From positions 1,968,001 to 2,032,000 of the forward strand of contig NZ_CP129236.1 of NCBI RefSeq assembly GCF_030413615.1: 64,000 bases of DNA, read 5' to 3'. Positions within the stretch are counted from its first letter, which is position 1, and every line of letters begins with the position of its first letter. This DNA is from Planococcus shixiaomingii (GTDB taxonomy: Bacteria > Bacillota > Bacilli > Bacillales_A > Planococcaceae). The notes below the pieces were generated by a model, which had not been told where the DNA came from, made no database searches, and was given only the letters and a program-made list of their open reading frames with translations. This document shows, in pieces, positions 1 through 64,000 of the stretch. A program made the translations under genes and the position numbers.

Positions 1-236
1 GATTTAAGTTGATCGGCAATTACGCCATTTGGTGTCATTACGAACCCGAAAATGATGAGTTGATCAAAAACTTTCTCCATACGAACCAAACGCCGGTAAT
101 CGCTTTACCTGAAGAAACCGGAATTTACATCGATAAAGAGATGATGAAAATTACAGGAATTAAACCCGCAACGATTTTTAGCGGTCCTGAAAGCAAACAA
201 GAAGTGTGGCCAGGTTCCGAGTCAGTCTTGTTGTAA
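1..236 (+). CDS. 3' end of an unknown gene (cut by window edge)
   Basis: The reading frame is open from the first bases of the window and ends with TAA at 234-236, so the gene probably begins upstream; the first in-frame start-like codon is TTG at 9. About 75 residues are visible, acidic and soluble, with no membrane segment and no motif I recognise. The small membrane protein gene that follows starts about 20 bases later and may be co-transcribed. Function unknown. Confidence 0.5.
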   Translation, partial: FKLIGNYAIWCHYEPENDELIKNFLHTNQTPVIALPEETGIYIDKEMMKITGIKPATIFSGPESKQEVWPGSESVLL

Positions 237-257
237 ATAAAAAGCGAGGTGCACGTT

Positions 258-431
258 GTGTCTAGTAAACAGACCTATTTATTAATATTGATTCCAGTAA
301 TGGTTAATATGATGATTTCGAATATGGAGATTCATACAAATATTAAATCTGTCGTTTTTGCTGTTTCTGCGTTATGTCTGCTTTACGTTGGCTACGACCA
401 TTTCCGGAAGGTAAGAATCAAAGATAGATAA
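258..431 (+). CDS. small membrane protein, two predicted TM segments
   Basis: 57-residue protein. GTG at 258 is preferred over the in-frame GTG at 249 because the Shine-Dalgarno GAGG at 246-249 sits 8 bases upstream of it. Two hydrophobic stretches (about residues 7-22 and 30-46) are followed by a basic tail (HFRKVRIKDR), which would be cytoplasmic. The layout resembles the decayed small ORF at 13646-13831, whose second hydrophobic segment also ends in a short charged tail. Family not recognised. Confidence 0.5.
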   Translation: MSSKQTYLLILIPVMVNMMISNMEIHTNIKSVVFAVSALCLLYVGYDHFRKVRIKDR

Positions 432-662
432 CTTGTTGCATACTTAATCGAGAAAAAAATTAGTTAAAGCTTTACGGCATGAAAAATGTAAGTATTCGGT
501 GATAAATCTTTTTAATATACATTGCCAAACATGAACTTTAAGATTCGTTCCAGAACTGATAATTTCCATTTAAGGAAACTTTTGAGCGTGTAAAGGCGTT
601 CTTTTCTTTAAGTTACTTTAAGCAAATAGACGAAATAGAAAAGCGAAAGGAAGTCGAATCCA

Positions 663-1007
663 ATGAAAATACTTTCAGGTTGGAAACTGGCATTGACTGC
701 TTTAGTGGCAGGCGCAATTATTTATGTTGGTGTGACGTTTTCCTTATACGAACCTTCAGAGGATTTGTATGGCTTTCCGATTCCTAAAAATGCGGAATTA
801 GTGCGAGAAGATATATATGGCAATAGCTATAGTTGGTCTCCGGTTTCTGAAGAAGAGGGAATTCCTTTTGCTTATGAATTGGTCCTGAAGTTAAACGGCT
901 GGCATAAGGGCGAAATCGAAGGAGCCTCCGTATACTACTATAAAGGCTCCAATAAAGTAGATCTTGTTTCTTCGACAGAGCAGTTTAACATTTTAAGAGT
1001 GAAGTGA
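663..1007 (+). CDS. hypothetical membrane-anchored protein
   Basis: 114 residues: an N-terminal hydrophobic segment (about residues 7-27) without a lipobox cysteine, so probably a signal anchor, followed by a soluble, tyrosine-rich extracytoplasmic domain of about 85 residues. An AAAGGAAG ribosome site lies upstream of ATG 663. The DUF402 gene begins immediately after the stop, so the two are likely co-transcribed. I do not recognise the soluble domain. Confidence 0.55.
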   Translation: MKILSGWKLALTALVAGAIIYVGVTFSLYEPSEDLYGFPIPKNAELVREDIYGNSYSWSPVSEEEGIPFAYELVLKLNGWHKGEIEGASVYYYKGSNKVDLVSSTEQFNILRVK

Positions 1008-1014
1008 ATTGTTT

Positions 1015-1608
1015 ATGAAAAGGGTCAATAGCCATCAGTATAATAGATTTAAATGGGGGAGGAGCTTGGAAATAAAAAGGAAAGCCGGAGATAGAGCAGG
1101 TTGGAAAAGAGTGGTGGAGAGGCATTATCAACAAAGATATATTGAAACAAAAGATTATTGCGGATATGTGACCTTGCTGCATGTTAAAGAAGTAACTAAA
1201 CCGCTTTGGACAACTTACAATTCGAAGCAACTTTGTATTTTAAACAATGGATATGTTTGGCTACAGCATTTTCCTGAAGGCCATCATCATTCAGTTACTA
1301 CTACATTTAATGAAAATGGTGACATCGTTCAATGGTATATCGACATTTGTTTGAAAAACGGAGTAGACAATAACATTCCGTATATGGATGACTTGTTTTT
1401 AGACATTGTTTTGCTTCCCACAGGACAAGTGATTGAGAAAGACAAAGATGAACTTGAAGAAGCTCTATCTCTGGGTGTTATATCGCGTGATTATTATAAT
1501 CTTGCTTGGAGAGAATTTTATAAAATTCTCGAGCAAATAAATACGAATACATTCATATATTCTCACCTTTCGTTGGTTCATAAAGAAGAGCTGATCAAGG
1601 CTACATAA
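1015..1608 (+). CDS. DUF402 domain protein (NtdP-like nucleoside phosphatase fold)
   Basis: The region from residue 60 onward matches the DUF402 family: a WLQHFPEGHHHSVT segment, then an acidic set (WYIDICL, YMDDLFLDIVLLP, DKDELEEAL) that in characterised relatives binds the metal used to hydrolyse nucleoside tri- and diphosphates. Substrate here is not known. ATG 1015 lacks a good ribosome site; TTG 1066 lies just after GGGGGAGGAG but with only 1-3 bases of spacing, so a shorter product starting LEIKRKAGDR is possible. Gene order hyp-DUF402-Nudix suggests a small housekeeping or nucleotide-sanitising cluster, which is inference. Confidence 0.75.
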   Translation: MKRVNSHQYNRFKWGRSLEIKRKAGDRAGWKRVVERHYQQRYIETKDYCGYVTLLHVKEVTKPLWTTYNSKQLCILNNGYVWLQHFPEGHHHSVTTTFNENGDIVQWYIDICLKNGVDNNIPYMDDLFLDIVLLPTGQVIEKDKDELEEALSLGVISRDYYNLAWREFYKILEQINTNTFIYSHLSLVHKEELIKAT

Positions 1609-1646
1609 CATCCAACCATATTAGCAAAAAAACTGGGGGAATTCGA

Positions 1647-2084
1647 TTGCTATCGCAAGAAAAAGTACAACAAACTTACACGCCTCCAAAGCACATTGTG
1701 TCGGCAGCTGCTGTTGTTTTAAATGAAAATCAGGAAATTTTGCTGATTAAAGGACCGCGGCGAGGCTGGGAGATGCCGGGAGGTCAAGTGGAAGAAGGCG
1801 AGTCGTTAAAAGAAGCGGCCGTAAGGGAAGTGAAAGAAGAATCTGGTATAGACATCGAGGTAGTGAAGTTTTGCGGAGTGTTTCAAAATGTCCATGGTTC
1901 GATATGCAACACTTTGTTTCTGGCAAAACCAATCGGAGGCCAGCCTACTACTTCTTCCGAAAGCCTGGAAGTGGGGTTTTTTCCAATTGAAGAAGCGCTG
2001 CAGTTGGTAACGTGGAAAAACTTCCGACAGCGAATCGAATATTGTTTGAACGAAAGTACGCATCCATTTTATATTGATTTTTAA
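1647..2084 (+). CDS. Nudix hydrolase
   Basis: 145 residues with a complete Nudix box at about residues 46-68 (G-x5-E-x7-REVKEESGI), the Mg2+-binding helix that hydrolyses nucleoside diphosphates linked to another group. TTG 1647 follows a GGGGGA ribosome site. The strand after the box and the C-terminal helix are normal length, so the protein is complete. Substrate cannot be told from sequence. A second Nudix gene lies at 49840-50286 but is not a close copy. Confidence 0.9.
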   Translation: MLSQEKVQQTYTPPKHIVSAAAVVLNENQEILLIKGPRRGWEMPGGQVEEGESLKEAAVREVKEESGIDIEVVKFCGVFQNVHGSICNTLFLAKPIGGQPTTSSESLEVGFFPIEEALQLVTWKNFRQRIEYCLNESTHPFYIDF

Positions 2085-2200
2085 TGCCAGCCTATTTTGG
2101 CAGGAGGTTGTACTAAAGTTAACAATGGATAATAAAGGATAATAAAGAACAGTTGAGGAAATAATGAATAGCTGCTTGCCCGAACTTAAAGGAGGCGCAT

Positions 2201-2416
2201 ATGAAAAATACAGGTTTAAGAATAGCGTGGATTGTTCCGAATGTATTTTTATACCTCACTGCTTTAGGTTTGTTGTCGTTCATAATTGTATTTGCAGATG
2301 GGTTATTAGAAATCAATCGATTTGTTATTTATGTCGTTTTGTTTGTCCTTCTTTTATTCATAAATTTGATTTGCTCTTTTCGGATCGCCAGTTGGATTAA
2401 ACAAGGAAAGATGTAA
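2201..2416 (+). CDS. small membrane protein, two TM segments
   Basis: 71 residues, ATG 2201 preceded by the strong site AAAGGAGG. Two hydrophobic helices (about residues 8-30 and 40-60) and a short basic C-terminus (RIASWIKQGKM). No recognised family. It lies just upstream of another small membrane protein gene at 2468 and they may share a transcript ending at the terminator at 2781-2830. Confidence 0.55.
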   Translation: MKNTGLRIAWIVPNVFLYLTALGLLSFIIVFADGLLEINRFVIYVVLFVLLLFINLICSFRIASWIKQGKM

Positions 2417-2467
2417 TACATCAGCCATATAATAGACCACGGGAATAATGAGCAAGAGGAGGATATT

Positions 2468-2746
2468 TTGAGAAAAAAACTATTTTCCTTTCTTTCAGCT
2501 GCTTTTTTTCTATTGATGATAGTGCCTCTCGCACTTCCTTATTCAGCGGAAGGGTTCGATCTTTTCGTGTTTTTTCTCAGTCTCAACTTTTACTTGCCTC
2601 TTGTTTTTGGCGTGTTTGGAATAATTAGTGGACTGCTCGGGATGGAAGGTAGCTTAAAGTTTTATCTGGTTTTGCTCAACGCTTTAAGTTTTGTGTTTTA
2701 TCTTTTTGTGATAATTATGGCGATATTCGGTTTTAGAGAGCCGTGA
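2468..2746 (+). CDS. small three-TM membrane protein, paralogue of 22118-22387
   Basis: 92 residues; TTG 2468 follows GAGGAGG. Three hydrophobic segments fill nearly the whole protein. It aligns along its length with the protein at 22118-22387: both have a PLAL motif at the end of TM1, a Y-hydrophobic segment, then G-(M)-x-G-x-L-x-FYL before TM3. The shared motif between TM2 and TM3 (LGMEGSLKFYL here) is the strongest match. Role unknown; the duplication suggests a small family in this genome. Confidence 0.6.
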   Translation: MRKKLFSFLSAAFFLLMIVPLALPYSAEGFDLFVFFLSLNFYLPLVFGVFGIISGLLGMEGSLKFYLVLLNALSFVFYLFVIIMAIFGFREP

Positions 2747-2780
2747 TGCATCTATATCAATTGAATTTTTCTGGAATTTA

Positions 2781-2830
2781 AAACCCCTGTATGTGCGCTT
2801 AATCGATTAAGCGCACATGCAGGGGTTTTA
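2781..2830. terminator. rho-independent terminator
   Basis: A long, nearly perfect inverted repeat: AAACCCCTG...CAGGGGTTT enclosing TGTGCGCTTA/TAAGCGCACA around a CGAT loop. It is symmetric enough to work on either strand and ends the small-membrane-protein gene group. Confidence 0.85.
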
Positions 2831-3098
2831 TTTTGAAAAATATTGGGAAAGCCAACTGGAGTGAAAAATGAAGGTATGTAGTTTCATAGATGTATTCCAA
2901 AATATAGATCCAACAAAAAACTTTATAAGCGAAGCGCTTACATTTTGGAAAGTGGTGTTTATCCCTTTAAAAGGGTGGTACGCTTAGTAAAGTATGGTTT
3001 TGGACAATTGTTAAAGCATGCTTTTAGTAGCTATTGTAATTTGCTTCAATAGAGGAATGCGGCCATAAAGATTTTTATTTAGAAAGGTGTATGGTTTT
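2831..3098 (+). other. leader or intergenic region upstream of the Bcr/CflA gene
   Basis: Contains a perfect hairpin TAAGCG-AAG-CGCTTA near 2929-2943 and, further on, AGGGTGGTACG near 2976-2986, which resembles the T-box consensus. No stem I, specifier loop or terminator can be drawn, so a working T-box is not supported. Otherwise AT-rich sequence holding the promoter for the downstream transporter. Confidence 0.35.
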
Positions 3099-4322
3099 AT
3101 GTTACATAATCCAACTGGAAAAGCACGGCTTGGGCTTGCGCTTCTTCTCAGTTTGCTTGGGATATTGGCTCCCCTGAATATTGATATGTATTTGCCGAGT
3201 TTTCCTGGCATAGCCGCCGATTTTGGCGCTTCGGCCTCACTCGTGCAACTGAGCTTAACGACCTGTCTCATTGGCCTCGCGGTTGGGCAACTTATTGTAG
3301 GCCCGCTCAGTGATTCGAAAGGCAGAAAGAAACCGATTCTTATTGCGGTTTTCTTATTCGCTTTATCTTCAATTCTTTGCGCTCTTGCCACCAGCATTAC
3401 AATGCTGATTGTCGCACGGTTTTTGCAAGGGTTTACTGCCTCTGCAGGAATCGTCCTTTCCCGTGCCGTCGTTCGGGACGTGTTCAGCGGCCGAGAGCTG
3501 ACGAAATTTTATTCGCTACTAATGGTCATCAATTCAGTTGCCCCAATGGCAGCCCCTATAGCGGGTGGAGCGATTTTGGCTTTGCCGTTTGCAAACTGGC
3601 AGACCATCTTTTATTTTTTAGGATTCCTTGGGATTCTTATCGTTATCACCGTAGCGGCCAAACTGCCTGAAACGTTGCCTGTAGACAAGCGCATTCCGAG
3701 TTCGATAGGGGAATCGGTCCGGTCAATGGGCAGTTTGCTGAAGGACCGGAGTTATATCGGCTATACCTTGATTGTCGGTTTTGTCCACGGAGGAAGTTTT
3801 GCTTATGTGGCGGGAACTCCTTTCGTCTACCAAGGAATCTACGGCGTGTCGCCGCAGGTTTTCAGTGTTCTTTTTGGCATTAATGGGTTGGCGATTATCT
3901 TGGGCAGTTATCTGATCGGTAAATTCGGCGGCATCATCCCGGAAAAACGCTTGCTTCAAATTGCTGTAATCACTGCCGGAGTATCAACTTTTGTGCTGCT
4001 GATTGCGACGATTGTCGAAGGGCCACTGGCGACGATCGTCATTCCGATTTTCATCTATATGATTACCATCGGGATGACGTTGACCAGCTCCTTTACATTG
4101 GCATTAAGAGAACAAGGGCACCGCGCAGGCAGTGCAAGCGCCGTAATCGGCATGCTTCCGATGCTGATCGGGGCTGCTGTTTCTCCACTTGTCGGCATTG
4201 ATGAAACGACTGCTGTGCCGATGGGGGCTATTTTGTTCATCACTTCACTTATTGGGTTGCTTGCATTTTATGGGGTTTCAGAAAAGAAAGTACAGCCTAA
4301 ACAGGCAGAAGCTAGAAGTTAA
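3099..4322 (+). CDS. Bcr/CflA-type MFS multidrug exporter
   Basis: About 407 residues, 12 predicted TM helices. TM1 carries NIDMYLPSFP, typical of the Bcr/CflA drug-resistance group, and the loop after TM2 holds the MFS motif A region (GPLSDSKGRKK). TM4 carries RFLQGFTASAG...SRAVVRD, also typical of the group. Expected to export small toxic compounds by proton antiport; substrate unknown. ATG 3099 is preferred to GTG 3087 because the ribosome site AGAAAGG overlaps the GTG. Followed at once by a terminator, so monocistronic. Confidence 0.9.
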   Translation: MLHNPTGKARLGLALLLSLLGILAPLNIDMYLPSFPGIAADFGASASLVQLSLTTCLIGLAVGQLIVGPLSDSKGRKKPILIAVFLFALSSILCALATSITMLIVARFLQGFTASAGIVLSRAVVRDVFSGRELTKFYSLLMVINSVAPMAAPIAGGAILALPFANWQTIFYFLGFLGILIVITVAAKLPETLPVDKRIPSSIGESVRSMGSLLKDRSYIGYTLIVGFVHGGSFAYVAGTPFVYQGIYGVSPQVFSVLFGINGLAIILGSYLIGKFGGIIPEKRLLQIAVITAGVSTFVLLIATIVEGPLATIVIPIFIYMITIGMTLTSSFTLALREQGHRAGSASAVIGMLPMLIGAAVSPLVGIDETTAVPMGAILFITSLIGLLAFYGVSEKKVQPKQAEARS

Positions 4323-4334
4323 AAAAAGACAAAT

Positions 4335-4369
4335 AAAAAAGCAAACGGCCATATGCCGTTTGCTTTTTT
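4335..4369. terminator. rho-independent terminator
   Basis: GCAAACGGC-CATAT-GCCGTTTGC flanked by A6 and T6. Sits between the convergent Bcr/CflA and HAD genes and should act in both directions. Confidence 0.9.
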
Positions 4370-4410
4370 ATATGGAATTGAAAAATCTTAGGGGTTTGGA
4401 ATACCCTATT

Positions 4411-5040
4411 TTATAACTTAGGTATCAATGTATTTATTAGCTCTGCAGGAGTATGCACTACGTATTTCGGATTTTCCTTCTCGATGAGCTCATAGCCGTC
4501 TAATCCCCAGCTAACCCACATAAAAGGAACAGCCACTTTGTTGCAGGCAATAATATCCCGCACTTCGTCGCCGACGTATAACACTTGATCTGGCGTGATA
4601 TTGTGCTGCTCCATAAATTTTTTAATAACTGCATCCTTGCCAAAAATCTTGCTGGAAGACAGTACTTGGGAAACAGAACCGATTTGTTCTTGTTTCAACA
4701 GCAATTCGATGTTTTCTTTCGCATTCGATGAGACAATGCCTACCACAAATCCTTGATTGGCCAGTGTATCCAGCATTCCTTTTATCCCTTCAAACAGCTT
4801 TACATCACCAACGTTATCCTTAAAGTGCTGATAGATCTTTGGCAAAATGACCGGCAGTTTATGCATCGGAAAATTGTATAGTCGGGCTCTTTGCTGAATT
4901 GTTAAATGGCGCGTTAAGTGGAGGTCTTCCATGGTAACAGGTTTAAACTTATAACGTTCTGCAAGTGCATTCCATGCTTGCATATGTAGATGCGCAGAAT
5001 CTGCCAAGGTACCGTCAAAATCGAATAAGATATATTTCAA
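4411..5040 (-). CDS. HAD-superfamily phosphatase (phosphoglycolate phosphatase-like)
   Basis: 209 residues. Motif I DFDGT at residues 7-11 supplies the aspartyl nucleophile; motif II is VSSN around residue 103, followed by a conserved lysine region, and motif IV is GDEVRD around residue 157. The helical cap between motifs I and II is of the phosphoglycolate phosphatase/PpaX size. Likely a cytoplasmic phosphatase for a small sugar phosphate; substrate not determined. It lies downstream of the FAD monooxygenase gene on the same strand. Confidence 0.88.
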   Translation of the reverse strand: MKYILFDFDGTLADSAHLHMQAWNALAERYKFKPVTMEDLHLTRHLTIQQRARLYNFPMHKLPVILPKIYQHFKDNVGDVKLFEGIKGMLDTLANQGFVVGIVSSNAKENIELLLKQEQIGSVSQVLSSSKIFGKDAVIKKFMEQHNITPDQVLYVGDEVRDIIACNKVAVPFMWVSWGLDGYELIEKENPKYVVHTPAELINTLIPKL

Positions 5041-5118
5041 TGGATTTTCCTCCTTTTTTTATTACGATTATACTATCACTCAGATTATTTGAAAAAAGAA
5101 TTGGTAGTGGTTGATTAT

Positions 5119-6261
5119 TTATTCCAACTCAACATCATATAAAAATTTCAAGCGCTGTTGCAACAGTTTTGATGGGACGAAAGGAAATAAAAAATCACGT
5201 GCTGCGGCAAGCGGACGGGAGCGGATTTGGGCAGCTGCGCCAATTTGCCGGGAGAGCCGAATCACTTTTGCCGTGCGGGCAACTCTCTTGTCTTCGTAAA
5301 ATTTCAAAGCTTTCTGTGGATCTTTAAATCGTTTAAAACCATTTCCAAGAACAATGGCGTCCTCAATTGCTTGGCCTGCTCCTTGACCCATATTCGGCGT
5401 TGTAGCATGGGCAGCGTCACCTAGCAGCACTATTTTGCCATAAACGAAGCGGCGAAGCGGTTTGATGTCCAAAATATCGTGATGGAGAATATGTTCTAAA
5501 GAAGTGTTTGCTATAATGTCCGGCACATATTTCGGGAGGTGATCGAACAATTGGGCAATGTTGGCAGGGGATAAATTTTGATAAAGTGGATTTCTGGCTG
5601 TTGAATTGATACATGCAAACCAATAGATTCTCCCGCCCTTCATTGGAGCTATGCCAAAGCGGCCTTTTGTCGACCATAGCTCACTTGACGTATATTCTTC
5701 CACTCGGCCATTGTTGTCTGTTATACCTCTCCAGCAAGTATAGCCTGCGTATCTAGGCTTAGATTCAGGCAATAACTTTTGCCGTATGGGGGAATGTATG
5801 CCATCTGCCGCAATCAGAAAATCAGCGGATATAGGAGTGCCTTCTTCAAAAAAAGCCGTCACTTTTTCGGTGTCTTGTTCGACAAAAACGCATTTTTTTC
5901 CGTATTGAACAGTGCCTGGGGCTAAGGCGTCCATAAGCGTGCGATGCAAATCGCCCCGGTGAATAGTAATGTTCTTTTGGCCAGATCTTTTGCTGAAATC
6001 GCTAAAGCTTGCGACTTTCAAAGGTTTGCCTTTCTCATTTTGTAAAACGAGCGAATGCAGCTCATAGCCATTGGCAAAAACATCATTACCAATTCCGATG
6101 TCCATCAAAGCTTGCATCGCGTTTGAGCCGATTCCGATGCCGGCGCCAACCGGACGAAAAGAAGGGGCCGAATCATAGACTTGAACTAGAATTCCTTGTT
6201 TTTGCAAGGTGACTGCAGTGCATAGTCCACCAATTCCTCCGCCGATAATGGCAATTTTCAT
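5119..6261 (-). CDS. FAD-dependent monooxygenase
   Basis: 380 residues. N-terminal FAD-binding GGGIGG motif right after the start, and the second FAD motif GDAAHATTPNMGQGAGQAIEDA near residue 280, diagnostic of the UbiH/HpxO/salicylate-hydroxylase-like group that inserts one oxygen atom into an aromatic or heterocyclic substrate with NAD(P)H. ATG 6261 chosen since GGGAG lies 8-9 bases upstream and overlaps the alternative GTG 6270. Substrate unknown; no aromatic pathway genes are adjacent. Confidence 0.88.
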   Translation of the reverse strand: MKIAIIGGGIGGLCTAVTLQKQGILVQVYDSAPSFRPVGAGIGIGSNAMQALMDIGIGNDVFANGYELHSLVLQNEKGKPLKVASFSDFSKRSGQKNITIHRGDLHRTLMDALAPGTVQYGKKCVFVEQDTEKVTAFFEEGTPISADFLIAADGIHSPIRQKLLPESKPRYAGYTCWRGITDNNGRVEEYTSSELWSTKGRFGIAPMKGGRIYWFACINSTARNPLYQNLSPANIAQLFDHLPKYVPDIIANTSLEHILHHDILDIKPLRRFVYGKIVLLGDAAHATTPNMGQGAGQAIEDAIVLGNGFKRFKDPQKALKFYEDKRVARTAKVIRLSRQIGAAAQIRSRPLAAARDFLFPFVPSKLLQQRLKFLYDVELE

Positions 6262-6331
6262 GAGATTCACTCCCTGTAAAAAAATAGTGAGGCTTTTTCG
6301 AAAGCATAGAATGGGGTAAAATAAAAAACCC

Positions 6332-6580
6332 CTAGTAACTAGGAGCTTCTTCGATAGTACTTGCAGAAATAGATTTTTCGATAATATTAGCAGCCTCTTC
6401 GACTGAATCGTATTTTTCTATAGTTTCCGTTTGTAAATAAGTAAGTTCTAGCGTACTGGTATTTGGAACACACCTTACTTGTATCCAATCCACTTCGTCT
6501 TTTGTAAAAGTTTGAGTAATTCGTACAGTATTATATTGGCAGATGGTTGTCAATAGGTTTTTAATGCTTTCAATTGTCAT
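6332..6580 (-). CDS. small hypothetical protein
   Basis: 82 residues from ATG 6580, which has AAAGGAAG about 9-10 bases upstream; the longer frame to 6637 lacks a site. Mixed alpha/beta composition, with two beta-rich stretches (VDWIQVRCV, LELTYLQTE) then an acidic helix. It vaguely resembles the small YkuJ/DUF1797 proteins of Bacillus in length and strand pattern, but I am not sure of this. Probably monocistronic. Confidence 0.5.
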   Translation of the reverse strand: MTIESIKNLLTTICQYNTVRITQTFTKDEVDWIQVRCVPNTSTLELTYLQTETIEKYDSVEEAANIIEKSISASTIEEAPSY

Positions 6581-6993
6581 AAATGGAATCTTCCTTTCGC
6601 GATGGAAAGTGACTAAGAAAAGTCGGGAGGAATCCAAAGATTGATTTGTTTCCTAAGTATAACACCATTAGAGCAAATTAGCAAATATATTGAAATAAAT
6701 GGAAATTAACCTTAAATGGCTGTTTTGAGCCATTAATAGCTTTTTTATAAATAAAAGCTTTTTTCTTCTTATATCAGTTGAACATAATTTTTAACTATTG
6801 ATAATCCGCAAAGTTGCCCGGCGATAGTTATGGTGCTATTGGCAAAAAGGTTGAACGTAACAATTAACAGCAGTTGAACTGTGCATCATTGGCACTAGCT
6901 CCGAAACAGCCCATCACTATAAACTTAAGCTAATTTAAAAATCTTATTTTTACTTCTGGTATATTTTGTTTGTTATTATCCTAGTATAGGTGC

Positions 6994-6999
6994 TATACT
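6994..6999 (+). promoter_or_regulatory. candidate sigma-A promoter for the Mn riboswitch transcript
   Basis: TATACT at 6994-6999 with TGTTAT at 6971-6976, spacing 17. The -35 match is weak. It lies about 35 bases before the riboswitch core. The rest of 6638-6970 is AT-rich with no gene that I can see. Confidence 0.4.
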
Positions 7000-7029
7000 G
7001 ATTTTACAACTCAATACACTTTGACTTTT

Positions 7030-7158
7030 AGTCAAGGGGGAGTAGCTATAGGGAAACCTATTTCACAGTCGTCAATACATGGTTCGTAGCCATCGGTTGT
7101 GATAGCATTTTATTTTGCTTAGCGAGACCTTTGCCTTTTATTAGGCAGGGGTCTTTTT
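7030..7158 (+). ncRNA. yybP-ykoY Mn2+ riboswitch with expression-platform terminator
   Basis: The conserved 5' element GGGGAGTAGC is at 7036-7046 and the conserved 3' element AGCGAGACC at 7121-7129. GACC-TTTGCC then pairs with GGCAGGGGTC to form a terminator followed by T6 at about 7152-7158. This is the manganese-sensing riboswitch family; metal binding frees the gene from termination. The downstream TerC-family gene fits the known regulon. Confidence 0.9.
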
Positions 7159-7201
7159 TGTGGGCAAAATTATGCTGGCAATAATTAGGAGGAGATGGAA
7201 G

Positions 7202-7993
7202 ATGGAAGCAGTATTATTGGAGTACGCTTGGGTATTGCTTGTTTTGATCGGTTTAGAAGGTCTACTGGCAGCGGATAACGCAGTCGTAATGGCCGTCATG
7301 GTCAAGCACTTGCCGAAAGCGCAACAGAAAAAAGCATTATTTTACGGGTTAGCGGGGGCATTCATATTCCGTTTCGGAGCCTTGTTCATGATCACATTGC
7401 TGGTGAACATTTGGCAAATTCAAGCACTTGGTGCGGCATATCTGTTGTTCATTTCAGGCAAGCACATTTATGATCAGCGAAAAGGCAAAGACGATGATAT
7501 CGCAGAAGCTGTAAAACAGCAAAAAGAAGGCAAAGGTTCAAGCTTCTGGATGACGGTTTTGAAAATCGAACTGGCTGATATTGCATTCGCTATCGACTCT
7601 ATGCTTGCAGCAGTAGCACTAGCTGTAACATTGCCGCATCTAGATGTATTTGGCTTCACTGATATCGGCGGCATCAACTCAGGACAGTTCTTCGTTATGC
7701 TTGCCGGTGGTTTGATCGGTGTTATCATCATGCGTTTTGCAGCACACAAATTCGTACAGTTGTTGGAAACTTATCCGCAGCTCGAAACAGCAGCCTTTGT
7801 TATCGTCGGCTGGGTAGGGGTAAAACTTCTTGTTATGACTTTGGCGCATGAAAATGTCCATATTTTGCCGCATGATTTCCCTCACTCAACTCCATGGACA
7901 ATTATATTCTGGACAGTTCTTGTCGGAATCGTTGTTGTTGGTGCATTACTGGGTGTGAAAAGTAAAAAAGAAGAAGAACAAGCAGGTAAATAA
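7202..7993 (+). CDS. TerC-family integral membrane protein, probable Mn2+ exporter
   Basis: 263 residues with seven or eight TM helices. Two TerC motifs with membrane-embedded acidic residues are visible: LEGLLAADNAVVMAVM near the N-terminus and KIELADIAFAIDSMLAAVAL in the middle, the pair thought to coordinate the metal. Bacillus homologues YkoY/MeeY and YceF/MeeF export manganese, partly to metallate secreted enzymes. ATG 7202 follows AGGAGGAG; the in-frame GTG 7160 falls in the riboswitch terminator. Control by the Mn riboswitch supports the function. Confidence 0.9.
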   Translation: MEAVLLEYAWVLLVLIGLEGLLAADNAVVMAVMVKHLPKAQQKKALFYGLAGAFIFRFGALFMITLLVNIWQIQALGAAYLLFISGKHIYDQRKGKDDDIAEAVKQQKEGKGSSFWMTVLKIELADIAFAIDSMLAAVALAVTLPHLDVFGFTDIGGINSGQFFVMLAGGLIGVIIMRFAAHKFVQLLETYPQLETAAFVIVGWVGVKLLVMTLAHENVHILPHDFPHSTPWTIIFWTVLVGIVVVGALLGVKSKKEEEQAGK

Positions 7994-8003
7994 GAATTTT
8001 AGA

Positions 8004-8040
8004 AAGGGCCAATCCGAACCATTCGGGTTGGCCCTTTTTT
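8004..8040 (+). terminator. rho-independent terminator
   Basis: AAGGGCCAAtCCGAA-CCAT-TTCGGGTTGGCCC followed by T6; ends the TerC transcript. Confidence 0.88.
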
Positions 8041-8155
8041 GTTCAGCATTGATTCCGTGACAGGTTAGAAATTTAAGAAGAAAAGGTATTACATAAAGAA
8101 CAATACAAAAGGAACCCTAAACAAATAAAGTGTTAAACCGGTTGGAGGGCTTAAG

Positions 8156-9172
8156 ATGTTTGAGCTAATGAGAAAAATTGTAAAAGTGAACACGGCCAAG
8201 CTGGTGCTATTCGCCAGTATTTTTTATATCTTAAGTGCTTTTATCATTCATTACCTTGAGCCGGAAGAGTTCCCGACACCTTTTATCGGTTTTTGGTGGG
8301 TGATGACCACCGTTACAACGATTGGTTATGGCGACTACTCGCCTACAACCGTTCCCGGAATGCTGTTTGGCATCTTTTTATACTTGTTTGGCATCGGGTT
8401 AATAGGGATTATCATCGGTAAAATCGTCGATTTCTACACGTATTTTAGGAGGCTGAAAATGGAAGGGAAGCTGCGGTATAAAGGAAAAAACCATTTTGTA
8501 ATCATCGGATGGTCAAAAAGCGTCGAAAAAACGATCAATGAACTATTGAATAATAAAGATATCGAATCAGATGTTTTGCTGATTGAAGGTCTCGAGGAAG
8601 CTCCTTTTGCCCATGAGCAGTTCCACTTTATCCGCGGCAATCCGACAGACACGGAAGTATTAAAGCAAGCTAATATTGATGAGGCTCATTCGGTTTCTGT
8701 CTTTGCTTCTGAAAACGAAGATGAGGTATTGAGGGATGGCAAAACACTGCTGATTGCGACCGCTATTGAAGAATATGCAGAGCAGCAAAATAAGCCGATC
8801 TACACAATTGCAGAAATTGTTCACGAAGATCACATTCGCATGTTCCAATACGCCAACGTAAACGAATTTATCCTTTCCGGTGAATCTTTTCCCCATATGA
8901 TGACGAAAGCGTTGCTGCATCATGGATCCAGTTTGTTGTTCACCCAGTTACTTAGCCATTCGTATGACGAACACATTTGGGAAATCAATCCTTCTCCAAA
9001 GTGGAGAACATACGGCGACGCTTTTGAGGAATTGAAAAAAGAAGGCGCGAATTTAATCGCTTCGGGAACCGATTTAAGCATCATCCGCCGCTTGGAAGAA
9101 CCCATTCCACATGGCGCGCGTTTGTATGTCCTTTGCGACCAAGAGACGTATAAAAAGCTTGGCATGTTATAA
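8156..9172 (+). CDS. two-TM potassium channel with RCK (TrkA-N) domain
   Basis: 338 residues. TM1 about 15-33, selectivity filter TTIGYGDY at 54-61, TM2 about 68-88, then a cytoplasmic RCK domain from about residue 112 (HFVIIGWSKSVEKTI), with a degenerate glycine motif. This is the MthK/YugO architecture: a tetrameric K+ channel gated by ligands binding the RCK ring. B. subtilis YugO is of similar length. ATG 8156 follows TTGGAGGG. Monocistronic with its own terminator. A separate K+ exporter, khtTU, lies at 22.8-24.5 kb. Confidence 0.92.
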   Translation: MFELMRKIVKVNTAKLVLFASIFYILSAFIIHYLEPEEFPTPFIGFWWVMTTVTTIGYGDYSPTTVPGMLFGIFLYLFGIGLIGIIIGKIVDFYTYFRRLKMEGKLRYKGKNHFVIIGWSKSVEKTINELLNNKDIESDVLLIEGLEEAPFAHEQFHFIRGNPTDTEVLKQANIDEAHSVSVFASENEDEVLRDGKTLLIATAIEEYAEQQNKPIYTIAEIVHEDHIRMFQYANVNEFILSGESFPHMMTKALLHHGSSLLFTQLLSHSYDEHIWEINPSPKWRTYGDAFEELKKEGANLIASGTDLSIIRRLEEPIPHGARLYVLCDQETYKKLGML

Positions 9173-9190
9173 ATTAGTACTAGCTGAAAC

Positions 9191-9229
9191 AAAAAAGAGA
9201 AAGAGCCGCTTGGCCTCTTTCTCTTTTTT
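9191..9229. terminator. bidirectional terminator
   Basis: AAAAAAGAGAAAGAG...CTCTTTCTCTTTTTT with a short GC-rich top, between the convergent channel gene and the gene at 9228. Confidence 0.88.
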
Positions 9230-9659
9230 ATAGTGCGCCAACAACTGGGAAAATCGAAACAATTTTATCCAACTGTTTTGTCAACTGCTGCAAAGCTTGT
9301 TGATCTGAATGGAATTTAAAAGTTAAGGCAGCTCCAATTCCAGCAGGGTAGCACAATGTGACCGCCCATTCTACGTCGCCTAAAGGGTTCATAGTGCCTT
9401 CAATTTCTACGTAGCCATCTAAATTGTAAAGAGCCGCTTTACCGGACAAATGTTGCTCCATCACTTTCAGCTGGTCGGCAAAGTCTTTCAATTCATCGGT
9501 TCTTAACTGAAAGTCGAATTTGACTGAAAACCCTGGAATTTCACATTCGATTTTTGCATTTAACCAATTGCCAGCCCAATAATCGGTGCTTTCAGGATAA
9601 CTTTGGGTAAACACTTCAATTGCCATTTCTGTATCATTTCCAACTATACAAAATTTCAC
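9228..9659 (-). CDS. WapI/DUF6228-like hypothetical protein (possible immunity protein)
   Basis: 143 residues, soluble. The order of conserved positions, YWxGNWL near residue 28, a PGF turn, strands ending in LKxFxxQL, then a late DQxxLxxLxxQLxxIxxxFP helix, matches what I remember of WapI-type immunity proteins, which neutralise contact-dependent WapA tRNase toxins. No toxin gene is visible nearby, so it would be an orphan. The assignment is by pattern memory only; it could be an unrelated house protein of the same superfamily. Confidence 0.55.
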   Translation of the reverse strand: MKFCIVGNDTEMAIEVFTQSYPESTDYWAGNWLNAKIECEIPGFSVKFDFQLRTDELKDFADQLKVMEQHLSGKAALYNLDGYVEIEGTMNPLGDVEWAVTLCYPAGIGAALTFKFHSDQQALQQLTKQLDKIVSIFPVVGAL

Positions 9660-9847
9660 CGATTCTGCCCCTAACTTTACATGCTTTATAATCTTCTTTA
9701 TTATGCAGAAATAATGTTGAAAAGGGAATATGTAAATTGAATTATCCTCATTGTAATCCTATTGCATTCTTGCTAAAGTGAAAAAATGGGGTAAATATCG
9801 AAAGAGCATCTATACAAAGTCATTTTTCGTTTTAAGGAGGCAAAAGC

Positions 9848-10621
9848 ATGGGCAAGCTGAAAGGGAAAGTTGCGGTGGTGACAGGCGTAAGCCGGCTGCA
9901 AGGCATTGGTATGGCAATTTGCAAAGAATTAGCGAAAAATGGCTGCAATATCTTTTTCACTTATTGGACGGAATACGATCAAAAAATGCCTTGGGGCATA
10001 AATTCCGCTGAACCGGCCATGATACATGAAGAGCTTGCCCAGTTCGGCGTTCAAGTCGCATCGACCGAAGTCGATTTGTCTCTTCCCGGTGCACCAGCAC
10101 TGCTTTTGGACAACGTGTCACAGCAAATCGGTTATCCGGATATCCTCATTAACAATGCGACCTATTCAACGAATAATGACTTTTCTACTCTTACCGCGGA
10201 AGAACTCGATAAGCATTATTGGGTGAACATCCGCGCAACAACGATGCTTAGCAGTGAATTTGCACGCAACTTTCAAAAGAAATCCGGAGGCAGAATCGTC
10301 AATCTTACGTCCGGCCAATTCAAAGGTCCAATGCCCGGCGAGCTTGCTTATGCAACCACCAAGGGAGCGATTGACGCCTTGACGATTACACTGTCTGCAG
10401 AACTTGCGCATTTAGGTATTACGGTCAATGCTGTAAATCCGGGACCAACCGATACCGGGTGGGTAACGGATGAAATAAGAAGCGAATTGCAGCCGCGGTT
10501 TCCATTCGGCAGATTTGGCGAGCCGAGTGATGTGGCAAAAACAGTGAATTTTTTGGTGAGCGAAGAAGCGGAGTAGATTACCGGCCAAATTATTCATTCC
10601 GAAGGCGGGTTTAAAAGGTAA
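9848..10621 (+). pseudogene. SDR-family oxidoreductase interrupted by one TAG
   Basis: The frame encodes a short-chain dehydrogenase: TGVSRLQGIGMA near residue 12 (NAD(P)-binding), INNAT near 101, and the catalytic Y-x3-K in YATTKGA near residue 163. TAG at 10574-10576 stops translation after SEEAE, but the same frame continues with ITGQIIHSEGGFKR to TAA 10619-10621. That tail is the usual SDR C-terminal element, normally W-ITGQ. A single TGG-to-TAG change explains it. Truncation removes the strand that completes the fold and dimer contact, so the enzyme is probably impaired. Start ATG 9848 has AAGGAGG upstream. Confidence 0.82.
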
Positions 10622-10716
10622 TATCGAGCAAAAAAAGCGCTGTTTTTATCTGTTTACTGGTAATATAAATACAGGACAGCACGGCATACATAAGAGAGAA
10701 GAAAGAAGTGGGAAGA

Positions 10717-11634
10717 ATGATTGCAGGAAATATAGAAACAATGAGTCCGGGAAAACTGATGTGGAAAATGACGAGGCCGCACACACTGACGGCGACGTTT
10801 GCGCCGATCATACTCGGGACAGTGATTGCCATGTCGACGACGGCTATCGATTGGGTTTTATTCGCCGCTATGATGATTGCTTGCCTATGCCTTCAAATTG
10901 CGACGAACTTGTTTAATGAATACTATGATTTCAAACGCGGATTGGATACAGCCGAATCAATCGGAATAGGCGGGGGAATTGTCCGGCACGGATTGAAACC
11001 GAAAAACGTGTTGACGGTTGCGCTGATCTTGTATGTAATTGCAGCGATTATCGGCATTTACATCTGCATGAACAGCAGCTGGTGGCTTTTAGCTATTGGT
11101 GCCGTCGGTATGGCCGTCGGTTATTTCTATACGGGAGGTCCACTGCCGATCGCTTACACGCCATTTGGCGAACTGGCTTCGGGTTTATTGATGGGAACAG
11201 GGTTTGTCCTGATTTCGTTCTTTATCCAGACAGGTACTGTCACGCTGACTAGCTTGCTTATTTCCATCCCAATCGCTATATTGGTTGGCGGCATCAACAT
11301 GGCGAATAACATCCGCGACATCGAGGAGGATACAAAAGGCGGGCGCAAAACCCTGCCAATCCTTCTTGGAAGAGATAAAGCGATCAATTGTTTAGGCATA
11401 TTCTTTATCATCGCTTATGCCTGGATTGTGGTTCTTGTCATTACGGGAACGGTCAGCCCTTGGGCATTGCTGATATTGCTGAGTGTACCGAAACCGCTCC
11501 AAGCGATCAAAGGCTTTAAACGCGGCAAAAAAGAACCGAAGCAAATGGGTGTTGCCATGAAATCCACCGGTATCACAAATACGGTGTTCAGTCTTTTGCT
11601 GTCGCTGGGTTTGTTCATCTCTTATATCTTTTAA
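10717..11634 (+). CDS. menA: 1,4-dihydroxy-2-naphthoate polyprenyltransferase
   Basis: About 305 residues, eight to nine TM helices, UbiA superfamily. The first aspartate-rich motif is NLFNEYYDFKRGLD and the second NNIRDIEEDTKGGRKTLP, which bind the prenyl diphosphate through Mg2+. The surrounding GIGGGIVRHGL and TFAPIILGT segments are typical of MenA, which joins DHNA to a polyprenyl chain in menaquinone synthesis at the membrane. ATG 10717 or GTG 10708 could start it. It stands alone here, followed by a terminator, as often in Bacillales where menA is outside the men operon. Confidence 0.93.
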   Translation: MIAGNIETMSPGKLMWKMTRPHTLTATFAPIILGTVIAMSTTAIDWVLFAAMMIACLCLQIATNLFNEYYDFKRGLDTAESIGIGGGIVRHGLKPKNVLTVALILYVIAAIIGIYICMNSSWWLLAIGAVGMAVGYFYTGGPLPIAYTPFGELASGLLMGTGFVLISFFIQTGTVTLTSLLISIPIAILVGGINMANNIRDIEEDTKGGRKTLPILLGRDKAINCLGIFFIIAYAWIVVLVITGTVSPWALLILLSVPKPLQAIKGFKRGKKEPKQMGVAMKSTGITNTVFSLLLSLGLFISYIF

Positions 11635-11635
11635 A

Positions 11636-11675
11636 AAGAAGCACACGAAGGGACAATCTTCGTGTGCTTCTTTAT
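11636..11675 (+). terminator. rho-independent terminator of menA
   Basis: AAAGAAGCACACGAAG-GGACAAT-CTTCGTGTGCTTCTTT right after the menA stop. Confidence 0.92.
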
Positions 11676-11703
11676 TTTGAAGAAATCAGCTAATAAAATG
11701 TTG

Positions 11704-11756
11704 TTTTAATAAATACATGTAGTATTTTACATAAGGAAAACAATAAAAACAAAAAT
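11704..11756 (+). repeat. promoter-like repeat, copy 1
   Basis: About 50 bases resembling the stretch at 12485-12540. Shared words are TTAATAAATA, ATGTAGT and ACATAAGGAAAA in the same order and spacing. Each copy precedes a short gene by roughly 100-160 bases. Copy 1 has TTGTTT followed after 18 bases by TTTTAC. Confidence 0.5.
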
Positions 11757-11912
11757 CAAAAGATAGTTACCAATACTTTAAATAAAGGACAACAAAACGA
11801 TAGCAGCAGAATTCACCTTTTGGCAGAAGTGAAGAGTTTGTTTCTGTTACCTGAAACTTAACTGGCGGTTAAAGCGTAAGTTAAAGAAAAGAAAAAATTG
11901 AAGGAGAGCAGA

Positions 11913-12332
11913 ATGAAAAAATCAATCCTTGCAGTCATCTTACTCGCCATTTCATTAATTGCTTCAGGTTGTTTAACGGAATCTGGAGAGCAGATCATAA
12001 CCGTTCAAAAAAAAGTGGAGGATCAAAATAGTTATGAAGATTTCAATACAGTAACAGAAAAAAGTCAGGTCCAAAAAGCAATAGCCATAATAGAGAATGC
12101 TAACTTCGAAAATTCTAAAATAGAAATGGCCCGGTATGCAGATTACCAGTTTCAATTTCAGTCCAAAAATAACAGAGAGGGCAAGATAGCCACTTATTTG
12201 CTATGGGTCAGTTCAACTGGTGAAAATATAGAGATTGTCACAGAAAGCGAAAACAATAACTATGTCACATTGCCAAAGAAAGATTCAGAAGATCTTTATG
12301 AAATTTTGACAGGGGAAGAATTAACGAATTAA
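11913..12332 (+). CDS. small lipoprotein
   Basis: 139 residues. Signal peptide with lipobox IASGC at about residues 15-20, so lipid-anchored on the outer face of the membrane. The mature part is about 120 residues with a YLLWVSS strand followed by a C-terminal DLYEIL helix, a pattern like the YhfM group of Bacillus lipoproteins. Function of that group is unknown to me. ATG 11913 follows AAGGAG; the in-frame TTG 11898 overlaps nothing useful. Transcript probably ends at the hairpin at 12391-12439. Confidence 0.65.
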   Translation: MKKSILAVILLAISLIASGCLTESGEQIITVQKKVEDQNSYEDFNTVTEKSQVQKAIAIIENANFENSKIEMARYADYQFQFQSKNNREGKIATYLLWVSSTGENIEIVTESENNNYVTLPKKDSEDLYEILTGEELTN

Positions 12333-12390
12333 TGGTAGGTCGCGCTATAGAGGGAAATCAATTAAATGATAAAAATGTTGGGATTCGCAG

Positions 12391-12439
12391 AGTGCCATTA
12401 CTGGTGAAGAGATATTCACAGTAGTGGTGCTATTTTTAA
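12391..12439 (+). terminator. probable terminator
   Basis: AGTGCCATTACTG...CAGTAGTGGTGCT (with G-U pairs) followed by ATTTTT. Ends the lipoprotein transcript. Confidence 0.6.
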
Positions 12440-12484
12440 TGAGTAAAAAGCAATCAAATACTTTTCAGATAACAAAATTCTTTT

Positions 12485-12540
12485 GTATTAATAAATAAAT
12501 GTAGTTTAATACATAAGGAAAATTCAAAATAAAAAAAACA
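12485..12540 (+). repeat. promoter-like repeat, copy 2
   Basis: Second copy of the element at 11704-11756. Here TTGTAT is followed after 18 bases by TAATAC, a plausible promoter for the GNAT gene at 12636. Confidence 0.5.
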
Positions 12541-12635
12541 GCAACTAAGGAAGAAAAAATGGAGTGGAGTGGAAACACTAATTTAAATGATTCATACTGG
12601 ATACAAAACTTTACATGGCTCAAGGAGGAATGTTC

Positions 12636-13097
12636 ATGAATGTTAGGGAAGCCAGAGAAAGCGAATACCAATTGATTTACGAACAAGGTTACCGAGAATG
12701 GGCAAAGGGGAGGTCTCTAGAGGAATACATTAAAGAAAACCAAAAAGAAGAGGCAAATGGGAAGCGTTTTGTGATGGTCAATGACCAAAATCAAATATTG
12801 GCATCTCTTATGATGCTCCAATTTCGGCAAAACTTATTCGGCATCGGCTCAATCGTGGTGGATTCTTCAAGCCGAAAAAAAGGACTTGGAAAAAAGCTGA
12901 TTGAAGAATGCCTCATAAAACATCCGGATGCTGCGTTCATCTTATATAGTGAAATCGATCCGTCGTATTATAAGCAGTTTGGCTTTCGGGTGTTGCCAAG
13001 AGAGTTTCAACAATCTTCTAAGGGGATTTGCATGATCTGTGCGAATGATGAATTGTGCAAGCGAATTTTAAAGGGACCTATACCAGGTTATTTTTAG
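12636..13097 (+). CDS. GNAT-family N-acetyltransferase
   Basis: 153 residues. The acetyl-CoA-binding core is visible as SIVVDSSSRKKGLGKKLIEE (the R/Q-x-x-G-x-G/A type turn) near residues 76-95 and the C-terminal YKQFGFRVLP motif. Expected to move an acetyl group from acetyl-CoA to an amine; substrate unknown. ATG 12636 follows AAGGAGG; the in-frame ATG 12615 lies upstream of that site. Confidence 0.85.
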   Translation: MNVREARESEYQLIYEQGYREWAKGRSLEEYIKENQKEEANGKRFVMVNDQNQILASLMMLQFRQNLFGIGSIVVDSSSRKKGLGKKLIEECLIKHPDAAFILYSEIDPSYYKQFGFRVLPREFQQSSKGICMICANDELCKRILKGPIPGYF

Positions 13098-13189
13098 TTT
13101 TCGAAAAGGGAAAAAAGAGGTAACTTACTCTTTTAAACTTCGGCCTTCTTCATTCAAATATACTTGTTTCTTTTCTTTAATTTTTGTCT

Positions 13190-13237
13190 GAAAAATCATG
13201 TAGTAGGTAGAAAACTTGCCTGCTACATGATTTTTTT
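13190..13237. terminator. bidirectional terminator
   Basis: AAAAATCATGTAGTAGG...CCTGCTACATGATTTTTTT between the convergent GNAT gene and the small gene at 13245. A weaker hairpin (AAGAG-GTAACTTA-CTCTT) lies just after the GNAT stop. Confidence 0.88.
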
Positions 13238-13244
13238 AATACTT

Positions 13245-13421
13245 TCATTCATCAAATAGCCAATTTGCTATTTGAAAAAGTAATGTCAATAACAATACTT
13301 CAAAAATCATATTAACTGAGAACAATTTTTCTTTTTTTTCTCTTTCGAAAAATGATTTAATTGCGACAAAAAATACAGCAATACAAAAAGCACCAAAGAG
13401 AACACCCCATTTAAAATTCAT
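13245..13421 (-). CDS. small two-TM membrane protein
   Basis: 58 residues from ATG 13421, which has AGGGG 9-10 bases upstream. Two hydrophobic helices (about 6-22 and 38-54) separated by a basic loop (FFEREKKEK). No family recognised. Confidence 0.5.
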   Translation of the reverse strand: MNFKWGVLFGAFCIAVFFVAIKSFFEREKKEKLFSVNMIFEVLLLTLLFQIANWLFDE

Positions 13422-13645
13422 AACACTTACCCCTTTTTTAAGCCATATCTTTTGAATCACTACTTCATAAAAATACTGTACCATTTTTAGAAGTGAAAAT
13501 TCTTTCTAATCACAGCAATGGAAAAGTAAACCTGATGCCTCAACAAATTCAAAGAGAAAAATATGTAGGAACGAATATGGTTTCTATGGAAATTTTCTGG
13601 TAAAGTTAATAAATAATCTGACTACTCGACAAGAGGGGGTTCTAA

Positions 13646-13831
13646 ATATCTTACGTTACTCAACGCATTAGAAAAATACTGGGGTTTCTCATTGCATTTG
13701 TATGTTTAATTACCATGATTAATTCAGGGGATAAAAATGGAGAAATGTCTAGCATTTTAGCGACTAGGAATGTTATATGTTTGCTAATTGGAATATCAGA
13801 CATTAGAGAATACAAATCCCGAAATAGTTAA
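13646..13831 (+). pseudogene. small two-TM protein frame without a normal start codon
   Basis: Sixty-one sense codons run from ATA 13646 to TAA 13829-13831. AGAGGGGG lies at the right distance upstream of ATA, suggesting a start codon changed from ATG to ATA. The product would have two hydrophobic stretches and a charged tail (DIREYKSRNS), a layout like the protein at 258-431. Either a recently lost gene or one using a rare ATA start. The rest of 13422-13992 shows nothing else. Confidence 0.4.
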
Positions 13832-13992
13832 AGAACAAACTGCCAATCCTCATAGATGCCCATATATGCAATGCGATTCGGGTGCAGTCCTGTTCATTTG
13901 AAACGTGAGTGAGTTAACTAAATTAGCCTGGTAGACCATATGAACTTTTTAAATGAATCGGAATCGACCAAATAAAAGTAGGCGGGAAAATA

Positions 13993-14367
13993 ATGAAAAA
14001 AATATTATTTATTCTTTTGATTGTCGCTGTTCTATCAGCCTGTAGAGGGACCGAGCCCCGCCCAAATATTAGCGAAGTAGAAAAAGCGCCAGAAGACATA
14101 CATAAACTTATCGATTCGACTGCTACACTTCAACTTGTACTTGAGGATGGGAAAGTTGCCTATCTTATTTACCACTCAAAGGGTGCAGTGACTGCAGATG
14201 TTATGAAACAGGGGAATATATTAAAAATAAAATTAAAGGTTTCCAGCAAAGAAAGCGATGCAATAGAGCGGCATATCTATAAGGTAACGGAAGATGATAA
14301 CACCGGTAGTATAGAGGTTCTAATCAACGGCAAGTCTGTTCCGATTGATGTTATTTCAGGCTTATAG
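13993..14367 (+). CDS. small lipoprotein
   Basis: 124 residues. Signal peptide with lipobox VLSAC at about residues 13-17; mature domain of about 108 residues, beta-rich (LQLVLEDGKVAYLIYHS, ILKIKLKVSS), which would sit on the outer membrane face. ATG 13993 has a weak purine-rich site (GGCGGGAAA). No family recognised. It belongs to a run of short secreted or membrane proteins between 11.9 and 15 kb. Confidence 0.6.
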   Translation: MKKILFILLIVAVLSACRGTEPRPNISEVEKAPEDIHKLIDSTATLQLVLEDGKVAYLIYHSKGAVTADVMKQGNILKIKLKVSSKESDAIERHIYKVTEDDNTGSIEVLINGKSVPIDVISGL

Positions 14368-14557
14368 AAGGGCTATATAGAAAAGAAAGAACGTTTGAAT
14401 GATGGTATTTGGTGCTAACAGTTTCAATGAGAAATTAAGAAGACCCATTTTGAACAACTAAAATTCTACAAACTGAATAAGATAAGTCCCATTAAGTTGC
14501 TTTCATTTTAGTCTTTGATTGTTCGAATTTAAAGGAAACTGTAAGGAGTGAATGACA

Positions 14558-14704
14558 TTGTCTCGAGAAAGAACAAAGTTCATCTTATCATTCTTGGTGT
14601 TACTTCTTGTTATAGCTATTGGTATTCACCTCCAAAAGACGGATGCGCCGATATATGGAATTCCGGCTCTTCTAGAAAGCATTTTTTTAACTAAAGAGAA
14701 GTAA
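14558..14704 (+). CDS. very small single-TM protein
   Basis: 48 residues from TTG 14558, with AAGGAG 9 bases upstream. One hydrophobic helix (about residues 8-23) after a basic start (SRERTK), so the N-terminus should be inside. The stop overlaps the region of the ribosome site for the next gene (TAAGGAGG), suggesting translational coupling. No family recognised. Confidence 0.5.
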   Translation: MSRERTKFILSFLVLLLVIAIGIHLQKTDAPIYGIPALLESIFLTKEK

Positions 14705-14730
14705 GGAGGAAAGTCGTGTTTTTTTAAAAA

Positions 14731-14943
14731 ATGACACCAGCTCAAATAAGAAATTCGGAAAAGGCGGCAAAAGTAGGTTATGCGTTTTACCTTTTCGCTC
14801 TTTTAGCGCATTCTCTTTATTCCTATATCGTCTCATCCAAACTCAACACTTCTTTTCAAATATTGATTAGCGGATTAGTCATTGTTTCTCTGAGCGAGTT
14901 CATTTTTAACAAAACATCAATCGATATCGATGATAAAACGTAA
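14731..14943 (+). CDS. small two-TM membrane protein
   Basis: 70 residues from ATG 14731: two helices (about residues 17-35 and 42-58) and an acidic tail (DIDDKT). The only good ribosome site, GGAGG at 14705-14709, is 21 bases upstream of the ATG. It is better placed for GTG 14716, from which the same frame is stopped at once by TAA 14725-14727. So either translation starts inefficiently at 14731 or a mutation has cut off the original first five codons. Confidence 0.45.
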   Translation: MTPAQIRNSEKAAKVGYAFYLFALLAHSLYSYIVSSKLNTSFQILISGLVIVSLSEFIFNKTSIDIDDKT

Positions 14944-15059
14944 TGAAATTAACATAGTGTATACCACGAGGAAAATGCGACGTTTTTTTTATTTGCAGTC
15001 TTTTAAAATAATTATTCAATGACATTGACTAAATTATTTATTTCGATTAGTCTTAATTA

Positions 15060-15300
15060 AATATTAATACACGAAACAAGCACGTTTAAGGACCAGTAGA
15101 TCAATGGTGTTTTTCAGAGAGGATATTGAAAGCTGCGAGATATCCAAAACACGTTTTTCGAACCTGCCTTTCATATTCTGTATTGAAAAATACGGCGGTT
15201 TATCCCGTTATCCATTTCGAGTGTAAAGCTTTGCTTTAAAGAAGGGTGGTACCACCTCCAAGGGTCCCTTTATTTAAAGTAGGGCTTTTTTTGTTGCCTA
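15060..15300 (+). ncRNA. proline-specific T-box leader
   Basis: Stem I includes AGAGAGG and TGAAAG...CTTTCA with the specifier loop CGAACCTGCC near 15165, in which CCT is a proline codon. The T-box proper AGGGTGGTACCACC is at 15243-15256, followed by a GGGTCCCTTT...AAAGTAGGGC stem and T7 near 15291. Uncharged tRNA-Pro would pair with both sites and allow read-through into the GNAT and proS genes. The specifier agrees with the downstream synthetase. Confidence 0.9.
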
Positions 15301-15320
15301 TGGCGGAAAGGAGAAAGTAT

Positions 15321-15872
15321 ATGAAAAGCATCAAACTGGTCAATCATCGTTTAGACTACGCCAATGAGATTTATACGTTATCTTCTGCCCTTCCGGTGAA
15401 AGAAGCATTGGGATTGCCCGATGGGACTGTTGAAGATACGAAGCAGTTTATCAAAATGCGTTTGGAAGATGAGTTTGCAGGAAAGACAGTGCCACGTGTC
15501 ATTCTAAACGAAGATTTTGAACTTATTGGCCTTACCGATTTGATGTTTATTGACTACACTAAAAAATCCTGCCACATCGGTACTTGGATTGGCCATCCGT
15601 ATTGGGGGCAAGGGTATAACGAAGGTTCCAAAATCGCAATTTTACGGATCGCTTTCGAAGATTTGGGGTTGGATTATGTTTTTGCAGGAGCAAGACTGAC
15701 AAATATCCGTTCACAAAAAGCACAAGCGAAATTGCCTTTTATCCGTTTAAACGTTGAATCCGAATTCCCGGAGGAACATGCCGCTTTAGAGAAGAAAGAA
15801 AAGCAACCGTGTTTGTTGAATGTGTTTTGTAAAAACGATTTTTTTTCGTACATGAATACGGCAACAAAGTAA
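15321..15872 (+). CDS. GNAT-family acetyltransferase in the proS operon
   Basis: 183 residues. RimJ/RimL-type GNAT: GTWIGHPYWGQGYNEGSKIAILRIAFEDLGLDYVFAG carries the acetyl-CoA loop (G-Q-G-Y) and the following helix. ATG 15321 follows AAAGGAG; the longer frame to 15246 lies in the T-box. It sits between the proline T-box and proS, so its expression should rise when charged tRNA-Pro is scarce. The link is unexplained; it might modify a proline-related compound or protein, which is speculation. Confidence 0.82.
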   Translation: MKSIKLVNHRLDYANEIYTLSSALPVKEALGLPDGTVEDTKQFIKMRLEDEFAGKTVPRVILNEDFELIGLTDLMFIDYTKKSCHIGTWIGHPYWGQGYNEGSKIAILRIAFEDLGLDYVFAGARLTNIRSQKAQAKLPFIRLNVESEFPEEHAALEKKEKQPCLLNVFCKNDFFSYMNTATK

Positions 15873-15927
15873 CTTCTTGAAACGAGCAATAGCAGAAGTT
15901 GAATACTTCCAAAAAGGAGAATGACTT

Positions 15928-17358
15928 ATGACAAAAAAGATGGTTGAAAAAATCACGAATATGGATGAAGACTTTGCGCAATGGTACACAGACGTGGTGA
16001 CGAAAGCCGAGCTGATCGATTACTCCAGCGTCCGAGGTTCGATGATTATCCGTCCATATGGTTTTGCCATTTGGGAAAATATCAAAGATGCGCTGGACGC
16101 TGAAATCAAAGAAACCGGACATGAAAATGTGTATATGCCATTGTTGATTCCAGAGAGCTTGCTGCAAAAAGAAAAAGACCATATTGAAGGATTTGCACCG
16201 GAAGTGGCGTGGGTGACGCACGGAGGCGACGAAAAACTGGCAGAGCGGTTGTGCATCCGTCCGACTTCAGAGGTGCTCTTTGCGGAACACTACAAAAACA
16301 TCATCCACTCCTACCGGGATCTTCCGAAACTGTACAACCAGTGGGCAAACGTCATCCGCTGGGAAAAAACGACACGGCCATTTTTGCGAACGCTTGAGTT
16401 TTTATGGCAAGAAGGCCATACGTGCCATGAAACCGAAGAAGATGCCCACGAAGAAACCGTCAAAATGCTCAATGTCTACGCGGACATCTGTGAACGTGTC
16501 TTGGCGATTCCAGTCATAAAAGGGCGCAAAACCGAAAAAGAAAAATTTGCTGGAGCCAAGTACACGTATACGATCGAGAGTTTGATGCACGACGGCAAAG
16601 CGCTTCAATCAGGGACGTCCCATAATCTGGGCACCGGATTTGCGGAAGCGTTCGGCATAGAGTTTTTGAACAGGGAAGGGAAGCTGCAGCCGGTACACCA
16701 AACGTCCTGGGGTTTCACCACCCGGATTATTGGAGCCATGATCATGGTCCATGGTGACGACAAAGGATTGGTCTTGCCGCCTGAAGTGGCACCTACTCAA
16801 GTTTTGATCGTGCCGATCGCACAGCATAAGGAAGGCGTACTGGATGCGGCGTACGAACTTCATCGTTCGCTCAAATCTTCTGTCCGTATCGGCATCGATG
16901 CCAGTGATAAAAAACCAGGATGGAAATTCAACGAGTCCGAAATGAAGGGCATCCCGCTCCGGTTGGAAATCGGGCCAAAAGATATCGAGGAAAACAAAGT
17001 GGTTTTGGTCAGACGGGATACCGGAGAGAAAATCCAAGTAGAAAAAGAAAACATTCTAGCAGAAATCAACCGCTTGCTCACGGATATCCAGGAAAACCTG
17101 TTCCAGAAAGCGCTCGAACACCGCAACAACAAAACGGCCAGTGCGGTGAATATGGAGGAGTTTCAGGAACAATTAACGCTACACGGCGGATTCATCAAAG
17201 CGATGTGGTGCGGCAAGCAAGCGTGCGAAGACCAGATCAAAGAGTTGACCCAAGCCACTTCACGCTGCATTCCATTCGAACAAGAGAATTTATCAGAGGA
17301 ATGCGTATGCTGCGGCCAAAAAGCGGAGGAAATGGTAATTTGGGCGAAAGCTTATTAA
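15928..17358 (+). CDS. proS: prolyl-tRNA synthetase, short archaeal/eukaryote-like form
   Basis: 476 residues, the length of the class without the YbaK editing insertion. Class II motifs are visible: motif 1 around [18 protein letters not shown], motif 2 around [24 protein letters not shown], motif 3 around [15 protein letters not shown]. The C-terminal domain ends [19 protein letters not shown], with a Cys cluster typical of this form. It charges tRNA-Pro with proline. Many Bacillales carry a long housekeeping ProS and a second short T-box-controlled one; this is the latter. ATG 15928 follows AAAAGGAG. Confidence 0.95.
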
Positions 17359-17364
17359 TGCTTA

Positions 17365-17395
17365 AGAAAAAGGACCGGTTTTACGGTCCTTTTGT
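17365..17395 (+). terminator. rho-independent terminator of proS
   Basis: AAAAAGGACCG-GTTTTA-CGGTCCTTTTGT directly after proS; also lies next to the convergent gene at 17399. Confidence 0.85.
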
Positions 17396-17398
17396 ACT

Positions 17399-17920
17399 TT
17401 AGTCGAATTTTTCAATCCTGTGGCCGGAAACGACAAAGTGAGGACTGTCATCTCCGCTCCTGAAAAGCCGCCAAGATTCACTGTAGTCTCCGGTCACTGA
17501 GGAATTCGGGAAAATTTCGAGAGTGTAGTCGTTTGACAAATAGACTGTCAAGCTACCAAAGGTATCGGCTTCTATATTCTCTACTACTAAGTCGCTTTTG
17601 ATGCTGCGCATCAGCCACTGAACCCGCTCATCAAAACGGTTATTCCCTTGGATGTCCCAGTAAAAGTCTTCCATATCTCCTTCCCATTTACTACTGGGGA
17701 CGTAAAAGTCGTGCGAACCAACATAAATAGTACTGGCTTTAGTAATGCGCCATGCGCATTGGACGTGCAGCGCAAACTCCGCAAGTTCTTCGGTTTCTCC
17801 TCTTCTAACGACATCTATTAAATCTCCGAACCCAAGCCAGAGAAGATTCGACGCTCTTCCCAAATAGCGCAGCTTCAATCCGGCTAACTTCTCAGTTTCT
17901 TTTTCAATCGCTGTTTTCAT
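17399..17920 (-). CDS. hypothetical soluble protein
   Basis: 173 residues from ATG 17920, with AAGGAG upstream. No signal or TM segment. Notable conserved-looking stretches are LGRASNLLWLGFGDL near the start, ALHVQCAWRI near residue 50 and a strand-rich C-terminal half ending with the ESWRLFRSG segment. I recall similar hypothetical proteins in Bacillus and Paenibacillus, with no known role; they have the look of immunity-like proteins, but that is a guess. Confidence 0.6.
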   Translation of the reverse strand: MKTAIEKETEKLAGLKLRYLGRASNLLWLGFGDLIDVVRRGETEELAEFALHVQCAWRITKASTIYVGSHDFYVPSSKWEGDMEDFYWDIQGNNRFDERVQWLMRSIKSDLVVENIEADTFGSLTVYLSNDYTLEIFPNSSVTGDYSESWRLFRSGDDSPHFVVSGHRIEKFD

Positions 17921-18204
17921 AAAGCAACTCCTTTTGGTTTGCACAACTTGCTTTTTTGCTTTTCATGATAAAAATTCCTACTTGATTTGCGGAATGATCA
18001 ATGAAAAGTGAAAAAGTTCTGTTAAATGTTATGGGTTCTATTATACTAAAGAAAAACCTGGAATTTGTATTATATGGAAGTTATTTTTCATTATTGCGTT
18101 CCCAGTATTTTTAAATTATAAGAAAGCTTTAGTTATAGCGTTTCTAAAAGTCACTCCAGGTAAAGTTCTTTTTACTACTTCGATGATAAGAAAGCGGGAG
18201 GACC

Positions 18205-18714
18205 ATGAAAAAATTCTTTCTCTTCTTATATCTATTTTCTTTTTTAGTGACCATCTTCGTCTTTGTTTTGGCAAATGCTATGACAACTGAGTTAACTCCT
18301 ACTTCTAGAAGTGGAAATGGAAACCCCTTTATATTCTTCCTTATGTTTACCCAACCATTCATTCTGTTTTTCCTGTACGGAACGGTGGAATATTCGATGA
18401 GATGGCTCGTAACCCTGGCAAACCGAAGCATTCAGTTATGCGCTATTCTTTCAATAAGTGCAGCTGCATTTATATTTGCCCTGACACTTTGGCAAGTTAG
18501 CCGTATGCGAGACGAAATTTTACGAGTTAATGACACGTTCACCAGTTTAAGCCAAGTCGGCTTTTTAAACGTTTACACAAACAACCTGTTCTTTAATGCC
18601 TATACGCTCGCCATGATGGTCCTACTTTGTTGTTTTATCGGCTGCATTTGGGCGCTTTTCATTAAGAAGAGAACTATGAAACAGAACAACAATAACATCA
18701 ACTTAATAAAATAA
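18205..18714 (+). CDS. hypothetical four-TM membrane protein
   Basis: 169 residues; hydrophobic segments about 4-24, 42-58, 74-96 and 128-150, with a basic asparagine-rich tail (KKRTMKQNNNN). ATG 18205 has a GCGGGAGG site. The following DUF4279 gene starts about 23 bases after the stop, suggesting an operon. No family recognised. Confidence 0.6.
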   Translation: MKKFFLFLYLFSFLVTIFVFVLANAMTTELTPTSRSGNGNPFIFFLMFTQPFILFFLYGTVEYSMRWLVTLANRSIQLCAILSISAAAFIFALTLWQVSRMRDEILRVNDTFTSLSQVGFLNVYTNNLFFNAYTLAMMVLLCCFIGCIWALFIKKRTMKQNNNNINLIK

Positions 18715-18737
18715 AGGTTTTATTGGAGGAATAAGCA

Positions 18738-19187
18738 GTGTTTGAGACAAAATCTGAAGTGATGGTCCGCTTTTCTCTTTTTGGAGATGAGTTTCCGATT
18801 GACTTTGTCACCGAACAATTAGGCATTGAACCAACGGCAACTTATAAAAAAGGAGAAATCTTAGCAAAGGCAGATAAAGGGTTCCGTACGCGCTACAGAA
18901 AAGAATCGTGCTGGGAACTGAGCTCCGGCTATCAAACGTCGTTTGACGCTGGGGAACAGATGAACCAGGTGTTGGAACCGCTGAAAAGCAAAACCGCTCT
19001 TATAAACAATTTAAAAGCCCAGTTCAACCTCGATTGCAAAATCTTCGTTGTGATCGTCATAAAAAATGGCGACACTCCAGCGTTGGGTCCGGATTTAGCA
19101 CAAGTGGAATTCGCTTATCTTGTAGGGGCTGAATTTGATACGGATTTATATGCTTGGCCTTACGAAGAAGAAGATACGCATCTTTAA
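18738..19187 (+). CDS. DUF4279 domain protein
   Basis: 149 residues from GTG 18738 with GGAGG 8-10 bases upstream. The pattern RFSLFGDEFPIDFVTEQLGIEPTATYKKGE, then CWELSSGYQ, and two later hydrophobic strands, is that of DUF4279, a small alpha/beta family common in Firmicutes. Function unknown; members often sit beside polymorphic-toxin immunity genes, so an immunity role is possible. Confidence 0.8.
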   Translation: MFETKSEVMVRFSLFGDEFPIDFVTEQLGIEPTATYKKGEILAKADKGFRTRYRKESCWELSSGYQTSFDAGEQMNQVLEPLKSKTALINNLKAQFNLDCKIFVVIVIKNGDTPALGPDLAQVEFAYLVGAEFDTDLYAWPYEEEDTHL

Positions 19188-19249
19188 TTTGTATTTCTAT
19201 GGAATAAAAATCTAAGTGGACTTGTCTGTCTAACAAGCAGAAGTGATGA

Positions 19250-19489
19250 ATGATGATCATTAGTATAGATGGATATTTTCAAGAAATTTTACTGACCGGA
19301 AAAAAGTGTTCGAGTCAGGAGTTAAAACAAAAATACCTTCAAGCAAGAAAACTGGCTGAACAAATGCAAGACCTTCCCTATGTCTTTTCCAGGCTGCATC
19401 GTTTTGATGTTCTTCCATGGGATGTCGGAATTGAAGTGGATTATGTCATTGATACGGATACGGACCGAGTATACATTCCAACATATTAA
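19250..19489 (+). CDS. small hypothetical protein
   Basis: 79 residues starting with two ATG codons; the upstream site is only AGAAGTGA. Charged, alpha-helical first half (SSQELKQKYLQARKLAEQ), then FSRLHRF and an acidic strand DYVIDTDTDRVYIP. No membrane segment. Not recognised. Between its stop and the next gene (19490-19651) is a frame ending EDQEKLLDYLKE that looks like the tail of a lost gene. Confidence 0.45.
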   Translation: MMIISIDGYFQEILLTGKKCSSQELKQKYLQARKLAEQMQDLPYVFSRLHRFDVLPWDVGIEVDYVIDTDTDRVYIPTY

Positions 19490-19651
19490 GCATTCTTTCC
19501 ATTTCTTAGTCTTATGGTCAAGGCGGCGGATTGAGAAAAGTTTTGTTGGGGAGGCTTTTGGTTTCACGAAAGCCAGCCTGTTTTTAACTCAAGCGAAGAT
19601 CAAGAAAAATTATTGGATTACTTGAAAGAGTGACCGCTAAGGAGCAATTTT

Positions 19652-20191
19652 ATGAACATAGATTATATAGTAGAATCCCAACGGTTAGGTTTTAGGAGGT
19701 GGAAAGAAAGCGACAAGATTCCGTTTGCGGCGATGAATGCGGATCCGGAAGTGATGAAGTACTTTCCAAATGTGTTAACGAGAGAAGAGTCCGATGCCTT
19801 AATTGACCGGTTCGAAAAGCATTTTGATGAAAAAGGTTATGGCATATGGGCAGTTGAGCGTAAGGAAGACCAAGCTTTCATTGGTTTTATTGGATTGCTG
19901 GAAGTCGGTTTCGACGTGGATTTTAAAGGCGCAACTGAAATCGGCTGGCGGCTTGACCGCTCTTTTTGGAAGAATGGGTACGCGGCAGAAGGCGCGGAAG
20001 CTTGCTTGAAGTATGCCTTTGAAGTATTGAAAAAGAACGAAGTGTATTCGTTTACTGCCGTTTTAAACGAACCTTCTGAAGCCGTTATGAGACGGATCGG
20101 CATGGAGAAGGTCAAAGAATTTGATCACCCTAAAATTGCTGTGGAAAGTCCGTTAAGGAGGCATGTGTTATATAGAAGCTCTTTAAAGTAA
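19652..20191 (+). CDS. GNAT-family acetyltransferase, RimJ/RimL type
   Basis: 179 residues, ATG 19652 with AAGGAG upstream. Typical opening (ESQRLGFRRWKESDKIPFAAMNADPEVMKYF), acetyl-CoA region EIGWRLDRSFWKNGYAAEGAEACLKYAFE (the N-G-Y-A-x-E-A variant) and late NEPSEAVMRRIGM. Likely acetylates a protein N-terminus or small amine. Confidence 0.88.
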   Translation: MNIDYIVESQRLGFRRWKESDKIPFAAMNADPEVMKYFPNVLTREESDALIDRFEKHFDEKGYGIWAVERKEDQAFIGFIGLLEVGFDVDFKGATEIGWRLDRSFWKNGYAAEGAEACLKYAFEVLKKNEVYSFTAVLNEPSEAVMRRIGMEKVKEFDHPKIAVESPLRRHVLYRSSLK

Positions 20192-20233
20192 GCGTATGAA
20201 GTGCTTGATTTGGCACGGATAAAGAGTGGTTTT

Positions 20234-20495
20234 TTTAAAAGAGCAAAATGGATGATCTTATTGTTTGCATAAGTAGTCCTTTTATTTGTTTTACTGCACA
20301 CCCCAAAGCGACAATACGGACCCACGTATTTTTTTTGGGTTATCTCCAGGCAACTCTGACAGCTGAATTTATTGCCTATGAGTATCAAAATATTATGTCT
20401 AATGCAAAATTCTTTAAAGGAGACACTTTTAAGAGCCTCCAATAGAAAAGGCAATCGAAGGTACTTTAGGTGAATATCTGGTTGAAAAATCATAA
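20234..20495 (+). pseudogene. decayed gene with N-terminal signal or TM segment
   Basis: Three frames piece together one protein. KRAKWMILLFA then TAA (20267-20269), continuing VVLLFVLLHTPKRQYGPTYFF in the same frame, looks like a membrane anchor. A shift gives GYLQATLTAEFIAYEYQNI and on to FKGDTFKSL, and a second shift gives PPIEKAIEGTLGEYLVEKS before TAA 20493-20495. No start codon remains. The original function is not recognised. Confidence 0.5.
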
Positions 20496-20590
20496 ATTTT
20501 GTTTTTTACTGAGTATGAAAATGGCTTTTCATAAGAATTAACACAATCCCCCTTCAGCTTGCATCTTTGGGAAAGGGGCTTCTTCGCTAA

Positions 20591-20959
20591 CGGGAGCTTT
20601 TTTCAACTAATTTTGATTTCAAGGCGGTTATCACCACTCAGTCATCTTAATATGCAGGCGAATGCGAAAAAATCTTGGAGTTTTCAGAGGAAGGGGAAGA
20701 CCCGTGGTTGATGGCAGATTTCGACAAAAATTTTGCCTCCTTTGATTATTGGGCTTAACCTTCCATTGAAGCAGGAACCTACGATTGCGAAGTGGAGTAC
20801 TTTCCTAGCTCGAGCGAGGGAATTGCTTTATAACTTTATCAGTCTAAGGGCAAAGGAGTTTTGGATATAAGTGGAGATCAGAGGAAAGAAAACACGCTTT
20901 TTATTATTTTGCCGGAAGTCAGGAGTCTAGTGAAGGTATCTTCATCTCAAAACAAATAA
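20591..20959 (+). pseudogene. decayed gene with three in-frame TAA codons
   Basis: One frame stays protein-like over 122 codons but is cut by TAA at 20648, 20756 and 20831. Between stops it reads for example YAGECEKILEFSEEGEDPW and SIEAGTYDCEVEYFP, then GKGVLDISGDQRKENTLFII, a convincing beta-rich extracellular-type domain. All three stops fit CAA (Gln) changed to TAA. No start codon or ribosome site is evident. Product not recognised. Confidence 0.5.
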
Positions 20960-21618
20960 GAGCATATTAAATAATCCTATCTTCAGCTTCTAAAGAATAG
21001 AAAAAAAGCAAAAAAAAAAATAAAAATAATTCGTTTTTTGAAGATAATATATTCTTTTTTTTTCAAAATGAATTAGCTTAAATTAAAAGTAGAATGGGCA
21101 CTTCGAAAACAACTTTTTTTAATAAAAAAGATATAAAATCATTTTAAATGAAGCTTTATCCGATGAATATTGACGAAAAATGTCGTATTTCAATAGTCTA
21201 TTGACAGCAGCCATATACAGAAAGAAAACATATTTTACAAAAACAAATTATTAGAATTGTCAGATATTTTATATATATTATTAAAAAATAACATTATTTA
21301 CCTAGAAGGATAAGTGTTAAAAAAATAATAATTTATTGGTATTTACATTATGTAAAAGATATTATAGTCTGTTGGTATCAAATAAAAACAAATGAAAGAG
21401 GGATATCGAGAAAAACTGAGGATAAAGTCTTTTGAGAATCTGGGATTTTTTTTACTCCCTTAAGTTTTCTTAGTTTCAGGTTATTTATGAATATTCACGA
21501 AAAGCTTTGTATAATGAATAGTTATGCATCAGTAATTAAGGTCAAACGATTACACTTCCGTTCATGCAGGAGAAGTGATCAGCAGAAAAACGAAAGAAAA
21601 ACAGGAGGTTTGATAAAG
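20960..21618 (+). other. very AT-rich intergenic region with palindrome
   Basis: Holds long A and T runs (20995-21120) and no coding signal. TTTACATTATGTAAA at 21342-21356 is a perfect palindrome, and TATAGT follows at 21363-21368, so it may be a promoter with an overlapping operator for the gene at 21619. Confidence 0.45.
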
Positions 21619-22008
21619 GTGGTGGATACGGCTTCGTTGGAATTAGTGGCAGAAAAAATAGGTTATCTTTTGGACGTAGAGGTTGAATCAGCAGCAGATG
21701 GGTTTCAGTTTAGAAAAAAGCGGTTTGTTAAGAATTTGGAAAGCACATTTTGTTTAGTGGGCGTTAATCCTTTGACAGAATCGTTCGAGGAGAACGGGAT
21801 GGCAATAAATAAGGCGAGTGTTTTTCTGTTGCCTGAAGAGATGCCGTTATTCATGTTGGCGCTGATCCAGCATCCCATTCCGTTTCCTAGCAATTTCTCG
21901 CAACGCCAAACCAGAACTCATGGCATGCATTGCATTCGCCTGGAATCGCTCGAGGTTCCTGAAAACTTTGCTGAACGTCTCTCAGACGCCCTTAAGCAAA
22001 TCCATTAA
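21619..22008 (+). CDS. hypothetical soluble protein
   Basis: About 129 residues. GTG 21619 is preferred since GGAGG (21604-21608) lies 10 bases upstream; the longer frame back to 21487 has no site and reads as non-coding. Mixed alpha/beta; contains KRFVKNLESTFCLVGV, then HPIPFPSNF, and a final helix ENFAERLSDALKQIH. Not recognised. Confidence 0.5.
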   Translation: MVDTASLELVAEKIGYLLDVEVESAADGFQFRKKRFVKNLESTFCLVGVNPLTESFEENGMAINKASVFLLPEEMPLFMLALIQHPIPFPSNFSQRQTRTHGMHCIRLESLEVPENFAERLSDALKQIH

Positions 22009-22117
22009 GAGAAGGCTTCTTTAAAGAAATGCCAGTTTAAGTAATTCCTTATTATCCGTTGATGTCCCGGGCAGAGGCGATCAGTAGATTGCACACTTGA
22101 GCGAAAGAGGCGGTTTG

Positions 22118-22387
22118 ATGCTGAGAAATTTTCTTTCCTTCATGTCTGTTTTCTTGTTTCTCTTGACCATCATCCCATTAGCCTTGTCATCCATTCATTG
22201 GTTGGATGCCCCGCTGGCTTACCTGCTAAGCTACAGCATCTATTTCCCTTGTGTAATCGGTGCGGCCGGAATTGTTTTGGCGGCATTGGGCATGAAAGGG
22301 GAGCTCCAATTCTACTTGATTTTGGCCAATAGTTTGAGCCTTGGGTTGTATCTTATCAATATCTTTTTACTCGCGGTCACCGCATAA
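22118..22387 (+). CDS. small three-TM membrane protein, paralogue of 2468-2746
   Basis: 89 residues from ATG 22118 with AAAGAGG upstream. Three TM segments; TM1 ends PLAL, and LGMKGELQFYL separates TM2 from TM3, matching LGMEGSLKFYL in the protein at 2468-2746. The two genes are about 20 kb apart and diverged at nucleotide level, so the duplication is old. Function unknown. Confidence 0.6.
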   Translation: MLRNFLSFMSVFLFLLTIIPLALSSIHWLDAPLAYLLSYSIYFPCVIGAAGIVLAALGMKGELQFYLILANSLSLGLYLINIFLLAVTA

Positions 22388-22440
22388 TAGCTCAATAAAT
22401 TTACTCGATAAGTTTTACCACTAAAAGGAGGAAATACAAA

Positions 22441-22605
22441 ATGACTATTATTCCAAAAGAAGTGCTAGAGATGGATAAGATTACTGTGAATTACTTGGAA
22501 ATTTACAAAAACCACATCAATGGCTATAAGCAGTATAAGAAAAACCGGGTTAAGTTGAGCGGGGATTATAAACAAATGGAGCTGTCCGAAGCTGCAGAAA
22601 GATAA
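22441..22605 (+). CDS. small charged protein
   Basis: 54 residues, ATG 22441 with the very strong site AAAGGAGG 8 bases upstream. Highly charged and helical, with lysine- and tyrosine-rich centre (NGYKQYKKNR) and an acidic end (MELSEAAER). The good ribosome site argues that it is real. It lies between the membrane protein gene and the khtTU leader. No family recognised. Confidence 0.55.
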   Translation: MTIIPKEVLEMDKITVNYLEIYKNHINGYKQYKKNRVKLSGDYKQMELSEAAER

Positions 22606-22639
22606 AGCCAGTCGATTAGGGTGAGCGGATTTTCCGTAC

Positions 22640-22797
22640 ATAAGTCACAGATCCCCAGAAAACAGAACAGAAAAAGTTTCGATGTGCACTGGTTTTCTGT
22701 GGGATCTGTGTTTTATAGGGCTACATGTAAAAATCGGCGTCGTCATCAACTCACTTTCTATCACATTTGCTGTCCACCAAACTGGTGGGCTTTTTTT
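22640..22797 (+). promoter_or_regulatory. structured leader with terminator before khtT (possible attenuator)
   Basis: A long hairpin (arms 22646-22663 and 22692-22710, CACAGATCCC...GGGATCTGTG extended by AGAAAAC/GTTTTCT) is followed by CCACCA-AAC-TGGTGG and T7 at 22774-22797, 30 bases before the khtT start. It may end the upstream transcript, or serve as a switch for khtTU. It does not look like the ydaO c-di-AMP riboswitch. Confidence 0.55.
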
Positions 22798-22827
22798 AAC
22801 TGACTCTGCACAAAGGAGGGGAAAAAG

Positions 22828-23325
22828 ATGCGAATTCGGGAACAGGAGTTGCCTGGCATTGGAAAACGCATTTCATTCACAAACCGCGACGGTATTTCTA
22901 CGGTGATTATTCATCACTACAGCGGCAAGCGGGAAATTTATTTTCTTCGGGATGAAGACGATGAAGAAGTTCTGTTTTCAACTGTTTTCACTTCGGACGA
23001 AGCAAAAGAATTCGGTGCACGGCTCCTTGGGATCGGCGAAGAATCTGTAGATGAAGAAAGTTTTGAGCGCTTCCGAATCATGCGCCAAAAAATGCTGGTC
23101 GATTGGATCAAGGTGAAAAAAGCTTCGGCGCTTGCCAGCCAAACAGTCAAGGAAGCGCAGCTGCGCGTTCCTGAAAATGTGTCAATCGTCGGCGTTGTCC
23201 GAGAGGCGGATATTTTGCCGAAACCGGCGGATGATTTTGTGATTCAAGCAGGGGACACCTTACTGGTCATCGGCAATAAAGAAGCGGTAAGCCGCTTCGA
23301 AGCTGCATGCAAAGGCAAGGGGTAA
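22828..23325 (+). CDS. khtT: KhtT, regulatory subunit of K+/H+ antiporter
   Basis: 165 residues: an N-terminal domain of about 70 residues, then an RCK_C (TrkA-C) domain (about 85-163) with VSIVGVVREADILPKP and AGDTLLVIGNKEAVSRFEAAC. In B. subtilis KhtT (YhaT) is a peripheral regulator of KhtU; its RCK_C domain binds c-di-AMP, which activates K+ efflux. ATG 22828 has AAAGGAGGGG. The gene for KhtU follows after 4 bases, as in B. subtilis khtSTU, though no khtS homologue is visible here. Confidence 0.9.
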   Translation: MRIREQELPGIGKRISFTNRDGISTVIIHHYSGKREIYFLRDEDDEEVLFSTVFTSDEAKEFGARLLGIGEESVDEESFERFRIMRQKMLVDWIKVKKASALASQTVKEAQLRVPENVSIVGVVREADILPKPADDFVIQAGDTLLVIGNKEAVSRFEAACKGKG

Positions 23326-23329
23326 AGCT

Positions 23330-24478
23330 ATGGCGGAACTGCCAGAATTGCTTTCCGCAGGACTTCTGTTGCTGCTGTTGTTCGCTGGAGGTTGGCTATC
23401 GTTCAAATTCCGCTTTCCTGACGTCATTGTCTATTTGTTGATGGGCATAGCGGTCAGTGGAATGTTGGCGGATTCACATCTTCTCCATTTTGCCGGAGAG
23501 ATGGGGATTGTCCTGTTGTTCTTCATGCTCGGCATAGAATTCCCAATCAACCAATTGATCGGTCTTGCAAAAAGAGTTTATATGGCCGGCCTACTGGACA
23601 TTGTGCTTTGTTTCGGGATAACAGTCGGCATTGCGTTGGCGTTTCAGCTGGGGTGGTTTGCATCTTTAATAGTTGGCGGTGTGGTTTATGCTACGAGCTC
23701 GTCGCTGACAGCTAAAATGCTGGAAAGTTCCAAGCGGATGGTCTATCCGGAAACGGAATTTATGCTAGGCTTGCTGATTTTCGAAGATTTGTTTTCCCCG
23801 GTTTTGGTGGCCGTCTTAACAAGTTTGGCTGTCGGCGGCGGTATCACGATCGGCTCGATTAGCTGGACGCTGTTTCTGGTGCTGCTGTTGATTGCGGGTG
23901 CTGTTTTTATTGGGGTCTTTTTATTCCGGAAGCTGTGGTTTTTTGTGGACCGCTATGTCGGGGAGGATTTTTTCATGCTGTTGGTTTTGGGTGTCTCGCT
24001 CACTTACGGCGGCCTTGCTCTGTTGCTTGGTCTGTCTGAAGTGCTGGGCGCTTTTCTGGCAGGAATCATGTTGGCAGAAGTGAAACGCGGAGAAGAATTG
24101 CATCGAATCGTTATCCGATTCCGCAATGTTTTGCTGCCTTTATTTTTTGTTTATTTCGGCACGACCATTGAATTCGGGAATGGGGTTCCGATGGCGCCTT
24201 TAATGGTGGTGCTGTTGCTATGGTCCATAGTTTCCAAAATCTTAACCGGCTATTTCGGCGGCCAGCTGTATGGCCTGTCCAAAAGAGTCTCCTTACGAGC
24301 CGGTTTTTCCTTGACACAACGCGGGGAGTTTTCAATCATCGTCGCTGCTTTGGCGCTGGATTCCTTGAAAACGTTCAGCAGTGTCTTTATCTTGCTTTCA
24401 GCAATTATCGGTGTTTTTTTGTTTCAGTTTGCTCCTAAACTGGCGGTTAAGCTGGTCGGAAAAAAAGTGGTTGCTTAA
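23330..24478 (+). CDS. khtU: KhtU, K+/H+ antiporter (CPA2 family)
   Basis: 382 residues, 12-13 TM helices. The CPA2 core is visible: LLFFMLGIEFPI in TM3, GGVVYATSSSLTAKML and LIFEDLFSPVL in the transport region, and LTQRGEFSII late in the protein. It exports K+ in exchange for H+, helping survival under alkaline, high-K+ or electrophile stress. It carries no RCK domain, which KhtT supplies in trans. Overlap with khtT is close (4 bases), so the two are coupled. Confidence 0.92.
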   Translation: MAELPELLSAGLLLLLLFAGGWLSFKFRFPDVIVYLLMGIAVSGMLADSHLLHFAGEMGIVLLFFMLGIEFPINQLIGLAKRVYMAGLLDIVLCFGITVGIALAFQLGWFASLIVGGVVYATSSSLTAKMLESSKRMVYPETEFMLGLLIFEDLFSPVLVAVLTSLAVGGGITIGSISWTLFLVLLLIAGAVFIGVFLFRKLWFFVDRYVGEDFFMLLVLGVSLTYGGLALLLGLSEVLGAFLAGIMLAEVKRGEELHRIVIRFRNVLLPLFFVYFGTTIEFGNGVPMAPLMVVLLLWSIVSKILTGYFGGQLYGLSKRVSLRAGFSLTQRGEFSIIVAALALDSLKTFSSVFILLSAIIGVFLFQFAPKLAVKLVGKKVVA

Positions 24479-24488
24479 TAAGCAAATA

Positions 24489-24526
24489 TAAAAGAAGCGA
24501 AACGTGAAAAATCCGCTTCTTTTTCT
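24489..24526 (+). terminator. rho-independent terminator of khtTU
   Basis: AAAGAAGCG...CGCTTCTTTTTC shortly after the khtU stop. Confidence 0.75.
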
Positions 24527-24626
24527 TTACCTAAAAATTAACCATTATAGCACTTTGTATGGCGATGGTTTCTAAAAAGAATAAGAATATGCCGATTTTC
24601 TTCAACATACAAATTAAGATGGCAGA

Positions 24627-26093
24627 CTATGACTTCGCCGCTACCAGCAAATTTAAGATGTAATTTACCGTCTCTTGATCGGAAGGGGTCGAAAGCTGAA
24701 AAGGCTGCTGGTATGTTTCATGGCCTTTGCCAGTGATGACTATGTAATCATTCGACTGGCTGTATTCCATTGCCAGCTTAATGGCCAATGTGCGATCCGG
24801 TACAATCAGCCCTTTTTCATTGCCGTAACTGTCATTCAAGAGGGTTAATTCGCTCAACATATCGGCACAGGACACGGAATTCAAGTCATCTAGGGTCAAG
24901 ATGTATTGGTCACTTAAATCGGAACTGACGAACAACATGTCTTTTCTTTTGCTGATGTCTCTGTTGCCCCGGAAACCGAAAATATGGACAACCTTTTTAG
25001 CCCCCAATTGCTTGGCAGTCGTTAAGACATGAAGAATAGCATCGGGCGTATGGGCATAGTCAATTATGACCGTCGCCCCGTTATGCATTTTGAACAGCTC
25101 CAATCGGCCAGCTACCCCTTTGAAATCGGCCAGCGAATCCGCTATCCTGTTTTTGTTGATGCCGCTTGCTTCAGCCGTGGCATATGCCAGAAGCGTATTG
25201 TACAAATTGTGCAGTCCAGCAAGAGAAGAGGGGACAGTGAACGCTTCTCCTTCTTTCAGCAATTCAATCGTCGAATTTTCGGGATTAAAAATAACTCGCT
25301 GTGAGTCGTTTTCTATCGTTTGCCCCACTTCCCGTGTTGGAATTCCTTTGCTTTTCAGCATGTCAGCTAGTTTCAACCCCCAGACCGTGTCAGTACTGAC
25401 AATAGCCTGGCCTGTTGGTTTCAAGTGTTGGAACAACAGCGCTTTTGCTTGAAAGTAATTGCTGAGCGTACCATGGTAATCCAAATGTTCGTGGTGAAGG
25501 TTGGTAAACAAACAAAAATCAAACTCTATTCCCGCTATTCGGTGCTGAACCAATCCGTGTGATGACACTTCCATGATGACCACGTCATCAGTGCTGGCAG
25601 CCAAGAGTTGATGTGCGACGAGTGAACTCGGGGTCGTATTGGTGCTTTTAATGGTTTTGCCATTAACGATATTCTGAATCGTTCCGATAACGGCGCAAGA
25701 TTTCCCGTTGCTTTCGAAAATATGCTTTAACATGTAACTCGTCGTTGTTTTTCCGTTCGTTCCCGTGATGCCGATCATCAGCTTATCCTTTGACGGGTTG
25801 TGATAAAACTTGTTCGCAATGCGGCCCACTGCTTTTCGGCTATCTTGTACTTGGATGTAGGGAACGGGCACATCGATTCGGTCCAGCTCGCCAATGATGA
25901 TGGACGCTCCGTTTTCAACAGCCTGCTCTATAAAATGATGGCCATCTCGGCCGTGGCCTTTCACCGCAATAAAAAGAAACCCGGGCTCCACCAGCAAAGA
26001 ATTCTCCGCTATGCCAAGAACCGTTTGGTCTAACAAGTTTTTATCCACGTTGTTTTTAATCGAAAGTTCGCTTATTAGGTTTTTGAGTTTCAT
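24627..26093 (-). CDS. murE: MurE-family UDP-MurNAc-tripeptide ligase, stand-alone copy
   Basis: 488 residues, full Mur ligase: N-terminal UDP-binding domain, P-loop ITGTNGKTTTSY at 109-120, central EVSSHGLVQHR and FTNLHHEHLDYHG, and C-terminal domain. MurE adds the third stem-peptide residue. The substrate-selecting motif (DNPR for diaminopimelate, DNPA for lysine) is not present; the equivalent place reads LDDLNSVSCADM. No dcw genes surround it, so this may be a second, specialised ligase. ATG 26093 or TTG 26096 could start it. Confidence 0.82.
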   Translation of the reverse strand: MKLKNLISELSIKNNVDKNLLDQTVLGIAENSLLVEPGFLFIAVKGHGRDGHHFIEQAVENGASIIIGELDRIDVPVPYIQVQDSRKAVGRIANKFYHNPSKDKLMIGITGTNGKTTTSYMLKHIFESNGKSCAVIGTIQNIVNGKTIKSTNTTPSSLVAHQLLAASTDDVVIMEVSSHGLVQHRIAGIEFDFCLFTNLHHEHLDYHGTLSNYFQAKALLFQHLKPTGQAIVSTDTVWGLKLADMLKSKGIPTREVGQTIENDSQRVIFNPENSTIELLKEGEAFTVPSSLAGLHNLYNTLLAYATAEASGINKNRIADSLADFKGVAGRLELFKMHNGATVIIDYAHTPDAILHVLTTAKQLGAKKVVHIFGFRGNRDISKRKDMLFVSSDLSDQYILTLDDLNSVSCADMLSELTLLNDSYGNEKGLIVPDRTLAIKLAMEYSQSNDYIVITGKGHETYQQPFQLSTPSDQETVNYILNLLVAAKS

Positions 26094-26236
26094 CAATCTT
26101 TTGACCTCTCAGTAAATAAGTTAAGTGAAATGTATCGTAATCAAAAATTATGGAGAAACTGTGCAGAACTCCGAATCTCTTTCATTGATAGAAAAAATTA
26201 TCCGAATAATTAATCTCCATTATCCATGTTGGTACA

Positions 26237-26278
26237 CAAAAAAGGAAGACTTGTTTGCTGACAAGCCTTCCTTTTTGT
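26237..26278. terminator. bidirectional terminator
   Basis: AAAAAGGAAG-ACTTG...CAAG-CCTTCCTTTTT downstream of the NhaC-type gene. Confidence 0.75.
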
Positions 26279-26304
26279 ATGTTTATTTCGCAATAGCGGC
26301 CCAC

Positions 26305-27690
26305 TTATTCTGCTTGCTTATAAGTTAATGTTTTGCCAGTGAATCCGAAAATTACTGTCAGTATTGGACAAAGCAGGCAGAAAAAGGCGAACGGCAAGTA
26401 AGAAAGTGTAGAAACCCCTAATACCGACGTGATGAAAATGCCGCACACGCTCCACGGAACGAGAGGATTCACTACAGTGCCTGCATCTTCCATGACGCGG
26501 CTCAAGTTTTTGCCGGTAAGGCCGAGCTTATCAAACTGGCCTTGGAACGCTTGTCCGGTCAACAGAATGGACAAGTATTGCTCACCGATCAAAATATTGA
26601 TGCCAATGGCGGTCATGGCTGCGGCAGCGATAGCAGATGAAACTTTGTTTAACAGTTTCTCGATTTTCCCGAGCAACGTTTGCACGATGCCGAGTGTAAA
26701 CAGTAACCCACCCATGCTGAGAGAGAGCAACACGAGACCGATGGTGAAGAACATGCTTTGCATGCCCCCACGTGTCAATAGGGCATCCACATCTGCGAAG
26801 CCTGTAGCCGACACATATCCACTGAAGAGCATGCTGAGCACTTCTGAGACATGGTAGCTTTGATGTAAATAAGCTAAAGCGATGGCCGCAATTGACGAAA
26901 GGGCCAAGTTCAACATTGCCGGCACTTTCATGAGGGTTAAGATAATTAACAAGACGATTGGCAATACGGCATACCAGTGGATTCCGCCTGTTTTTAACAG
27001 GCCTTCCTGAAATGCCATGATTTTTTCAACGTCAGTAACGGCGACGTCCGGTGAAAGAAATGCAAAAATCACCAATGAAATGATAAACGCCGGAACCGTT
27101 GTCCAGCCCATATTGCGAATATGGGTGAACAAATCAACGTGAACGATGGAAGCTGCCAAATTTGTCGTATCCGATACCGGCGACATCTTATCACCGAAAA
27201 ACGCACCGGAAACGATGGCACCGGCTGTTATAGCAAGCGACACATCAAGAACGCTAGCCATGCCGATGAACGCAACGCCAACTGTTGCAACAGTAGTCAA
27301 AGAACTGCCGATCGCCAAGCCGACGATAGATGAAATTACAAAAACGATGGCAAAGAAAAATAATGGCGTGATGAGGTGGAACCCGGCGTAAATAAGCGTC
27401 GGGATGGTCCCGCTCATCATCCAGCTGCTGATCAAGATGCCGATAAAGAAAAACAAGAACACGGCGCTCATGCCCGCTCCAGCGCCTTTAACCAACCCGC
27501 TTTCAAGCAGATGGTAGGGCACTTTTTTGATGAGGCCGTAGCCAATCAACAGGAGGATGGAAACCAAGATAGGCAAATGCGGCGCAGCGCCAAACTGGAC
27601 CAAACTCACGCTGATTGTTGCCACAATCAGAAAGACCAACAAAAGCGCTTCTTTTAATGATGGTGATATGACTTCTTTAATGTGAAACAT
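26305..27690 (-). CDS. NhaC-family transporter, probable tyrosine transporter
   Basis: 461 residues, about 12 TM helices. The NhaC signature GAIVSGAFFGDKMSPVSDTTNLA is near residue 160, with VGLAIGSSLTTVATVGVAF before it and MEDAGTVVNPLVPWSVCGIF late. The family is named for Na+/H+ antiport, but T-box-controlled members (such as YheL of Bacillus) are predicted tyrosine transporters. The tyrosine T-box upstream supports that here. ATG 27690 follows GGGGG. Confidence 0.82.
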   Translation of the reverse strand: MFHIKEVISPSLKEALLLVFLIVATISVSLVQFGAAPHLPILVSILLLIGYGLIKKVPYHLLESGLVKGAGAGMSAVFLFFFIGILISSWMMSGTIPTLIYAGFHLITPLFFFAIVFVISSIVGLAIGSSLTTVATVGVAFIGMASVLDVSLAITAGAIVSGAFFGDKMSPVSDTTNLAASIVHVDLFTHIRNMGWTTVPAFIISLVIFAFLSPDVAVTDVEKIMAFQEGLLKTGGIHWYAVLPIVLLIILTLMKVPAMLNLALSSIAAIALAYLHQSYHVSEVLSMLFSGYVSATGFADVDALLTRGGMQSMFFTIGLVLLSLSMGGLLFTLGIVQTLLGKIEKLLNKVSSAIAAAAMTAIGINILIGEQYLSILLTGQAFQGQFDKLGLTGKNLSRVMEDAGTVVNPLVPWSVCGIFITSVLGVSTLSYLPFAFFCLLCPILTVIFGFTGKTLTYKQAE

Positions 27691-27720
27691 GATGCAACCC
27701 CCTTAATATCTATAAAACAA

Positions 27721-27930
27721 AAAGAAAACCTAACATCCCTTTAAAAAAAGGGACGAAGGTTTTCTCCGCGTTACCACCCAATTTGACAGCCCGATGGACC
27801 GTCCACTTCATTGAAAAAGTTGAAAACAGCTGATGGTGTATTTCATCCGGATTGCTGCCTGAATTTCCATCTGCCATTCAGTCTCTGTGTGCTGCACACA
27901 ATCGGGTTACTTGAACATCTTTCAACGTAT
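27721..27930 (-). ncRNA. tyrosine-specific T-box leader
   Basis: Read on the minus strand: GGGTGGTAACGCGG (the T-box, 27766-27779) and then a strong terminator AAAACCTTCGTCCCTTT...AAAGGGATGTTAGGTTTT at 27765-27722. In stem I, near 27845-27830, GATGAAATACACCATC frames a specifier loop with TAC, a tyrosine codon, in the usual GAA-x-codon-ACC type context. The gene controlled is the NhaC-type transporter. Confidence 0.85.
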
Positions 27931-28090
27931 GTATAGTTGCTTATAGCAATAAATCTTACCATGGCAGTATTTTAAGTCAAGAGAAAAATTTGAACGGGAA
28001 TGACAAAAAAGGAATTGCAGTGAACGGGTCGAATACAGTAAAGAGCAATTGCTAGAGCGTTTAAAAAGCTGAATTTGGGAGGTGAAACGA

Positions 28091-28852
28091 ATGAAAATGA
28101 AGACAAAAATCAAATCGAAGTTGTCCCGAGCATTCGCCTATAATTTTTCGGGTGCGTATGAAAAGTTCACGATGAGCCATATGAACGAATATGAAGGTGT
28201 TCCCGAAACGGTGTTAACCAAACCCCTAAAGGAGTGCACCGTGGCACTGGTATCGACTGCCGGTGTGCACTTGAAATCCGATTTGCCGTTTGACGTTGAC
28301 AACCCGGCAGGTGACCATACATTCCGGCTTATTCCAGGCGATGCAGATGAAAAAGAGTTGACGGTGACCCATATTTATTACGACACGAAATTCGCCAAAA
28401 CCGATCCCTCGATCGTCTTCCCGCTCCAGCAGCTGAGAGACATGGCGGAGACTGGAGACATCGGAGCTGTGGCAAGTGCCAACATCGGGCTGAACGGCGG
28501 CATCCTGGACACCCAATTGGTCGAACAGGAAAGCATCCCACAAGTGGTAAAACTTATTCGAAATGAAAACATCGATATCGTGCTGCTCGTGCCTGGCTGA
28601 GGATCTTGCCATAACGTACTCGGGCTGTATGCCCGGGCTTTAGAAGAAGCTCATATCGCCACCGCCATGGTTTCGATTTTTCCGGAGGTAACCGACAAAG
28701 TTGGTGCTCCCCGTACGCTTCACGTGCCGTTTAAAATGGGGCGGCCGTGCGGCGAGCCGTTTGACTTTGATACTAGAAAAAAAGTCTTAAAGCAGCTACT
28801 TGAACTGGCGATAATGCCGTCTGGGACGCGGATGGAATATAAAGAAACCTGA
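28091..28852 (+). CDS. GrdB-family protein with in-frame TGA, putative selenoprotein
   Basis: 253 sense codons plus one internal TGA at 28598-28600. The first part (170 residues) matches the GrdB family (selenoprotein B of glycine/sarcosine/betaine/D-proline reductases and their uncharacterised relatives): FRLIPGD, a THIYYDT segment, PLQQLRDMAETGDIG, then IDIVLLVPG. After TGA the frame goes on with GSCHNVLGLYARALEEAHIAT and later GRPCGEPFD to TGA 28850-28852. Relatives carry U-x-x-C at this point, so TGA followed by GSC fits selenocysteine. A hairpin right after the TGA could be the SECIS. ATG 28091 has GGGAGG upstream. If the genome lacks selA/selB it is instead a nonsense mutant. Confidence 0.78.
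28619..28637 (+). promoter_or_regulatory. SECIS-like hairpin
   Basis: Seven-pair stem CTCGGGC / GCCCGGG (one U-G pair) with loop TGTAT, whose G lies 27 bases after the TGA. Bacterial SECIS elements are inside the gene, just 3' of the UGA, with a small loop holding a G-U at about this distance. Without a search tool this is only a shape match. Confidence 0.55.
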
Positions 28853-28856
28853 TATG

Positions 28857-28894
28857 AAAAAGCCAAAAGCTTTTCCTATGCTTTTGGCTTTTCG
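28857..28894 (+). terminator. rho-independent terminator
   Basis: AAAAAGCCAAAAGC...GCTTTTGGCTTTT directly after the final stop of the GrdB-family gene. Its position supports the gene ending at 28852 rather than at the internal TGA. Confidence 0.88.
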
Positions 28895-28958
28895 TTTGAG
28901 TATTAAAATACATATATAATTGGTAAATGTACTATAAGCTTGGAGGTTTTTTAATAGC

Positions 28959-28988
28959 ATGAAATTACTGACGTTTGGGAGGGAATGA
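28959..28988 (+). CDS. possible 9-residue leader peptide
   Basis: ATG 28959 with GGAGG upstream encodes MKLLTFGRE and stops one base before the TTG start of the EamA gene. Its last codons contain the ribosome site of that gene (GGGAGGG). It could couple translation or be chance. Confidence 0.3.
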   Translation: MKLLTFGRE

Positions 28989-28989
28989 T

Positions 28990-29907
28990 TTGGAGCAAAA
29001 ATTCGCTTTAGTATTGATTGCGGCGGCGGCTTCGTTATGGGGCATTATTGGTTTATTTGTTTCCGGCCTTTACGAGATGGGCTTTACGGCCACTCAAGTC
29101 GTGGCTATACGCGCCATTTCTGCAAGCTGTTTTTTGGTCATATATGCCTTACTCAAAAATCGCCATTCACTGAAAATAAAAGTGGTCGACAGCAAATACT
29201 TTATCGGCACTGGCATCATCAGCATCGTCTTGTTCAATTGGTGTTTGTTTAAAGCGATTGAGGAAACGTCGATTTCAGTTGCAACGATTCTTTTGTATAC
29301 CGCACCTGTTTTTGTCACCCTTTTTTCTAGAATCCTCTTTAAAGAAGCACTGACTCCTCGGAAAATTGGCGCACTGGCTATTACGCTTGTGGGATGCTCA
29401 CTCGTCATCGGAGTTCTGCCCGGAATGAACGAAACCATTTCTTTTTACGGACTTCTCTTAGGACTCGGAGCAGGCCTGTTTTATGCACTTTATAGCATTT
29501 TCGGAAAATACGCTTTACAAAAATATGACTCTCTTACCGTCACGGTCTTTACGTTTTTATTTGCAGCGGCCGCCATCACGCCATTTAGTGGTATATGGCA
29601 AATGACTTCGCTGTTACAAAATCCGAGTGTTTGGCTTTACGCTTTTGGAATTGGTCTTTTCTCGACAGTACTGCCATTTCTCTTTTATACAAAGGGCTTA
29701 GAAATTATCGAATCCAGCCGCGCTTCAATCATTGCAACGATTGAACCGGTAGTCGCTGTGGTGGTAGGAATCATGATTTTCAGTGAACACCTGAACCTCT
29801 GGCAGTACATAGGCATTTCCTTTGTTATCGGAGCAGTATTGTTGGTGCGGGAAACGAAAAAACAGTCCGAATCTGTCCCGACAGCAACACTTACAAAACT
29901 AAATTGA
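28990..29907 (+). CDS. EamA-family (DMT) transporter
   Basis: 305 residues, ten TM helices in two EamA repeats (about 5-135 and 148-285). Recognisable elements: AAAASLWGIIGLFV at the start, ETSISVATILLYTAPVFVTLFSRI and FKEALTPRKIGALAITLVGCSLVI in repeat one, IESSRASIIATIEPVVAVVVGIMIFSE in repeat two. Probably exports metabolites or amino acids. TTG 28990 follows GGGAGGG at 8 bases. Confidence 0.88.
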   Translation: MEQKFALVLIAAAASLWGIIGLFVSGLYEMGFTATQVVAIRAISASCFLVIYALLKNRHSLKIKVVDSKYFIGTGIISIVLFNWCLFKAIEETSISVATILLYTAPVFVTLFSRILFKEALTPRKIGALAITLVGCSLVIGVLPGMNETISFYGLLLGLGAGLFYALYSIFGKYALQKYDSLTVTVFTFLFAAAAITPFSGIWQMTSLLQNPSVWLYAFGIGLFSTVLPFLFYTKGLEIIESSRASIIATIEPVVAVVVGIMIFSEHLNLWQYIGISFVIGAVLLVRETKKQSESVPTATLTKLN

Positions 29908-30033
29908 AGAATACGGATTATGGTTTGTTTAACTACTAAAAAAAGCAATAAATTCTATAGAGCCGTATTCCACTAGCTAAGCCTTCTAAAAAATGTTGAA
30001 TAGGGAATCCATCCAAGAAAAGTTGGTGACAAA

Positions 30034-30480
30034 ATGAATGGCCAATTTGAAACCACCCATGAATATTTCAGGCATTTAAACTTCCGTGACTGCCACACAA
30101 CCGGCATCTATGTAGAAAATGATCAAGTGTTTGTTGATTTTGAGTTTGTGTACATCTCGGAAAACCATCCACTGAATCCGCATCCAGTGGCGCAATCAAC
30201 GGATGCCTGCCGCCTCATTTTCAAAGGGGTCAGCGTCATCCGGCCTATCGGCTATGTAGAAGACAACCAAAAAGAGCCGCTTGCCCTTCACGAATTGGAA
30301 GGCATGGCGTTTTTGGCGGTAACCGAGCAAAAAGTCGGCACTCTTTATGTCTATGATATTTTCGGCTCTCAAAAAAAGCATGTGACGAGCTTCCACGGGC
30401 TGATTTTGCACACCGAAGGCTTTTCGTTGCACTGGAATGAATTTACGGAAGATGCGTGGTATGCCGGCTGGGATGAATAA
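30034..30480 (+). CDS. hypothetical soluble protein
   Basis: 148 residues, ATG 30034; upstream site weak (AAGAAAAG). Beta-rich, with FRHLNFRDCHTTGIYVEND near the start and GLILHTEGFSLHWNEFTEDAWYAGWDE at the end. The long ACRLIFKGVSVIRPIGYVED strand suggests a jelly-roll or beta-sandwich. The next hypothetical gene follows 55 bases after the stop. No family recognised. Confidence 0.6.
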   Translation: MNGQFETTHEYFRHLNFRDCHTTGIYVENDQVFVDFEFVYISENHPLNPHPVAQSTDACRLIFKGVSVIRPIGYVEDNQKEPLALHELEGMAFLAVTEQKVGTLYVYDIFGSQKKHVTSFHGLILHTEGFSLHWNEFTEDAWYAGWDE

Positions 30481-30534
30481 AAAGCAGATGAAGAAAAGTT
30501 GGTGCAATTGATTTTACTCGAAGAGAGGGTTCTT

Positions 30535-31146
30535 ATGGTTAACTCAATGATAAAAGCGCTGAAAGAAGAAGTTTTCGAAACGGATATTACGTTGGAGTTT
30601 ACCCAATTCACTCGGGAAGGCGACGATTTGCATGTTAAATGCGCAGTGTTTTCAGACCTTGAAGGAGAACTTTTGCAGGGATGGTCAATCACGTGTGTGG
30701 ATTATGAGGAATACCATTTTGAATACAAGGAATCCTATGATCTCGAAGAATTCGAAGTGAGAGACGACCACATTTATTTATGGGATTACACTAAGCCGTT
30801 TACCGAATTGTATTTTAAAGGAGAAACAAAACAGGTCAAAGAACTGATTGCAGCTTTGTACTTAACACATGCAGAACTGACGGAAAGATTACTTCCGTTT
30901 GAGAAATACATTAATTTCAAGAATGGGCATATTCGGATTTTGGAGGAGCTGCTTGCCAGCAAGAGCGGATTGTTTGCCTATGCACCCGAAGTGCTGAACG
31001 ACGCCTACCAAGTCGTATTGAATGAATACGGGTTTCGCACCACTTCTTTGGCAATGGGGAGTCAATCGACTGGGCAGGTCCAGCTCCTTCGGTTAGGGGA
31101 ATCCTACATAGTGGCTAAAGAATTTATCGCTACACGGGCATATTAA
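30535..31146 (+). CDS. hypothetical soluble protein
   Basis: 203 residues from ATG 30535, with AGAGAGGG upstream. Acidic, with no TM segment. First half strand-rich (TLEFTQFTREGDDLHVKCAVF, YEEYHFEYKESYDLEEFEVRDDHIYLWDY), second half helical. Not recognised. A hairpin GGGGTTCCGC...GCGGAATCCC at 31217-31247, without a T run, follows. Confidence 0.6.
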   Translation: MVNSMIKALKEEVFETDITLEFTQFTREGDDLHVKCAVFSDLEGELLQGWSITCVDYEEYHFEYKESYDLEEFEVRDDHIYLWDYTKPFTELYFKGETKQVKELIAALYLTHAELTERLLPFEKYINFKNGHIRILEELLASKSGLFAYAPEVLNDAYQVVLNEYGFRTTSLAMGSQSTGQVQLLRLGESYIVAKEFIATRAY

Positions 31147-31259
31147 GAAATGTACTGAGAAAATTTCGATCTTATAAAGGCGGTTTCGCTGCCGAAAATT
31201 AAACTGGTTTAGCAATAGGGGTTCCGCATATAGCAGCGGAATCCCTGTTCTGTGCTGGA

Positions 31260-31305
31260 CAGAATTATACATGAAAATAGAAAAAAATTTGCATGTATAA
31301 TTCTG
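31260..31305. promoter_or_regulatory. perfect 14-base inverted repeat upstream of hen1
   Basis: CAGAATTATACATG (31260-31273) and CATGTATAATTCTG (31292-31305), separated by 18 bases. Both arms contain TATAC or TATAAT promoter-like words. It may be a binding site for a dimeric regulator of the hen1-pnkp operon, or a hairpin in the leader. Confidence 0.6.
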
Positions 31306-31370
31306 TAAAATGCCTATGGTATATTTAGACTATCGCATCGCAGTTGTTTTACATAGAAAGGGGCACTAAC

Positions 31371-32723
31371 ATGCAATTAACCATTCAAGCTGCCGGGGAA
31401 AACGTCAAAGCCATTTCCTATTTACTGGCGAAGAACCCGAACAATATATACGAACGCAGCAACAAAGGGCACATGGTGCGCTTTTTTTACAGCAAATGCA
31501 CCGATACGGAACTTGAAGCGACGATTTTTGTCACTCCGGATCCGCTCGAACTCATTCAAAATAAATCAAATTCTTATGACATAACCCACTACATAAACGA
31601 CCGGGAGTTTGCCGTCAGTAGCATTTTCACTTCGTTTATCCGCTCGGCGCTCGGCACCGCGCTCAACGGCCAGCCAAAAGAGGAATACGCGGAATGGGTC
31701 AATCACCGGTTTCCGTTCCGTTTTGAATTCGGTCCGGTGGCGTCTTCGCTGACCGACCAACAACTAAAAGAGTTATTCGAACCCATCGGCTACGAAGTGA
31801 CCATCACCCGTCCCGAAATCGACTACTCCATCCACATCAAAGACCGGAGTTCGGTGCGCACCATTTCGCTTGCGGGCATGCAAACGCTGCAAAATGGCCT
31901 GCGCCATTTGTTCGTCTTGATACCGGTCATCGATAACTACAAGCATTACTTTATCGATGAAAAGGAAATTGAGAAGCTGGAGCGCTACGGCGAAGGCTGG
32001 CTGGAAACGCATCCCTTGCGCGACTTCATTTACCGGCAAGCGCTGCGCTTCAAAGAAATCTACAGTTTGGTGGAAGCTGCCAATACGCCACTAGAGAAAA
32101 AGGAACCGGCAAAAGCGGTCCGCTTGAATGATCTGCGCTACAAAAAAATTATCGAGCTGTTAGAGACAAGAAAACCCAGCAGTGTAGTTGATTTCGGTTC
32201 CGGTGAAGGAAAGCTCACTTCTAAGCTCGGATTCCTCAATGGCGTTCAGGAGATTTTGGCAGTTGAGCCTTCCCAGTCAGCGACATTAAAAGCGGTGGAG
32301 CGGTTCACGAAGCTGCAGGATGATGACCTCTTTACAATGCCAACGACCATGTGGGGTTCGCTGTTTTATTTTGACGAGCGGCTGCAAGGTAAAGATGCGA
32401 TGGTTCTATGCGAAGTGATTGAGCATATCGATGAGCCGCGTTTGCCAAAGGCACTAGATACCATTTTGCATAATTACCAGCCTGCATCTCTGATTATTTC
32501 GACGCCTAACCGCGAATACAACGAAGTATACGCTATGGAAGATCATTTCCGGCACGCGGATCACCGCTTTGAGTGGACCCGCACGGAATTCGAAAACTGG
32601 TGCAACGAACGGAACCACCAGAACCTGTACGAACTCGAATTCCATGGCATCGGGGAAGAACAGTCTCTCTACGGGCATCCGACTCAATTATGCATGTTTA
32701 AAAGAAAGGAAGAACAATCATGA
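31371..32723 (+). CDS. hen1: bacterial Hen1, 3'-terminal RNA ribose 2'-O-methyltransferase
   Basis: 450 residues. N-terminal half is the bacterial-only domain that contacts Pnkp; the C-terminal half is a Rossmann methyltransferase with VVDFGSGEGKLT at 273-283 (S-adenosylmethionine site), metal-binding EVIEH at 348-352 and FRHADHRFEWTR near 393-404. Hen1 methylates the 3'-terminal 2'-OH of a cut RNA before Pnkp ligates it, so that the repaired tRNA cannot be cut again by the same ribotoxin. ATG 31371 has AAAGGGG. The stop overlaps the pnkp start (ATGA). Confidence 0.95.
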   Translation: MQLTIQAAGENVKAISYLLAKNPNNIYERSNKGHMVRFFYSKCTDTELEATIFVTPDPLELIQNKSNSYDITHYINDREFAVSSIFTSFIRSALGTALNGQPKEEYAEWVNHRFPFRFEFGPVASSLTDQQLKELFEPIGYEVTITRPEIDYSIHIKDRSSVRTISLAGMQTLQNGLRHLFVLIPVIDNYKHYFIDEKEIEKLERYGEGWLETHPLRDFIYRQALRFKEIYSLVEAANTPLEKKEPAKAVRLNDLRYKKIIELLETRKPSSVVDFGSGEGKLTSKLGFLNGVQEILAVEPSQSATLKAVERFTKLQDDDLFTMPTTMWGSLFYFDERLQGKDAMVLCEVIEHIDEPRLPKALDTILHNYQPASLIISTPNREYNEVYAMEDHFRHADHRFEWTRTEFENWCNERNHQNLYELEFHGIGEEQSLYGHPTQLCMFKRKEEQS

Positions 32724-35310
32724 AAATCGGTATGCCTCACGCAGGGATTGTCTTGCTCATCGGACCGTCCAACAGCGGGAAATCCACCCTGCTTACGAAA
32801 CTAATCAACGACCAAATCATACTGGCATCGGAAGTGGTCTCTTCAGATCAATTCCGCGTGCTGGTCAGCGACAAGGAATTCATCGACTGGACCAACAAAC
32901 CGCAAGACGAAGCGGCCGGTTTAATGGACGAATACGGAGCCATTTCCACTGAAGCGTTCACGATGATGGACGCTCTTATTGAAACCCGTTGCCGCTTGAA
33001 CAAAATCTCGTTTGTGGATGCTACGCACTTGCACTCGGATGACCGAAAACGCTATGTCGCGCTGGCGGAGAAAAACAACGTGCCGATCATTTCTTTCGTA
33101 TTTGATATTCCAGAAGCAGAGTTGCTCCAGCGCGACGAATTGCGGGACTTGCCGCGCGGCAGACGGCGCATCAAGCAGCAATTCCAAGTGTTCTCGAAAG
33201 AAAAACGCTGGATTAAAAAGAAGGCTTCGCCTCTGTCTATACGATAAAAGATACGGAAGGGTTGGAATTCTTCCGCCGCACGAACCCGCTTGAGAAAGAC
33301 ATCGGCTCTGGGATAGACGTGATCGGTGATGTCCACGGCTGCTTTGAGGAATTGATTGAACTGCTCGTGAAAATGGATTACCGGGAGAATGAAGACGGCT
33401 TGTTCGTCCATCCGCAAGGGCGCAAGTTTGTGTCGGTCGGCGATGTCATGAGCCGAGGACCGGCTTCTTTGGAAACGATGCGTTTTTTCCAGCGCCATGT
33501 TGTGGCGGAGCTCGCTTATATGATCGACAGCAACCACGGCTGGAAAATCGCCCGGTGGCTGGATGGCCGCAACGTGGTTCTTAGCCACGGCGATGAAAAA
33601 GTGGAACAGGAATTCGTTGCCTTCGAGCAAGCGGAAGGAAGCGAAAAAGCGGCAGCGCTGAAAATCGCTTTAAAAGAGTTTTTACTCGAAGCGCCTTCTC
33701 ATTTGGTGTTCACAAAAAATGGCGTACCGGTCTTAGTTAGTGCGCATGCCGGCATCAAAGACGAATTCATCGGCAAAGAGTCGGCTGCCGTCCGTGATTT
33801 TTGCCGTTACGGCGATACGGGCGGATTCGATCAACACGGAAAACCGGTCCGGAAAGACTGGACCGTTTTCCATGCTACCCGTTCTTTAATCGTCTGGGGG
33901 CATGATCCAAAGCCCCGGCCTTTAGTGATCAACAACACCATCAACATTGACCAAGGCGTGGTTTTTGGCGGCGCGTTGACGGCTTACCGCTATCCGGAGC
34001 GGGACTTCGTATCCGTCGCCGCTAAAGAGAACTACGCCGGCACGACGGATAACCCGCTATACGAATGGGAGAGAAACCGGTTGAACCCGCCGAACATCGC
34101 CAAGTTCCTGCATGGCTATTCGGTCTTGACCGAAGAACTTGGGGAAGTCAAAGTCCAGCCCGAAATCGTCAAGCCGGCCATTGACGCCGTATCGCATTTT
34201 ACCGTGCCGATTGAACAATTGGTGTACATCCCGCCGACGATGAGCCCGACACCCAAACCATCCCGGTTGGCTGATTTTTTGGAACACCCACAAGAAGCGA
34301 TCGACTATTACCGCAGCAACGGCATCGAGACGCTGATCGCAGAGAAAAAGCACATGGGCAGCCGGGCCGTCTTATTGCTGTTTGAAAACAAAGAAGCGGC
34401 ACTTAAGCATACCGGCATGGAGACACTCGGCATCATCCACACCCGCACTGGGAAACGCTTTTTTGATGCGGAAACGGAGCAGCTTGTGGTCGAGCGGCTG
34501 AACCGTGAATTGGCGCAGAAAGATTATTTCCGCAAGTACGGCACCGATTTCGTCTTACTGGATGCCGAAGTCATGCCGTGGAACCTGAAAGCGAAAGAAC
34601 TGATCAACGGCCAGTATGCCCACGTGGCTGAAAACGCCATACTGGACCGGTCGTCGTTACTGACGAAGCTGTCAAACGCTTCTGCGGGCAATGAAGAACT
34701 GAAAAAATGGCTCGGAGAATATGAGCAGAAGCTGGAGAATGCCCACACCTTCCGCGACGTTTTCCAGAAATACTGCTGGGAAGTGGACGGGGTCGAGTCG
34801 ATTCAGATTGCGCCGTTTCACGTGCTCGCCCACAGCGAGGAAACGTTCTTTGACAAGCCGCATACATGGCACATGGCAATGAACCGTGAATTTGCAGAAG
34901 GGTCAGAGTTGTTTGTTGCGACCGAATTCAAAGTCATTAGAGATGAAGCGAGCGAACAAGAAGTGATTGACTGGTGGCGGCAGATGACCGAAGAAGGCCA
35001 TGAAGGCATTGTCATCAAGCCCGAGTCTTACGTCGCGAGAAATAGAGGCAAGCTGCTTCAGCCAGCGATCAAAGTCCGGGGCAGCAAGTACTTGAGCATC
35101 ATTTACGGCATGGACTACTTGGAACCGGAAAACCTCTGCTGCCTGAAAAACCGCAATACCGGCAAGAAACAGAAAATGGCCTTGAAGGAATTTGCCTTGG
35201 GGCTGGAAGGCATTTCGCGTTTCCAAAACGGGGAATCGATCGAACGGGTCCATGAATGCGTGTTAGCGACACTCGCACTGGAATCGGATCCGGTCGATCC
35301 GCGCTTATAA
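32720..35310 (+). CDS. pnkp: Pnkp, RNA end-healing and ligase enzyme, split by a -1 frameshift
   Basis: Pnkp has three modules. The 5'-kinase is in the first frame, with P-loop GPSNSGKST at residues 15-23. The 2',3'-phosphatase starts at GDVHGCFEEL and contains VGDVMSRGP and SNHGWKIARWL. The adenylyl-transferase (ligase) carries KKHMGSRAVLL with the catalytic lysine region. Frame one (32720-33247) stops at TAA 33245 after KKKASPLSIR. Shifting back one base at AAAAAG (33215-33220) joins it to EGFASVYTIKDTEGLEFF, then the phosphatase, giving about 863 residues, the normal length. The cause is either one A lost from the run, or programmed slippage. Without a shift, frame two would need to start at TTG 33262 with no spaced ribosome site. 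Confidence 0.88.
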
Positions 35311-35448
35311 CATGATATGGATGGAGAGAAAGAGCTTTTGTTCTTTCTCTTTTTTTAGGACTATCTTAAAAGCGGCAAAACTCATAGCGTAAAGAGTTAT
35401 CACGCAAAAAAACCGTTATTGAGATGCAGGTAGAAAAGGAGGGATAGA

Positions 35449-35652
35449 ATGAAAAAAATTTGCCATCAATGCCAAACTGACATGATCGGTAATTGCAAAG
35501 TGTCAATTGAAGGAGCTATGTACGGAATCAAAATAAGCCGAAAAGGCCAGGGGCTATTCCAAAAAGCAGCCGCTAAACCCCAAGCGGCGGTCTGCCCAAA
35601 TTGCGGTTATGTGGCTTTATACATAGAGGAACCGGAACAGTTTCTATTATGA
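35449..35652 (+). CDS. small zinc-ribbon protein
   Basis: 67 residues from ATG 35449 with AAGGAGGG. CHQC at 5-8 and CPNC at 49-52 form one zinc ribbon; between them lies a basic stretch (KISRKGQGLFQKAAAK). Probably binds nucleic acid or protein. ATG start and strong site suggest real expression. Family members in Bacillales are uncharacterised as far as I know. Confidence 0.75.
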   Translation: MKKICHQCQTDMIGNCKVSIEGAMYGIKISRKGQGLFQKAAAKPQAAVCPNCGYVALYIEEPEQFLL

Positions 35653-35844
35653 GGTGTCCTTGTTAACGAGACTGGAGTAGAACCCACTCAGCAACTGGGA
35701 CACCGCTTGCTCGGAACTTTTAGAAAAAGACACCGTTCCAACGTAAGCCAAATGGCCTGAAGTTCTATCCCGATAAGTCGATTATTATTAAATCAGCACA
35801 GTGGGTGTATCAATAATATGTGGGTAAGGTTCAAAACATGAAAT

Positions 35845-35890
35845 TTGACAGCTTTAAAGAGTAAGTGTAAAATTATCTTGAATTCGAGAT
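35845..35890 (+). promoter_or_regulatory. sigma-A promoter with MhqR-type operator
   Basis: TTGACA at 35845-35850, 17 bases, then TAAAAT at 35868-35873. The palindrome ATCTTGAATTCGAGAT (35875-35890) follows at the expected +1 region. As I recall, the B. subtilis MhqR operator is ATCTcgaAtTCgAGAT; the match is all but one base. MhqR is the MarR-type repressor that senses quinones. Confidence 0.75.
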
Positions 35891-35924
35891 GTTTTATTTT
35901 CTTACAAGAAGGAGATGGAGAAGC

Positions 35925-36908
35925 ATGAATCACATTAAAGGAATGCACCACGTCACCGCCATCACCAGCAGTGCCGAAAAGAATTATGAGTTTTTCACGT
36001 ACGTCTTAGGCATGCGCTTGGTCAAGAAAACCGTTAACCAGGACGATATCCAAACGTATCATTTGTTTTTTGCGGACGACAAAGGATCAGCCGGGACCGA
36101 TATGACGTTTTTCGATTTTCCGGGCATCCAAAAAGGGACGCATGGCACCAATGAAATCTTCAAAACCTCGTTCCGCGTGCCGACCGACGCAGCGCTTGAG
36201 TATTGGGTGAAACGCTTTGATAAATACGAAGTGAAACATACGGGGATTATAGAGCAGTTCGGCAAGCAGACGTTGTCGTTTGTTGACTTTGACGATCAGC
36301 AGTACATGCTGATATCGGATGAGCACAACAAAGGCATTCCTTCCGGGACGCCTTGGCAAAAAGGGCCGGTGCCGCTGGAGTTTGCCATTACCGGACTCGG
36401 GCCAATCCATATTCGCATCGCCCAATTTGACTATTTGAAAGAAGTATTGGAAAAAGTCATGTTGTTCCGGGAAATTGGCAATGAAGGTTCGTTGCATTTA
36501 TTTGAAGTAGGAGAAGGCGGCAACGGCGCGCAAGTCATTATCGAGCACAACACTACCTTGCCGCAAGGACGCCAAGGTTTCGGAACGGTTCACCATGCCG
36601 CTTTCCGCGTTGAAGACCGTGCCGTGTTGGACGAATGGACCCAGCGCTTGGAACGGTTCGGCTTCGGCACTTCCGGTTACGTCGACCGCTTCTTCTTTGA
36701 ATCGCTGTACGCACGCGTTGCACCTGGCCTCTTATTTGAATGGGCGACAGACGGCCCTGGATTCTTAGGCGATGAGCCGTATGAAACCGTCGGTGAGAAA
36801 TTGTCGCTGCCACCGTTCCTTGAAGAGAAACGCGCGCAAATCGAAAAGATGGTCCGCCCGATCGATACTGTCCGCAGTACGATTGAGTTTGAAAAAGAAT
36901 ATTTGTAA
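35925..36908 (+). CDS. MhqO-like ring-cleaving dioxygenase (VOC fold)
   Basis: 327 residues, two tandem VOC modules. GMHHVTAITSSAEKNYEFFTYVLGMRLVKKTVNQDD opens module one and TVHHAAFRVED opens module two; FEWATDGPGF carries a later metal ligand (Glu). These enzymes cleave hydroquinone-type rings with Fe(II). B. subtilis MhqO and MhqE, MhqA are close in length. The operator ahead of this gene implies induction by quinones and aldehydes. ATG 35925 follows AAGGAGA. It stands alone with its own terminator; no mhqN or mhqD homologue is near. Confidence 0.88.
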   Translation: MNHIKGMHHVTAITSSAEKNYEFFTYVLGMRLVKKTVNQDDIQTYHLFFADDKGSAGTDMTFFDFPGIQKGTHGTNEIFKTSFRVPTDAALEYWVKRFDKYEVKHTGIIEQFGKQTLSFVDFDDQQYMLISDEHNKGIPSGTPWQKGPVPLEFAITGLGPIHIRIAQFDYLKEVLEKVMLFREIGNEGSLHLFEVGEGGNGAQVIIEHNTTLPQGRQGFGTVHHAAFRVEDRAVLDEWTQRLERFGFGTSGYVDRFFFESLYARVAPGLLFEWATDGPGFLGDEPYETVGEKLSLPPFLEEKRAQIEKMVRPIDTVRSTIEFEKEYL

Positions 36909-36914
36909 GAATAA

Positions 36915-36950
36915 TAAAGACCGAGAGCCAAAAAGGCTTTCGGTCTTTTT
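36915..36950 (+). terminator. rho-independent terminator
   Basis: AAAGACCGAGAGCC-AAAA-AGGCTTTCGGTCTTTTTT. Confidence 0.88.
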
Positions 36951-37034
36951 TGTATAGATCAGTGACATCTTTTCTTAACACCAGGTTAATATTCACCCGG
37001 TATGCTTGAAAGGTCAGAGAGAGGAGATGGCCGG

Positions 37035-37490
37035 ATGAAGATAAAAGATAAACTTGGCGTGGTATCAATTGGTATTCATCACTTGCTTCAAATGATCTTG
37101 AATGTATCGCTCGTTTTTCTCGCGGTGATTCTGTCGTTTCAATTGCTGAAGGAATTGATTGTCTTCAGCCAGTTTATGGTGACCAATACCGACAGCAACG
37201 ACTATCAAAGCTTTTTCTCCCGCATTCTCGTATTCTTTTTGTATTTCGAATTTATCGCCATGATCGTTAAGTACTTTAAAGAAAACTACCATTTCCCGCT
37301 GCGCTATTTCATGTATATCGGCATAACGGCGATGGTTAGGCTAATCATCGTTGAACACGACAACCCGCTGCACACCTTGTATTACTCCTTGGTGATTTTG
37401 ATTCTGATTATCGGCTATTTCATCATGAACATCACCCCTAGGGAGCGGGTAGCCAGCAAATGGTTCTTTAAAAACCAAGCAACCAATTAA
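37035..37490 (+). CDS. psiE: PsiE, phosphate-starvation-inducible membrane protein
   Basis: 151 residues, four TM helices (about 18-40, 60-80, 90-108, 114-134). The YFMYIGITAMVRLIIVEHDNP segment is typical of PsiE. In E. coli it is induced by phosphate starvation; no biochemical function is known. ATG 37035 follows GAGGAG; the frame back to 37002 lacks a site. Followed by a terminator. Confidence 0.85.
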   Translation: MKIKDKLGVVSIGIHHLLQMILNVSLVFLAVILSFQLLKELIVFSQFMVTNTDSNDYQSFFSRILVFFLYFEFIAMIVKYFKENYHFPLRYFMYIGITAMVRLIIVEHDNPLHTLYYSLVILILIIGYFIMNITPRERVASKWFFKNQATN

Positions 37491-37498
37491 CAGTTGTG

Positions 37499-37528
37499 CA
37501 AGAGCAGAAAAATCTGTTCTTTTTTTTG
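37499..37528 (+). terminator. rho-independent terminator of psiE
   Basis: AGAGCAGA-AAAA-TCTGTTCT followed by T8. Confidence 0.75.
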
Positions 37529-37762
37529 TTTCCCGTACCTCCAAAACTAGGAAAAACAGGAGCATTTTTGGAGGAAATGGAGTATGATGGGCGTAAAAGG
37601 ACGCATACATACATAAACAGCTGAATCCATGTTTCTTGGCCTTTCGGTGTTCCACATTATAATCGCGAAAGGAGCGGTGCATCGTTGCTACCCGAGATAA
37701 TCCCTTGAATTTTTGCGAAACTGCTGACGCCAGTAGGATACGTAATAAAGGGAGTGAACAGC

Positions 37763-39190
37763 ATGACTATGTTACATGACGAGCAAAAACCAGAAAGAGG
37801 ATATGGACCGGCTTTTTTGCTGATTTTGGTTATGCTTGTAGGAGCAGGGTTGGTTTACTATTTCGTCTTGAGAGAAGATGATGTAACAAAAGCAGATTTA
37901 ACTCCAGATGCAACTGCAAACTATGATGTTGAAATTAATCTATATAATGGAGACTTGGATGTGTCAGCGGAAATCGAGGTGCTGAACGATTCGATAGACT
38001 CCTGGGAAGAGATAGGATTTGATTTTGTCTCCAGTGGGTTGCATGATCAAGGAATATCCATATTCTTAGGGACTTCATTGGAAACCCGATTAAACTCAGT
38101 GACAGACTCAGAAGGCGATCTTTTTTATAAATTGAGTAATAACCGTTTTTTAATTCAGCTTAAGGAACCGTTGGAACCAGGCGAAAAAAAGAAAATTTCT
38201 GTGGTATATACGTTAAGAATTCAAGATTATGATGGGCGGCACCTTGGATTCGAAGATGATTTATTTTTTTCCGACTGGTATCCGAAAATCGCTCAATATG
38301 ACAACGGTTGGGTAATACCTGAGTTAAAAGTATATGAAGAAACGGGTTACCCGACTTATAGTGATTTTTCCATTAGGTATAAATTAGATGACCCACGTCT
38401 TGTCATAAGTTCAGCAGTGGATGGCGAAATTAAAGAAAGCTCATCTGGAACGCTGGAAGCAAAACAAATAAAGGATTTTTCTATCAGCTTTTTGAAACCG
38501 GTCAATTGGACATCAACTCCAATTGACGTTAACGATACCGAAATGCGTTTCTTTTGGCCGGTTGATGGGAAGTTGGATCAAACGGCTGCATATGGAGCCA
38601 CGAATGCCTTTGATTTTTACGAAGAAAATATTGGAGATCATCCATCGCAAGAAATGGACCTGCTTGCAACTTCTGAAGTGGGATCACGCACAAATGTATT
38701 AGGAATGGGCGAGGCAGATTTGAATGGCGAAATTCCAGTTGAATCAATCGCAGCCTTTCTGGCTTATCAGTGGTTTGGACAAAATTTGCTAACGAATCCC
38801 TCTACCGATGCGTGGGTAAGCGTTAGCTTGTCAGATTATATCGCTTCCGCATACATGACAGAAAACTATGAAGACGAAGACCAAGCCTTTCAGTCAGCAT
38901 CTGAATACGTGAAAAGGGTGGAACCTGCTGAATATGCCAACACCCCTTCGGATGAGTGGGATGAATGGAGCTATGGAGTGACACTATACGGAAAGACCCC
39001 ATTATTGTTACGGGAATTCTTCAATGACAAAGGTGGTGAAGAAGCGGCTTTTCGCTTTTTATCTGCCTTCTTGAAAAAATATCAATTTCAGCATGTCAAC
39101 AGTCAAACCTTCGCGTCTTTTCTGGATGATTATTTTGAAGGCGATCAAAGCGAATGGCTGGAAACCTGGCTGAAGCTGGATGAGAAATAA
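37763..39190 (+). CDS. M1-peptidase-like membrane protein, catalytic motif lost
   Basis: 475 residues. One TM segment (about 13-34) then an extracytoplasmic part. The first 200 residues look like the N-terminal beta domain of M1 peptidases (VVYTLRI, HLGFEDDLFFSDWYPKIAQYDNGW). Where M1 enzymes have HExxHxWxG, this protein reads ESIAAFLAYQWFGQNLL near residue 325: the QWFG is kept, but both histidines and the glutamate are gone. Thus probably not a protease, perhaps a binding protein. ATG 37763 has AAAGGGAG. Confidence 0.7.
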   Translation: MTMLHDEQKPERGYGPAFLLILVMLVGAGLVYYFVLREDDVTKADLTPDATANYDVEINLYNGDLDVSAEIEVLNDSIDSWEEIGFDFVSSGLHDQGISIFLGTSLETRLNSVTDSEGDLFYKLSNNRFLIQLKEPLEPGEKKKISVVYTLRIQDYDGRHLGFEDDLFFSDWYPKIAQYDNGWVIPELKVYEETGYPTYSDFSIRYKLDDPRLVISSAVDGEIKESSSGTLEAKQIKDFSISFLKPVNWTSTPIDVNDTEMRFFWPVDGKLDQTAAYGATNAFDFYEENIGDHPSQEMDLLATSEVGSRTNVLGMGEADLNGEIPVESIAAFLAYQWFGQNLLTNPSTDAWVSVSLSDYIASAYMTENYEDEDQAFQSASEYVKRVEPAEYANTPSDEWDEWSYGVTLYGKTPLLLREFFNDKGGEEAAFRFLSAFLKKYQFQHVNSQTFASFLDDYFEGDQSEWLETWLKLDEK

Positions 39191-39219
39191 GCAGATGGGA
39201 ATATTGATAAACTGCAGCT

Positions 39220-39254
39220 AAAAAGAGGAACCTTTTATTGGTTCCTCTTTTTGT
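39220..39254. terminator. bidirectional terminator
   Basis: AAAAAGAGGAACC-TTTTATT-GGTTCCTCTTTTT between the M1-like gene and the convergent aldo/keto reductase gene. Confidence 0.85.
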
Positions 39255-39280
39255 ATTTCTGAAAATATGTTTCCTAAGTG

Positions 39281-40162
39281 TTAAATAACATCAAGCGGCG
39301 CTTTATGTCCGGGTCCCGGAAACGCCTCATCCAGTTTCGTTAATTCTTCCTGCGTCAATTCGATCGTGGCTGCCTGGGCATTTGCCATAACATGTTCGGC
39401 TTGTCCCGCTTTTGGAATGGCTTGCACATTGCCGGAGCGCAGCGTCCATGCAAGTGCGATTTGCAGGGGAGCGGCATTGTGGTTGGATGCAATCTCTCTC
39501 AGCGCCGCATTGGTCGTCAAAGCTCTCCGGTGCGTACCGCCTTGCGCCAGTGGGCTGTAAGCCATAATGGGAATGTTATTCTTTTCGTGCCAATCCATCA
39601 AATCGAACTCGATGCCGCGTGACCCAAGGTGGTACAGCACTTGGTTCGTCGCGCAATTTTGGCCATTTGGTACACCCCACAATTCTTCCATATCGTCCGT
39701 ATCAAAATTGGATACGCCCCAGCGCTTGATTTTGCCTTCCGCTTTAAGGCTTTCCATGCCTTCGACCATTTCTTCCAACGAAACGCGTCCTTGCCAGTGC
39801 AGCAAATACAAATCAAGCGAATCGGTACCCAGCCGCTTCAAACTGGCTTCGCACGATTTCTTGATTTGCTTGAGCCCGGCATTTTGCGGATACACTTTGG
39901 ATACCAAAAAGACCTCGTCGCGTCTTCCACGAATCGCTTCACCCACAAGGCGTTCCGATTTTCCGTCTCCGTACATTTCCGCCGTATCGATTACCGTCAT
40001 GCCCAGTTCAATTCCCAGTTGAAGCGCCTCTATTTCTTGTTCTTTATTCGCTTTAATGTCGCCTGTGGTCCATGTGCCTTGGCCGAGAGCGGGGAGGCGT
40101 GTGCCATCCGGCAGGGTAATGGTCCGTCGCTGCAGCGCTTGGTAAATTGCTTGCTTGTCCAA
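39281..40162 (-). CDS. aldo/keto reductase
   Basis: 293 residues. Catalytic tetrad elements: DTAEMYGDGKSE (Asp, Tyr), VSKVYP (Lys), LLHWQG (His). NADPH motif AIPKAGQAEHVMANAQA near residue 255. It reduces aldehydes or ketones; substrate unknown. TTG 40162 chosen since AAAGGATGGGA lies just upstream; the longer frame to 40246 looks non-coding. Confidence 0.9.
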   Translation of the reverse strand: MDKQAIYQALQRRTITLPDGTRLPALGQGTWTTGDIKANKEQEIEALQLGIELGMTVIDTAEMYGDGKSERLVGEAIRGRRDEVFLVSKVYPQNAGLKQIKKSCEASLKRLGTDSLDLYLLHWQGRVSLEEMVEGMESLKAEGKIKRWGVSNFDTDDMEELWGVPNGQNCATNQVLYHLGSRGIEFDLMDWHEKNNIPIMAYSPLAQGGTHRRALTTNAALREIASNHNAAPLQIALAWTLRSGNVQAIPKAGQAEHVMANAQAATIELTQEELTKLDEAFPGPGHKAPLDVI

Positions 40163-40305
40163 ATCATCCCATCCTTTCAGTCTATTTGATGTTTTATTCT
40201 TTTCCCTGCACGCGTTATTCAAAACTATAAAAAAGCAGGACATCACGAACAGGTTGCAGAACTATGTAAGGGCAAACTTACAGCATAGGTTAGGGGATTG
40301 AAAAT

Positions 40306-41196
40306 GTGACTAGTAAAGCGGCATTTGCTCTTTTGGTCGTCATTACGACCGGTTTAATGGGATCTTCTTTTGCAATCGGCAAAATCGGCTTAAGCTACGT
40401 ATCGCCGCTGCTTTTGGTCGGCATCCGGTTCACTCTGGCTGGGCTTCTGATGATTGCGATTGTTACGGCTTTGAGACGGCCACACCCAAAACAATTTAGC
40501 GATTGGCTGCAAATCTTTTGGATTGGAACCTTTCAGACCGCTGGCGTTATGGGTGCAATTTTCTTAAGCTTGCGGACCATCACAGCGGGAGAATCAGCTA
40601 TTTTAACGTTTATGAATCCGCTTCTGGTCGTCGTGTTCGGGACACTGGCGCTGGGCATTCGCTACCGGTTTATCCAATGGACGGGTGTTTTGTTGGGGTT
40701 TATCGGGGTTGTGATCACGATGGGAGGCGAACTGCAGCTAGAAATCGGTACGCTTTTCGGCTTTATTAGTGCGGTTTTTTGGGCCATTGCGACGCTTTTG
40801 ATTAAAAGTTGGGGAAACCGCTTTGATATATGGGTGTTAACGGCCTACCAGATGCTGTTTGGCGGTATTTTATTGTTACTGGGGAGTGCGTTCTTAGAGG
40901 ATATGAAGCTGGTTCTCAATCCAACGTCTGTGTCCATTATTATATGGCTTGCAGTTATGGCGTCGATCGTTCAATTTGCCATCTGGTTTTACTTGCTGCA
41001 AAACGGAAACCCGGGAAAAGTCAGTGCTTTTTTGTTTTTAGCGCCTTTTTTCGGCGTCATCAGCGGCTGGGGGCTTCTAGGGGAACAACTTGGCTTTACA
41101 CTGCTCATAGGTGGCATGTTGATCTTTCTCGGCATCTTTCTCGTGAACTGGCCAGAAAAACCAGCAAAAGAGCCGGCAATAGATCCACTTCATTAA
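40306..41196 (+). CDS. EamA-family (DMT) transporter
   Basis: 296 residues, ten TM helices, GTG 40306 with AGGGGA upstream. LMGSSFAIGKIGLSYVSPLLLVGIRF is a typical EamA opening; AGESAILTFMNPLLVVVFGTLALG and GNPGKVSAFLFLAPFFGVISGWGLLGE close repeats one and two. Probably exports a metabolite. It is divergent from the aldo/keto reductase gene. Confidence 0.88.
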   Translation: MTSKAAFALLVVITTGLMGSSFAIGKIGLSYVSPLLLVGIRFTLAGLLMIAIVTALRRPHPKQFSDWLQIFWIGTFQTAGVMGAIFLSLRTITAGESAILTFMNPLLVVVFGTLALGIRYRFIQWTGVLLGFIGVVITMGGELQLEIGTLFGFISAVFWAIATLLIKSWGNRFDIWVLTAYQMLFGGILLLLGSAFLEDMKLVLNPTSVSIIIWLAVMASIVQFAIWFYLLQNGNPGKVSAFLFLAPFFGVISGWGLLGEQLGFTLLIGGMLIFLGIFLVNWPEKPAKEPAIDPLH

Positions 41197-41311
41197 GATG
41201 GGAATATTCAGACTATTTAAAAGCCGATAAATTAAAGTGCTTAGTAGCATTAAATAAGGTTTTATACCGGAGCGGCACCAATGATAGGCAAATAGAATGG
41301 AGGAATGTTAA

Positions 41312-41701
41312 GTGGCAAAAGAATGTTGGATCAATTTACCGGTAAAAGATCTCCAAAAATCGAAAAGTTTTTTCAGTGCCTTGGGATTTACGTTAAATGA
41401 GCGATTTTCAGATAGTGAGGAAATGGCAGGTATCGTGGTTGGCGATCACAGTGTCATGGTGATGTTGTTTCCGGAAGAAACGTTCCAATCGTTTACTAAC
41501 AATAGCTTGACAGACACCAGTTCCAGCACAGAGGTGCTTTTGTCAATTTCTGCCGATACACGGGAAGAAGTTAATGAAATGATCAGCAAAGTGGAATCGG
41601 CTGGCGGGACAGTATTTGCGGGGCCTGGAGAACGAAATGGCATGTACGGAGCCGGATTTTGTGACGTGGATGGCCATAGATGGAACTTATTGATTATGTA
41701 G
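41312..41701 (+). CDS. VOC-family (glyoxalase/bleomycin-resistance fold) protein
   Basis: 129 residues, GTG 41312 with GGAGG upstream. One VOC module: CWINLPVKDLQKSKSFFSALGFTLNERFSD and a C-terminal YGAGFCDVDGHRWNLLIM. Similar to the small YyaH-like proteins; activity unknown. It lies after the EamA gene and may be in the same transcript. Confidence 0.85.
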   Translation: MAKECWINLPVKDLQKSKSFFSALGFTLNERFSDSEEMAGIVVGDHSVMVMLFPEETFQSFTNNSLTDTSSSTEVLLSISADTREEVNEMISKVESAGGTVFAGPGERNGMYGAGFCDVDGHRWNLLIM

Positions 41702-42160
41702 ACTAAAGGCTGTAAGCATGGAAAAAATTAATTCGGGATCACCAACAAACAGAAACTTGTTATGAGACGGACAGTATCCAAACAGAAACATTCAGAAGCG
41801 CAGCAAAGTTCTTAACTAGCTGGCTGCGCTTAAATTTCATTGGTTATGAGACGATTTATTTTTATGCGGACCAAAAATAAATTTCAGCGCACACTGAGAG
41901 ACAAAATTAAGTGACTAAGATTCAAAGTGTATTTAAAACGCGTAAAATAACGAACTGAACGCATAATCCGAAATAAGCTCAGAAATGCCAAAAAAGGCGT
42001 AAAAATCCGTTTCGTCTCACTGTTTAAAGTATACTTACTTAATGAAACACAACTTCCGATAATTTATATTATGTCAACTAAAATATTTTTTGAGCGAGAG
42101 TGGCTTAATTTCTAACGCCTCTCTCGTCTTCTCTACATCCAGAGCACTTATTATCACCAG
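41702..42160. other. intergenic region without a recognisable gene
   Basis: One hairpin, AAGCGCAGC (41796-41804) with GCTGCGCTT (41823-41831), could be a weak terminator. Two occurrences of GTTATGAGACG-like words are seen near 41760 and 41841. No coding frame or known RNA could be made out. Confidence 0.4.
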
Positions 42161-42577
42161 TTACTCGCTGCTGACGCTCTTGGTCATTCCAACCGCGAAC
42201 TTTTTAAATCCCTGTGTCTCATAATACGGTTCCAAGCTTTCAACACACATCAATTGCGGAATTAGCCTGCTTGATTCACATTGATCAACCAAACAGTTCA
42301 GCAACTGTTTGCCAATTCCGCTTTGCTGATGACTTGGTGCAATTCCTAGTCCGCAAATGATTGCTGTGAGTACACCGTCCGATATGACCCGTCCCATACC
42401 TACCAGTTCGTCGTGATCCCATGCGAACACAACAAACCAGCTTTGCGTGCACATTTTCCTGAAATCTTCTTCTTTCAGGTCAAATGAATTCCAGTTTAAT
42501 GCCTCATACAAGTTTAAAACTTTTTTAAAGTCCACTGGCAGTTCCGCGGTGATGCGTATCTGTCTATCTGTGGCCAT
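42161..42577 (-). CDS. GNAT-family acetyltransferase
   Basis: 138 residues. GLGIAPSHQQSGIGKQLLNCLVDQC is the acetyl-CoA loop (Q-x-x-G-I-G-K) and YYETQGFKKFAVGM the C-terminal motif. ATG 42577 follows GGGAGC. Substrate unknown. Divergent from the cupin pseudogene. Confidence 0.88.
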   Translation of the reverse strand: MATDRQIRITAELPVDFKKVLNLYEALNWNSFDLKEEDFRKMCTQSWFVVFAWDHDELVGMGRVISDGVLTAIICGLGIAPSHQQSGIGKQLLNCLVDQCESSRLIPQLMCVESLEPYYETQGFKKFAVGMTKSVSSE

Positions 42578-42655
42578 CGTCTTCACGCTCCCATTTAAAT
42601 GATTGCAGCCGCTCCTGTATTTGACCGTAAAGTGTATTACTTAGGAGGTAGAAAT

Positions 42656-43195
42656 ATGGTTCATTCACATCTGATCATTACAAATCCTCGCTCAGGCCAA
42701 ACGATGATTTTCCGTAAAACCGCCAAAGATACAAATGGCACATTGCTTGAAATCGAATAGTTTAATCCGCCGTCAGCAAACTCTGAGCCCGAACACGTTC
42801 ATCCTAAACAAGAAAGTTCTGCTGAAGTAATTTCAGGAAAACTGCATTTCGATATTAATGGCACCGTTCAAATTGTAGGTCCAGGAAAAAAAGTCGTCAT
42901 CCCACCGGGCGTTCCCCACCATTTTTGGAATGAAGGACCAGAAGAAGCCCGCACGATACAACGCTTTTCTCCTGCATTAAACACTGAATCTTTCTTTAAG
43001 ACCTATTTCGCGCTGGCAAGAGACGGCAAACTAAATGAAAAAGGAGTGCCGAATCTGCTGTTGACGGCTCGGATGACGATGCATTACCAAGACGAAATCC
43101 GGCTCGCGAGTCCTCCGTGGGCTGTTCAAAAATTGCTGTTTAGCGTGTTGTCCCCTATAGCTGCGTTAATGGGCTATAAAAAACAATATAACTAA
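42656..43195 (+). pseudogene. cupin-domain protein interrupted by one TAG
   Basis: The 180-codon frame from ATG 42656 (good site AGGAGG) encodes a single cupin: EHVHPKQESSAEVISGKLHFDING with the metal-binding H-x-H and later Glu, then IPPGVPHHFWNEG. Codon 35 is TAG (42758-42760), between LLEIE and FNPPSANSEPEHVHP; a tryptophan codon TGG changed to TAG is the simplest cause. All else is intact to TAA 43193-43195. No in-frame start follows close behind the TAG, so the gene should be dead unless suppressed. Confidence 0.82.
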
Positions 43196-43276
43196 GCTAG
43201 CCGGCAAAAGCGACTACAAACTGTTCTGTAGAAACTTTTTACCGCTTTCACGGCTCCGTTTTTCTAAAACAGGTAC

Positions 43277-43312
43277 GAAAGCCGGTATCCCTATTAAAAT
43301 GTACCGGCTTTC
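43277..43312. repeat. perfect 11-base inverted repeat
   Basis: GAAAGCCGGTA...TACCGGCTTTC with a 14-base loop, no T run. It may serve as a weak terminator after the cupin frame. Confidence 0.5.
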
Positions 43313-43371
43313 CGGTTGATGCCTTATGGTATAATTATGAAGAAAGCTACGGCTTAGCAACTTGGAATTGA

Positions 43372-44259
43372 GTGATATTCTTGCCTGGAAAAACCCGTGA
43401 AAACCGAACCTTTTTTCAATGGATCAATTTTTTTATCCCCTATGTCTATACGCTCGGCATTATTCTTATCATCGGCTGGATGCTCACAGCTTCTGTCAGC
43501 ATCGCCTTAGACAACGCCAGCAACGACCCGAAAGCGTTATTTTTGCAGTCAGAAAACGTTCAAGCCACTGACACGGCGAACGAAACGTGGCTGAATCTCT
43601 TAATCAAACCAATTGTCCAATCCGACTTTAATCAAGTGATTTTCAGAGGCCTGTTTTTATTGCTGGTGTGGATGCTGTTGTTTCTGGTCATTCCGGTCGC
43701 TTTTAAAAAGCTCAAGCGCTTGAAGCTGTTCAATATGGAATTTGAAGTGAACGACATTGAACAAGCCGCGATTCAAACGATTGAAGTCAGCGCCACTAAA
43801 GCGAAATACATGCTGTATTTGACGAGTGACGCCGCAACCGACCGCACACTCGAGATTTTGGACGAAATCGGCCTCAACTACAAAGATGTGCTGGAGAATT
43901 ACTTAGCGGAACTGCAAGAATGGTACAAAAATGCCCCGCTGGAGACCCATTTTTCTTATGAGCTGTTCACCGACCCGTTTCCACCAGCCATCAAAGATCT
44001 GGTGGCGGCTTCTGAAGAATCTGGCAGTGCCGTCATCCAAAACACCGCAGATCCGAACAACTTGATGCAGAAAAATTACCTGGTTTACGCTTATAGCTAC
44101 CGGGAACAGGATTATATAACGGTCATCAGCAGCTATACGCAGGAATTCGATTCGTTTGACCAGTCATTGTTCGAATCCCTGCACAACGTCGTCAGCAAAA
44201 ACATCGAAAACTATGAATATCTGCTGGCGTTGACGTCTCCTGCTGAACCGGATGCATAA
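43372..44259 (+). CDS. hypothetical two-TM membrane protein
   Basis: 295 residues. TM1 about 20-46 and TM2 about 86-110 enclose an extracytoplasmic loop of 40 residues; after TM2 a large cytoplasmic domain (112-295), in which ATDRTLEILDEIGLNYKDVLENYLAEL suggests helical packing, then a GAF-like alternation of strands (YLVYAYSYREQDYITVISSY). GTG 43372 or TTG 43381 may start it; no strong ribosome site. Possibly a sensor, but not recognised. Confidence 0.6.
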   Translation: MIFLPGKTRENRTFFQWINFFIPYVYTLGIILIIGWMLTASVSIALDNASNDPKALFLQSENVQATDTANETWLNLLIKPIVQSDFNQVIFRGLFLLLVWMLLFLVIPVAFKKLKRLKLFNMEFEVNDIEQAAIQTIEVSATKAKYMLYLTSDAATDRTLEILDEIGLNYKDVLENYLAELQEWYKNAPLETHFSYELFTDPFPPAIKDLVAASEESGSAVIQNTADPNNLMQKNYLVYAYSYREQDYITVISSYTQEFDSFDQSLFESLHNVVSKNIENYEYLLALTSPAEPDA

Positions 44260-44318
44260 ACAGCGGCATTTGACGCTGCATTGCAGGTATACTATGATAA
44301 ACAAAAGGAGTGGTTGAA

Positions 44319-44498
44319 ATGACACTTGCTAAAACGCCATTCAGATCGGAAGACGTGAAAGAACGCGCTGCTAGAAAGCTGGCAAAAGTTCGCTCGCATC
44401 GCCACCTTAACGACGCAACGCGCCCGGTGAACCCGCGGATCAAACCTGTGCACGTAACAAAAGAAGATCCGTTAGTGCGCCGCATCACCAACCAATAA
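44319..44498 (+). CDS. small basic protein
   Basis: 59 residues from ATG 44319, with AAAAGGAG upstream. Very basic and proline-containing (KERAARKLAKVRSHRHLN, RPVNPRIKPVHV); no TM. Could bind nucleic acid. Not recognised. Followed by a terminator at 44508-44545. Confidence 0.6.
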   Translation: MTLAKTPFRSEDVKERAARKLAKVRSHRHLNDATRPVNPRIKPVHVTKEDPLVRRITNQ

Positions 44499-44507
44499 CA
44501 GTCCATC

Positions 44508-44545
44508 GAACCACCTCCGCTTGTTTTTCATAGCTGAGGTGGTTT
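44508..44545 (+). terminator. rho-independent terminator
   Basis: AACCACCTC...GAGGTGGTTTTTAG. Confidence 0.75.
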
Positions 44546-44712
44546 TTAGTATTTGACGCTCTTAGCTATGGGCATGTTTTGCTGGCTACAAACTTACCTG
44601 ATAAAGGCAAAAAAGAATGCAAAAAATTAACCACTTAGTAAAAGACCTACTGGAGACGGCGTACGCATAACAATGCCTAATAGCAACAATAACTATGGCG
44701 GGAGAAATCTCT

Positions 44713-45273
44713 ATGAATATCAAAACAACCGATCGTTGGGATGAGCACCTTTGGCACGATGCCAGCCCCCCTTACATGAAGGCATTTCGAGACAAAGGTG
44801 CCAAGCCGGTCAACATCATCCGGAATATGTTTGCGCAACAGATTGCCGAACTGCATGTAATTTACGACGAGTCGAACGCGGTTGGCATGGCCCTCACCGG
44901 AAAGCTCACCAAGGATCGCGTTATGATTATCGACTATTTGGCCATATCCCGAAATGAACAGAATCGCGGCCTTGGCAAAGCCTTGGTTGATGCCTTGAAG
45001 CAAAAAGCAAGTGATGAAGGGTATGAGCACCTGATCATTGAAACAGAAGCTGAAGAAACGCCGGATAACAAAAGGCGCATCCATTTTTGGCAATCTTGCG
45101 GCTTTCATCTTACCGACTATGTCCATCACTATATCTGGGTGCCGGAACCTTACCAGGCCATGTACCTTCCCCTTCTTTCCGATTCGAGGAAGATGACAGG
45201 AGAAGAATTGTTTGTGTCCATCAATCTTTTTCACCAATTGTCCTTTCGCAAAGTTAAAAAGGGCAGAAATTAG
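44713..45273 (+). CDS. GNAT-family acetyltransferase
   Basis: 186 residues, ATG 44713 with GCGGGAG upstream. DYLAISRNEQNRGLGKALVDALKQKA is the acetyl-CoA loop (Q-N-R-G-L-G) and RIHFWQSCGFHLTDYVHHY the C-terminal motif. The last 40 residues form an extra basic tail. Substrate unknown. Confidence 0.88.
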   Translation: MNIKTTDRWDEHLWHDASPPYMKAFRDKGAKPVNIIRNMFAQQIAELHVIYDESNAVGMALTGKLTKDRVMIIDYLAISRNEQNRGLGKALVDALKQKASDEGYEHLIIETEAEETPDNKRRIHFWQSCGFHLTDYVHHYIWVPEPYQAMYLPLLSDSRKMTGEELFVSINLFHQLSFRKVKKGRN

Positions 45274-45346
45274 GAATTTCTTTGCCTGGGCAAGCCGATT
45301 CGCTTGAAGAAAGACGGTGACTTTTTAGTTGCCAATTGATTATGAA

Positions 45347-45390
45347 GCAAAAAGCCGATTCTTCCTAACGGTGGAAAATCGGCTTTTTGG
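45347..45390. terminator. bidirectional terminator
   Basis: AAAAAGCCGATT...AATCGGCTTTTT between convergent GNAT and MarR-GNAT genes. Confidence 0.85.
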
Positions 45391-45437
45391 TTTCATCAAA
45401 TGGCACTTCATCTTTTGAACACATCCTGCGAGGTAAA

Positions 45438-46367
45438 TTATTGTCTCTCTATCAATTTTAAATCCCAGCGCTCTTCGTACAGTTCAGTATCAGCCCACTC
45501 TGTATTCGGCTTTTTCTCCGTCAACACAAAGCCGTTACTTTCGTATAAATAGCGTGCAGCGCCTAAGATGTTGACGGTCCATAGAAAAACTTGCCGGTAC
45601 TGCTGCGCGCGGCAAAACGCTAAAGCTGTTTTCATCAATTGTTTGCCGATGCCAAGACCCTGGTAGTTCTCATCCAGCACGAACCACCGGAGCTGAGCGA
45701 TATCGTCGGTCGCTTTTGTGATGGCAATGGATCCCGCAATTTCCCCGTTCACTTCCGCAATCCACAGTTCCCCGCCCTCCCGGTTTGCCATGAACTCCGT
45801 TAAGCCTTTCAAGACGTAGTATTCAAAGCTTTCGCTGAAATGATACGTCTTGCCATAAACGATGCCATGCAAATACGCGACATAGCCAATGTCTCCTGCA
45901 CGGAACGGCCGGATGACGACTTGATCAGGAGTTGGCGCAGCCCCGTGCAGTAAGGTTTCAATCGTTTTCATTGCAGTGGTCAGTTTGGCCAGATCCGGGT
46001 CAGCCAACTGATCGACCATTTTTGACAGCTCCAAGTTGGCGTTGTCTACTAAATCCCGGTAAATGGTTTCACCGGCTTCTGTCAGGTAAAGCAGTTGCTG
46101 GCGTTTGTCATCAGGCGATTGCTTTTTCTCAATCAGCTCATCGGCTTCGAATTTCTGGAAGATCCGGCTCATATAGCCACGGTCAATGCCCAATTTTTCG
46201 CGAATGTCTTTGGCAATGGCGCCTTGCTTGTCGTGAAGTTCTGAAATGACGCGCGCTTCAAGCAATGAATACGGCCGGTTGTAAATTTCCTGATCGATTT
46301 TTCCGAGCACATTGGCATAATACCGGTTAAATTTGCGTATTCTTTCGACGTGCTTCATTTCCGGCAT
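45438..46367 (-). CDS. MarR regulator fused to GNAT acetyltransferase
   Basis: 309 residues. Residues 1-145 form a MarR winged helix: SLLEARVISELHDKQGAIAKDIREKLGIDRGYMSRIFQKFE is the DNA-reading unit and SPDDKRQQLLYLTEAG the wing. Residues 155-309 form a GNAT domain with RWFVLDENYQGLGIGKQLMKTALAF. Such fusions are known across bacteria. ATG 46367 follows AGGAGG. It may sense a metabolite, perhaps its own acetylation substrate. Confidence 0.9.
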   Translation of the reverse strand: MPEMKHVERIRKFNRYYANVLGKIDQEIYNRPYSLLEARVISELHDKQGAIAKDIREKLGIDRGYMSRIFQKFEADELIEKKQSPDDKRQQLLYLTEAGETIYRDLVDNANLELSKMVDQLADPDLAKLTTAMKTIETLLHGAAPTPDQVVIRPFRAGDIGYVAYLHGIVYGKTYHFSESFEYYVLKGLTEFMANREGGELWIAEVNGEIAGSIAITKATDDIAQLRWFVLDENYQGLGIGKQLMKTALAFCRAQQYRQVFLWTVNILGAARYLYESNGFVLTEKKPNTEWADTELYEERWDLKLIERQ

Positions 46368-46471
46368 TGCTTTCACCTCCTAAATAATCAGAATAGTTTA
46401 TTTACTTATAGTATAAGAGCTTTAGTTGACGAAAACAACTAAAAGTCGCACTCCCTTCTTCTTTTGCTGCA

Positions 46472-46506
46472 ATAAAAAAACTCCCCTGGATAAGGAGAGT
46501 TTTTGC
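46472..46506 (-). terminator. rho-independent terminator
   Basis: AAAAAACTCcCCT...AGGaGAGTTTTTG downstream of the exonuclease gene; also close to the MarR-GNAT promoter side. Confidence 0.7.
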
Positions 46507-47115
46507 TTACATGCGGCTGATGCAATACTGATAAATGGCGGCAGTGGCCAAACAGTCGCCGAGCGCATCGTGCGCGTTGTGTTCGAGTTCCAAAAAAGCG
46601 GTCAAGGTGGTCAATTTGTGGTTCGGTGTTTCTTTGATCACTCTTCTCGCCAATTGGACGGTATCGATCACCGTGTATTCCGGGATCGGCGTGATTTCCT
46701 CTAAGGCGTAGAGGAACCCCATATCAAACGGCGCGTTATGCGCAATGATCGGAAAGCCTTCGATAAACGCAATGAGTTCATGCGCCACTTCCTCGATGAC
46801 CGGTGCGCCTTGAACATCTTGGTTCGTGATGCCGGTAATGCGGGTGATCGTCGGTGAAATCGAGCATTCGGGATTGATTGTGACATACATCGTGTCCACC
46901 CGGTTATGGTCGATGTATTTAACGGCACCTATTTGAATGATTTTGTCGCTGCCGGCACGCAGGCCGGTCGTCTCAAAATCCAGGATTACGTAATTGGCGG
47001 TTTTCTTCAAGCTCGTCTTGTATTTTTTCGGGCGCACCGGCTGGCGTCGTTGCCACTGTGGCCGTGTTTCACGCAATTTTTGATTCAGTATTTGTTCAGC
47101 ATCTCGCTTGTCCAT
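46507..47115 (-). CDS. DnaQ-like 3'-5' exonuclease (DEDDh)
   Basis: 202 residues. After a basic N-terminal 40 residues: YVILDFETTGL (Exo I, D-E), IAHNAPFDMGFL (Exo II), HNAHDALGDCLATAAIY (Exo III with H...D). This is the PolC/DinG-type proofreading exonuclease fold as a separate protein. Likely trims single-stranded DNA or RNA. ATG 47115 has AAAGGG upstream. Confidence 0.92.
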   Translation of the reverse strand: MDKRDAEQILNQKLRETRPQWQRRQPVRPKKYKTSLKKTANYVILDFETTGLRAGSDKIIQIGAVKYIDHNRVDTMYVTINPECSISPTITRITGITNQDVQGAPVIEEVAHELIAFIEGFPIIAHNAPFDMGFLYALEEITPIPEYTVIDTVQLARRVIKETPNHKLTTLTAFLELEHNAHDALGDCLATAAIYQYCISRM

Positions 47116-47183
47116 AAGGTCACCCTTTCTTACTACTTGTTCTGTCTATTGTATTCCCAAGGCATTTTTTGCACAAACATTCG

Positions 47184-49190
47184 TCAGGCTCCGCTATGGC
47201 GTTTCATGTCGCGTATCGCTTGAATCGACAAGCGGACCAGCAAGATCACACATAAAAACAACCCGGTATAGGCCGCGATGTTCAAGTACACCGCAAATGC
47301 GGCATCGATGAATTGGGCAATCGCCAGTAAAGCGGCAGACACCAATCCGAATGTGATTCCTGTCATCAATAACACGAAACGGGAAAACAGTTGCAGAATA
47401 AAACCGGAATTTTTCTTATCCGAGAAGACGTCATGGTGCAAAATGACTTTGCCGCCTTCGACACGCTGCAAAAGATGATCCAGCCGTTTCGGGATGTTCA
47501 ACAGTTCCGGGATGAGCAGGGTCAGTTCGTCTTCGAGCCGTTCCTTGATGATGCGCGGATCTTTGAACGGCTTTTTGAAAGCGGCCGATTTGTATTTTTT
47601 CGCGAACGTTTTCGCTTCGGTAAACATGTCGAACGTCGGGTCAATCAAATGCAGTGTCCCGTCTAAGGTGATCAGCGACCGAAGCGCTGTGCCCACCGAT
47701 GGATAAAACGACAAGCCGAAATGGCGCACGAGCTGGAATAGCGCTTGAATAAGCTCTTTGGTCGGAATGGCATCGACATAGGAGATCTTCAAGAGCAGCT
47801 GTCCAAGGGCCTGTTCGAACTTCTGGCGGTCGATGTGGTCATGCTCGTCCACCAACATGGTGATGGCTTCGTAAAGGACGCTCGCATCGTTTTGCTGAAC
47901 GCCGATGATAAAGCGGATGACGCCATCCTGCTGAGGAGCGGCCAAGCGCCCCACTGCCCCAAAATCGAGCAGAATCGGCGTACCGTCCCGTTCGTCGATA
48001 AAAATGTTCCCGGGATGCGGGTCGGCGTGGAAAATGCCCGAAAACAGCATTTGTTCAAAAAAGGAAAACAAAACCGTGCGTCCGAAGTCTTTCGGATCGA
48101 TGCCAACTTGGAGGACTACGGCTCCACCTTTTGCCAAGTTTTTGCCGTTGACAAATTCCATGACAATGAGTGTATCGTTGCTGTATTCCGTATAAACGTG
48201 CGGGATTTTGACGGGATAAGGGCTTTTTGCCAAAGCGTTCGATATTTGCACCATGTTGCGGATTTCAATATCAAAGTTGATTTCTTCCTGAAGACCTGCT
48301 GCAAAACCGATGGCCAGCTGACGGAACCCTAAGTTCTCTGCCCACGTCGAGCGGCTGGATACCCATTCCGCGAACTCCACTAGGATATTCAAGTCATCCC
48401 GCATGATGCGCTTGATTTCCGGCCGCAGCAACTTCACGACGACGTGCTGGTTGTTGGACCGGAGTATCGCTTTGTGCACTTGGCCGATAGAAGCGGCTGC
48501 AAGCGGCTCCGGATCAAAAAAGGAAAAGACTTCATCGAGCGGCGCGTTCAAGGAATTTTGCAAAATCGCCTGCACTTGCGGGCTCGGAAGCGGTTTGACG
48601 TCTTGTTGCAATTTGCCGAGCTCTTCTATGAACGGTGCAGGAAACAGATCGGTGCGCGTCGACAGCACTTGGCCGAATTTGATGAAAATGCCGCCGCTTT
48701 GTTCGAGTGTATCCCGGAACGCGATGGCGAGCTCCCGGTCATTTTCCCGGTGGCGGGCATACCGGAGGCCGCGGGAAATGCCGTTCCGGATGGCGATTTC
48801 CAGCACTTGGCGCAGCCGTTTCTGGCGCCGCCAGCGCAGTTGCATGCGCCGAAGGATAAACTTGCGGCCGGTGATGCGTTCTCCTTTTTCCCCAAGCTCA
48901 ATCGGATCGAACAGTTCGAAAAACAAATACAATAGCATCGAAATCAACAGCATGCTGCCGATCCAGATCACCGTACTGACACTGGCAATCTCCGTCACGG
49001 CGCTTTCCGTCAAATAGTCGGTATGGCGCAAATACGAATACCAGTAAACGAATGAAGTCAATACTACACCGAGCGCTACGGACAACACCCGTTTCATGAA
49101 GTTGATCTGCGACCCCATTAAACGGCCGCCGACAAAATAGATAAAGAAGGCGACCAGCACTACTTCAATGAACAACCGTACAAACAACAT
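47184..49190 (-). CDS. AarF/UbiB (ABC1) family kinase-like protein
   Basis: 668 residues. Two N-terminal TM segments, then the ABC1 domain: KFGQVLSTRTDLFP (the KxGQ motif that replaces the glycine loop), AAASIGQVHKA, VVVKLLRPEI (Lys), HADPHPGNIFID and LLDFGAVGRL (metal-binding), and two C-terminal TM helices (RFVLLMTGITFGLVSAALLAI and later). In other bacteria it supports quinone synthesis at the membrane; the organism uses menaquinone, so the exact role is open. ATG 49190. Confidence 0.9.
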   Translation of the reverse strand: MLFVRLFIEVVLVAFFIYFVGGRLMGSQINFMKRVLSVALGVVLTSFVYWYSYLRHTDYLTESAVTEIASVSTVIWIGSMLLISMLLYLFFELFDPIELGEKGERITGRKFILRRMQLRWRRQKRLRQVLEIAIRNGISRGLRYARHRENDRELAIAFRDTLEQSGGIFIKFGQVLSTRTDLFPAPFIEELGKLQQDVKPLPSPQVQAILQNSLNAPLDEVFSFFDPEPLAAASIGQVHKAILRSNNQHVVVKLLRPEIKRIMRDDLNILVEFAEWVSSRSTWAENLGFRQLAIGFAAGLQEEINFDIEIRNMVQISNALAKSPYPVKIPHVYTEYSNDTLIVMEFVNGKNLAKGGAVVLQVGIDPKDFGRTVLFSFFEQMLFSGIFHADPHPGNIFIDERDGTPILLDFGAVGRLAAPQQDGVIRFIIGVQQNDASVLYEAITMLVDEHDHIDRQKFEQALGQLLLKISYVDAIPTKELIQALFQLVRHFGLSFYPSVGTALRSLITLDGTLHLIDPTFDMFTEAKTFAKKYKSAAFKKPFKDPRIIKERLEDELTLLIPELLNIPKRLDHLLQRVEGGKVILHHDVFSDKKNSGFILQLFSRFVLLMTGITFGLVSAALLAIAQFIDAAFAVYLNIAAYTGLFLCVILLVRLSIQAIRDMKRHSGA

Positions 49191-49317
49191 GTTTTCGCCT
49201 CCTTGCGTTCAGCAATTGTCCAAAAAGCCGGAAAAGGATTGCTTCTTCAAGTATATCAAAGATACACCTTTTTTTTATTTCCAAGCAGTTTTCACTCATG
49301 AACACCGCAAAGAAGAG

Positions 49318-49830
49318 TTATCCCATTTTTGCCGTGATTTCGTAGACCGGTTCCAGCTGCTGCGTGTCTTCGAAAAATTTCATCTCCGTAAAACGGAACC
49401 CGGCTTTTTCAAGGATCCGGATCGATGCTTTATTGCCTGGAGCGGCAGAAGCGCAGACCGTTTCAACGAGCGGGTGGTTGACAGCCAACTCCAGACAGGC
49501 GTGTACAGCTTCCGTGGCATAGCCTTTGCCCCAGCTCGCTTTAGCGAAATGGTACAGCAATTCCACTTTTTCGAGTCCATCTTCGGTGTTGAATCCGGCA
49601 GCGCCGATCACCTGACCGCTGGTTTTTTCAATTACCGCAAAAACGGAAATCCTTTTTTCTATGTATCTTTTTTGATAGGCTTCCAATACCTGTGGCAGAA
49701 CGTTTAGCGGCGTTGCGCCTCCGGAATGGTTCATGACTTCCGGATTTCCCCAAAAGCGCTCAGAAGCCTCTAAATCGCTTTTTTCAAACACTTTTAACAG
49801 TAAGCGGTCTGTTTCCGCGACAAATTCCAT
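49318..49830 (-). CDS. GNAT-family acetyltransferase, RimJ/RimL type
   Basis: 170 residues. ETDRLLLKVFEKSDLEASERFWGNPEVM opening, HFAKASWGKGYATEAVHACLELA acetyl-CoA loop, NKASIRILEKAGFRFTEM closing motif. The next upstream gene (Nudix) ends ten bases before its start, so they form an operon with the MBL gene. Confidence 0.9.
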   Translation of the reverse strand: MEFVAETDRLLLKVFEKSDLEASERFWGNPEVMNHSGGATPLNVLPQVLEAYQKRYIEKRISVFAVIEKTSGQVIGAAGFNTEDGLEKVELLYHFAKASWGKGYATEAVHACLELAVNHPLVETVCASAAPGNKASIRILEKAGFRFTEMKFFEDTQQLEPVYEITAKMG

Positions 49831-49839
49831 TACTTAGCC

Positions 49840-50286
49840 TCACTCTCCCTTGCATATTTCCTGATTGATCACGTCCAACAGGCCAACAGGGTACAATACG
49901 GTTTCGGGTTTACGCAAATCGGTTAACGGAAGCCATCTGGCAGTCGTCGTTTTCGTTCCCTTGGTAACTGTGAACGTCTTCTTTTTGTAAAGAGCGTTCT
50001 CTTTGAAGGACACCACATACAGTTGGGTGATTTCATGGAACACGTTGCCTTCAATTTGATAGATGTTTTCCAGGCAGCTGACATAGCGGACAATTTCCAC
50101 GTCGGCATTCAGCTCTTCTCGGTATTCCCTTACCAAAGCTTGGGCTGAAGGTTCACCCAGTTCAATCGTTCCGCCAATCGGCCGGTAAAAAAGACCCGTG
50201 CCCTTTGAATGGATTCCGTGCTGTTCTTCGACTAATAGACAGCCTTCATGAAAAAGCAGGCCGAGCGTATTGGCTCGTGGTCGCAT
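49840..50286 (-). CDS. Nudix hydrolase
   Basis: 148 residues. Nudix box at about 39-61: G-GTIELGEPSAQALVREYREEL, with REx2EE intact. RANTLGLLFHEGCLLVEEQHG and the C-terminal TTARWLPLTDLRKPETVLYP are typical of the group related to YjhB/ADP-ribose-type hydrolases. Substrate unknown. In operon with the MBL gene (stop 13 bases upstream of its start) and the GNAT gene. Confidence 0.9.
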   Translation of the reverse strand: MRPRANTLGLLFHEGCLLVEEQHGIHSKGTGLFYRPIGGTIELGEPSAQALVREYREELNADVEIVRYVSCLENIYQIEGNVFHEITQLYVVSFKENALYKKKTFTVTKGTKTTTARWLPLTDLRKPETVLYPVGLLDVINQEICKGE

Positions 50287-50298
50287 AACGTGCCTCCT

Positions 50299-51102
50299 TT
50301 ATAGGTGATTAATAGGTAGATCCGCTAAGATCGAGTTCACGACATGCAACGAATCCCACTCTCCGTTCGAGAAAGCAATAATCGGATACGCCGCAGGAAA
50401 AAGCTGGTGTTTGATGTCAACTGCCGAATAACCTTGTTTGCTGAGTGCAGTGACTTTATCGCTTAACTCTTCAAGATAAGCGAGTTTTCGCTCCAGCTGT
50501 TCCCGTCCATTTTTGAAATAGCCAGCGTGGCTGCAAAAAAGAGCGGTGATATCCAGAGCCAGCAGCGTCCGGAGCGACTTCATGATAAGGGGGATCGACT
50601 CCGTCTCCATGCTCACTTTCGTCTTTGCCGAAACGAACAAATCGCCGGAAAACAGGCGTCCCGTTTCCGCATGGTAAAAGGCCATATGGTCCTCGGCATG
50701 GCCCGGTGTGTGAATCACTTGCCACTCGAGCGTCCGGGAGCGGATCGACTCGCCAAGAGGCTGCGCTGTGAAGGCACGCCGCTGTCCCCACGTTTGCTGC
50801 CGGTAGGCCGGATAGATGCCCGGCTTTGCACAAAAACCGATTGATGACGGGTGAACAAATAGCGGGATGCTGACATGTTCCTCAATCCAAGCCGCGTTGC
50901 CGGTATGATCTTCGTGGCTATGGGTCAAGGCAACAAAATCGAACGAATGGCTGTCGCAAAAAGCGCTCATGTCTTTTTGGAGCTTTTCTGCTCCGGTATC
51001 GATGAGCATGCCGTCGACCAAAAAGGAAAAAACCGTGCGGCCGGAATCTGTTAAAACGCCCTCCATGCAAATGACACCTTCCCGTTCATAGACGTTGATC
51101 AC
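50299..51102 (-). CDS. MBL-fold metallo-hydrolase
   Basis: 267 residues. LTHSHEDHTGN carries HxHxDH at about residue 60, HTPGHAEDHM and FSGDLFVSAKT the further metal ligands, and FCSHAG the last. The overall build is that of the glyoxalase II-like subgroup. GTG 51102 with AAGGAGG upstream. First gene of the MBL-Nudix-GNAT operon. Confidence 0.9.
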   Translation of the reverse strand: MINVYEREGVICMEGVLTDSGRTVFSFLVDGMLIDTGAEKLQKDMSAFCDSHSFDFVALTHSHEDHTGNAAWIEEHVSIPLFVHPSSIGFCAKPGIYPAYRQQTWGQRRAFTAQPLGESIRSRTLEWQVIHTPGHAEDHMAFYHAETGRLFSGDLFVSAKTKVSMETESIPLIMKSLRTLLALDITALFCSHAGYFKNGREQLERKLAYLEELSDKVTALSKQGYSAVDIKHQLFPAAYPIIAFSNGEWDSLHVVNSILADLPINHL

Positions 51103-51191
51103 TTCAGTAGAACCTCCTTAATATAAAAAATTCCCTATTACTTCCTTTCATCTTACAAATCCAATCTCTTTCTGTCACTGAAAATATCCAC

Positions 51192-51219
51192 AAAAAAAAG
51201 AAGGCCGAAGCCTTCTTAA
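51192..51219 (-). terminator. rho-independent terminator
   Basis: On the minus strand AAGAAGGC-TTCG-GCCTTCTTTTTTTT directly after the Yip1 gene. Confidence 0.88.
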
Positions 51220-51866
51220 GAAAAATTCATGAATGTCGCAACTAAAAAGATAATTAACGCAATAAGCAAAACCAAGCCGATAACTCCTGGAATCAACAAC
51301 GTGAAAAAACCTTTCCAGCTTGAGAATCTGTGCGCTTCGCCGATGGCCTTGCTTTGGATCAAAATGCTCCAGATGGTAAAAACAAGACCTGCAATAGCCA
51401 TTAAGCCGCCGATGATCATGCTAGCAGGTGTGATTTCCACTTCAGCATCGACCGCCATTAAATCAGGAGCGGCTAAATAACCGACTAACAAAATCGGTGC
51501 AAACCAAATAGACGGAATAGATGTTGTACCGATTGCTTTAAACATTTCGGAGTAAGTACTTGTGCCCTTAAACAGTTTGCCGATAACCAAGTAAATGGCG
51601 GATATTATAGCCACTCCCACGATTCCGGCAATTGGCCCAATAATGATGCCCATCAGCAATGTGCCCCATATAGGGAAACCTGCAGTAGCCTCCGGATCAA
51701 ATGCTCCGACTAACGAGCTGATAATCCCCGCTATCACAATCAGCATCATGACGTATCCGAACGATTTTTCTTCGATTACATAGCGAACCGTTTCTCTTGT
51801 CCGAACCCAGATGCCCGTGAAAGGATTGATTTTTCCGTAATGCGGTTTTTCATTGATTTCATTCAT
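51216..51866 (-). CDS. Yip1-domain membrane protein
   Basis: 216 residues with five TM helices. NPFTGIWVRTRETVRYVIEEK before TM1 is the usual start of YIP1-family bacterial proteins, and the conserved turn IPSIWFAPILL lies in the third helix. Role unknown; members often sit near membrane-homeostasis genes. ATG 51866. Confidence 0.85.
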   Translation of the reverse strand: MNEINEKPHYGKINPFTGIWVRTRETVRYVIEEKSFGYVMMLIVIAGIISSLVGAFDPEATAGFPIWGTLLMGIIIGPIAGIVGVAIISAIYLVIGKLFKGTSTYSEMFKAIGTTSIPSIWFAPILLVGYLAAPDLMAVDAEVEITPASMIIGGLMAIAGLVFTIWSILIQSKAIGEAHRFSSWKGFFTLLIPGVIGLVLLIALIIFLVATFMNFS

Positions 51867-52074
51867 TTTTGTATTTCCCCCTTTTCATATTCTATTCTAC
51901 GCTAGTGCAGTAGAAATGGTTTCAAAAATTACAAAATTAAACAATTTTAAATTTTACACAAAGAAAAGTAAGTCTTAATGATACGTTATTCAGATAAAGT
52001 TAGAATTTATAAAATACTATCTGCATAAATATGCTATTATTTAATCAAAATAGCTTTAGAAAGGAGCGCTGTAA

Positions 52075-52566
52075 ATGGTTGGATTAATCAATGAACCGGT
52101 AGCAAAAGCTGAAATGTTAATCCGTAGGCCAGTCGCTGAAGTTTTCCAAGCCTTTGTCGATCCTGCCATCACCACAAAGTTCTGGTTTACGGACAGCAGC
52201 GGCCGATTAGAAACGGGAGAAAACGTCAAATGGGAATGGGCGATGTACGGTGCCTCGACAAATGTCCATGTCATTGAAATTGAAGAAAATCAACGCATTC
52301 TGATTGAATGGGGAGAACCAAAAAATCTTACACCCGTGGAATGGGTCTTTTCCCCTCGGGGCGATACCGGCACTTACGTCACCATCACCAATGCCGGCTT
52401 CCACGGAACGCCAGATGACATCGTTAAGCAAGCCATCGATTCTATGGGAGGCTTCACAATGGTTTTATGCGGGTTAAAAGCCCTTTTAGAACACAACATC
52501 GAATTGAATTTAGTTGCTGACAAAGCCCCTGATGCTCATGTGAAACAAAAAGATTCAGCTAGTTAA
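52075..52566 (+). CDS. SRPBCC/AHSA1-family protein
   Basis: 163 residues, ATG 52075 with AAAGGAG. AEMLIRRPVAEVFQAFVDPAITTKFWFTDSSGRLETG is a standard START/AHSA1-like beginning, with WEWAMYG and later ILIEWG and GFTMVLCGLKALLEH as the C-terminal helix. These proteins bind small hydrophobic ligands or chaperone parts of other proteins. Function unknown. Confidence 0.88.
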   Translation: MVGLINEPVAKAEMLIRRPVAEVFQAFVDPAITTKFWFTDSSGRLETGENVKWEWAMYGASTNVHVIEIEENQRILIEWGEPKNLTPVEWVFSPRGDTGTYVTITNAGFHGTPDDIVKQAIDSMGGFTMVLCGLKALLEHNIELNLVADKAPDAHVKQKDSAS

Positions 52567-52582
52567 AATTATCTTCGCAGAT

Positions 52583-52628
52583 GAAGAAACTCGTTTAATC
52601 CTTCGGGGATAAATCGAGTTTCTTTTTT
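52583..52628 (+). terminator. rho-independent terminator
   Basis: AAGAAACTCG...CGAGTTTCTT followed by T4 after the SRPBCC gene. Confidence 0.85.
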
Positions 52629-52651
52629 GTTGTAGGCTATGTTGAAGTTTT

Positions 52652-52825
52652 CTAAACAATTTTTTCGATATAGGTTGCAAGGTCTTCTTTAATAAAAGAT
52701 TGCTTCAATATATACAAGCTTTTAATGGATCTGTTTTTCACTTTCATTTTTTGTCCTTGCTGTTTTTTATCTTTAATGCAGATGGGAGTTGATTTGCTTG
52801 AGAACTGATATACCGTTTTTTTCAC
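52652..52825 (-). CDS. candidate small basic protein
   Basis: 57 residues on the minus strand from GTG 52825, with GGGGAG upstream. Reads VKKTVYQFSSKSTPIC at the start and ends SFIKEDLATYIEKIV. Basic, lysine-rich and with normal amino acid content despite the skewed bases. It lies in the purine-rich island and may be a real gene or a part of a decayed one. Not recognised. Confidence 0.4.
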   Translation of the reverse strand: MKKTVYQFSSKSTPICIKDKKQQGQKMKVKNRSIKSLYILKQSFIKEDLATYIEKIV

Positions 52826-52829
52826 ACTC

Positions 52830-53430
52830 CCCTGCTTATCTGGACAACACCTTCTGCGATTCTAATTTTGCTACTGCCTTTTCAAAAGAGATGTCTCTTT
52901 TCTTTGCAGTGGACATCTCGCATTTTCTTTTGGTCTTTTGTTAGTGCCCATTTTTTCTTTCTTGTTTACGTTTTTTCTTTTTTATGTTATTCCTTATGTA
53001 TTTTATTACAAGTATTTTTTTCTTTTGTATGGCCGTTATATTTGCTTCCTTCACTTTTTCGGCTGCATCTGATATTCGTGTAACTGTTGCCTAATTTTCT
53101 CAGCTCACTACAGTTTCGTGTTTACCGTTCGGACTATTGCTTCTATATAGAAATCATTGGACAGCTCTATCCGAATCCAGTTATAAGCTTCAAAGTATGT
53201 CAGTTCATTCGCCTTGATCGCTTTTCTTAGATTTTTAGTCTGTTGCCTCCCCTTGCTCTTCTTCGATTTTTTGTTCATTTAAGCATTTTTCGGACACTAA
53301 GCCGCTCTTCTACTTTTACTGCAAAGCTCTTCTTTCCACCTTTCTCACTTTTTTACTTGTTACTTCTTTGGATTTATGATAAATCCTTATGTAAATTAAT
53401 ACATTTATTGCTTTTTCCTATATTGCCTTC
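52830..53430 (-). other. purine-skewed gene-poor island
   Basis: The plus strand is almost all T and C over 600 bases, so the minus strand is A/G-rich, as in a coding strand. Several short minus-strand frames end one after another: a 56-codon one at 53108-53278, then reading VTRISDAAEKVKEANITAIQ and, further on, MSTAKKRDISFEKAVAKLE. They look like pieces of one or more decayed lysine-rich genes. The plus-strand frame at 52868-53083 is an artefact of base skew. Confidence 0.45.
53108..53278 (-). CDS. candidate small basic protein
   Basis: 56 residues on the minus strand from ATG 53278: a lysine- and glutamine-rich start (KKSKKSKGRQQTKNLRK), then NELTYFEAYNWIRIELSNDF and IVRTVNTKL. No clear ribosome site. 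The second half has the look of a folded helix. Could be intact or a gene fragment. Confidence 0.35.
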   Translation of the reverse strand: MNKKSKKSKGRQQTKNLRKAIKANELTYFEAYNWIRIELSNDFYIEAIVRTVNTKL

Positions 53431-54003
53431 TCAATTTTCGATGTGATGTTCCGTTTCCCGGTTTTTCTTTTTATACGGCACTAAATTACGCAATGTATGC
53501 ACCAGAACAGGCGGCAACGGCTCTTTCATCAGAAGGGCCAGTATATCTGGATCCGCTCCATTGTATTCCAAATAAGCCAGCAGCATACGGGCATTTTTTG
53601 TCCGCCCCATCAATGTATAGGCGACAAACCACGCCTCGGGGCTTCCTAGCTTTACTTCTTCCCAATGGCGTGTCACGACGGTGGGAATTTTGCATAGATG
53701 CTCGTCGTAATAAATACCAAAATTGCCGACGATTTCTATTTCTGTGCCATTTTCACAAAACAACATCTTATATTTCGTTGCAAAAGGGTAATCTCCGCAA
53801 GGGGTATCTTTACTCTTAAAAGAACCTAATGCTTCTTTTATTTCGCTTAGCGGAGCTTCGGTAGTGATGTCCCAATCTCCCACTTTATGAAGTTCCGCCA
53901 GTCCAAGCGCATATAACAAGCCGCCCCCGCCAAGCGCATAGGAAATTTTGCTTTTGTCCAACACCTGGGTGATTTTCTGTAAATCTTCAATTCGCTGATT
54001 CAT
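53431..54003 (-). CDS. nucleotidyltransferase-like hypothetical protein
   Basis: 190 residues from ATG 54003, with AAAAAGGGAG upstream. LDKSKISYALGGGGLLYALGLAELHKVGDWDITTE resembles the G-G...D-x-D entry of the nucleotidyltransferase (AadA/AbiEii-like) fold: glycine turn then D-W-D. Later HWEEVKLGSPEAWFVAYTLMGRTKNARMLLAYL could be the helical partner domain. Activity and substrate are not known; the assignment is tentative. Confidence 0.55.
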   Translation of the reverse strand: MNQRIEDLQKITQVLDKSKISYALGGGGLLYALGLAELHKVGDWDITTEAPLSEIKEALGSFKSKDTPCGDYPFATKYKMLFCENGTEIEIVGNFGIYYDEHLCKIPTVVTRHWEEVKLGSPEAWFVAYTLMGRTKNARMLLAYLEYNGADPDILALLMKEPLPPVLVHTLRNLVPYKKKNRETEHHIEN

Positions 54004-54037
54004 GCCAATCACTCCCTTTTTAAAACCTTTTCCGCAC

Positions 54038-54080
54038 AAAAAAAAGCCGGCAGCGAGTCGATCTTTCTGCCGGCCTTCTT
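54038..54080 (-). terminator. rho-independent terminator
   Basis: GCCGGCAG...CTGCCGGC with flanking A8/T runs; ends the SDR gene on the minus strand. Confidence 0.9.
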
Positions 54081-54093
54081 TATTCATTAAACA

Positions 54094-54816
54094 TTAAAAT
54101 GGATTGGTTGACCAGAGGCTCGATGACGGAATGAATATACGCGGATGCAGCTTTAACAGCGATACCATGTATTCCGCCAAATCCTCCGGCTGCATGAATT
54201 TCTCCAAGTTGTCTTCTTGCAAGAATCCCTGGATGGTCATATCCGTCACCACACGGCTCGGCGCAAGTCCGAATACCCGGATGTTGTGCTTCCTTACTTC
54301 CTGCGACAGCGATTCCGTCAGACCGAGCACCCCGAATTTCGACGCGCTATAGGCAGTAGAACCCGCACTGCCTTTCAGGCCGGAGGTGGAGGAAATGTTG
54401 ATGATATCCCCGCCTTTCTTTTTGATCAGCTGAGGCAACACAACACGCGTAACATAATAGACGCCCATCAAGTTGACATCAATAACTTTTTTCCATTCTG
54501 CAGGGTCCGCATCCAGTAAAGCGGCATGTTGGCCGATGCCCGCATTGTTGATTAAAATATCTGCCGGACCGAGCGCACCTGTTAAATGCATTATTGCTTG
54601 TTCCACTTCGTCCATTTGGGAAACATCCGCAATCGCGTAAGCTGCAGTCCCGCCGAACGCTTTAATTTGGTTGACGACATCCGGCAAATGTTTGTCGGTC
54701 CGTGCAATCAGCCCGACGCTGACGCCTTCCTTCGCTAACGCGATAGCGGTCGCACATCCGATGCCTCTGCCCGCTCCCGTTACAAATGCCACTTTTCCAG
54801 ACAACGATTGCCCCAA
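54094..54816 (-). CDS. SDR-family oxidoreductase, 3-oxoacyl-ACP-reductase type
   Basis: About 240 residues. [12 protein letters not shown] (cofactor), NNAGIG near residue 80, and S...Y-S-A-S-K ([21 protein letters not shown]) around residues 135-155. Resembles FabG/YvrD-like reductases. TTG 54816 lies two bases after the stop of the NTF2-like gene upstream, with AAGGCGG as ribosome site, so translation is coupled. Substrate unknown. Confidence 0.9.
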
Positions 54817-54817
54817 G

Positions 54818-55219
54818 TTACATTCCGCCTTCCTGCTGTTCCGTAGACTCAATTACAAAAGAGGTAAATTCTTTAATCTTTCCTTCTTGCCCCGAATCCA
54901 AGACATACAGATCAAAATAATAAATGGTTTTCTTATCGCCATTTGGCAAGGTCATCGCAATCGAACCTTTTACTGCAGCTTCGTTGCCATTTGCAATCAA
55001 GTTATCACGTACGATTTGCGCATTGTTGCCATCAAAATCCATTTCTGCTGTAGCAGCCCGCATCGCTTCAACGACTTCCGTTTTGCCGCTGACAAAAAAA
55101 CGGCCTACCACATTCCAGCTAGCATCTTCCGTTAAATTCTTTTCAAAAAAAGCAAAATCGCGGTCAAAGAAAGCTTGGTCTGCCTGCTCAATAAAACTTT
55201 GCAGATTCATGACAGCCAT
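54818..55219 (-). CDS. NTF2-like (SnoaL) protein, copy 1
   Basis: 133 residues, ATG 55219 with [52 protein letters not shown] is the typical SnoaL/NTF2 cone; [10 protein letters not shown] closes it. Paralogue of the next gene upstream at 55362-55733. Such proteins act as small isomerases, binding proteins or nothing known. Co-transcribed with the SDR. Confidence 0.82.
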
Positions 55220-55361
55220 GTGAATAGCTCCTTTCCTTCAATCAACTCAATTTGAAATCGGAATTATGAACTTCACTTTGCTTTTTGGACGAAGTGGAAA
55301 TTGCCAAAGCTGTTTTCATTAAATGTATCGCGGGGTAAATCAAGTTATTACCGTTTGATCC

Positions 55362-55733
55362 CTACTCTTTCATTTCAGTAACAAAAGAAGTCAATTCTTT
55401 GATCTTGCCATTTTGCTGCTCGTCGAGAAGGTAAATATCACAGTACAGGTATGTTTTCATTGTACCTTCCATCGTTCCAGTCATTTTACCGATGACCGCA
55501 GTTTGAGGTCCTTCTGTGATGATGTTGTCAATGGTCAACGTACCGTCCCGGTCATCTCCCATTCCCATCTTTTCCATAAACTCGACAAAAGCAGTTTTTC
55601 CGCGGATAACACCTTCCCCTGCCATCGTCCACACAACGTCTTCTGTTACATTCTCTTTAATAAAAGAAGTATCGTTGTCCAAGAAAGCTTGATTGACCTG
55701 TTCAAAAAAGTCTCGCGTTTTCATGATGGCCAT
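55362..55733 (-). CDS. NTF2-like (SnoaL) protein, copy 2
   Basis: 123 residues, ATG 55733 after GGGAG. DFFEQVNQAFLDNDTSFIKENVTEDVVWTMAGEGVIRGKTAFVEFM parallels copy 1, and IKELTSFVTE matches [10 protein letters not shown] there. Tandem duplication with clear divergence. Function unknown. Confidence 0.82.
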   Translation of the reverse strand: MAIMKTRDFFEQVNQAFLDNDTSFIKENVTEDVVWTMAGEGVIRGKTAFVEFMEKMGMGDDRDGTLTIDNIITEGPQTAVIGKMTGTMEGTMKTYLYCDIYLLDEQQNGKIKELTSFVTEMKE

Positions 55734-55766
55734 GTAAAGATCTCCCTTCAATCGATCGATTTACAA

Positions 55767-56354
55767 TCATGAACGTGACTGTGAAAAAAGATGGGACACT
55801 TCGTTGACGCTTTTAACCTGCCAGTTGTTGTCATTAAAATGAATGTGGCTCATGCAGCCATTTTGTAAAGGCGTATTTCCTGCCTTTTCTTCAGATGAAA
55901 TGGCAGTTAAGATAGCATCGATGACCGCTCCGTGCGCAACCAGTAAAATTCGGCTATTGGCAAATTGCTGATTGATTTTCTGAACGCCCCCTATCAAACG
56001 ATCATGGAATGAACTAGCAGGTTCTTGATTCGGGTACTTCTTATCCGGGAAAATGGCACGGCGGTCTTGCAGGGTCATGCCTTCCGCGTCTCCAAAATGG
56101 CGTTCCATAAATTCTGCCATTACAATCAACGGCACATCCAATTTTCCATTGATAATTTCTGCTGTGTTTTTTGCACGCTGCAACGGGCTAGTGACAATAT
56201 AATCCCATGCGGTTTCCTTTAAATGTTCACTGCACGCCTTCGCCTGTAAAATGCCATTGGCGTTCAGTGGAATATCCATGCTTCCTTGAAGTTTCCCTTG
56301 TGCGTTCCAATCCGTTTCACCGTGTCTTACTAAGCAGATCGTAGTAATGGCCAT
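55767..56354 (-). CDS. histidine phosphatase family protein
   Basis: 195 residues. LVRHGETDWNAQGKLQGSMDIPLN: RHGE at 10-13 with the catalytic His 11; TSPLQRAKNTAEII gives the second Arg and ERHFGDAEG the acid; LLVAHGAVIDAI the second His. Similar to phosphoglycerate mutase-like phosphatases (PhoE). Probable broad-range phosphatase. ATG 56354 follows AAGGAG closely. Confidence 0.92.
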   Translation of the reverse strand: MAITTICLVRHGETDWNAQGKLQGSMDIPLNANGILQAKACSEHLKETAWDYIVTSPLQRAKNTAEIINGKLDVPLIVMAEFMERHFGDAEGMTLQDRRAIFPDKKYPNQEPASSFHDRLIGGVQKINQQFANSRILLVAHGAVIDAILTAISSEEKAGNTPLQNGCMSHIHFNDNNWQVKSVNEVSHLFSQSRS

Positions 56355-56614
56355 TCACTCCTTATCGCGATTTTGGTAAGCTGAACCATCGGCAAAAGAA
56401 CTGTCCGCAGCATCCACAAAAATGATTTATACTATTTTAACACAAAAGAAGGAAAATTCTAAAAAATACCTCTTGATTTTTACATTTTTCTCCGGTATTC
56501 TTCTTTCTTCACGATAAAGAAACCAGGCATGCAAGCGCTCTTCTGTTTTTACATACGATTTTTAGTCTTTTTGCGTTACAATAGAGAAATGACAAAACCC
56601 ATAAGGATGGATCT

Positions 56615-56800
56615 ATGAAAACCTCAACTGTTTTATTAATCATGCTTGTCGTGATGCATATCCTTACATTGCTTAACATTTTACTGTTTGACGGCAACTT
56701 GAATGACCTGGTATTTTACTTTAATTCCGCTATCTGCTTTGCCGCAATTGCGTATTACCTTTGGAAACCAAGCAAAGACAATGCGAACAAATCGGGCTGA
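56615..56800 (+). CDS. small two-TM membrane protein
   Basis: 61 residues, ATG 56615 with AAGGA upstream. Two helices (about 5-24 and 30-49) and a basic tail (KPSKDNANKSG). Not recognised. Confidence 0.6.
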   Translation: MKTSTVLLIMLVVMHILTLLNILLFDGNLNDLVFYFNSAICFAAIAYYLWKPSKDNANKSG

Positions 56801-56895
56801 CCGGGTGACAGGTACAAGGAGCCAGCAACTTTTTGTTGCAGCTCCTATGCTATACTGGATAAATGTTCTTCGTTTTTCAGGAAAGGGTGATCAAG

Positions 56896-57039
56896 ATGTC
56901 ATTTCTAGATAAGGTAAATCGCCTCAAAGACCAGTCTGTCAAACTCGGCAAAGACCACTGGGCCGAAAACAAAGATGAATACAAAGAAAAAGCAACAGCG
57001 CTGAAAAATACCGTCAAAGATAAATTGGCGAGAAAATAA
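56896..57039 (+). CDS. small charged helical protein
   Basis: 47 residues, ATG 56896 with GAAAGGG upstream. Amphipathic helices throughout (FLDKVNRLKDQSVKLGK and KEKATALKNTVKDKLARK), like CsbD or late-embryogenesis-type stress proteins in composition, though too short to assign. Ends just before the shared terminator at 57070. Confidence 0.6.
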   Translation: MSFLDKVNRLKDQSVKLGKDHWAENKDEYKEKATALKNTVKDKLARK

Positions 57040-57069
57040 TTACGCTCTAGCCAAGTTTAAAAATAACAA

Positions 57070-57118
57070 TAAAAAAAACCGCCCGGGAACCGTTACAGGT
57101 TTCCGGGCGGTTTTTTTT
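57070..57118. terminator. bidirectional terminator
   Basis: AAAAACCGCCCGG...CCGGGCGGTTTTTTTT between the small gene and the fruA stop. Confidence 0.9.
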
Positions 57119-57120
57119 AT

Positions 57121-59043
57121 TTAAACTGCTACAGCTACTTTCTTTTTCAAGAGACCCGCTACGATTGCCGTAACGATTGCCCCGACGATAATAGCCAGTG
57201 CGTACATCAAGATACTTGTGATGCCTCCGTCGACAAGGCCCATTACGAATACGCCGCCATGAGGAGCACGCAGGCTGATGTCGAACAGCATGACGAGCGC
57301 GCCGGTTGTTGCTGCTCCCGCTACACAAGCCGGAATGACGCGTGCCGGGTCGGCTGCAGCAAACGGTATGACGCCTTCGGTGATAAAACAGGCACCGAGG
57401 ACATATGCGGTTTTGCCGGCTTCGCGTTCCGGACGAGTGAATTTATTCTTAAAGAACGTTGTGGCCAGCGCCATGCCAATCGGCGGAACCATACCTGCCG
57501 CCATCACTGTCGCCATAAAATTGAAGTTTTGGGCATCCAGCATGGCAATTCCGAATGTATAAGCCGCTTTGTTGATCGGGCCACCCATGTCGATGGCCAT
57601 CATGCCGCCGAGCAACAATCCGACCAGCACCAAGTTCGTGCCGCCGAGACTTTCAAGGAAAGCGGAAATCGCTGTGTAGATTTTTGTCAGCTGCGGATTG
57701 ACGAGCATCATGATGATACCGGTAATCGCAATGCTGAACACCGGGAAGAACAGGACCGGTTTCAATCCTTCTAAACTGTTCGGAAGACCAGAGAATATTT
57801 TCTTAACCAATAGCGTCACGTAACCGGCCAGGAAACCGGCGATCAAACCGCCTAGGAATCCAGAACCGCCGCTTGCGCCTTCAACACCCGTAACGGTAAT
57901 GGCGATCAAACCGCCGATCATACCCGGCGCAAAACCGGGACGTTCCGCGATGCTCATGGCGATAAATCCAGCAAGTACCGGCACCATCAGGAAGAATGCG
58001 TTGCCGCCGCCAATTGTACTAAGCATTGCTGCGAATTGGTTGTATTCCGGGCTGTCCGGGTTTGATGCATTAATGCCCCAGAAGAACGAAATGGCAATCA
58101 GGATACCGCCACCCACAACAAATGGCAGCATATTCGAAACACCGTTCATCAAATGCTTGTAAAAGCCGCTTTTCGTATCGGTTCCTGCCGCTTCGTCTTT
58201 CGAACGGTCATGCGTATAAACGGGAGCGTCGCCGCCCACTGCGCGGTTCAACAAATCGTCGGTTTCGTAGATTGCTTTCCCGACTTTCGTTTGGATAACC
58301 GGTTTGCCGTTAAAACGCGCCATTTCCACTTTTGTGTCGGCCGCGACGATAATGGCGTCCGCTTCGGCAATTTCCGCATCCGTCAAGCGATTTTTCACGC
58401 CGCTTGAGCCGTTCGTTTCCACCTTCAATGAGATGCCCATTTCTTTCGCGCGTCCATTGAGTTTTTCTGCTGCCATATACGTGTGCGCAATGCCAGTCGG
58501 ACATGCCGTAACCGCAAGAATCTTTTTAGCCGACGCCGAAGGGCTTGTGGTTTCCAGTTCTTCGCGGTATTCCTCTTCCCCGCCTTCAGCCAATTCTTTT
58601 TTCGCCACCGCGACCAATACATCATCTTTTGAATTGGCAGCCATGATATCCGTACGGAACTTATCATCCATCAGGAATGTAGCAAGTCTGGACAGCGCTT
58701 CCAAATGGGCGTCATTTGCGCCTTCGCTTGCCGCAATCATAAAGAACAAATGCGACGGTTGACCGTCAAGCGCCTGGTAATCGATTCCCGCATTGGAACG
58801 TCCGAAGGCGATTGCTGGCGATTTGACGGCTGCGGATTTGGCGTGCGGAATTGCAATGCCGTCGCCGATGCCAGTCGTGCTTTGCGCTTCGCGCGCTAAG
58901 ATGTCATTTTCAAACTGGTTTTTGTCGGATAATTTCCCTGCGCGATCCAGCTGGCCGATCAATTCGGACAATACTGCCTGCTTTGATGTGGATTGCAGAT
59001 CAAGAAGAATCGTGTCTTCGGTTAACAATTGGGTAATTTTCAT
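57121..59043 (-). CDS. fruA: fructose PTS permease EIIABC
   Basis: 640 residues. EIIA at 1-145 with phospho-His 67 in DGIAIPHAKS; EIIB at 172-270 with phospho-Cys 181 in VTACPTGIAHTYMAAEKL; EIIC from about 300, with eight or more TM helices and GMVPPIGMALAT. It imports fructose as fructose-1-phosphate, using phosphate from HPr. The start overlaps the fruK stop by ATGA. Same order as in B. subtilis, fruR-fruK-fruA. Confidence 0.95.
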   Translation of the reverse strand: MKITQLLTEDTILLDLQSTSKQAVLSELIGQLDRAGKLSDKNQFENDILAREAQSTTGIGDGIAIPHAKSAAVKSPAIAFGRSNAGIDYQALDGQPSHLFFMIAASEGANDAHLEALSRLATFLMDDKFRTDIMAANSKDDVLVAVAKKELAEGGEEEYREELETTSPSASAKKILAVTACPTGIAHTYMAAEKLNGRAKEMGISLKVETNGSSGVKNRLTDAEIAEADAIIVAADTKVEMARFNGKPVIQTKVGKAIYETDDLLNRAVGGDAPVYTHDRSKDEAAGTDTKSGFYKHLMNGVSNMLPFVVGGGILIAISFFWGINASNPDSPEYNQFAAMLSTIGGGNAFFLMVPVLAGFIAMSIAERPGFAPGMIGGLIAITVTGVEGASGGSGFLGGLIAGFLAGYVTLLVKKIFSGLPNSLEGLKPVLFFPVFSIAITGIIMMLVNPQLTKIYTAISAFLESLGGTNLVLVGLLLGGMMAIDMGGPINKAAYTFGIAMLDAQNFNFMATVMAAGMVPPIGMALATTFFKNKFTRPEREAGKTAYVLGACFITEGVIPFAAADPARVIPACVAGAATTGALVMLFDISLRAPHGGVFVMGLVDGGITSILMYALAIIVGAIVTAIVAGLLKKKVAVAV

Positions 59044-59972
59044 TTTGTCACATCCTGTTCATGAAATGGATTTACTTTCACTTGGCTGAGCAGCGCTTCA
59101 ACATCCCTTTTCTCGCATAAATCCGATCGAAAAGCAGTAGCACTGCCGCTCGCAACACCGTATTTGAATGCTTTGAGCGGATCTTGCTCTTTTACGTATG
59201 AAGCTAAAAATCCGGAAACAAGAGAATCACCAGCACCGACCGTATTGACGACTTTCTGTTTTGGCGCTTCAGCGGACATTGCCATTTCTTTTGTGACCAG
59301 CAATGCGCCATCTCCTCCCATTGAAACGATGACATTTTCCACTCCATTTTCAACCAGCTTTTTAGCATAGGAATAAGCGTCGCTTTTATCTGATATGACT
59401 ATGCCAAACAGCTCGCCAAGTTCATCCTCATTCGGTTTGATCAGAAACGGGCGCAGTCCGATTAACTTTTTCAAAGCCGGTCCTGACGTATCCAATACCA
59501 AGCGGACACCGTTCACTTGGCACACTTTTCCAACTTCCTCGAAAAACGCAGCTGGGATGGAATCCGGCAACGTGCCGGCAAGGACGAACCAATCGCCACG
59601 TTCCATTTTCTTGACTTTCTCCATTAATTTTTCCAATCGATCTTCTGAAATTTTCGGGGCTGGGCCATTCAATTCGGTTTCAGAATCTGATTTGATCTTG
59701 ACATTAATGCGCGTAGGTTCTTCGACTGCGATAAAATCGGTCAAGACCCCTTCATCTTCTAAAAAATGTGCGATATAATCTCCTGTAAACCCGCCGGCAT
59801 ACCCAAGTGCCATACTATCGGCACCCAACCGTTTTAATACGCGAGAGACATTAATTCCCTTTCCTCCAGGATAATAATACACTTCTTGTGAGCGGTTCAG
59901 TTTTCCTGCTTCAAATTCGGGTAAGTATGTGGTGTAGTCAACTGAAGGAGCGATGGTACATGTATAGATCAT
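59040..59972 (-). CDS. fruK: 1-phosphofructokinase
   Basis: 310 residues, PfkB family. GGKGINVSRVLKRLG at about 37-51 and GAGDSLVSGF near 248-257 (catalytic Asp). It phosphorylates fructose-1-phosphate to fructose-1,6-bisphosphate. Overlaps both fruR (4 bases) and fruA (4 bases), so the operon is translationally coupled. Confidence 0.95.
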   Translation of the reverse strand: MIYTCTIAPSVDYTTYLPEFEAGKLNRSQEVYYYPGGKGINVSRVLKRLGADSMALGYAGGFTGDYIAHFLEDEGVLTDFIAVEEPTRINVKIKSDSETELNGPAPKISEDRLEKLMEKVKKMERGDWFVLAGTLPDSIPAAFFEEVGKVCQVNGVRLVLDTSGPALKKLIGLRPFLIKPNEDELGELFGIVISDKSDAYSYAKKLVENGVENVIVSMGGDGALLVTKEMAMSAEAPKQKVVNTVGAGDSLVSGFLASYVKEQDPLKAFKYGVASGSATAFRSDLCEKRDVEALLSQVKVNPFHEQDVTK

Positions 59973-60721
59973 GAGCTCTCCACCTTTACCGTTGTCTTTT
60001 TTTCCATAACTGCAATAATTTCATCCGGCATTTCATCAACCACCAAGGCAGCAGCATCCAGGTCCATAATTTTTGCAAAGCTGACTTTATTGTATTTTGA
60101 ATGGTCAGCTACAACATATGCTTTCCGCGATAGCGAACTGGCAAGCCGTTTAACGGCCGCTTCTTCCGGATCAGGCGTCGTATAGCCGTACTCTTCATGG
60201 ATGCCGTTGACGCCGAGGAAACATCTGTCAAAACGATAATTTTGCAATGACTGGGCCGTTTGAGCTCCGACCAATGCACCCGTCCTTGATTTCATCAAAC
60301 CGCCGGTCAAGTAAGTCGTGATTCCAAGTTCATTCAATAGATCGACGTGTGTCAATCCGTTGGTGACCACAATGATGTTTTTGTCTTTTAAAAAAGGAAT
60401 CATTTGAAAAGTCGTTGTTCCCGCGTCCAGGAAAACACTATCGCCTTCTTGGACAAAAGTGGCTGCAAATTTTGCCAGCCGAATTTTTTCTTGGAGGTGC
60501 AGCGTTGACTTGTCTGTAACGCTTTGTTCCATCAAATTGCGGCCAGGAAGTACAGCGCCGCCGAACACCCGTTCAAGCTTTTGCTGGTTTTCAAGTTCCG
60601 TCAAATCCCGGCGGATGGTGGATTCGGAAGCAGCGGTCGCATCGACTACATCTTGAATTTTGATGGTCTGTTTTTCGGCCAGCAAATTCAAAATAAACTC
60701 ATGCCGTTCGTTTGTTAACAT
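59969..60721 (-). CDS. fruR: FruR, DeoR-family repressor of the fructose operon
   Basis: 250 residues. Winged helix at 1-60: ILNLLAEKQTIKIQDVVDATAASESTIRRDLTELENQ. C-terminal sugar-phosphate sensor (from 75) with DAGTTTFQM and later PDPEEAAVKRLA. The inducer is normally fructose-1-phosphate. First gene of the operon; the repeats upstream are its likely binding sites. Confidence 0.93.
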   Translation of the reverse strand: MLTNERHEFILNLLAEKQTIKIQDVVDATAASESTIRRDLTELENQQKLERVFGGAVLPGRNLMEQSVTDKSTLHLQEKIRLAKFAATFVQEGDSVFLDAGTTTFQMIPFLKDKNIIVVTNGLTHVDLLNELGITTYLTGGLMKSRTGALVGAQTAQSLQNYRFDRCFLGVNGIHEEYGYTTPDPEEAAVKRLASSLSRKAYVVADHSKYNKVSFAKIMDLDAAALVVDEMPDEIIAVMEKKTTVKVESS

Positions 60722-60753
60722 CCTAACACCTTCTTTATTGATTTGTTAAATCG

Positions 60754-60782
60754 ATAATACTTGAAATCGCTTCCAAAATCAA
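60754..60782 (-). promoter_or_regulatory. fruR promoter with embedded cre site
   Basis: Minus strand: -35 TTGATT (60782-60777), 17 bases, -10 TATTAT (60759-60754). Between them TTGGAAGCGATTTCA (60776-60762) matches the CcpA cre consensus WTGNAARCGNWWWCA at every position. CcpA bound there would block the polymerase when glucose is present. Confidence 0.8.
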
Positions 60783-60846
60783 TCATAATCATTCATATTC
60801 ATTCAAAAACAATCAAATACTTTTAAAATCAACCAAAATCATTCAT
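60777..60846. repeat. 10-bp tandem repeats, probable FruR operator array
   Basis: Seven 10-base units in exact register: AATCAATCAT, AATCATTCAT, ATTCATTCAA, AAACAATCAA, ATACTTTTAA, AATCAACCAA, AATCATTCAT. Six fit AATCAWTCAW closely; the fifth does not. One unit per DNA turn puts sites on the same face. It lies between divergent fruR and ptsH. Confidence 0.8.
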
Positions 60847-60900
60847 AATGTAAAAGAAGAACTCAGTCAAAAACACTCATTTTCCTAGGAGGAATCATTC

Positions 60901-61167
60901 ATGGTAGAAAAACAATTTACGATTACAGATCAAGCAGGCATCCACGCTCGTCCAGCTTCAGCACTTGTCGGAGCTATTTCAAAATTCAACTCGGACATTA
61001 CGTTGGAATACAAAGAGAAAAAAGTAAACCTTAAATCAATTCTTGGCGTTATGTCTCTCGGGATTGCTTCTGGAGCTACTGTCACAGTAGCAGCAAACGG
61101 TTCGGATGAAGAAGAAGCGATGGCGCGCGTACAGGAAGTTATGACTAACGAAGGACTTACTTCTTGA
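60901..61167 (+). CDS. ptsH: HPr phosphocarrier protein
   Basis: 88 residues. AGIHARPAS with phosphoacceptor His 15, and [11 protein letters not shown] with regulatory Ser 46, the target of HPr kinase. HPr moves phosphate from PtsI to the EII permeases and, when Ser46-phosphorylated, is CcpA's co-regulator. ATG 60901 with AGGAGG. The stop overlaps the ptsI start (TGATG). Confidence 0.97.
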
Positions 61168-62888
61168 TGGCACAGACACTTTCCGGAATTGCGGCGTCGA
61201 ATGGAGTAGCCATCGCCAAAGCGTTTCGCCTTGAAAACCCGGAATTGAATGTAGAAAAGCGGGAAATTGCCGATCCATCTGCAGAAGTCGCACGCTTGGA
61301 AGAAGCTTTAAGTTTATCGATTTCTGAGCTTGAAGTGATCCAACAGCAAACTGCCAAACAAATCAGCGAAAAAGAAGCCGCCATCTTTGGTGCCCACCTT
61401 CTTGTTCTTAGCGATCCTGAGATGATTGGACCCGTTAAAGAACGCATCACAACCGATAAAGTTAACGCAGAGTTTTCGCTTCAAGAAACAGCGGATATGT
61501 TCATCACGATGTTTGAATCGATGGAAAACGAGTATATGAAAGAACGCGCAGCGGATATCCGCGATGTGACCAAACGGGTTCTCGCTCACCTTTTAGGTGT
61601 AACGATCCAAAGCCCGAGCATGATTTCAGAAGAAGTCATCATCATTGCAGAAGATTTGACCCCTTCTGATACGGTGCAATTGAACAAGCAATTCGTTAAA
61701 GGGTTCATCACCGATATCGGCGGACGAACGTCCCACTCCGCTATTTTGGCACGGACACTTGAAATACCGGCTGTTGTGGGAGCGAAGACGGCCATGGCTT
61801 CTGTGCAAAACGGCACTATGGTCATTGTTGACGGTTTAGACGGAAACATTATCGTCGACCCGGACGCAGCAACCATTGCCGAATATGAACAAAAGCAAGT
61901 CGGTTTCGATCAGCAAAAAGCTGAATGGGCTGTGTTGAAAAACGAAGCAACCGTCACAAAAGACGGCCATGCGGTGGAACTTGGCGCCAATATCGGTACA
62001 CCAAAAGACATCGCGGGCGTTTTGGAAAACGGCGGCGAAGCGGTCGGTTTATACCGTACGGAATTCTTGTATATGGGACGCGACCAATTCCCGACAGAAG
62101 ATGAACAAACTGAAGCATATGCGGCCGTCCTTAAAGGCATGAATGGCAAACCGACTGTTGTCCGGACACTCGACATCGGCGGGGACAAAGAGCTTTCGTA
62201 CCTCGATTTGCCGAAAGAACTGAATCCGTTCCTAGGGCTTCGCGCCATCCGCTTATGCCTGGAAATGCCAGATCTGTTCCGGACGCAGCTGCGGGCTTTA
62301 TTGCGGGCAAGCGTTCACGGCAACTTGAAAATCATGTTCCCGATGATTGCCACGCTTGAAGAATTCCGCCAAGCAAAAGCGCTGCTGTTGGAAGAAAAAG
62401 CGAAGCTGCATGAAGAAGGCATTGCTGTCAGCGACTCCATTGAAGTCGGCATCATGGTTGAAATTCCATCTACAGCTGTTATGGCTGATGTTTTTGCAAA
62501 AGAAGTCGACTTCTTCTCCATCGGCACAAATGACTTGATCCAATACACCTTTGCTGCTGACCGGATGAATGAAAGCGTGTCGTACTTGTACCAGCCTTTC
62601 AACCCAGCTATTTTGCGCATGGTGAAAATGGTCATTGACGCTTCCCATAAAGAAGGCAAATGGACCGGCATGTGCGGCGAAATGGCCGGAGATGAAATCG
62701 CTATTCCGATTCTCCTCGGACTTGGCCTGGACGAATTTTCAATGAGCGCGTCTTCTATTTTGAAAGCTCGCGCCCAACTGAAAAAACTTTCAAAAGCCGA
62801 TATGGAAAGCCAAGTTGACCATATCTTGTCTCTTTCCACTTCCGCTGAAGTTGAAGAATACGTGAAAGCCAATCTATTAAACGCATAA
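61167..62888 (+). CDS. ptsI: PTS enzyme I
   Basis: 573 residues. Phospho-His 190 in [18 protein letters not shown]-binding domain with [14 protein letters not shown] and catalytic cysteine in [11 protein letters not shown] near 503. It takes phosphate from phosphoenolpyruvate and gives it to HPr. Coupled to ptsH and followed by a terminator. Confidence 0.97.
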
Positions 62889-62891
62889 AAT

Positions 62892-62930
62892 GAAAACCGC
62901 CGCAGAGCTGACTCTGCGGCGGTTTTTTTA
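62892..62930. terminator. bidirectional terminator
   Basis: AACCGCCGCAGAG-CTGA-CTCTGCGGCGGTTTTTTT after ptsI; shared with the convergent EamA gene. Confidence 0.92.
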
Positions 62931-63845
62931 TTGCTGGAAGCTGGGACTTCCCATTTTTTTTCGTTTTTGTTTTTTGATGCCGAATACCGTAAAGAAATAG
63001 CAGCCACCGATGACAATCCCGCTGCCAATGACTTGTATAAGCGTCATTTGCTCCCCTAGCAAAACAAAAGCTAAAAGCGCTGTAAATACCGGATTAAAAT
63101 TCAAGAAAAGGCCGGAAGTTGTTGCGCCTATTTTCTGAACCCCGATATTCCAAAGAACAAAACATAAAACCGTTGAAATAATTCCCGTGTAGAGAATGGC
63201 ATACACAAACGAAGGGTTGATGTTTGTAACTGCAAAAGTTGGAAGGTTGAACGGCAAAAGTACCGCCAAACCGAAAATGCCTGAATACAGTGTGGCAAAC
63301 ATCGCCGACACATATGCCATCGCCCATTTGCTAAAAACAGAGTACAGCCCCCAAACAGCAACAGCCCCGAGCATATACAAGTCTCCCCTGTTCACTTCCA
63401 GCGACACCAAAAGCGCAATATTCCCTTTCGTCAGCACAAGGAGAACGCCGGATAAAGAAATCGCCATGGCCGCGAACTGAAGCCGAGTCAATTTTTCCTT
63501 CAACAGCATTCCGGAAAAGGCGGCGATGGACAGCATATTAAGAGTTGAAATTAAACCGACATTCGTAGCAGATGTATGCTTCAGAGCGATAAACTGCAAA
63601 ATGTTAAATAGCACCACTCCTGTAACGCCCATTAAGAAAAGCGGCATAAGCGCTTTTTTCGGAGGCAAAATTTTCTTTTCTTTCCACCACACAAGTGGCA
63701 CGAGGCATAGAACGGCAATGATCCAGCGTAAACTGGTCAAGGTCATCGGTGAAGCGTGATCCGTCAATAGTTTGCCTATCACAAAATTTCCAGCCCATAA
63801 TAAGCTCGTTAATAACAATAAACAGTAATAAAAATAGCGCATCAT
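62928..63845 (-). CDS. EamA-family (DMT) transporter
   Basis: 305 residues, ten TM helices. LLLLTSLLWAGNFVIGKLLTD opening; FIALKHTSATNVGLISTLNMLSIAAFSGMLLKE in repeat one; VQKIGATTSGLFLNFNPVFTALLAFVLLGE in repeat two. ATG 63845 follows AAAGGAAAAGAG; the longer frame to 63872 includes that site. Export of a metabolite is likely; substrate unknown. Third EamA gene in the window. Confidence 0.9.
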   Translation of the reverse strand: MMRYFYYCLLLLTSLLWAGNFVIGKLLTDHASPMTLTSLRWIIAVLCLVPLVWWKEKKILPPKKALMPLFLMGVTGVVLFNILQFIALKHTSATNVGLISTLNMLSIAAFSGMLLKEKLTRLQFAAMAISLSGVLLVLTKGNIALLVSLEVNRGDLYMLGAVAVWGLYSVFSKWAMAYVSAMFATLYSGIFGLAVLLPFNLPTFAVTNINPSFVYAILYTGIISTVLCFVLWNIGVQKIGATTSGLFLNFNPVFTALLAFVLLGEQMTLIQVIGSGIVIGGCYFFTVFGIKKQKRKKMGSPSFQQ

Positions 63846-63872
63846 CCAGCTCTTTTCCTTTTGAATTTTCAA

Positions 63873-64000
63873 CTGCTAATCATTGAAGTTTTATATATTA
63901 TTAATAATATTAACATTGAACTCCCTATTTCAAACGAACATTAAGGAGAATTATCTAAACTTAAAAAAATATATAGTTTTTCTCTTTTTTTTCTTTAGTT
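63873..64000. other. AT-rich promoter region at the window edge
   Basis: Mostly A and T, with no coding frame visible; presumably the promoter of the EamA gene and the region of the next gene outside the window. Confidence 0.4.

Follow-up and report, generated by a model that had tools for sequence, protein, structure and literature searches.

PrdB, the selenocysteine (Sec)-containing 26-kDa subunit of D-proline reductase (TIGR04483), and GrdB are both listed as UxxC selenoproteins in passages of two reviews, and the glycine, sarcosine and betaine reductase enzymes are described, in a passage of a review, as having further subunits. Sequences termed 'Proline reductase PrdB', likewise UxxC selenoproteins, are given as abundant in two marine collections, with 42 sequences in the Sargasso Sea set and 235 in the GOS set (PMC1088965, PMC2398784). 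A UGSC family (seleno)protein, NF041046, appears with the motif UGSC in part of a published table, and the relevant lines of a 2006 table count three selenoproteins in Bacillales. Selenoproteins are rarely retained by aerobic bacteria according to a passage of PMC13188914, in which PMC12013261 and PMC9879109 are cited for new selenoprotein families; Sec users are counted among aerobes and anaerobes alike in a passage of PMC5029168. Planococcus is absent from the main text of the selenoprotein reviews and surveys that were checked for PrdB and GrdB, and the literature search returned nothing on selenoproteins in Planomicrobium and nothing under 'selenoprotein B family protein'.

The window, i.e., the whole stretch of DNA analysed here (64,000 nucleotides of Planococcus shixiaomingii contig NZ_CP129236.1, positions 1,968,001 to 2,032,000 of the forward strand), contains a gene that, judged from its sequence and those of its relatives, almost certainly encodes a selenoprotein. 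The fuller reading, a stand-alone selenol/thiol two-electron reductase of the PrdB/GrdB superfamily that works without PrdA or GrdE, is considered probable. Selenoproteins tend to be treated as a trait of anaerobes; Planococcus (in the broad sense, including the Planomicrobium hosts) is a genus that we take to be aerobic. The features of the locus are as follows:

26305–27690, minus strand: NhaC-family antiporter.
28077–28085, plus strand: likely ribosome-binding site GGGAGGTGA of ATG 28091 (by eye).
28091–28852, plus strand: PrdB-like gene, very probably for a selenoprotein of 253 aa with Sec170; true stop TGA 28850–28852.
28598–28600, plus strand: UGA, with little doubt the selenocysteine codon (Sec170 of UGSC); TGA in 19/19 full-length orthologues of other genomes, Cys in the distant locus L071.
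28618–28638, plus strand: apical stem-loop, presumed bacterial SECIS (fold, near-invariant synonymous sites and pair counts).
28858–28892, plus strand: intrinsic terminator with a 13-bp stem, a 9-nt loop and a T-rich 3′ arm (by eye and folding).

Translation of 28091–28852 (+) gave 253 residues with U at position 170, a single in-frame TGA at this codon interrupting an otherwise open frame. The preliminary description had noted that GSC follows this TGA at once, so that U-x-x-C would form, and the motif is indeed UGSC. Under table 11 the open reading frame starts at GTG 28082 and stops at 28600 (172 aa), which favours the view that the UGA is a real stop and the gene a pseudogene or one for a truncated protein of 169 residues. 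Between TGA 28598–28600 and the last stop lie 83 residues; the earlier count of 84 protein-like codons included the final stop. The chance of a stop-free run of 83 codons is approximately 0.015 at this composition, so the open frame alone is modest evidence. The frame after the TGA is nevertheless secure, because the TGA is conserved in all 19 orthologues and dN falls far short of dS both before and after it (pairs with computable dS; dS was incomputable in some), and the claim of an intact frame on either side of the TGA is thereby upheld.

The terminator described after the final stop is real: its inverted repeat comprises 13 bp (28858–28870/28880–28892, by eye), with a folding energy of −18.9 kcal mol−1 and a z score of −5.9. 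It was not listed by a pattern scan with a loop limit of 8 nt, probably because its loop of 9 nt exceeds that limit. The upstream neighbour, an NhaC-type antiporter with a T-box-like leader, lies on the opposite strand, and the terminator is followed by an EamA transporter, an arrangement that suggests a transcription unit of one gene. The leader match upstream of the antiporter (27746–27934, minus strand) scored 74 bits and did not reach the gathering score of 93; leader and antiporter together suggest an amino-acid-responsive transporter. Elsewhere in the window (31344–33247, plus strand) a Hen1-like methyltransferase (PF12623) precedes an open reading frame with a P-loop-like motif (by eye), possibly an RNA-repair pair.

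The gene was matched in 24 of 100 relatives (own genome included). Other genomes hold 19 full-length orthologues (17 in congeners, one in G071 and one, with only 47% identity, in G077); each of them keeps the in-frame TGA at the Sec codon, which is hard to reconcile with a real stop. Exactly one in-frame TGA was present in 28 of the 29 match rows from the 100 relatives, the exception being genome G026, and in 84 of the 86 rows from a phylum sample (63 of 398 genomes with a match), many of these 86 rows being longer, GrdB-sized frames. The Sec site was read in 57 matched loci (own included), namely those returned from the 100 relatives and the 398 phylum genomes; they cover 28 of the 86 phylum rows, and L016 and L038 recur in both sets. 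UxxC was found in 54 of them and Cys in one, the distant relative L071 (AGCGTC); the two loci without the motif are L039, an internally deleted copy, and L097, a very remote frame. Tryptophan at the Sec site occurred in none of the 57 loci. The residue of the relatives at this site, named earlier as a possible refutation, is Sec or Cys. No Cys form was seen inside the window-type clade among the matches in the 100 relatives and 398 phylum genomes. Named contigs with matches over residues 1–252 (72–76% identity) came from Planomicrobium soli, P. okeanokoites, Planomicrobium sp. Y74, Planococcus sp. CAU13 and P. halotolerans; judged from the positions of the match, the P. soli contig appears to correspond to congener G010. 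The Sec motif has been lost through an internal deletion in the orthologue of Planococcus sp. MER TA 32b; this copy (L015) and L039 of G026 presumably belong to the same genome. Such a damaged copy in one congener would suit a pseudogene; G026 still has SelB, and the loss is apparently recent. Three congeners each have an additional, distantly related PrdB-like frame whose motif is UPIC and not UGSC (L040 in G001, L041 in G007 and L042 in G005).

A stem of seven pairs (28619–28625/28631–28637) with the loop UGUAU (28626–28630) is formed in the window, and an eighth pair (28618/28638) is possible in 9 of 20 sequences. Most orthologues fold as YUYGGGC-UGUAU-GCCCGRG, at a distance of 20–40 nt downstream from the U of UGA 28598. 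Synonymous sites were compared in 19 orthologues (own, 17 congeners and G071; G077 was left out), which yielded 90 degenerate codon columns with a single amino acid throughout. Mean codon diversity was 0.085 at codons 177–184 (7 columns) versus 0.488 at the 78 columns that do not fall in codons 171–184, a value as low being reached in 0 of 100,000 random draws; codons 178–183 (GGG CTG TAT GCC CGG GCT) are invariant save for one CGA across these orthologues, for which pairwise dS to the window was approximately 1 or more, or not computable. None of the eight stem pairs had changed on both sides, and pairing was no better than in shuffles; covariation was rejected as SECIS proof for want of a compensatory pair. 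Fold energy was modest for the window stem alone (z −1.37 versus shuffles) and unremarkable for a wider stretch (z −0.53). In alignment columns 21 and 24, 9 of 20 sequences have both G21 and T24, and the other 11 have neither; compensation of stem strength by these columns was rejected, since there were three changes each on the tree and just two independent pairs in support (sign test, p 0.5). Synonymous freezing is taken as stronger evidence for a SECIS than fold energy or covariation: it marks a stem-loop just after the UGA, despite the lack of compensatory pairs and the ordinary fold energy, and the element 28618–28638 is presumed from this pattern to be a bacterial SECIS.

The genome (4.02 Mb) carries tRNA-Sec, selA, selB and selD, the very genes for which a search had been proposed at the outset. 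tRNA-Sec scored 62.6 bits (Rfam cut-off 47), the sole match over the cut-off among nine listed by the model in this genome, and was called by ARAGORN as tRNA-SeC with anticodon tca. The scores for selA (TIGR00474), selB (TIGR00475) and selD (TIGR00476) were 560, 375 and 422 bits, all above cut-off, and the three genes adjoin the tRNA-Sec gene at locus L009. At the default E-value SelB matches all 100 genomes on account of other translation GTPases, and the count was restricted to matches over the curated cut-off; these occurred in 43 of the 100 genomes, including all 24 holders of the gene (G033 by a partial match, 292 bits), and no match to the gene was found in the 57 genomes below the cut-off. 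Within the 45 congeners, selB was over the cut-off in 17/17 holders and 6/28 non-holders (table 17/0/6/22; Fisher p 1.2e-7, uncorrected for kinship). Because 6 of the 23 selB-bearing congeners (G002, G017, G023, G026, G028 and G035) have no intact copy, the gene is dispensable and not essential to the Sec trait.

Taken with the conserved TGA, the purifying selection and synonymous freezing downstream of it and the presence of SelB in every holder argue against a real stop, which is regarded as highly improbable. Tryptophan insertion or ordinary near-cognate readthrough, each of which would account for a frame that is open past the TGA, is less probable still: the site has TGA or Cys in a UxxC motif in 55 of 57 loci and Trp in none, and the genome has tRNA-Sec, selA, selB and selD, with SelB present in all 24 holders. 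Use of selenocysteine, as the preliminary description had proposed, is strongly supported by the machinery, the TGA conservation, the frozen synonymous sites and the co-occurrence with SelB. From the machinery and the RNA constraint, both shown computationally, we infer that the UGA is decoded as Sec170; SelB, Sec-tRNA-Sec and the stem-loop 20–40 nt past the U of UGA 28598 would act together in this step.

Further observations were made at locus L009. The selD gene (10934–11983) has an in-frame TGA of its own (KGGUGCK). Beside selA, a ResA/TlpA-like gene (5263–6021) has an in-frame TGA (WASWURC) and matches NF041054 'ResA-like WAxxUGC' at 2.5e-34, below cut-off; it is a probable further selenoprotein gene. 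A PhnD-type binding protein, matched by TIGR04553 'putative selenate ABC transporter' at 6.6e-51, again below cut-off, follows selD and is itself followed by permease- and ATPase-like frames (by eye; whole region 12069–14544), perhaps an importer of selenium oxyanions. The one formate dehydrogenase alpha match of the genome has no internal stop.

In the NCBIfam scan the best family for the window protein was TIGR04483 PrdB (1.6e-45; 155.4 bits versus a curated cut-off of 300), with the GrdF, GrdH and GrdB models far behind. Against the GrdB models TIGR01918 and TIGR01917 it scored 36.8 versus 65.45 bits and 34.3 versus 602.2 bits, respectively, thus remaining below both cut-offs, and it is also too short for GrdB. 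The gathering score of PF07355 was exceeded (32 versus 22), and UxxC lies at the common column, which places the protein in the broad PrdB/GrdB superfamily. Its assignment to the GrdB family therefore holds in the wide sense of PF07355, and the profile score is nearer PrdB than GrdB. NF041046 did not match the window protein up to an E-value of 1.

A tree was built from 39 aligned proteins, the window protein and 38 of 48 other references; ten near-duplicates were left out (L025, L040, L041, L073, L075, L077, L078, L082, L083 and L093), and the list of 48 excludes L021, L022, L044, L086, L089 and L092 (open frames of more than 400 aa) as well as L039 and L097. The window type forms one group of 17 (support 100/100) and the UGTC/CGTC-type PrdB proteins a group of 10 (100/99), whereas the UPxC type (including one UYIC) is not one group; the deeper order of the tree is unsure owing to long branches and midpoint rooting. 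Cys220 (GRPCGEP) is present in 17/17 members of the window clade and, in that column, in 0/22 other proteins. Residues invariant in all 39 proteins include D75, D105, R182, E185, R208 and G217. By profile score the window protein is more PrdB-like than GrdB-like, and in the tree it belongs to a clade of its own.

PF09338, which we take to be the family of the pyruvoyl subunits PrdA and GrdE, was present in 2 of the 100 relatives (G062 and G092) and absent from the own genome and from every window-type holder (100 relatives; 0 of 14 control genomes matched). As a positive control, 29 genomes that hold PrdB-like matches were used: all 18 with a best match of UGTC/CGTC type had PF09338 within 1 kb (hand count), and none of the other 11 had it near the match (best matches only; second ones, e.g., in G329, not included). 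The GrdA family PF04723 gave no match, a weak result as no control genome matched either. The protein might still be a PrdB subunit of D-proline reductase, or a GrdB subunit, acting with a pyruvoyl partner, for which the best family and the alignability over residues 40–239 speak; the shortfall from the cut-off (155 versus 300 bits), the separate clade, the adjacent PF09338 in 18/18 UGTC/CGTC-type genomes versus none here and, weakly, the missing GrdA make this improbable. Because PF09338 was not found in the genome, the PrdB cut-off is not reached and the clade is separate, the protein is not a subunit of D-proline or glycine reductase of the known type, and the free-standing state proposed earlier agrees with these results. 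The neighbourhood was compared for 18 loci and the window (of 20 loci fetched, L052 and L058 dropped out because the gene was missed by the ORF caller). Neighbouring genes differ between sub-clades and are common only to close relatives, the window sharing its own with L050 and L051, and gene context was rejected as a functional guide for this reason.

A structure model with Cys at position 170 (pLDDT 92.4, pTM 0.91) puts residue 170 between strand 163–167 and helix 171–186, in a predicted loop before a helix N-terminus, a common place for a redox-active motif. A search by sequence found no solved structure of a relative, and fold comparison of the model gave generic matches only. As a stand-alone reductase, the alpha/beta protein would carry Sec170-Gly-Ser-Cys173 in this loop as many redox proteins do; Sec170 would attack the substrate and Cys173 would resolve the intermediate, perhaps helped by the clade-specific Cys220, with recycling by a cellular thiol system such as thioredoxin. 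The best guess is that the substrate is a small metabolite, oxidised or electrophilic, and that the protein serves redox homeostasis. Instead of general redox work, the selenoprotein could carry out a specific catabolic reduction without a pyruvoyl group (e.g., an amino-acid-like substrate might be deaminated or undergo reductive ring opening); it retains the residues invariant in 39/39 PrdB-like proteins, yet comparison of the 18 loci and the window showed no pathway genes that accompany it, and this alternative is considered rather unlikely. Tentatively, and with somewhat better prospects, the aerobic-Bacillales subfamily may be self-contained selenoenzymes, in which the PrdB half of a clostridial reductase has parted from its pyruvoyl partner and become an obligately selenium-dependent reductase, with Cys220 as third catalytic cysteine and a reduction not yet described; the obligate dependence is suggested by the absence of a Cys form in the clade and of the gene below the SelB cut-off (100 genomes).

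Selenoproteins of PrdB type are already known; what is new here is the separate clade, the way it is spread through the genus and the absence of a partner, the families of PMC12013261 and PMC9879109 lying outside the comparison. The genus would keep at least three probable selenoproteins (SelD, the ResA/TlpA-like protein and the PrdB-like protein), and the stand-alone protein offers a simple test case for a PrdB-type Sec site without a pyruvoyl subunit. As it falls below the NCBIfam PrdB and GrdB cut-offs, annotation that relies on cut-offs may miss the gene.

Among known systems, the marine PrdB selenoproteins, which rank among the more abundant families of the samples surveyed (PMC1088965, PMC2398784), share UxxC with the window protein. 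The NF041046 model matches 9 of the 39 aligned proteins weakly (best E-value 1.1e-5). With GrdB, GrdF and GrdH (PF07355) the window protein aligns over the C-terminal half of the models (positions 206–420 of 435, approximately), and in L044, a match of GrdB size, the motif at this place is UGTC; the PF07355-type models have about 431–435 positions, whereas the window protein is 253 aa long, stands alone and reaches E-values of only 1e-7 to 5e-14. The closest described relative is PrdB, which has a similar length and UxxC in the same column; identity to the ten UGTC/CGTC-type PrdB proteins of the 39-protein alignment is 31–38%. The window type differs from these in its missing PF09338 partner and its own clade, in having HNVLGLYA after UGSC or UGTC, where the PrdB type has HRSAVIVQ, and in having GRPC, with the extra Cys220, where the PrdB type has GANA or GANV.
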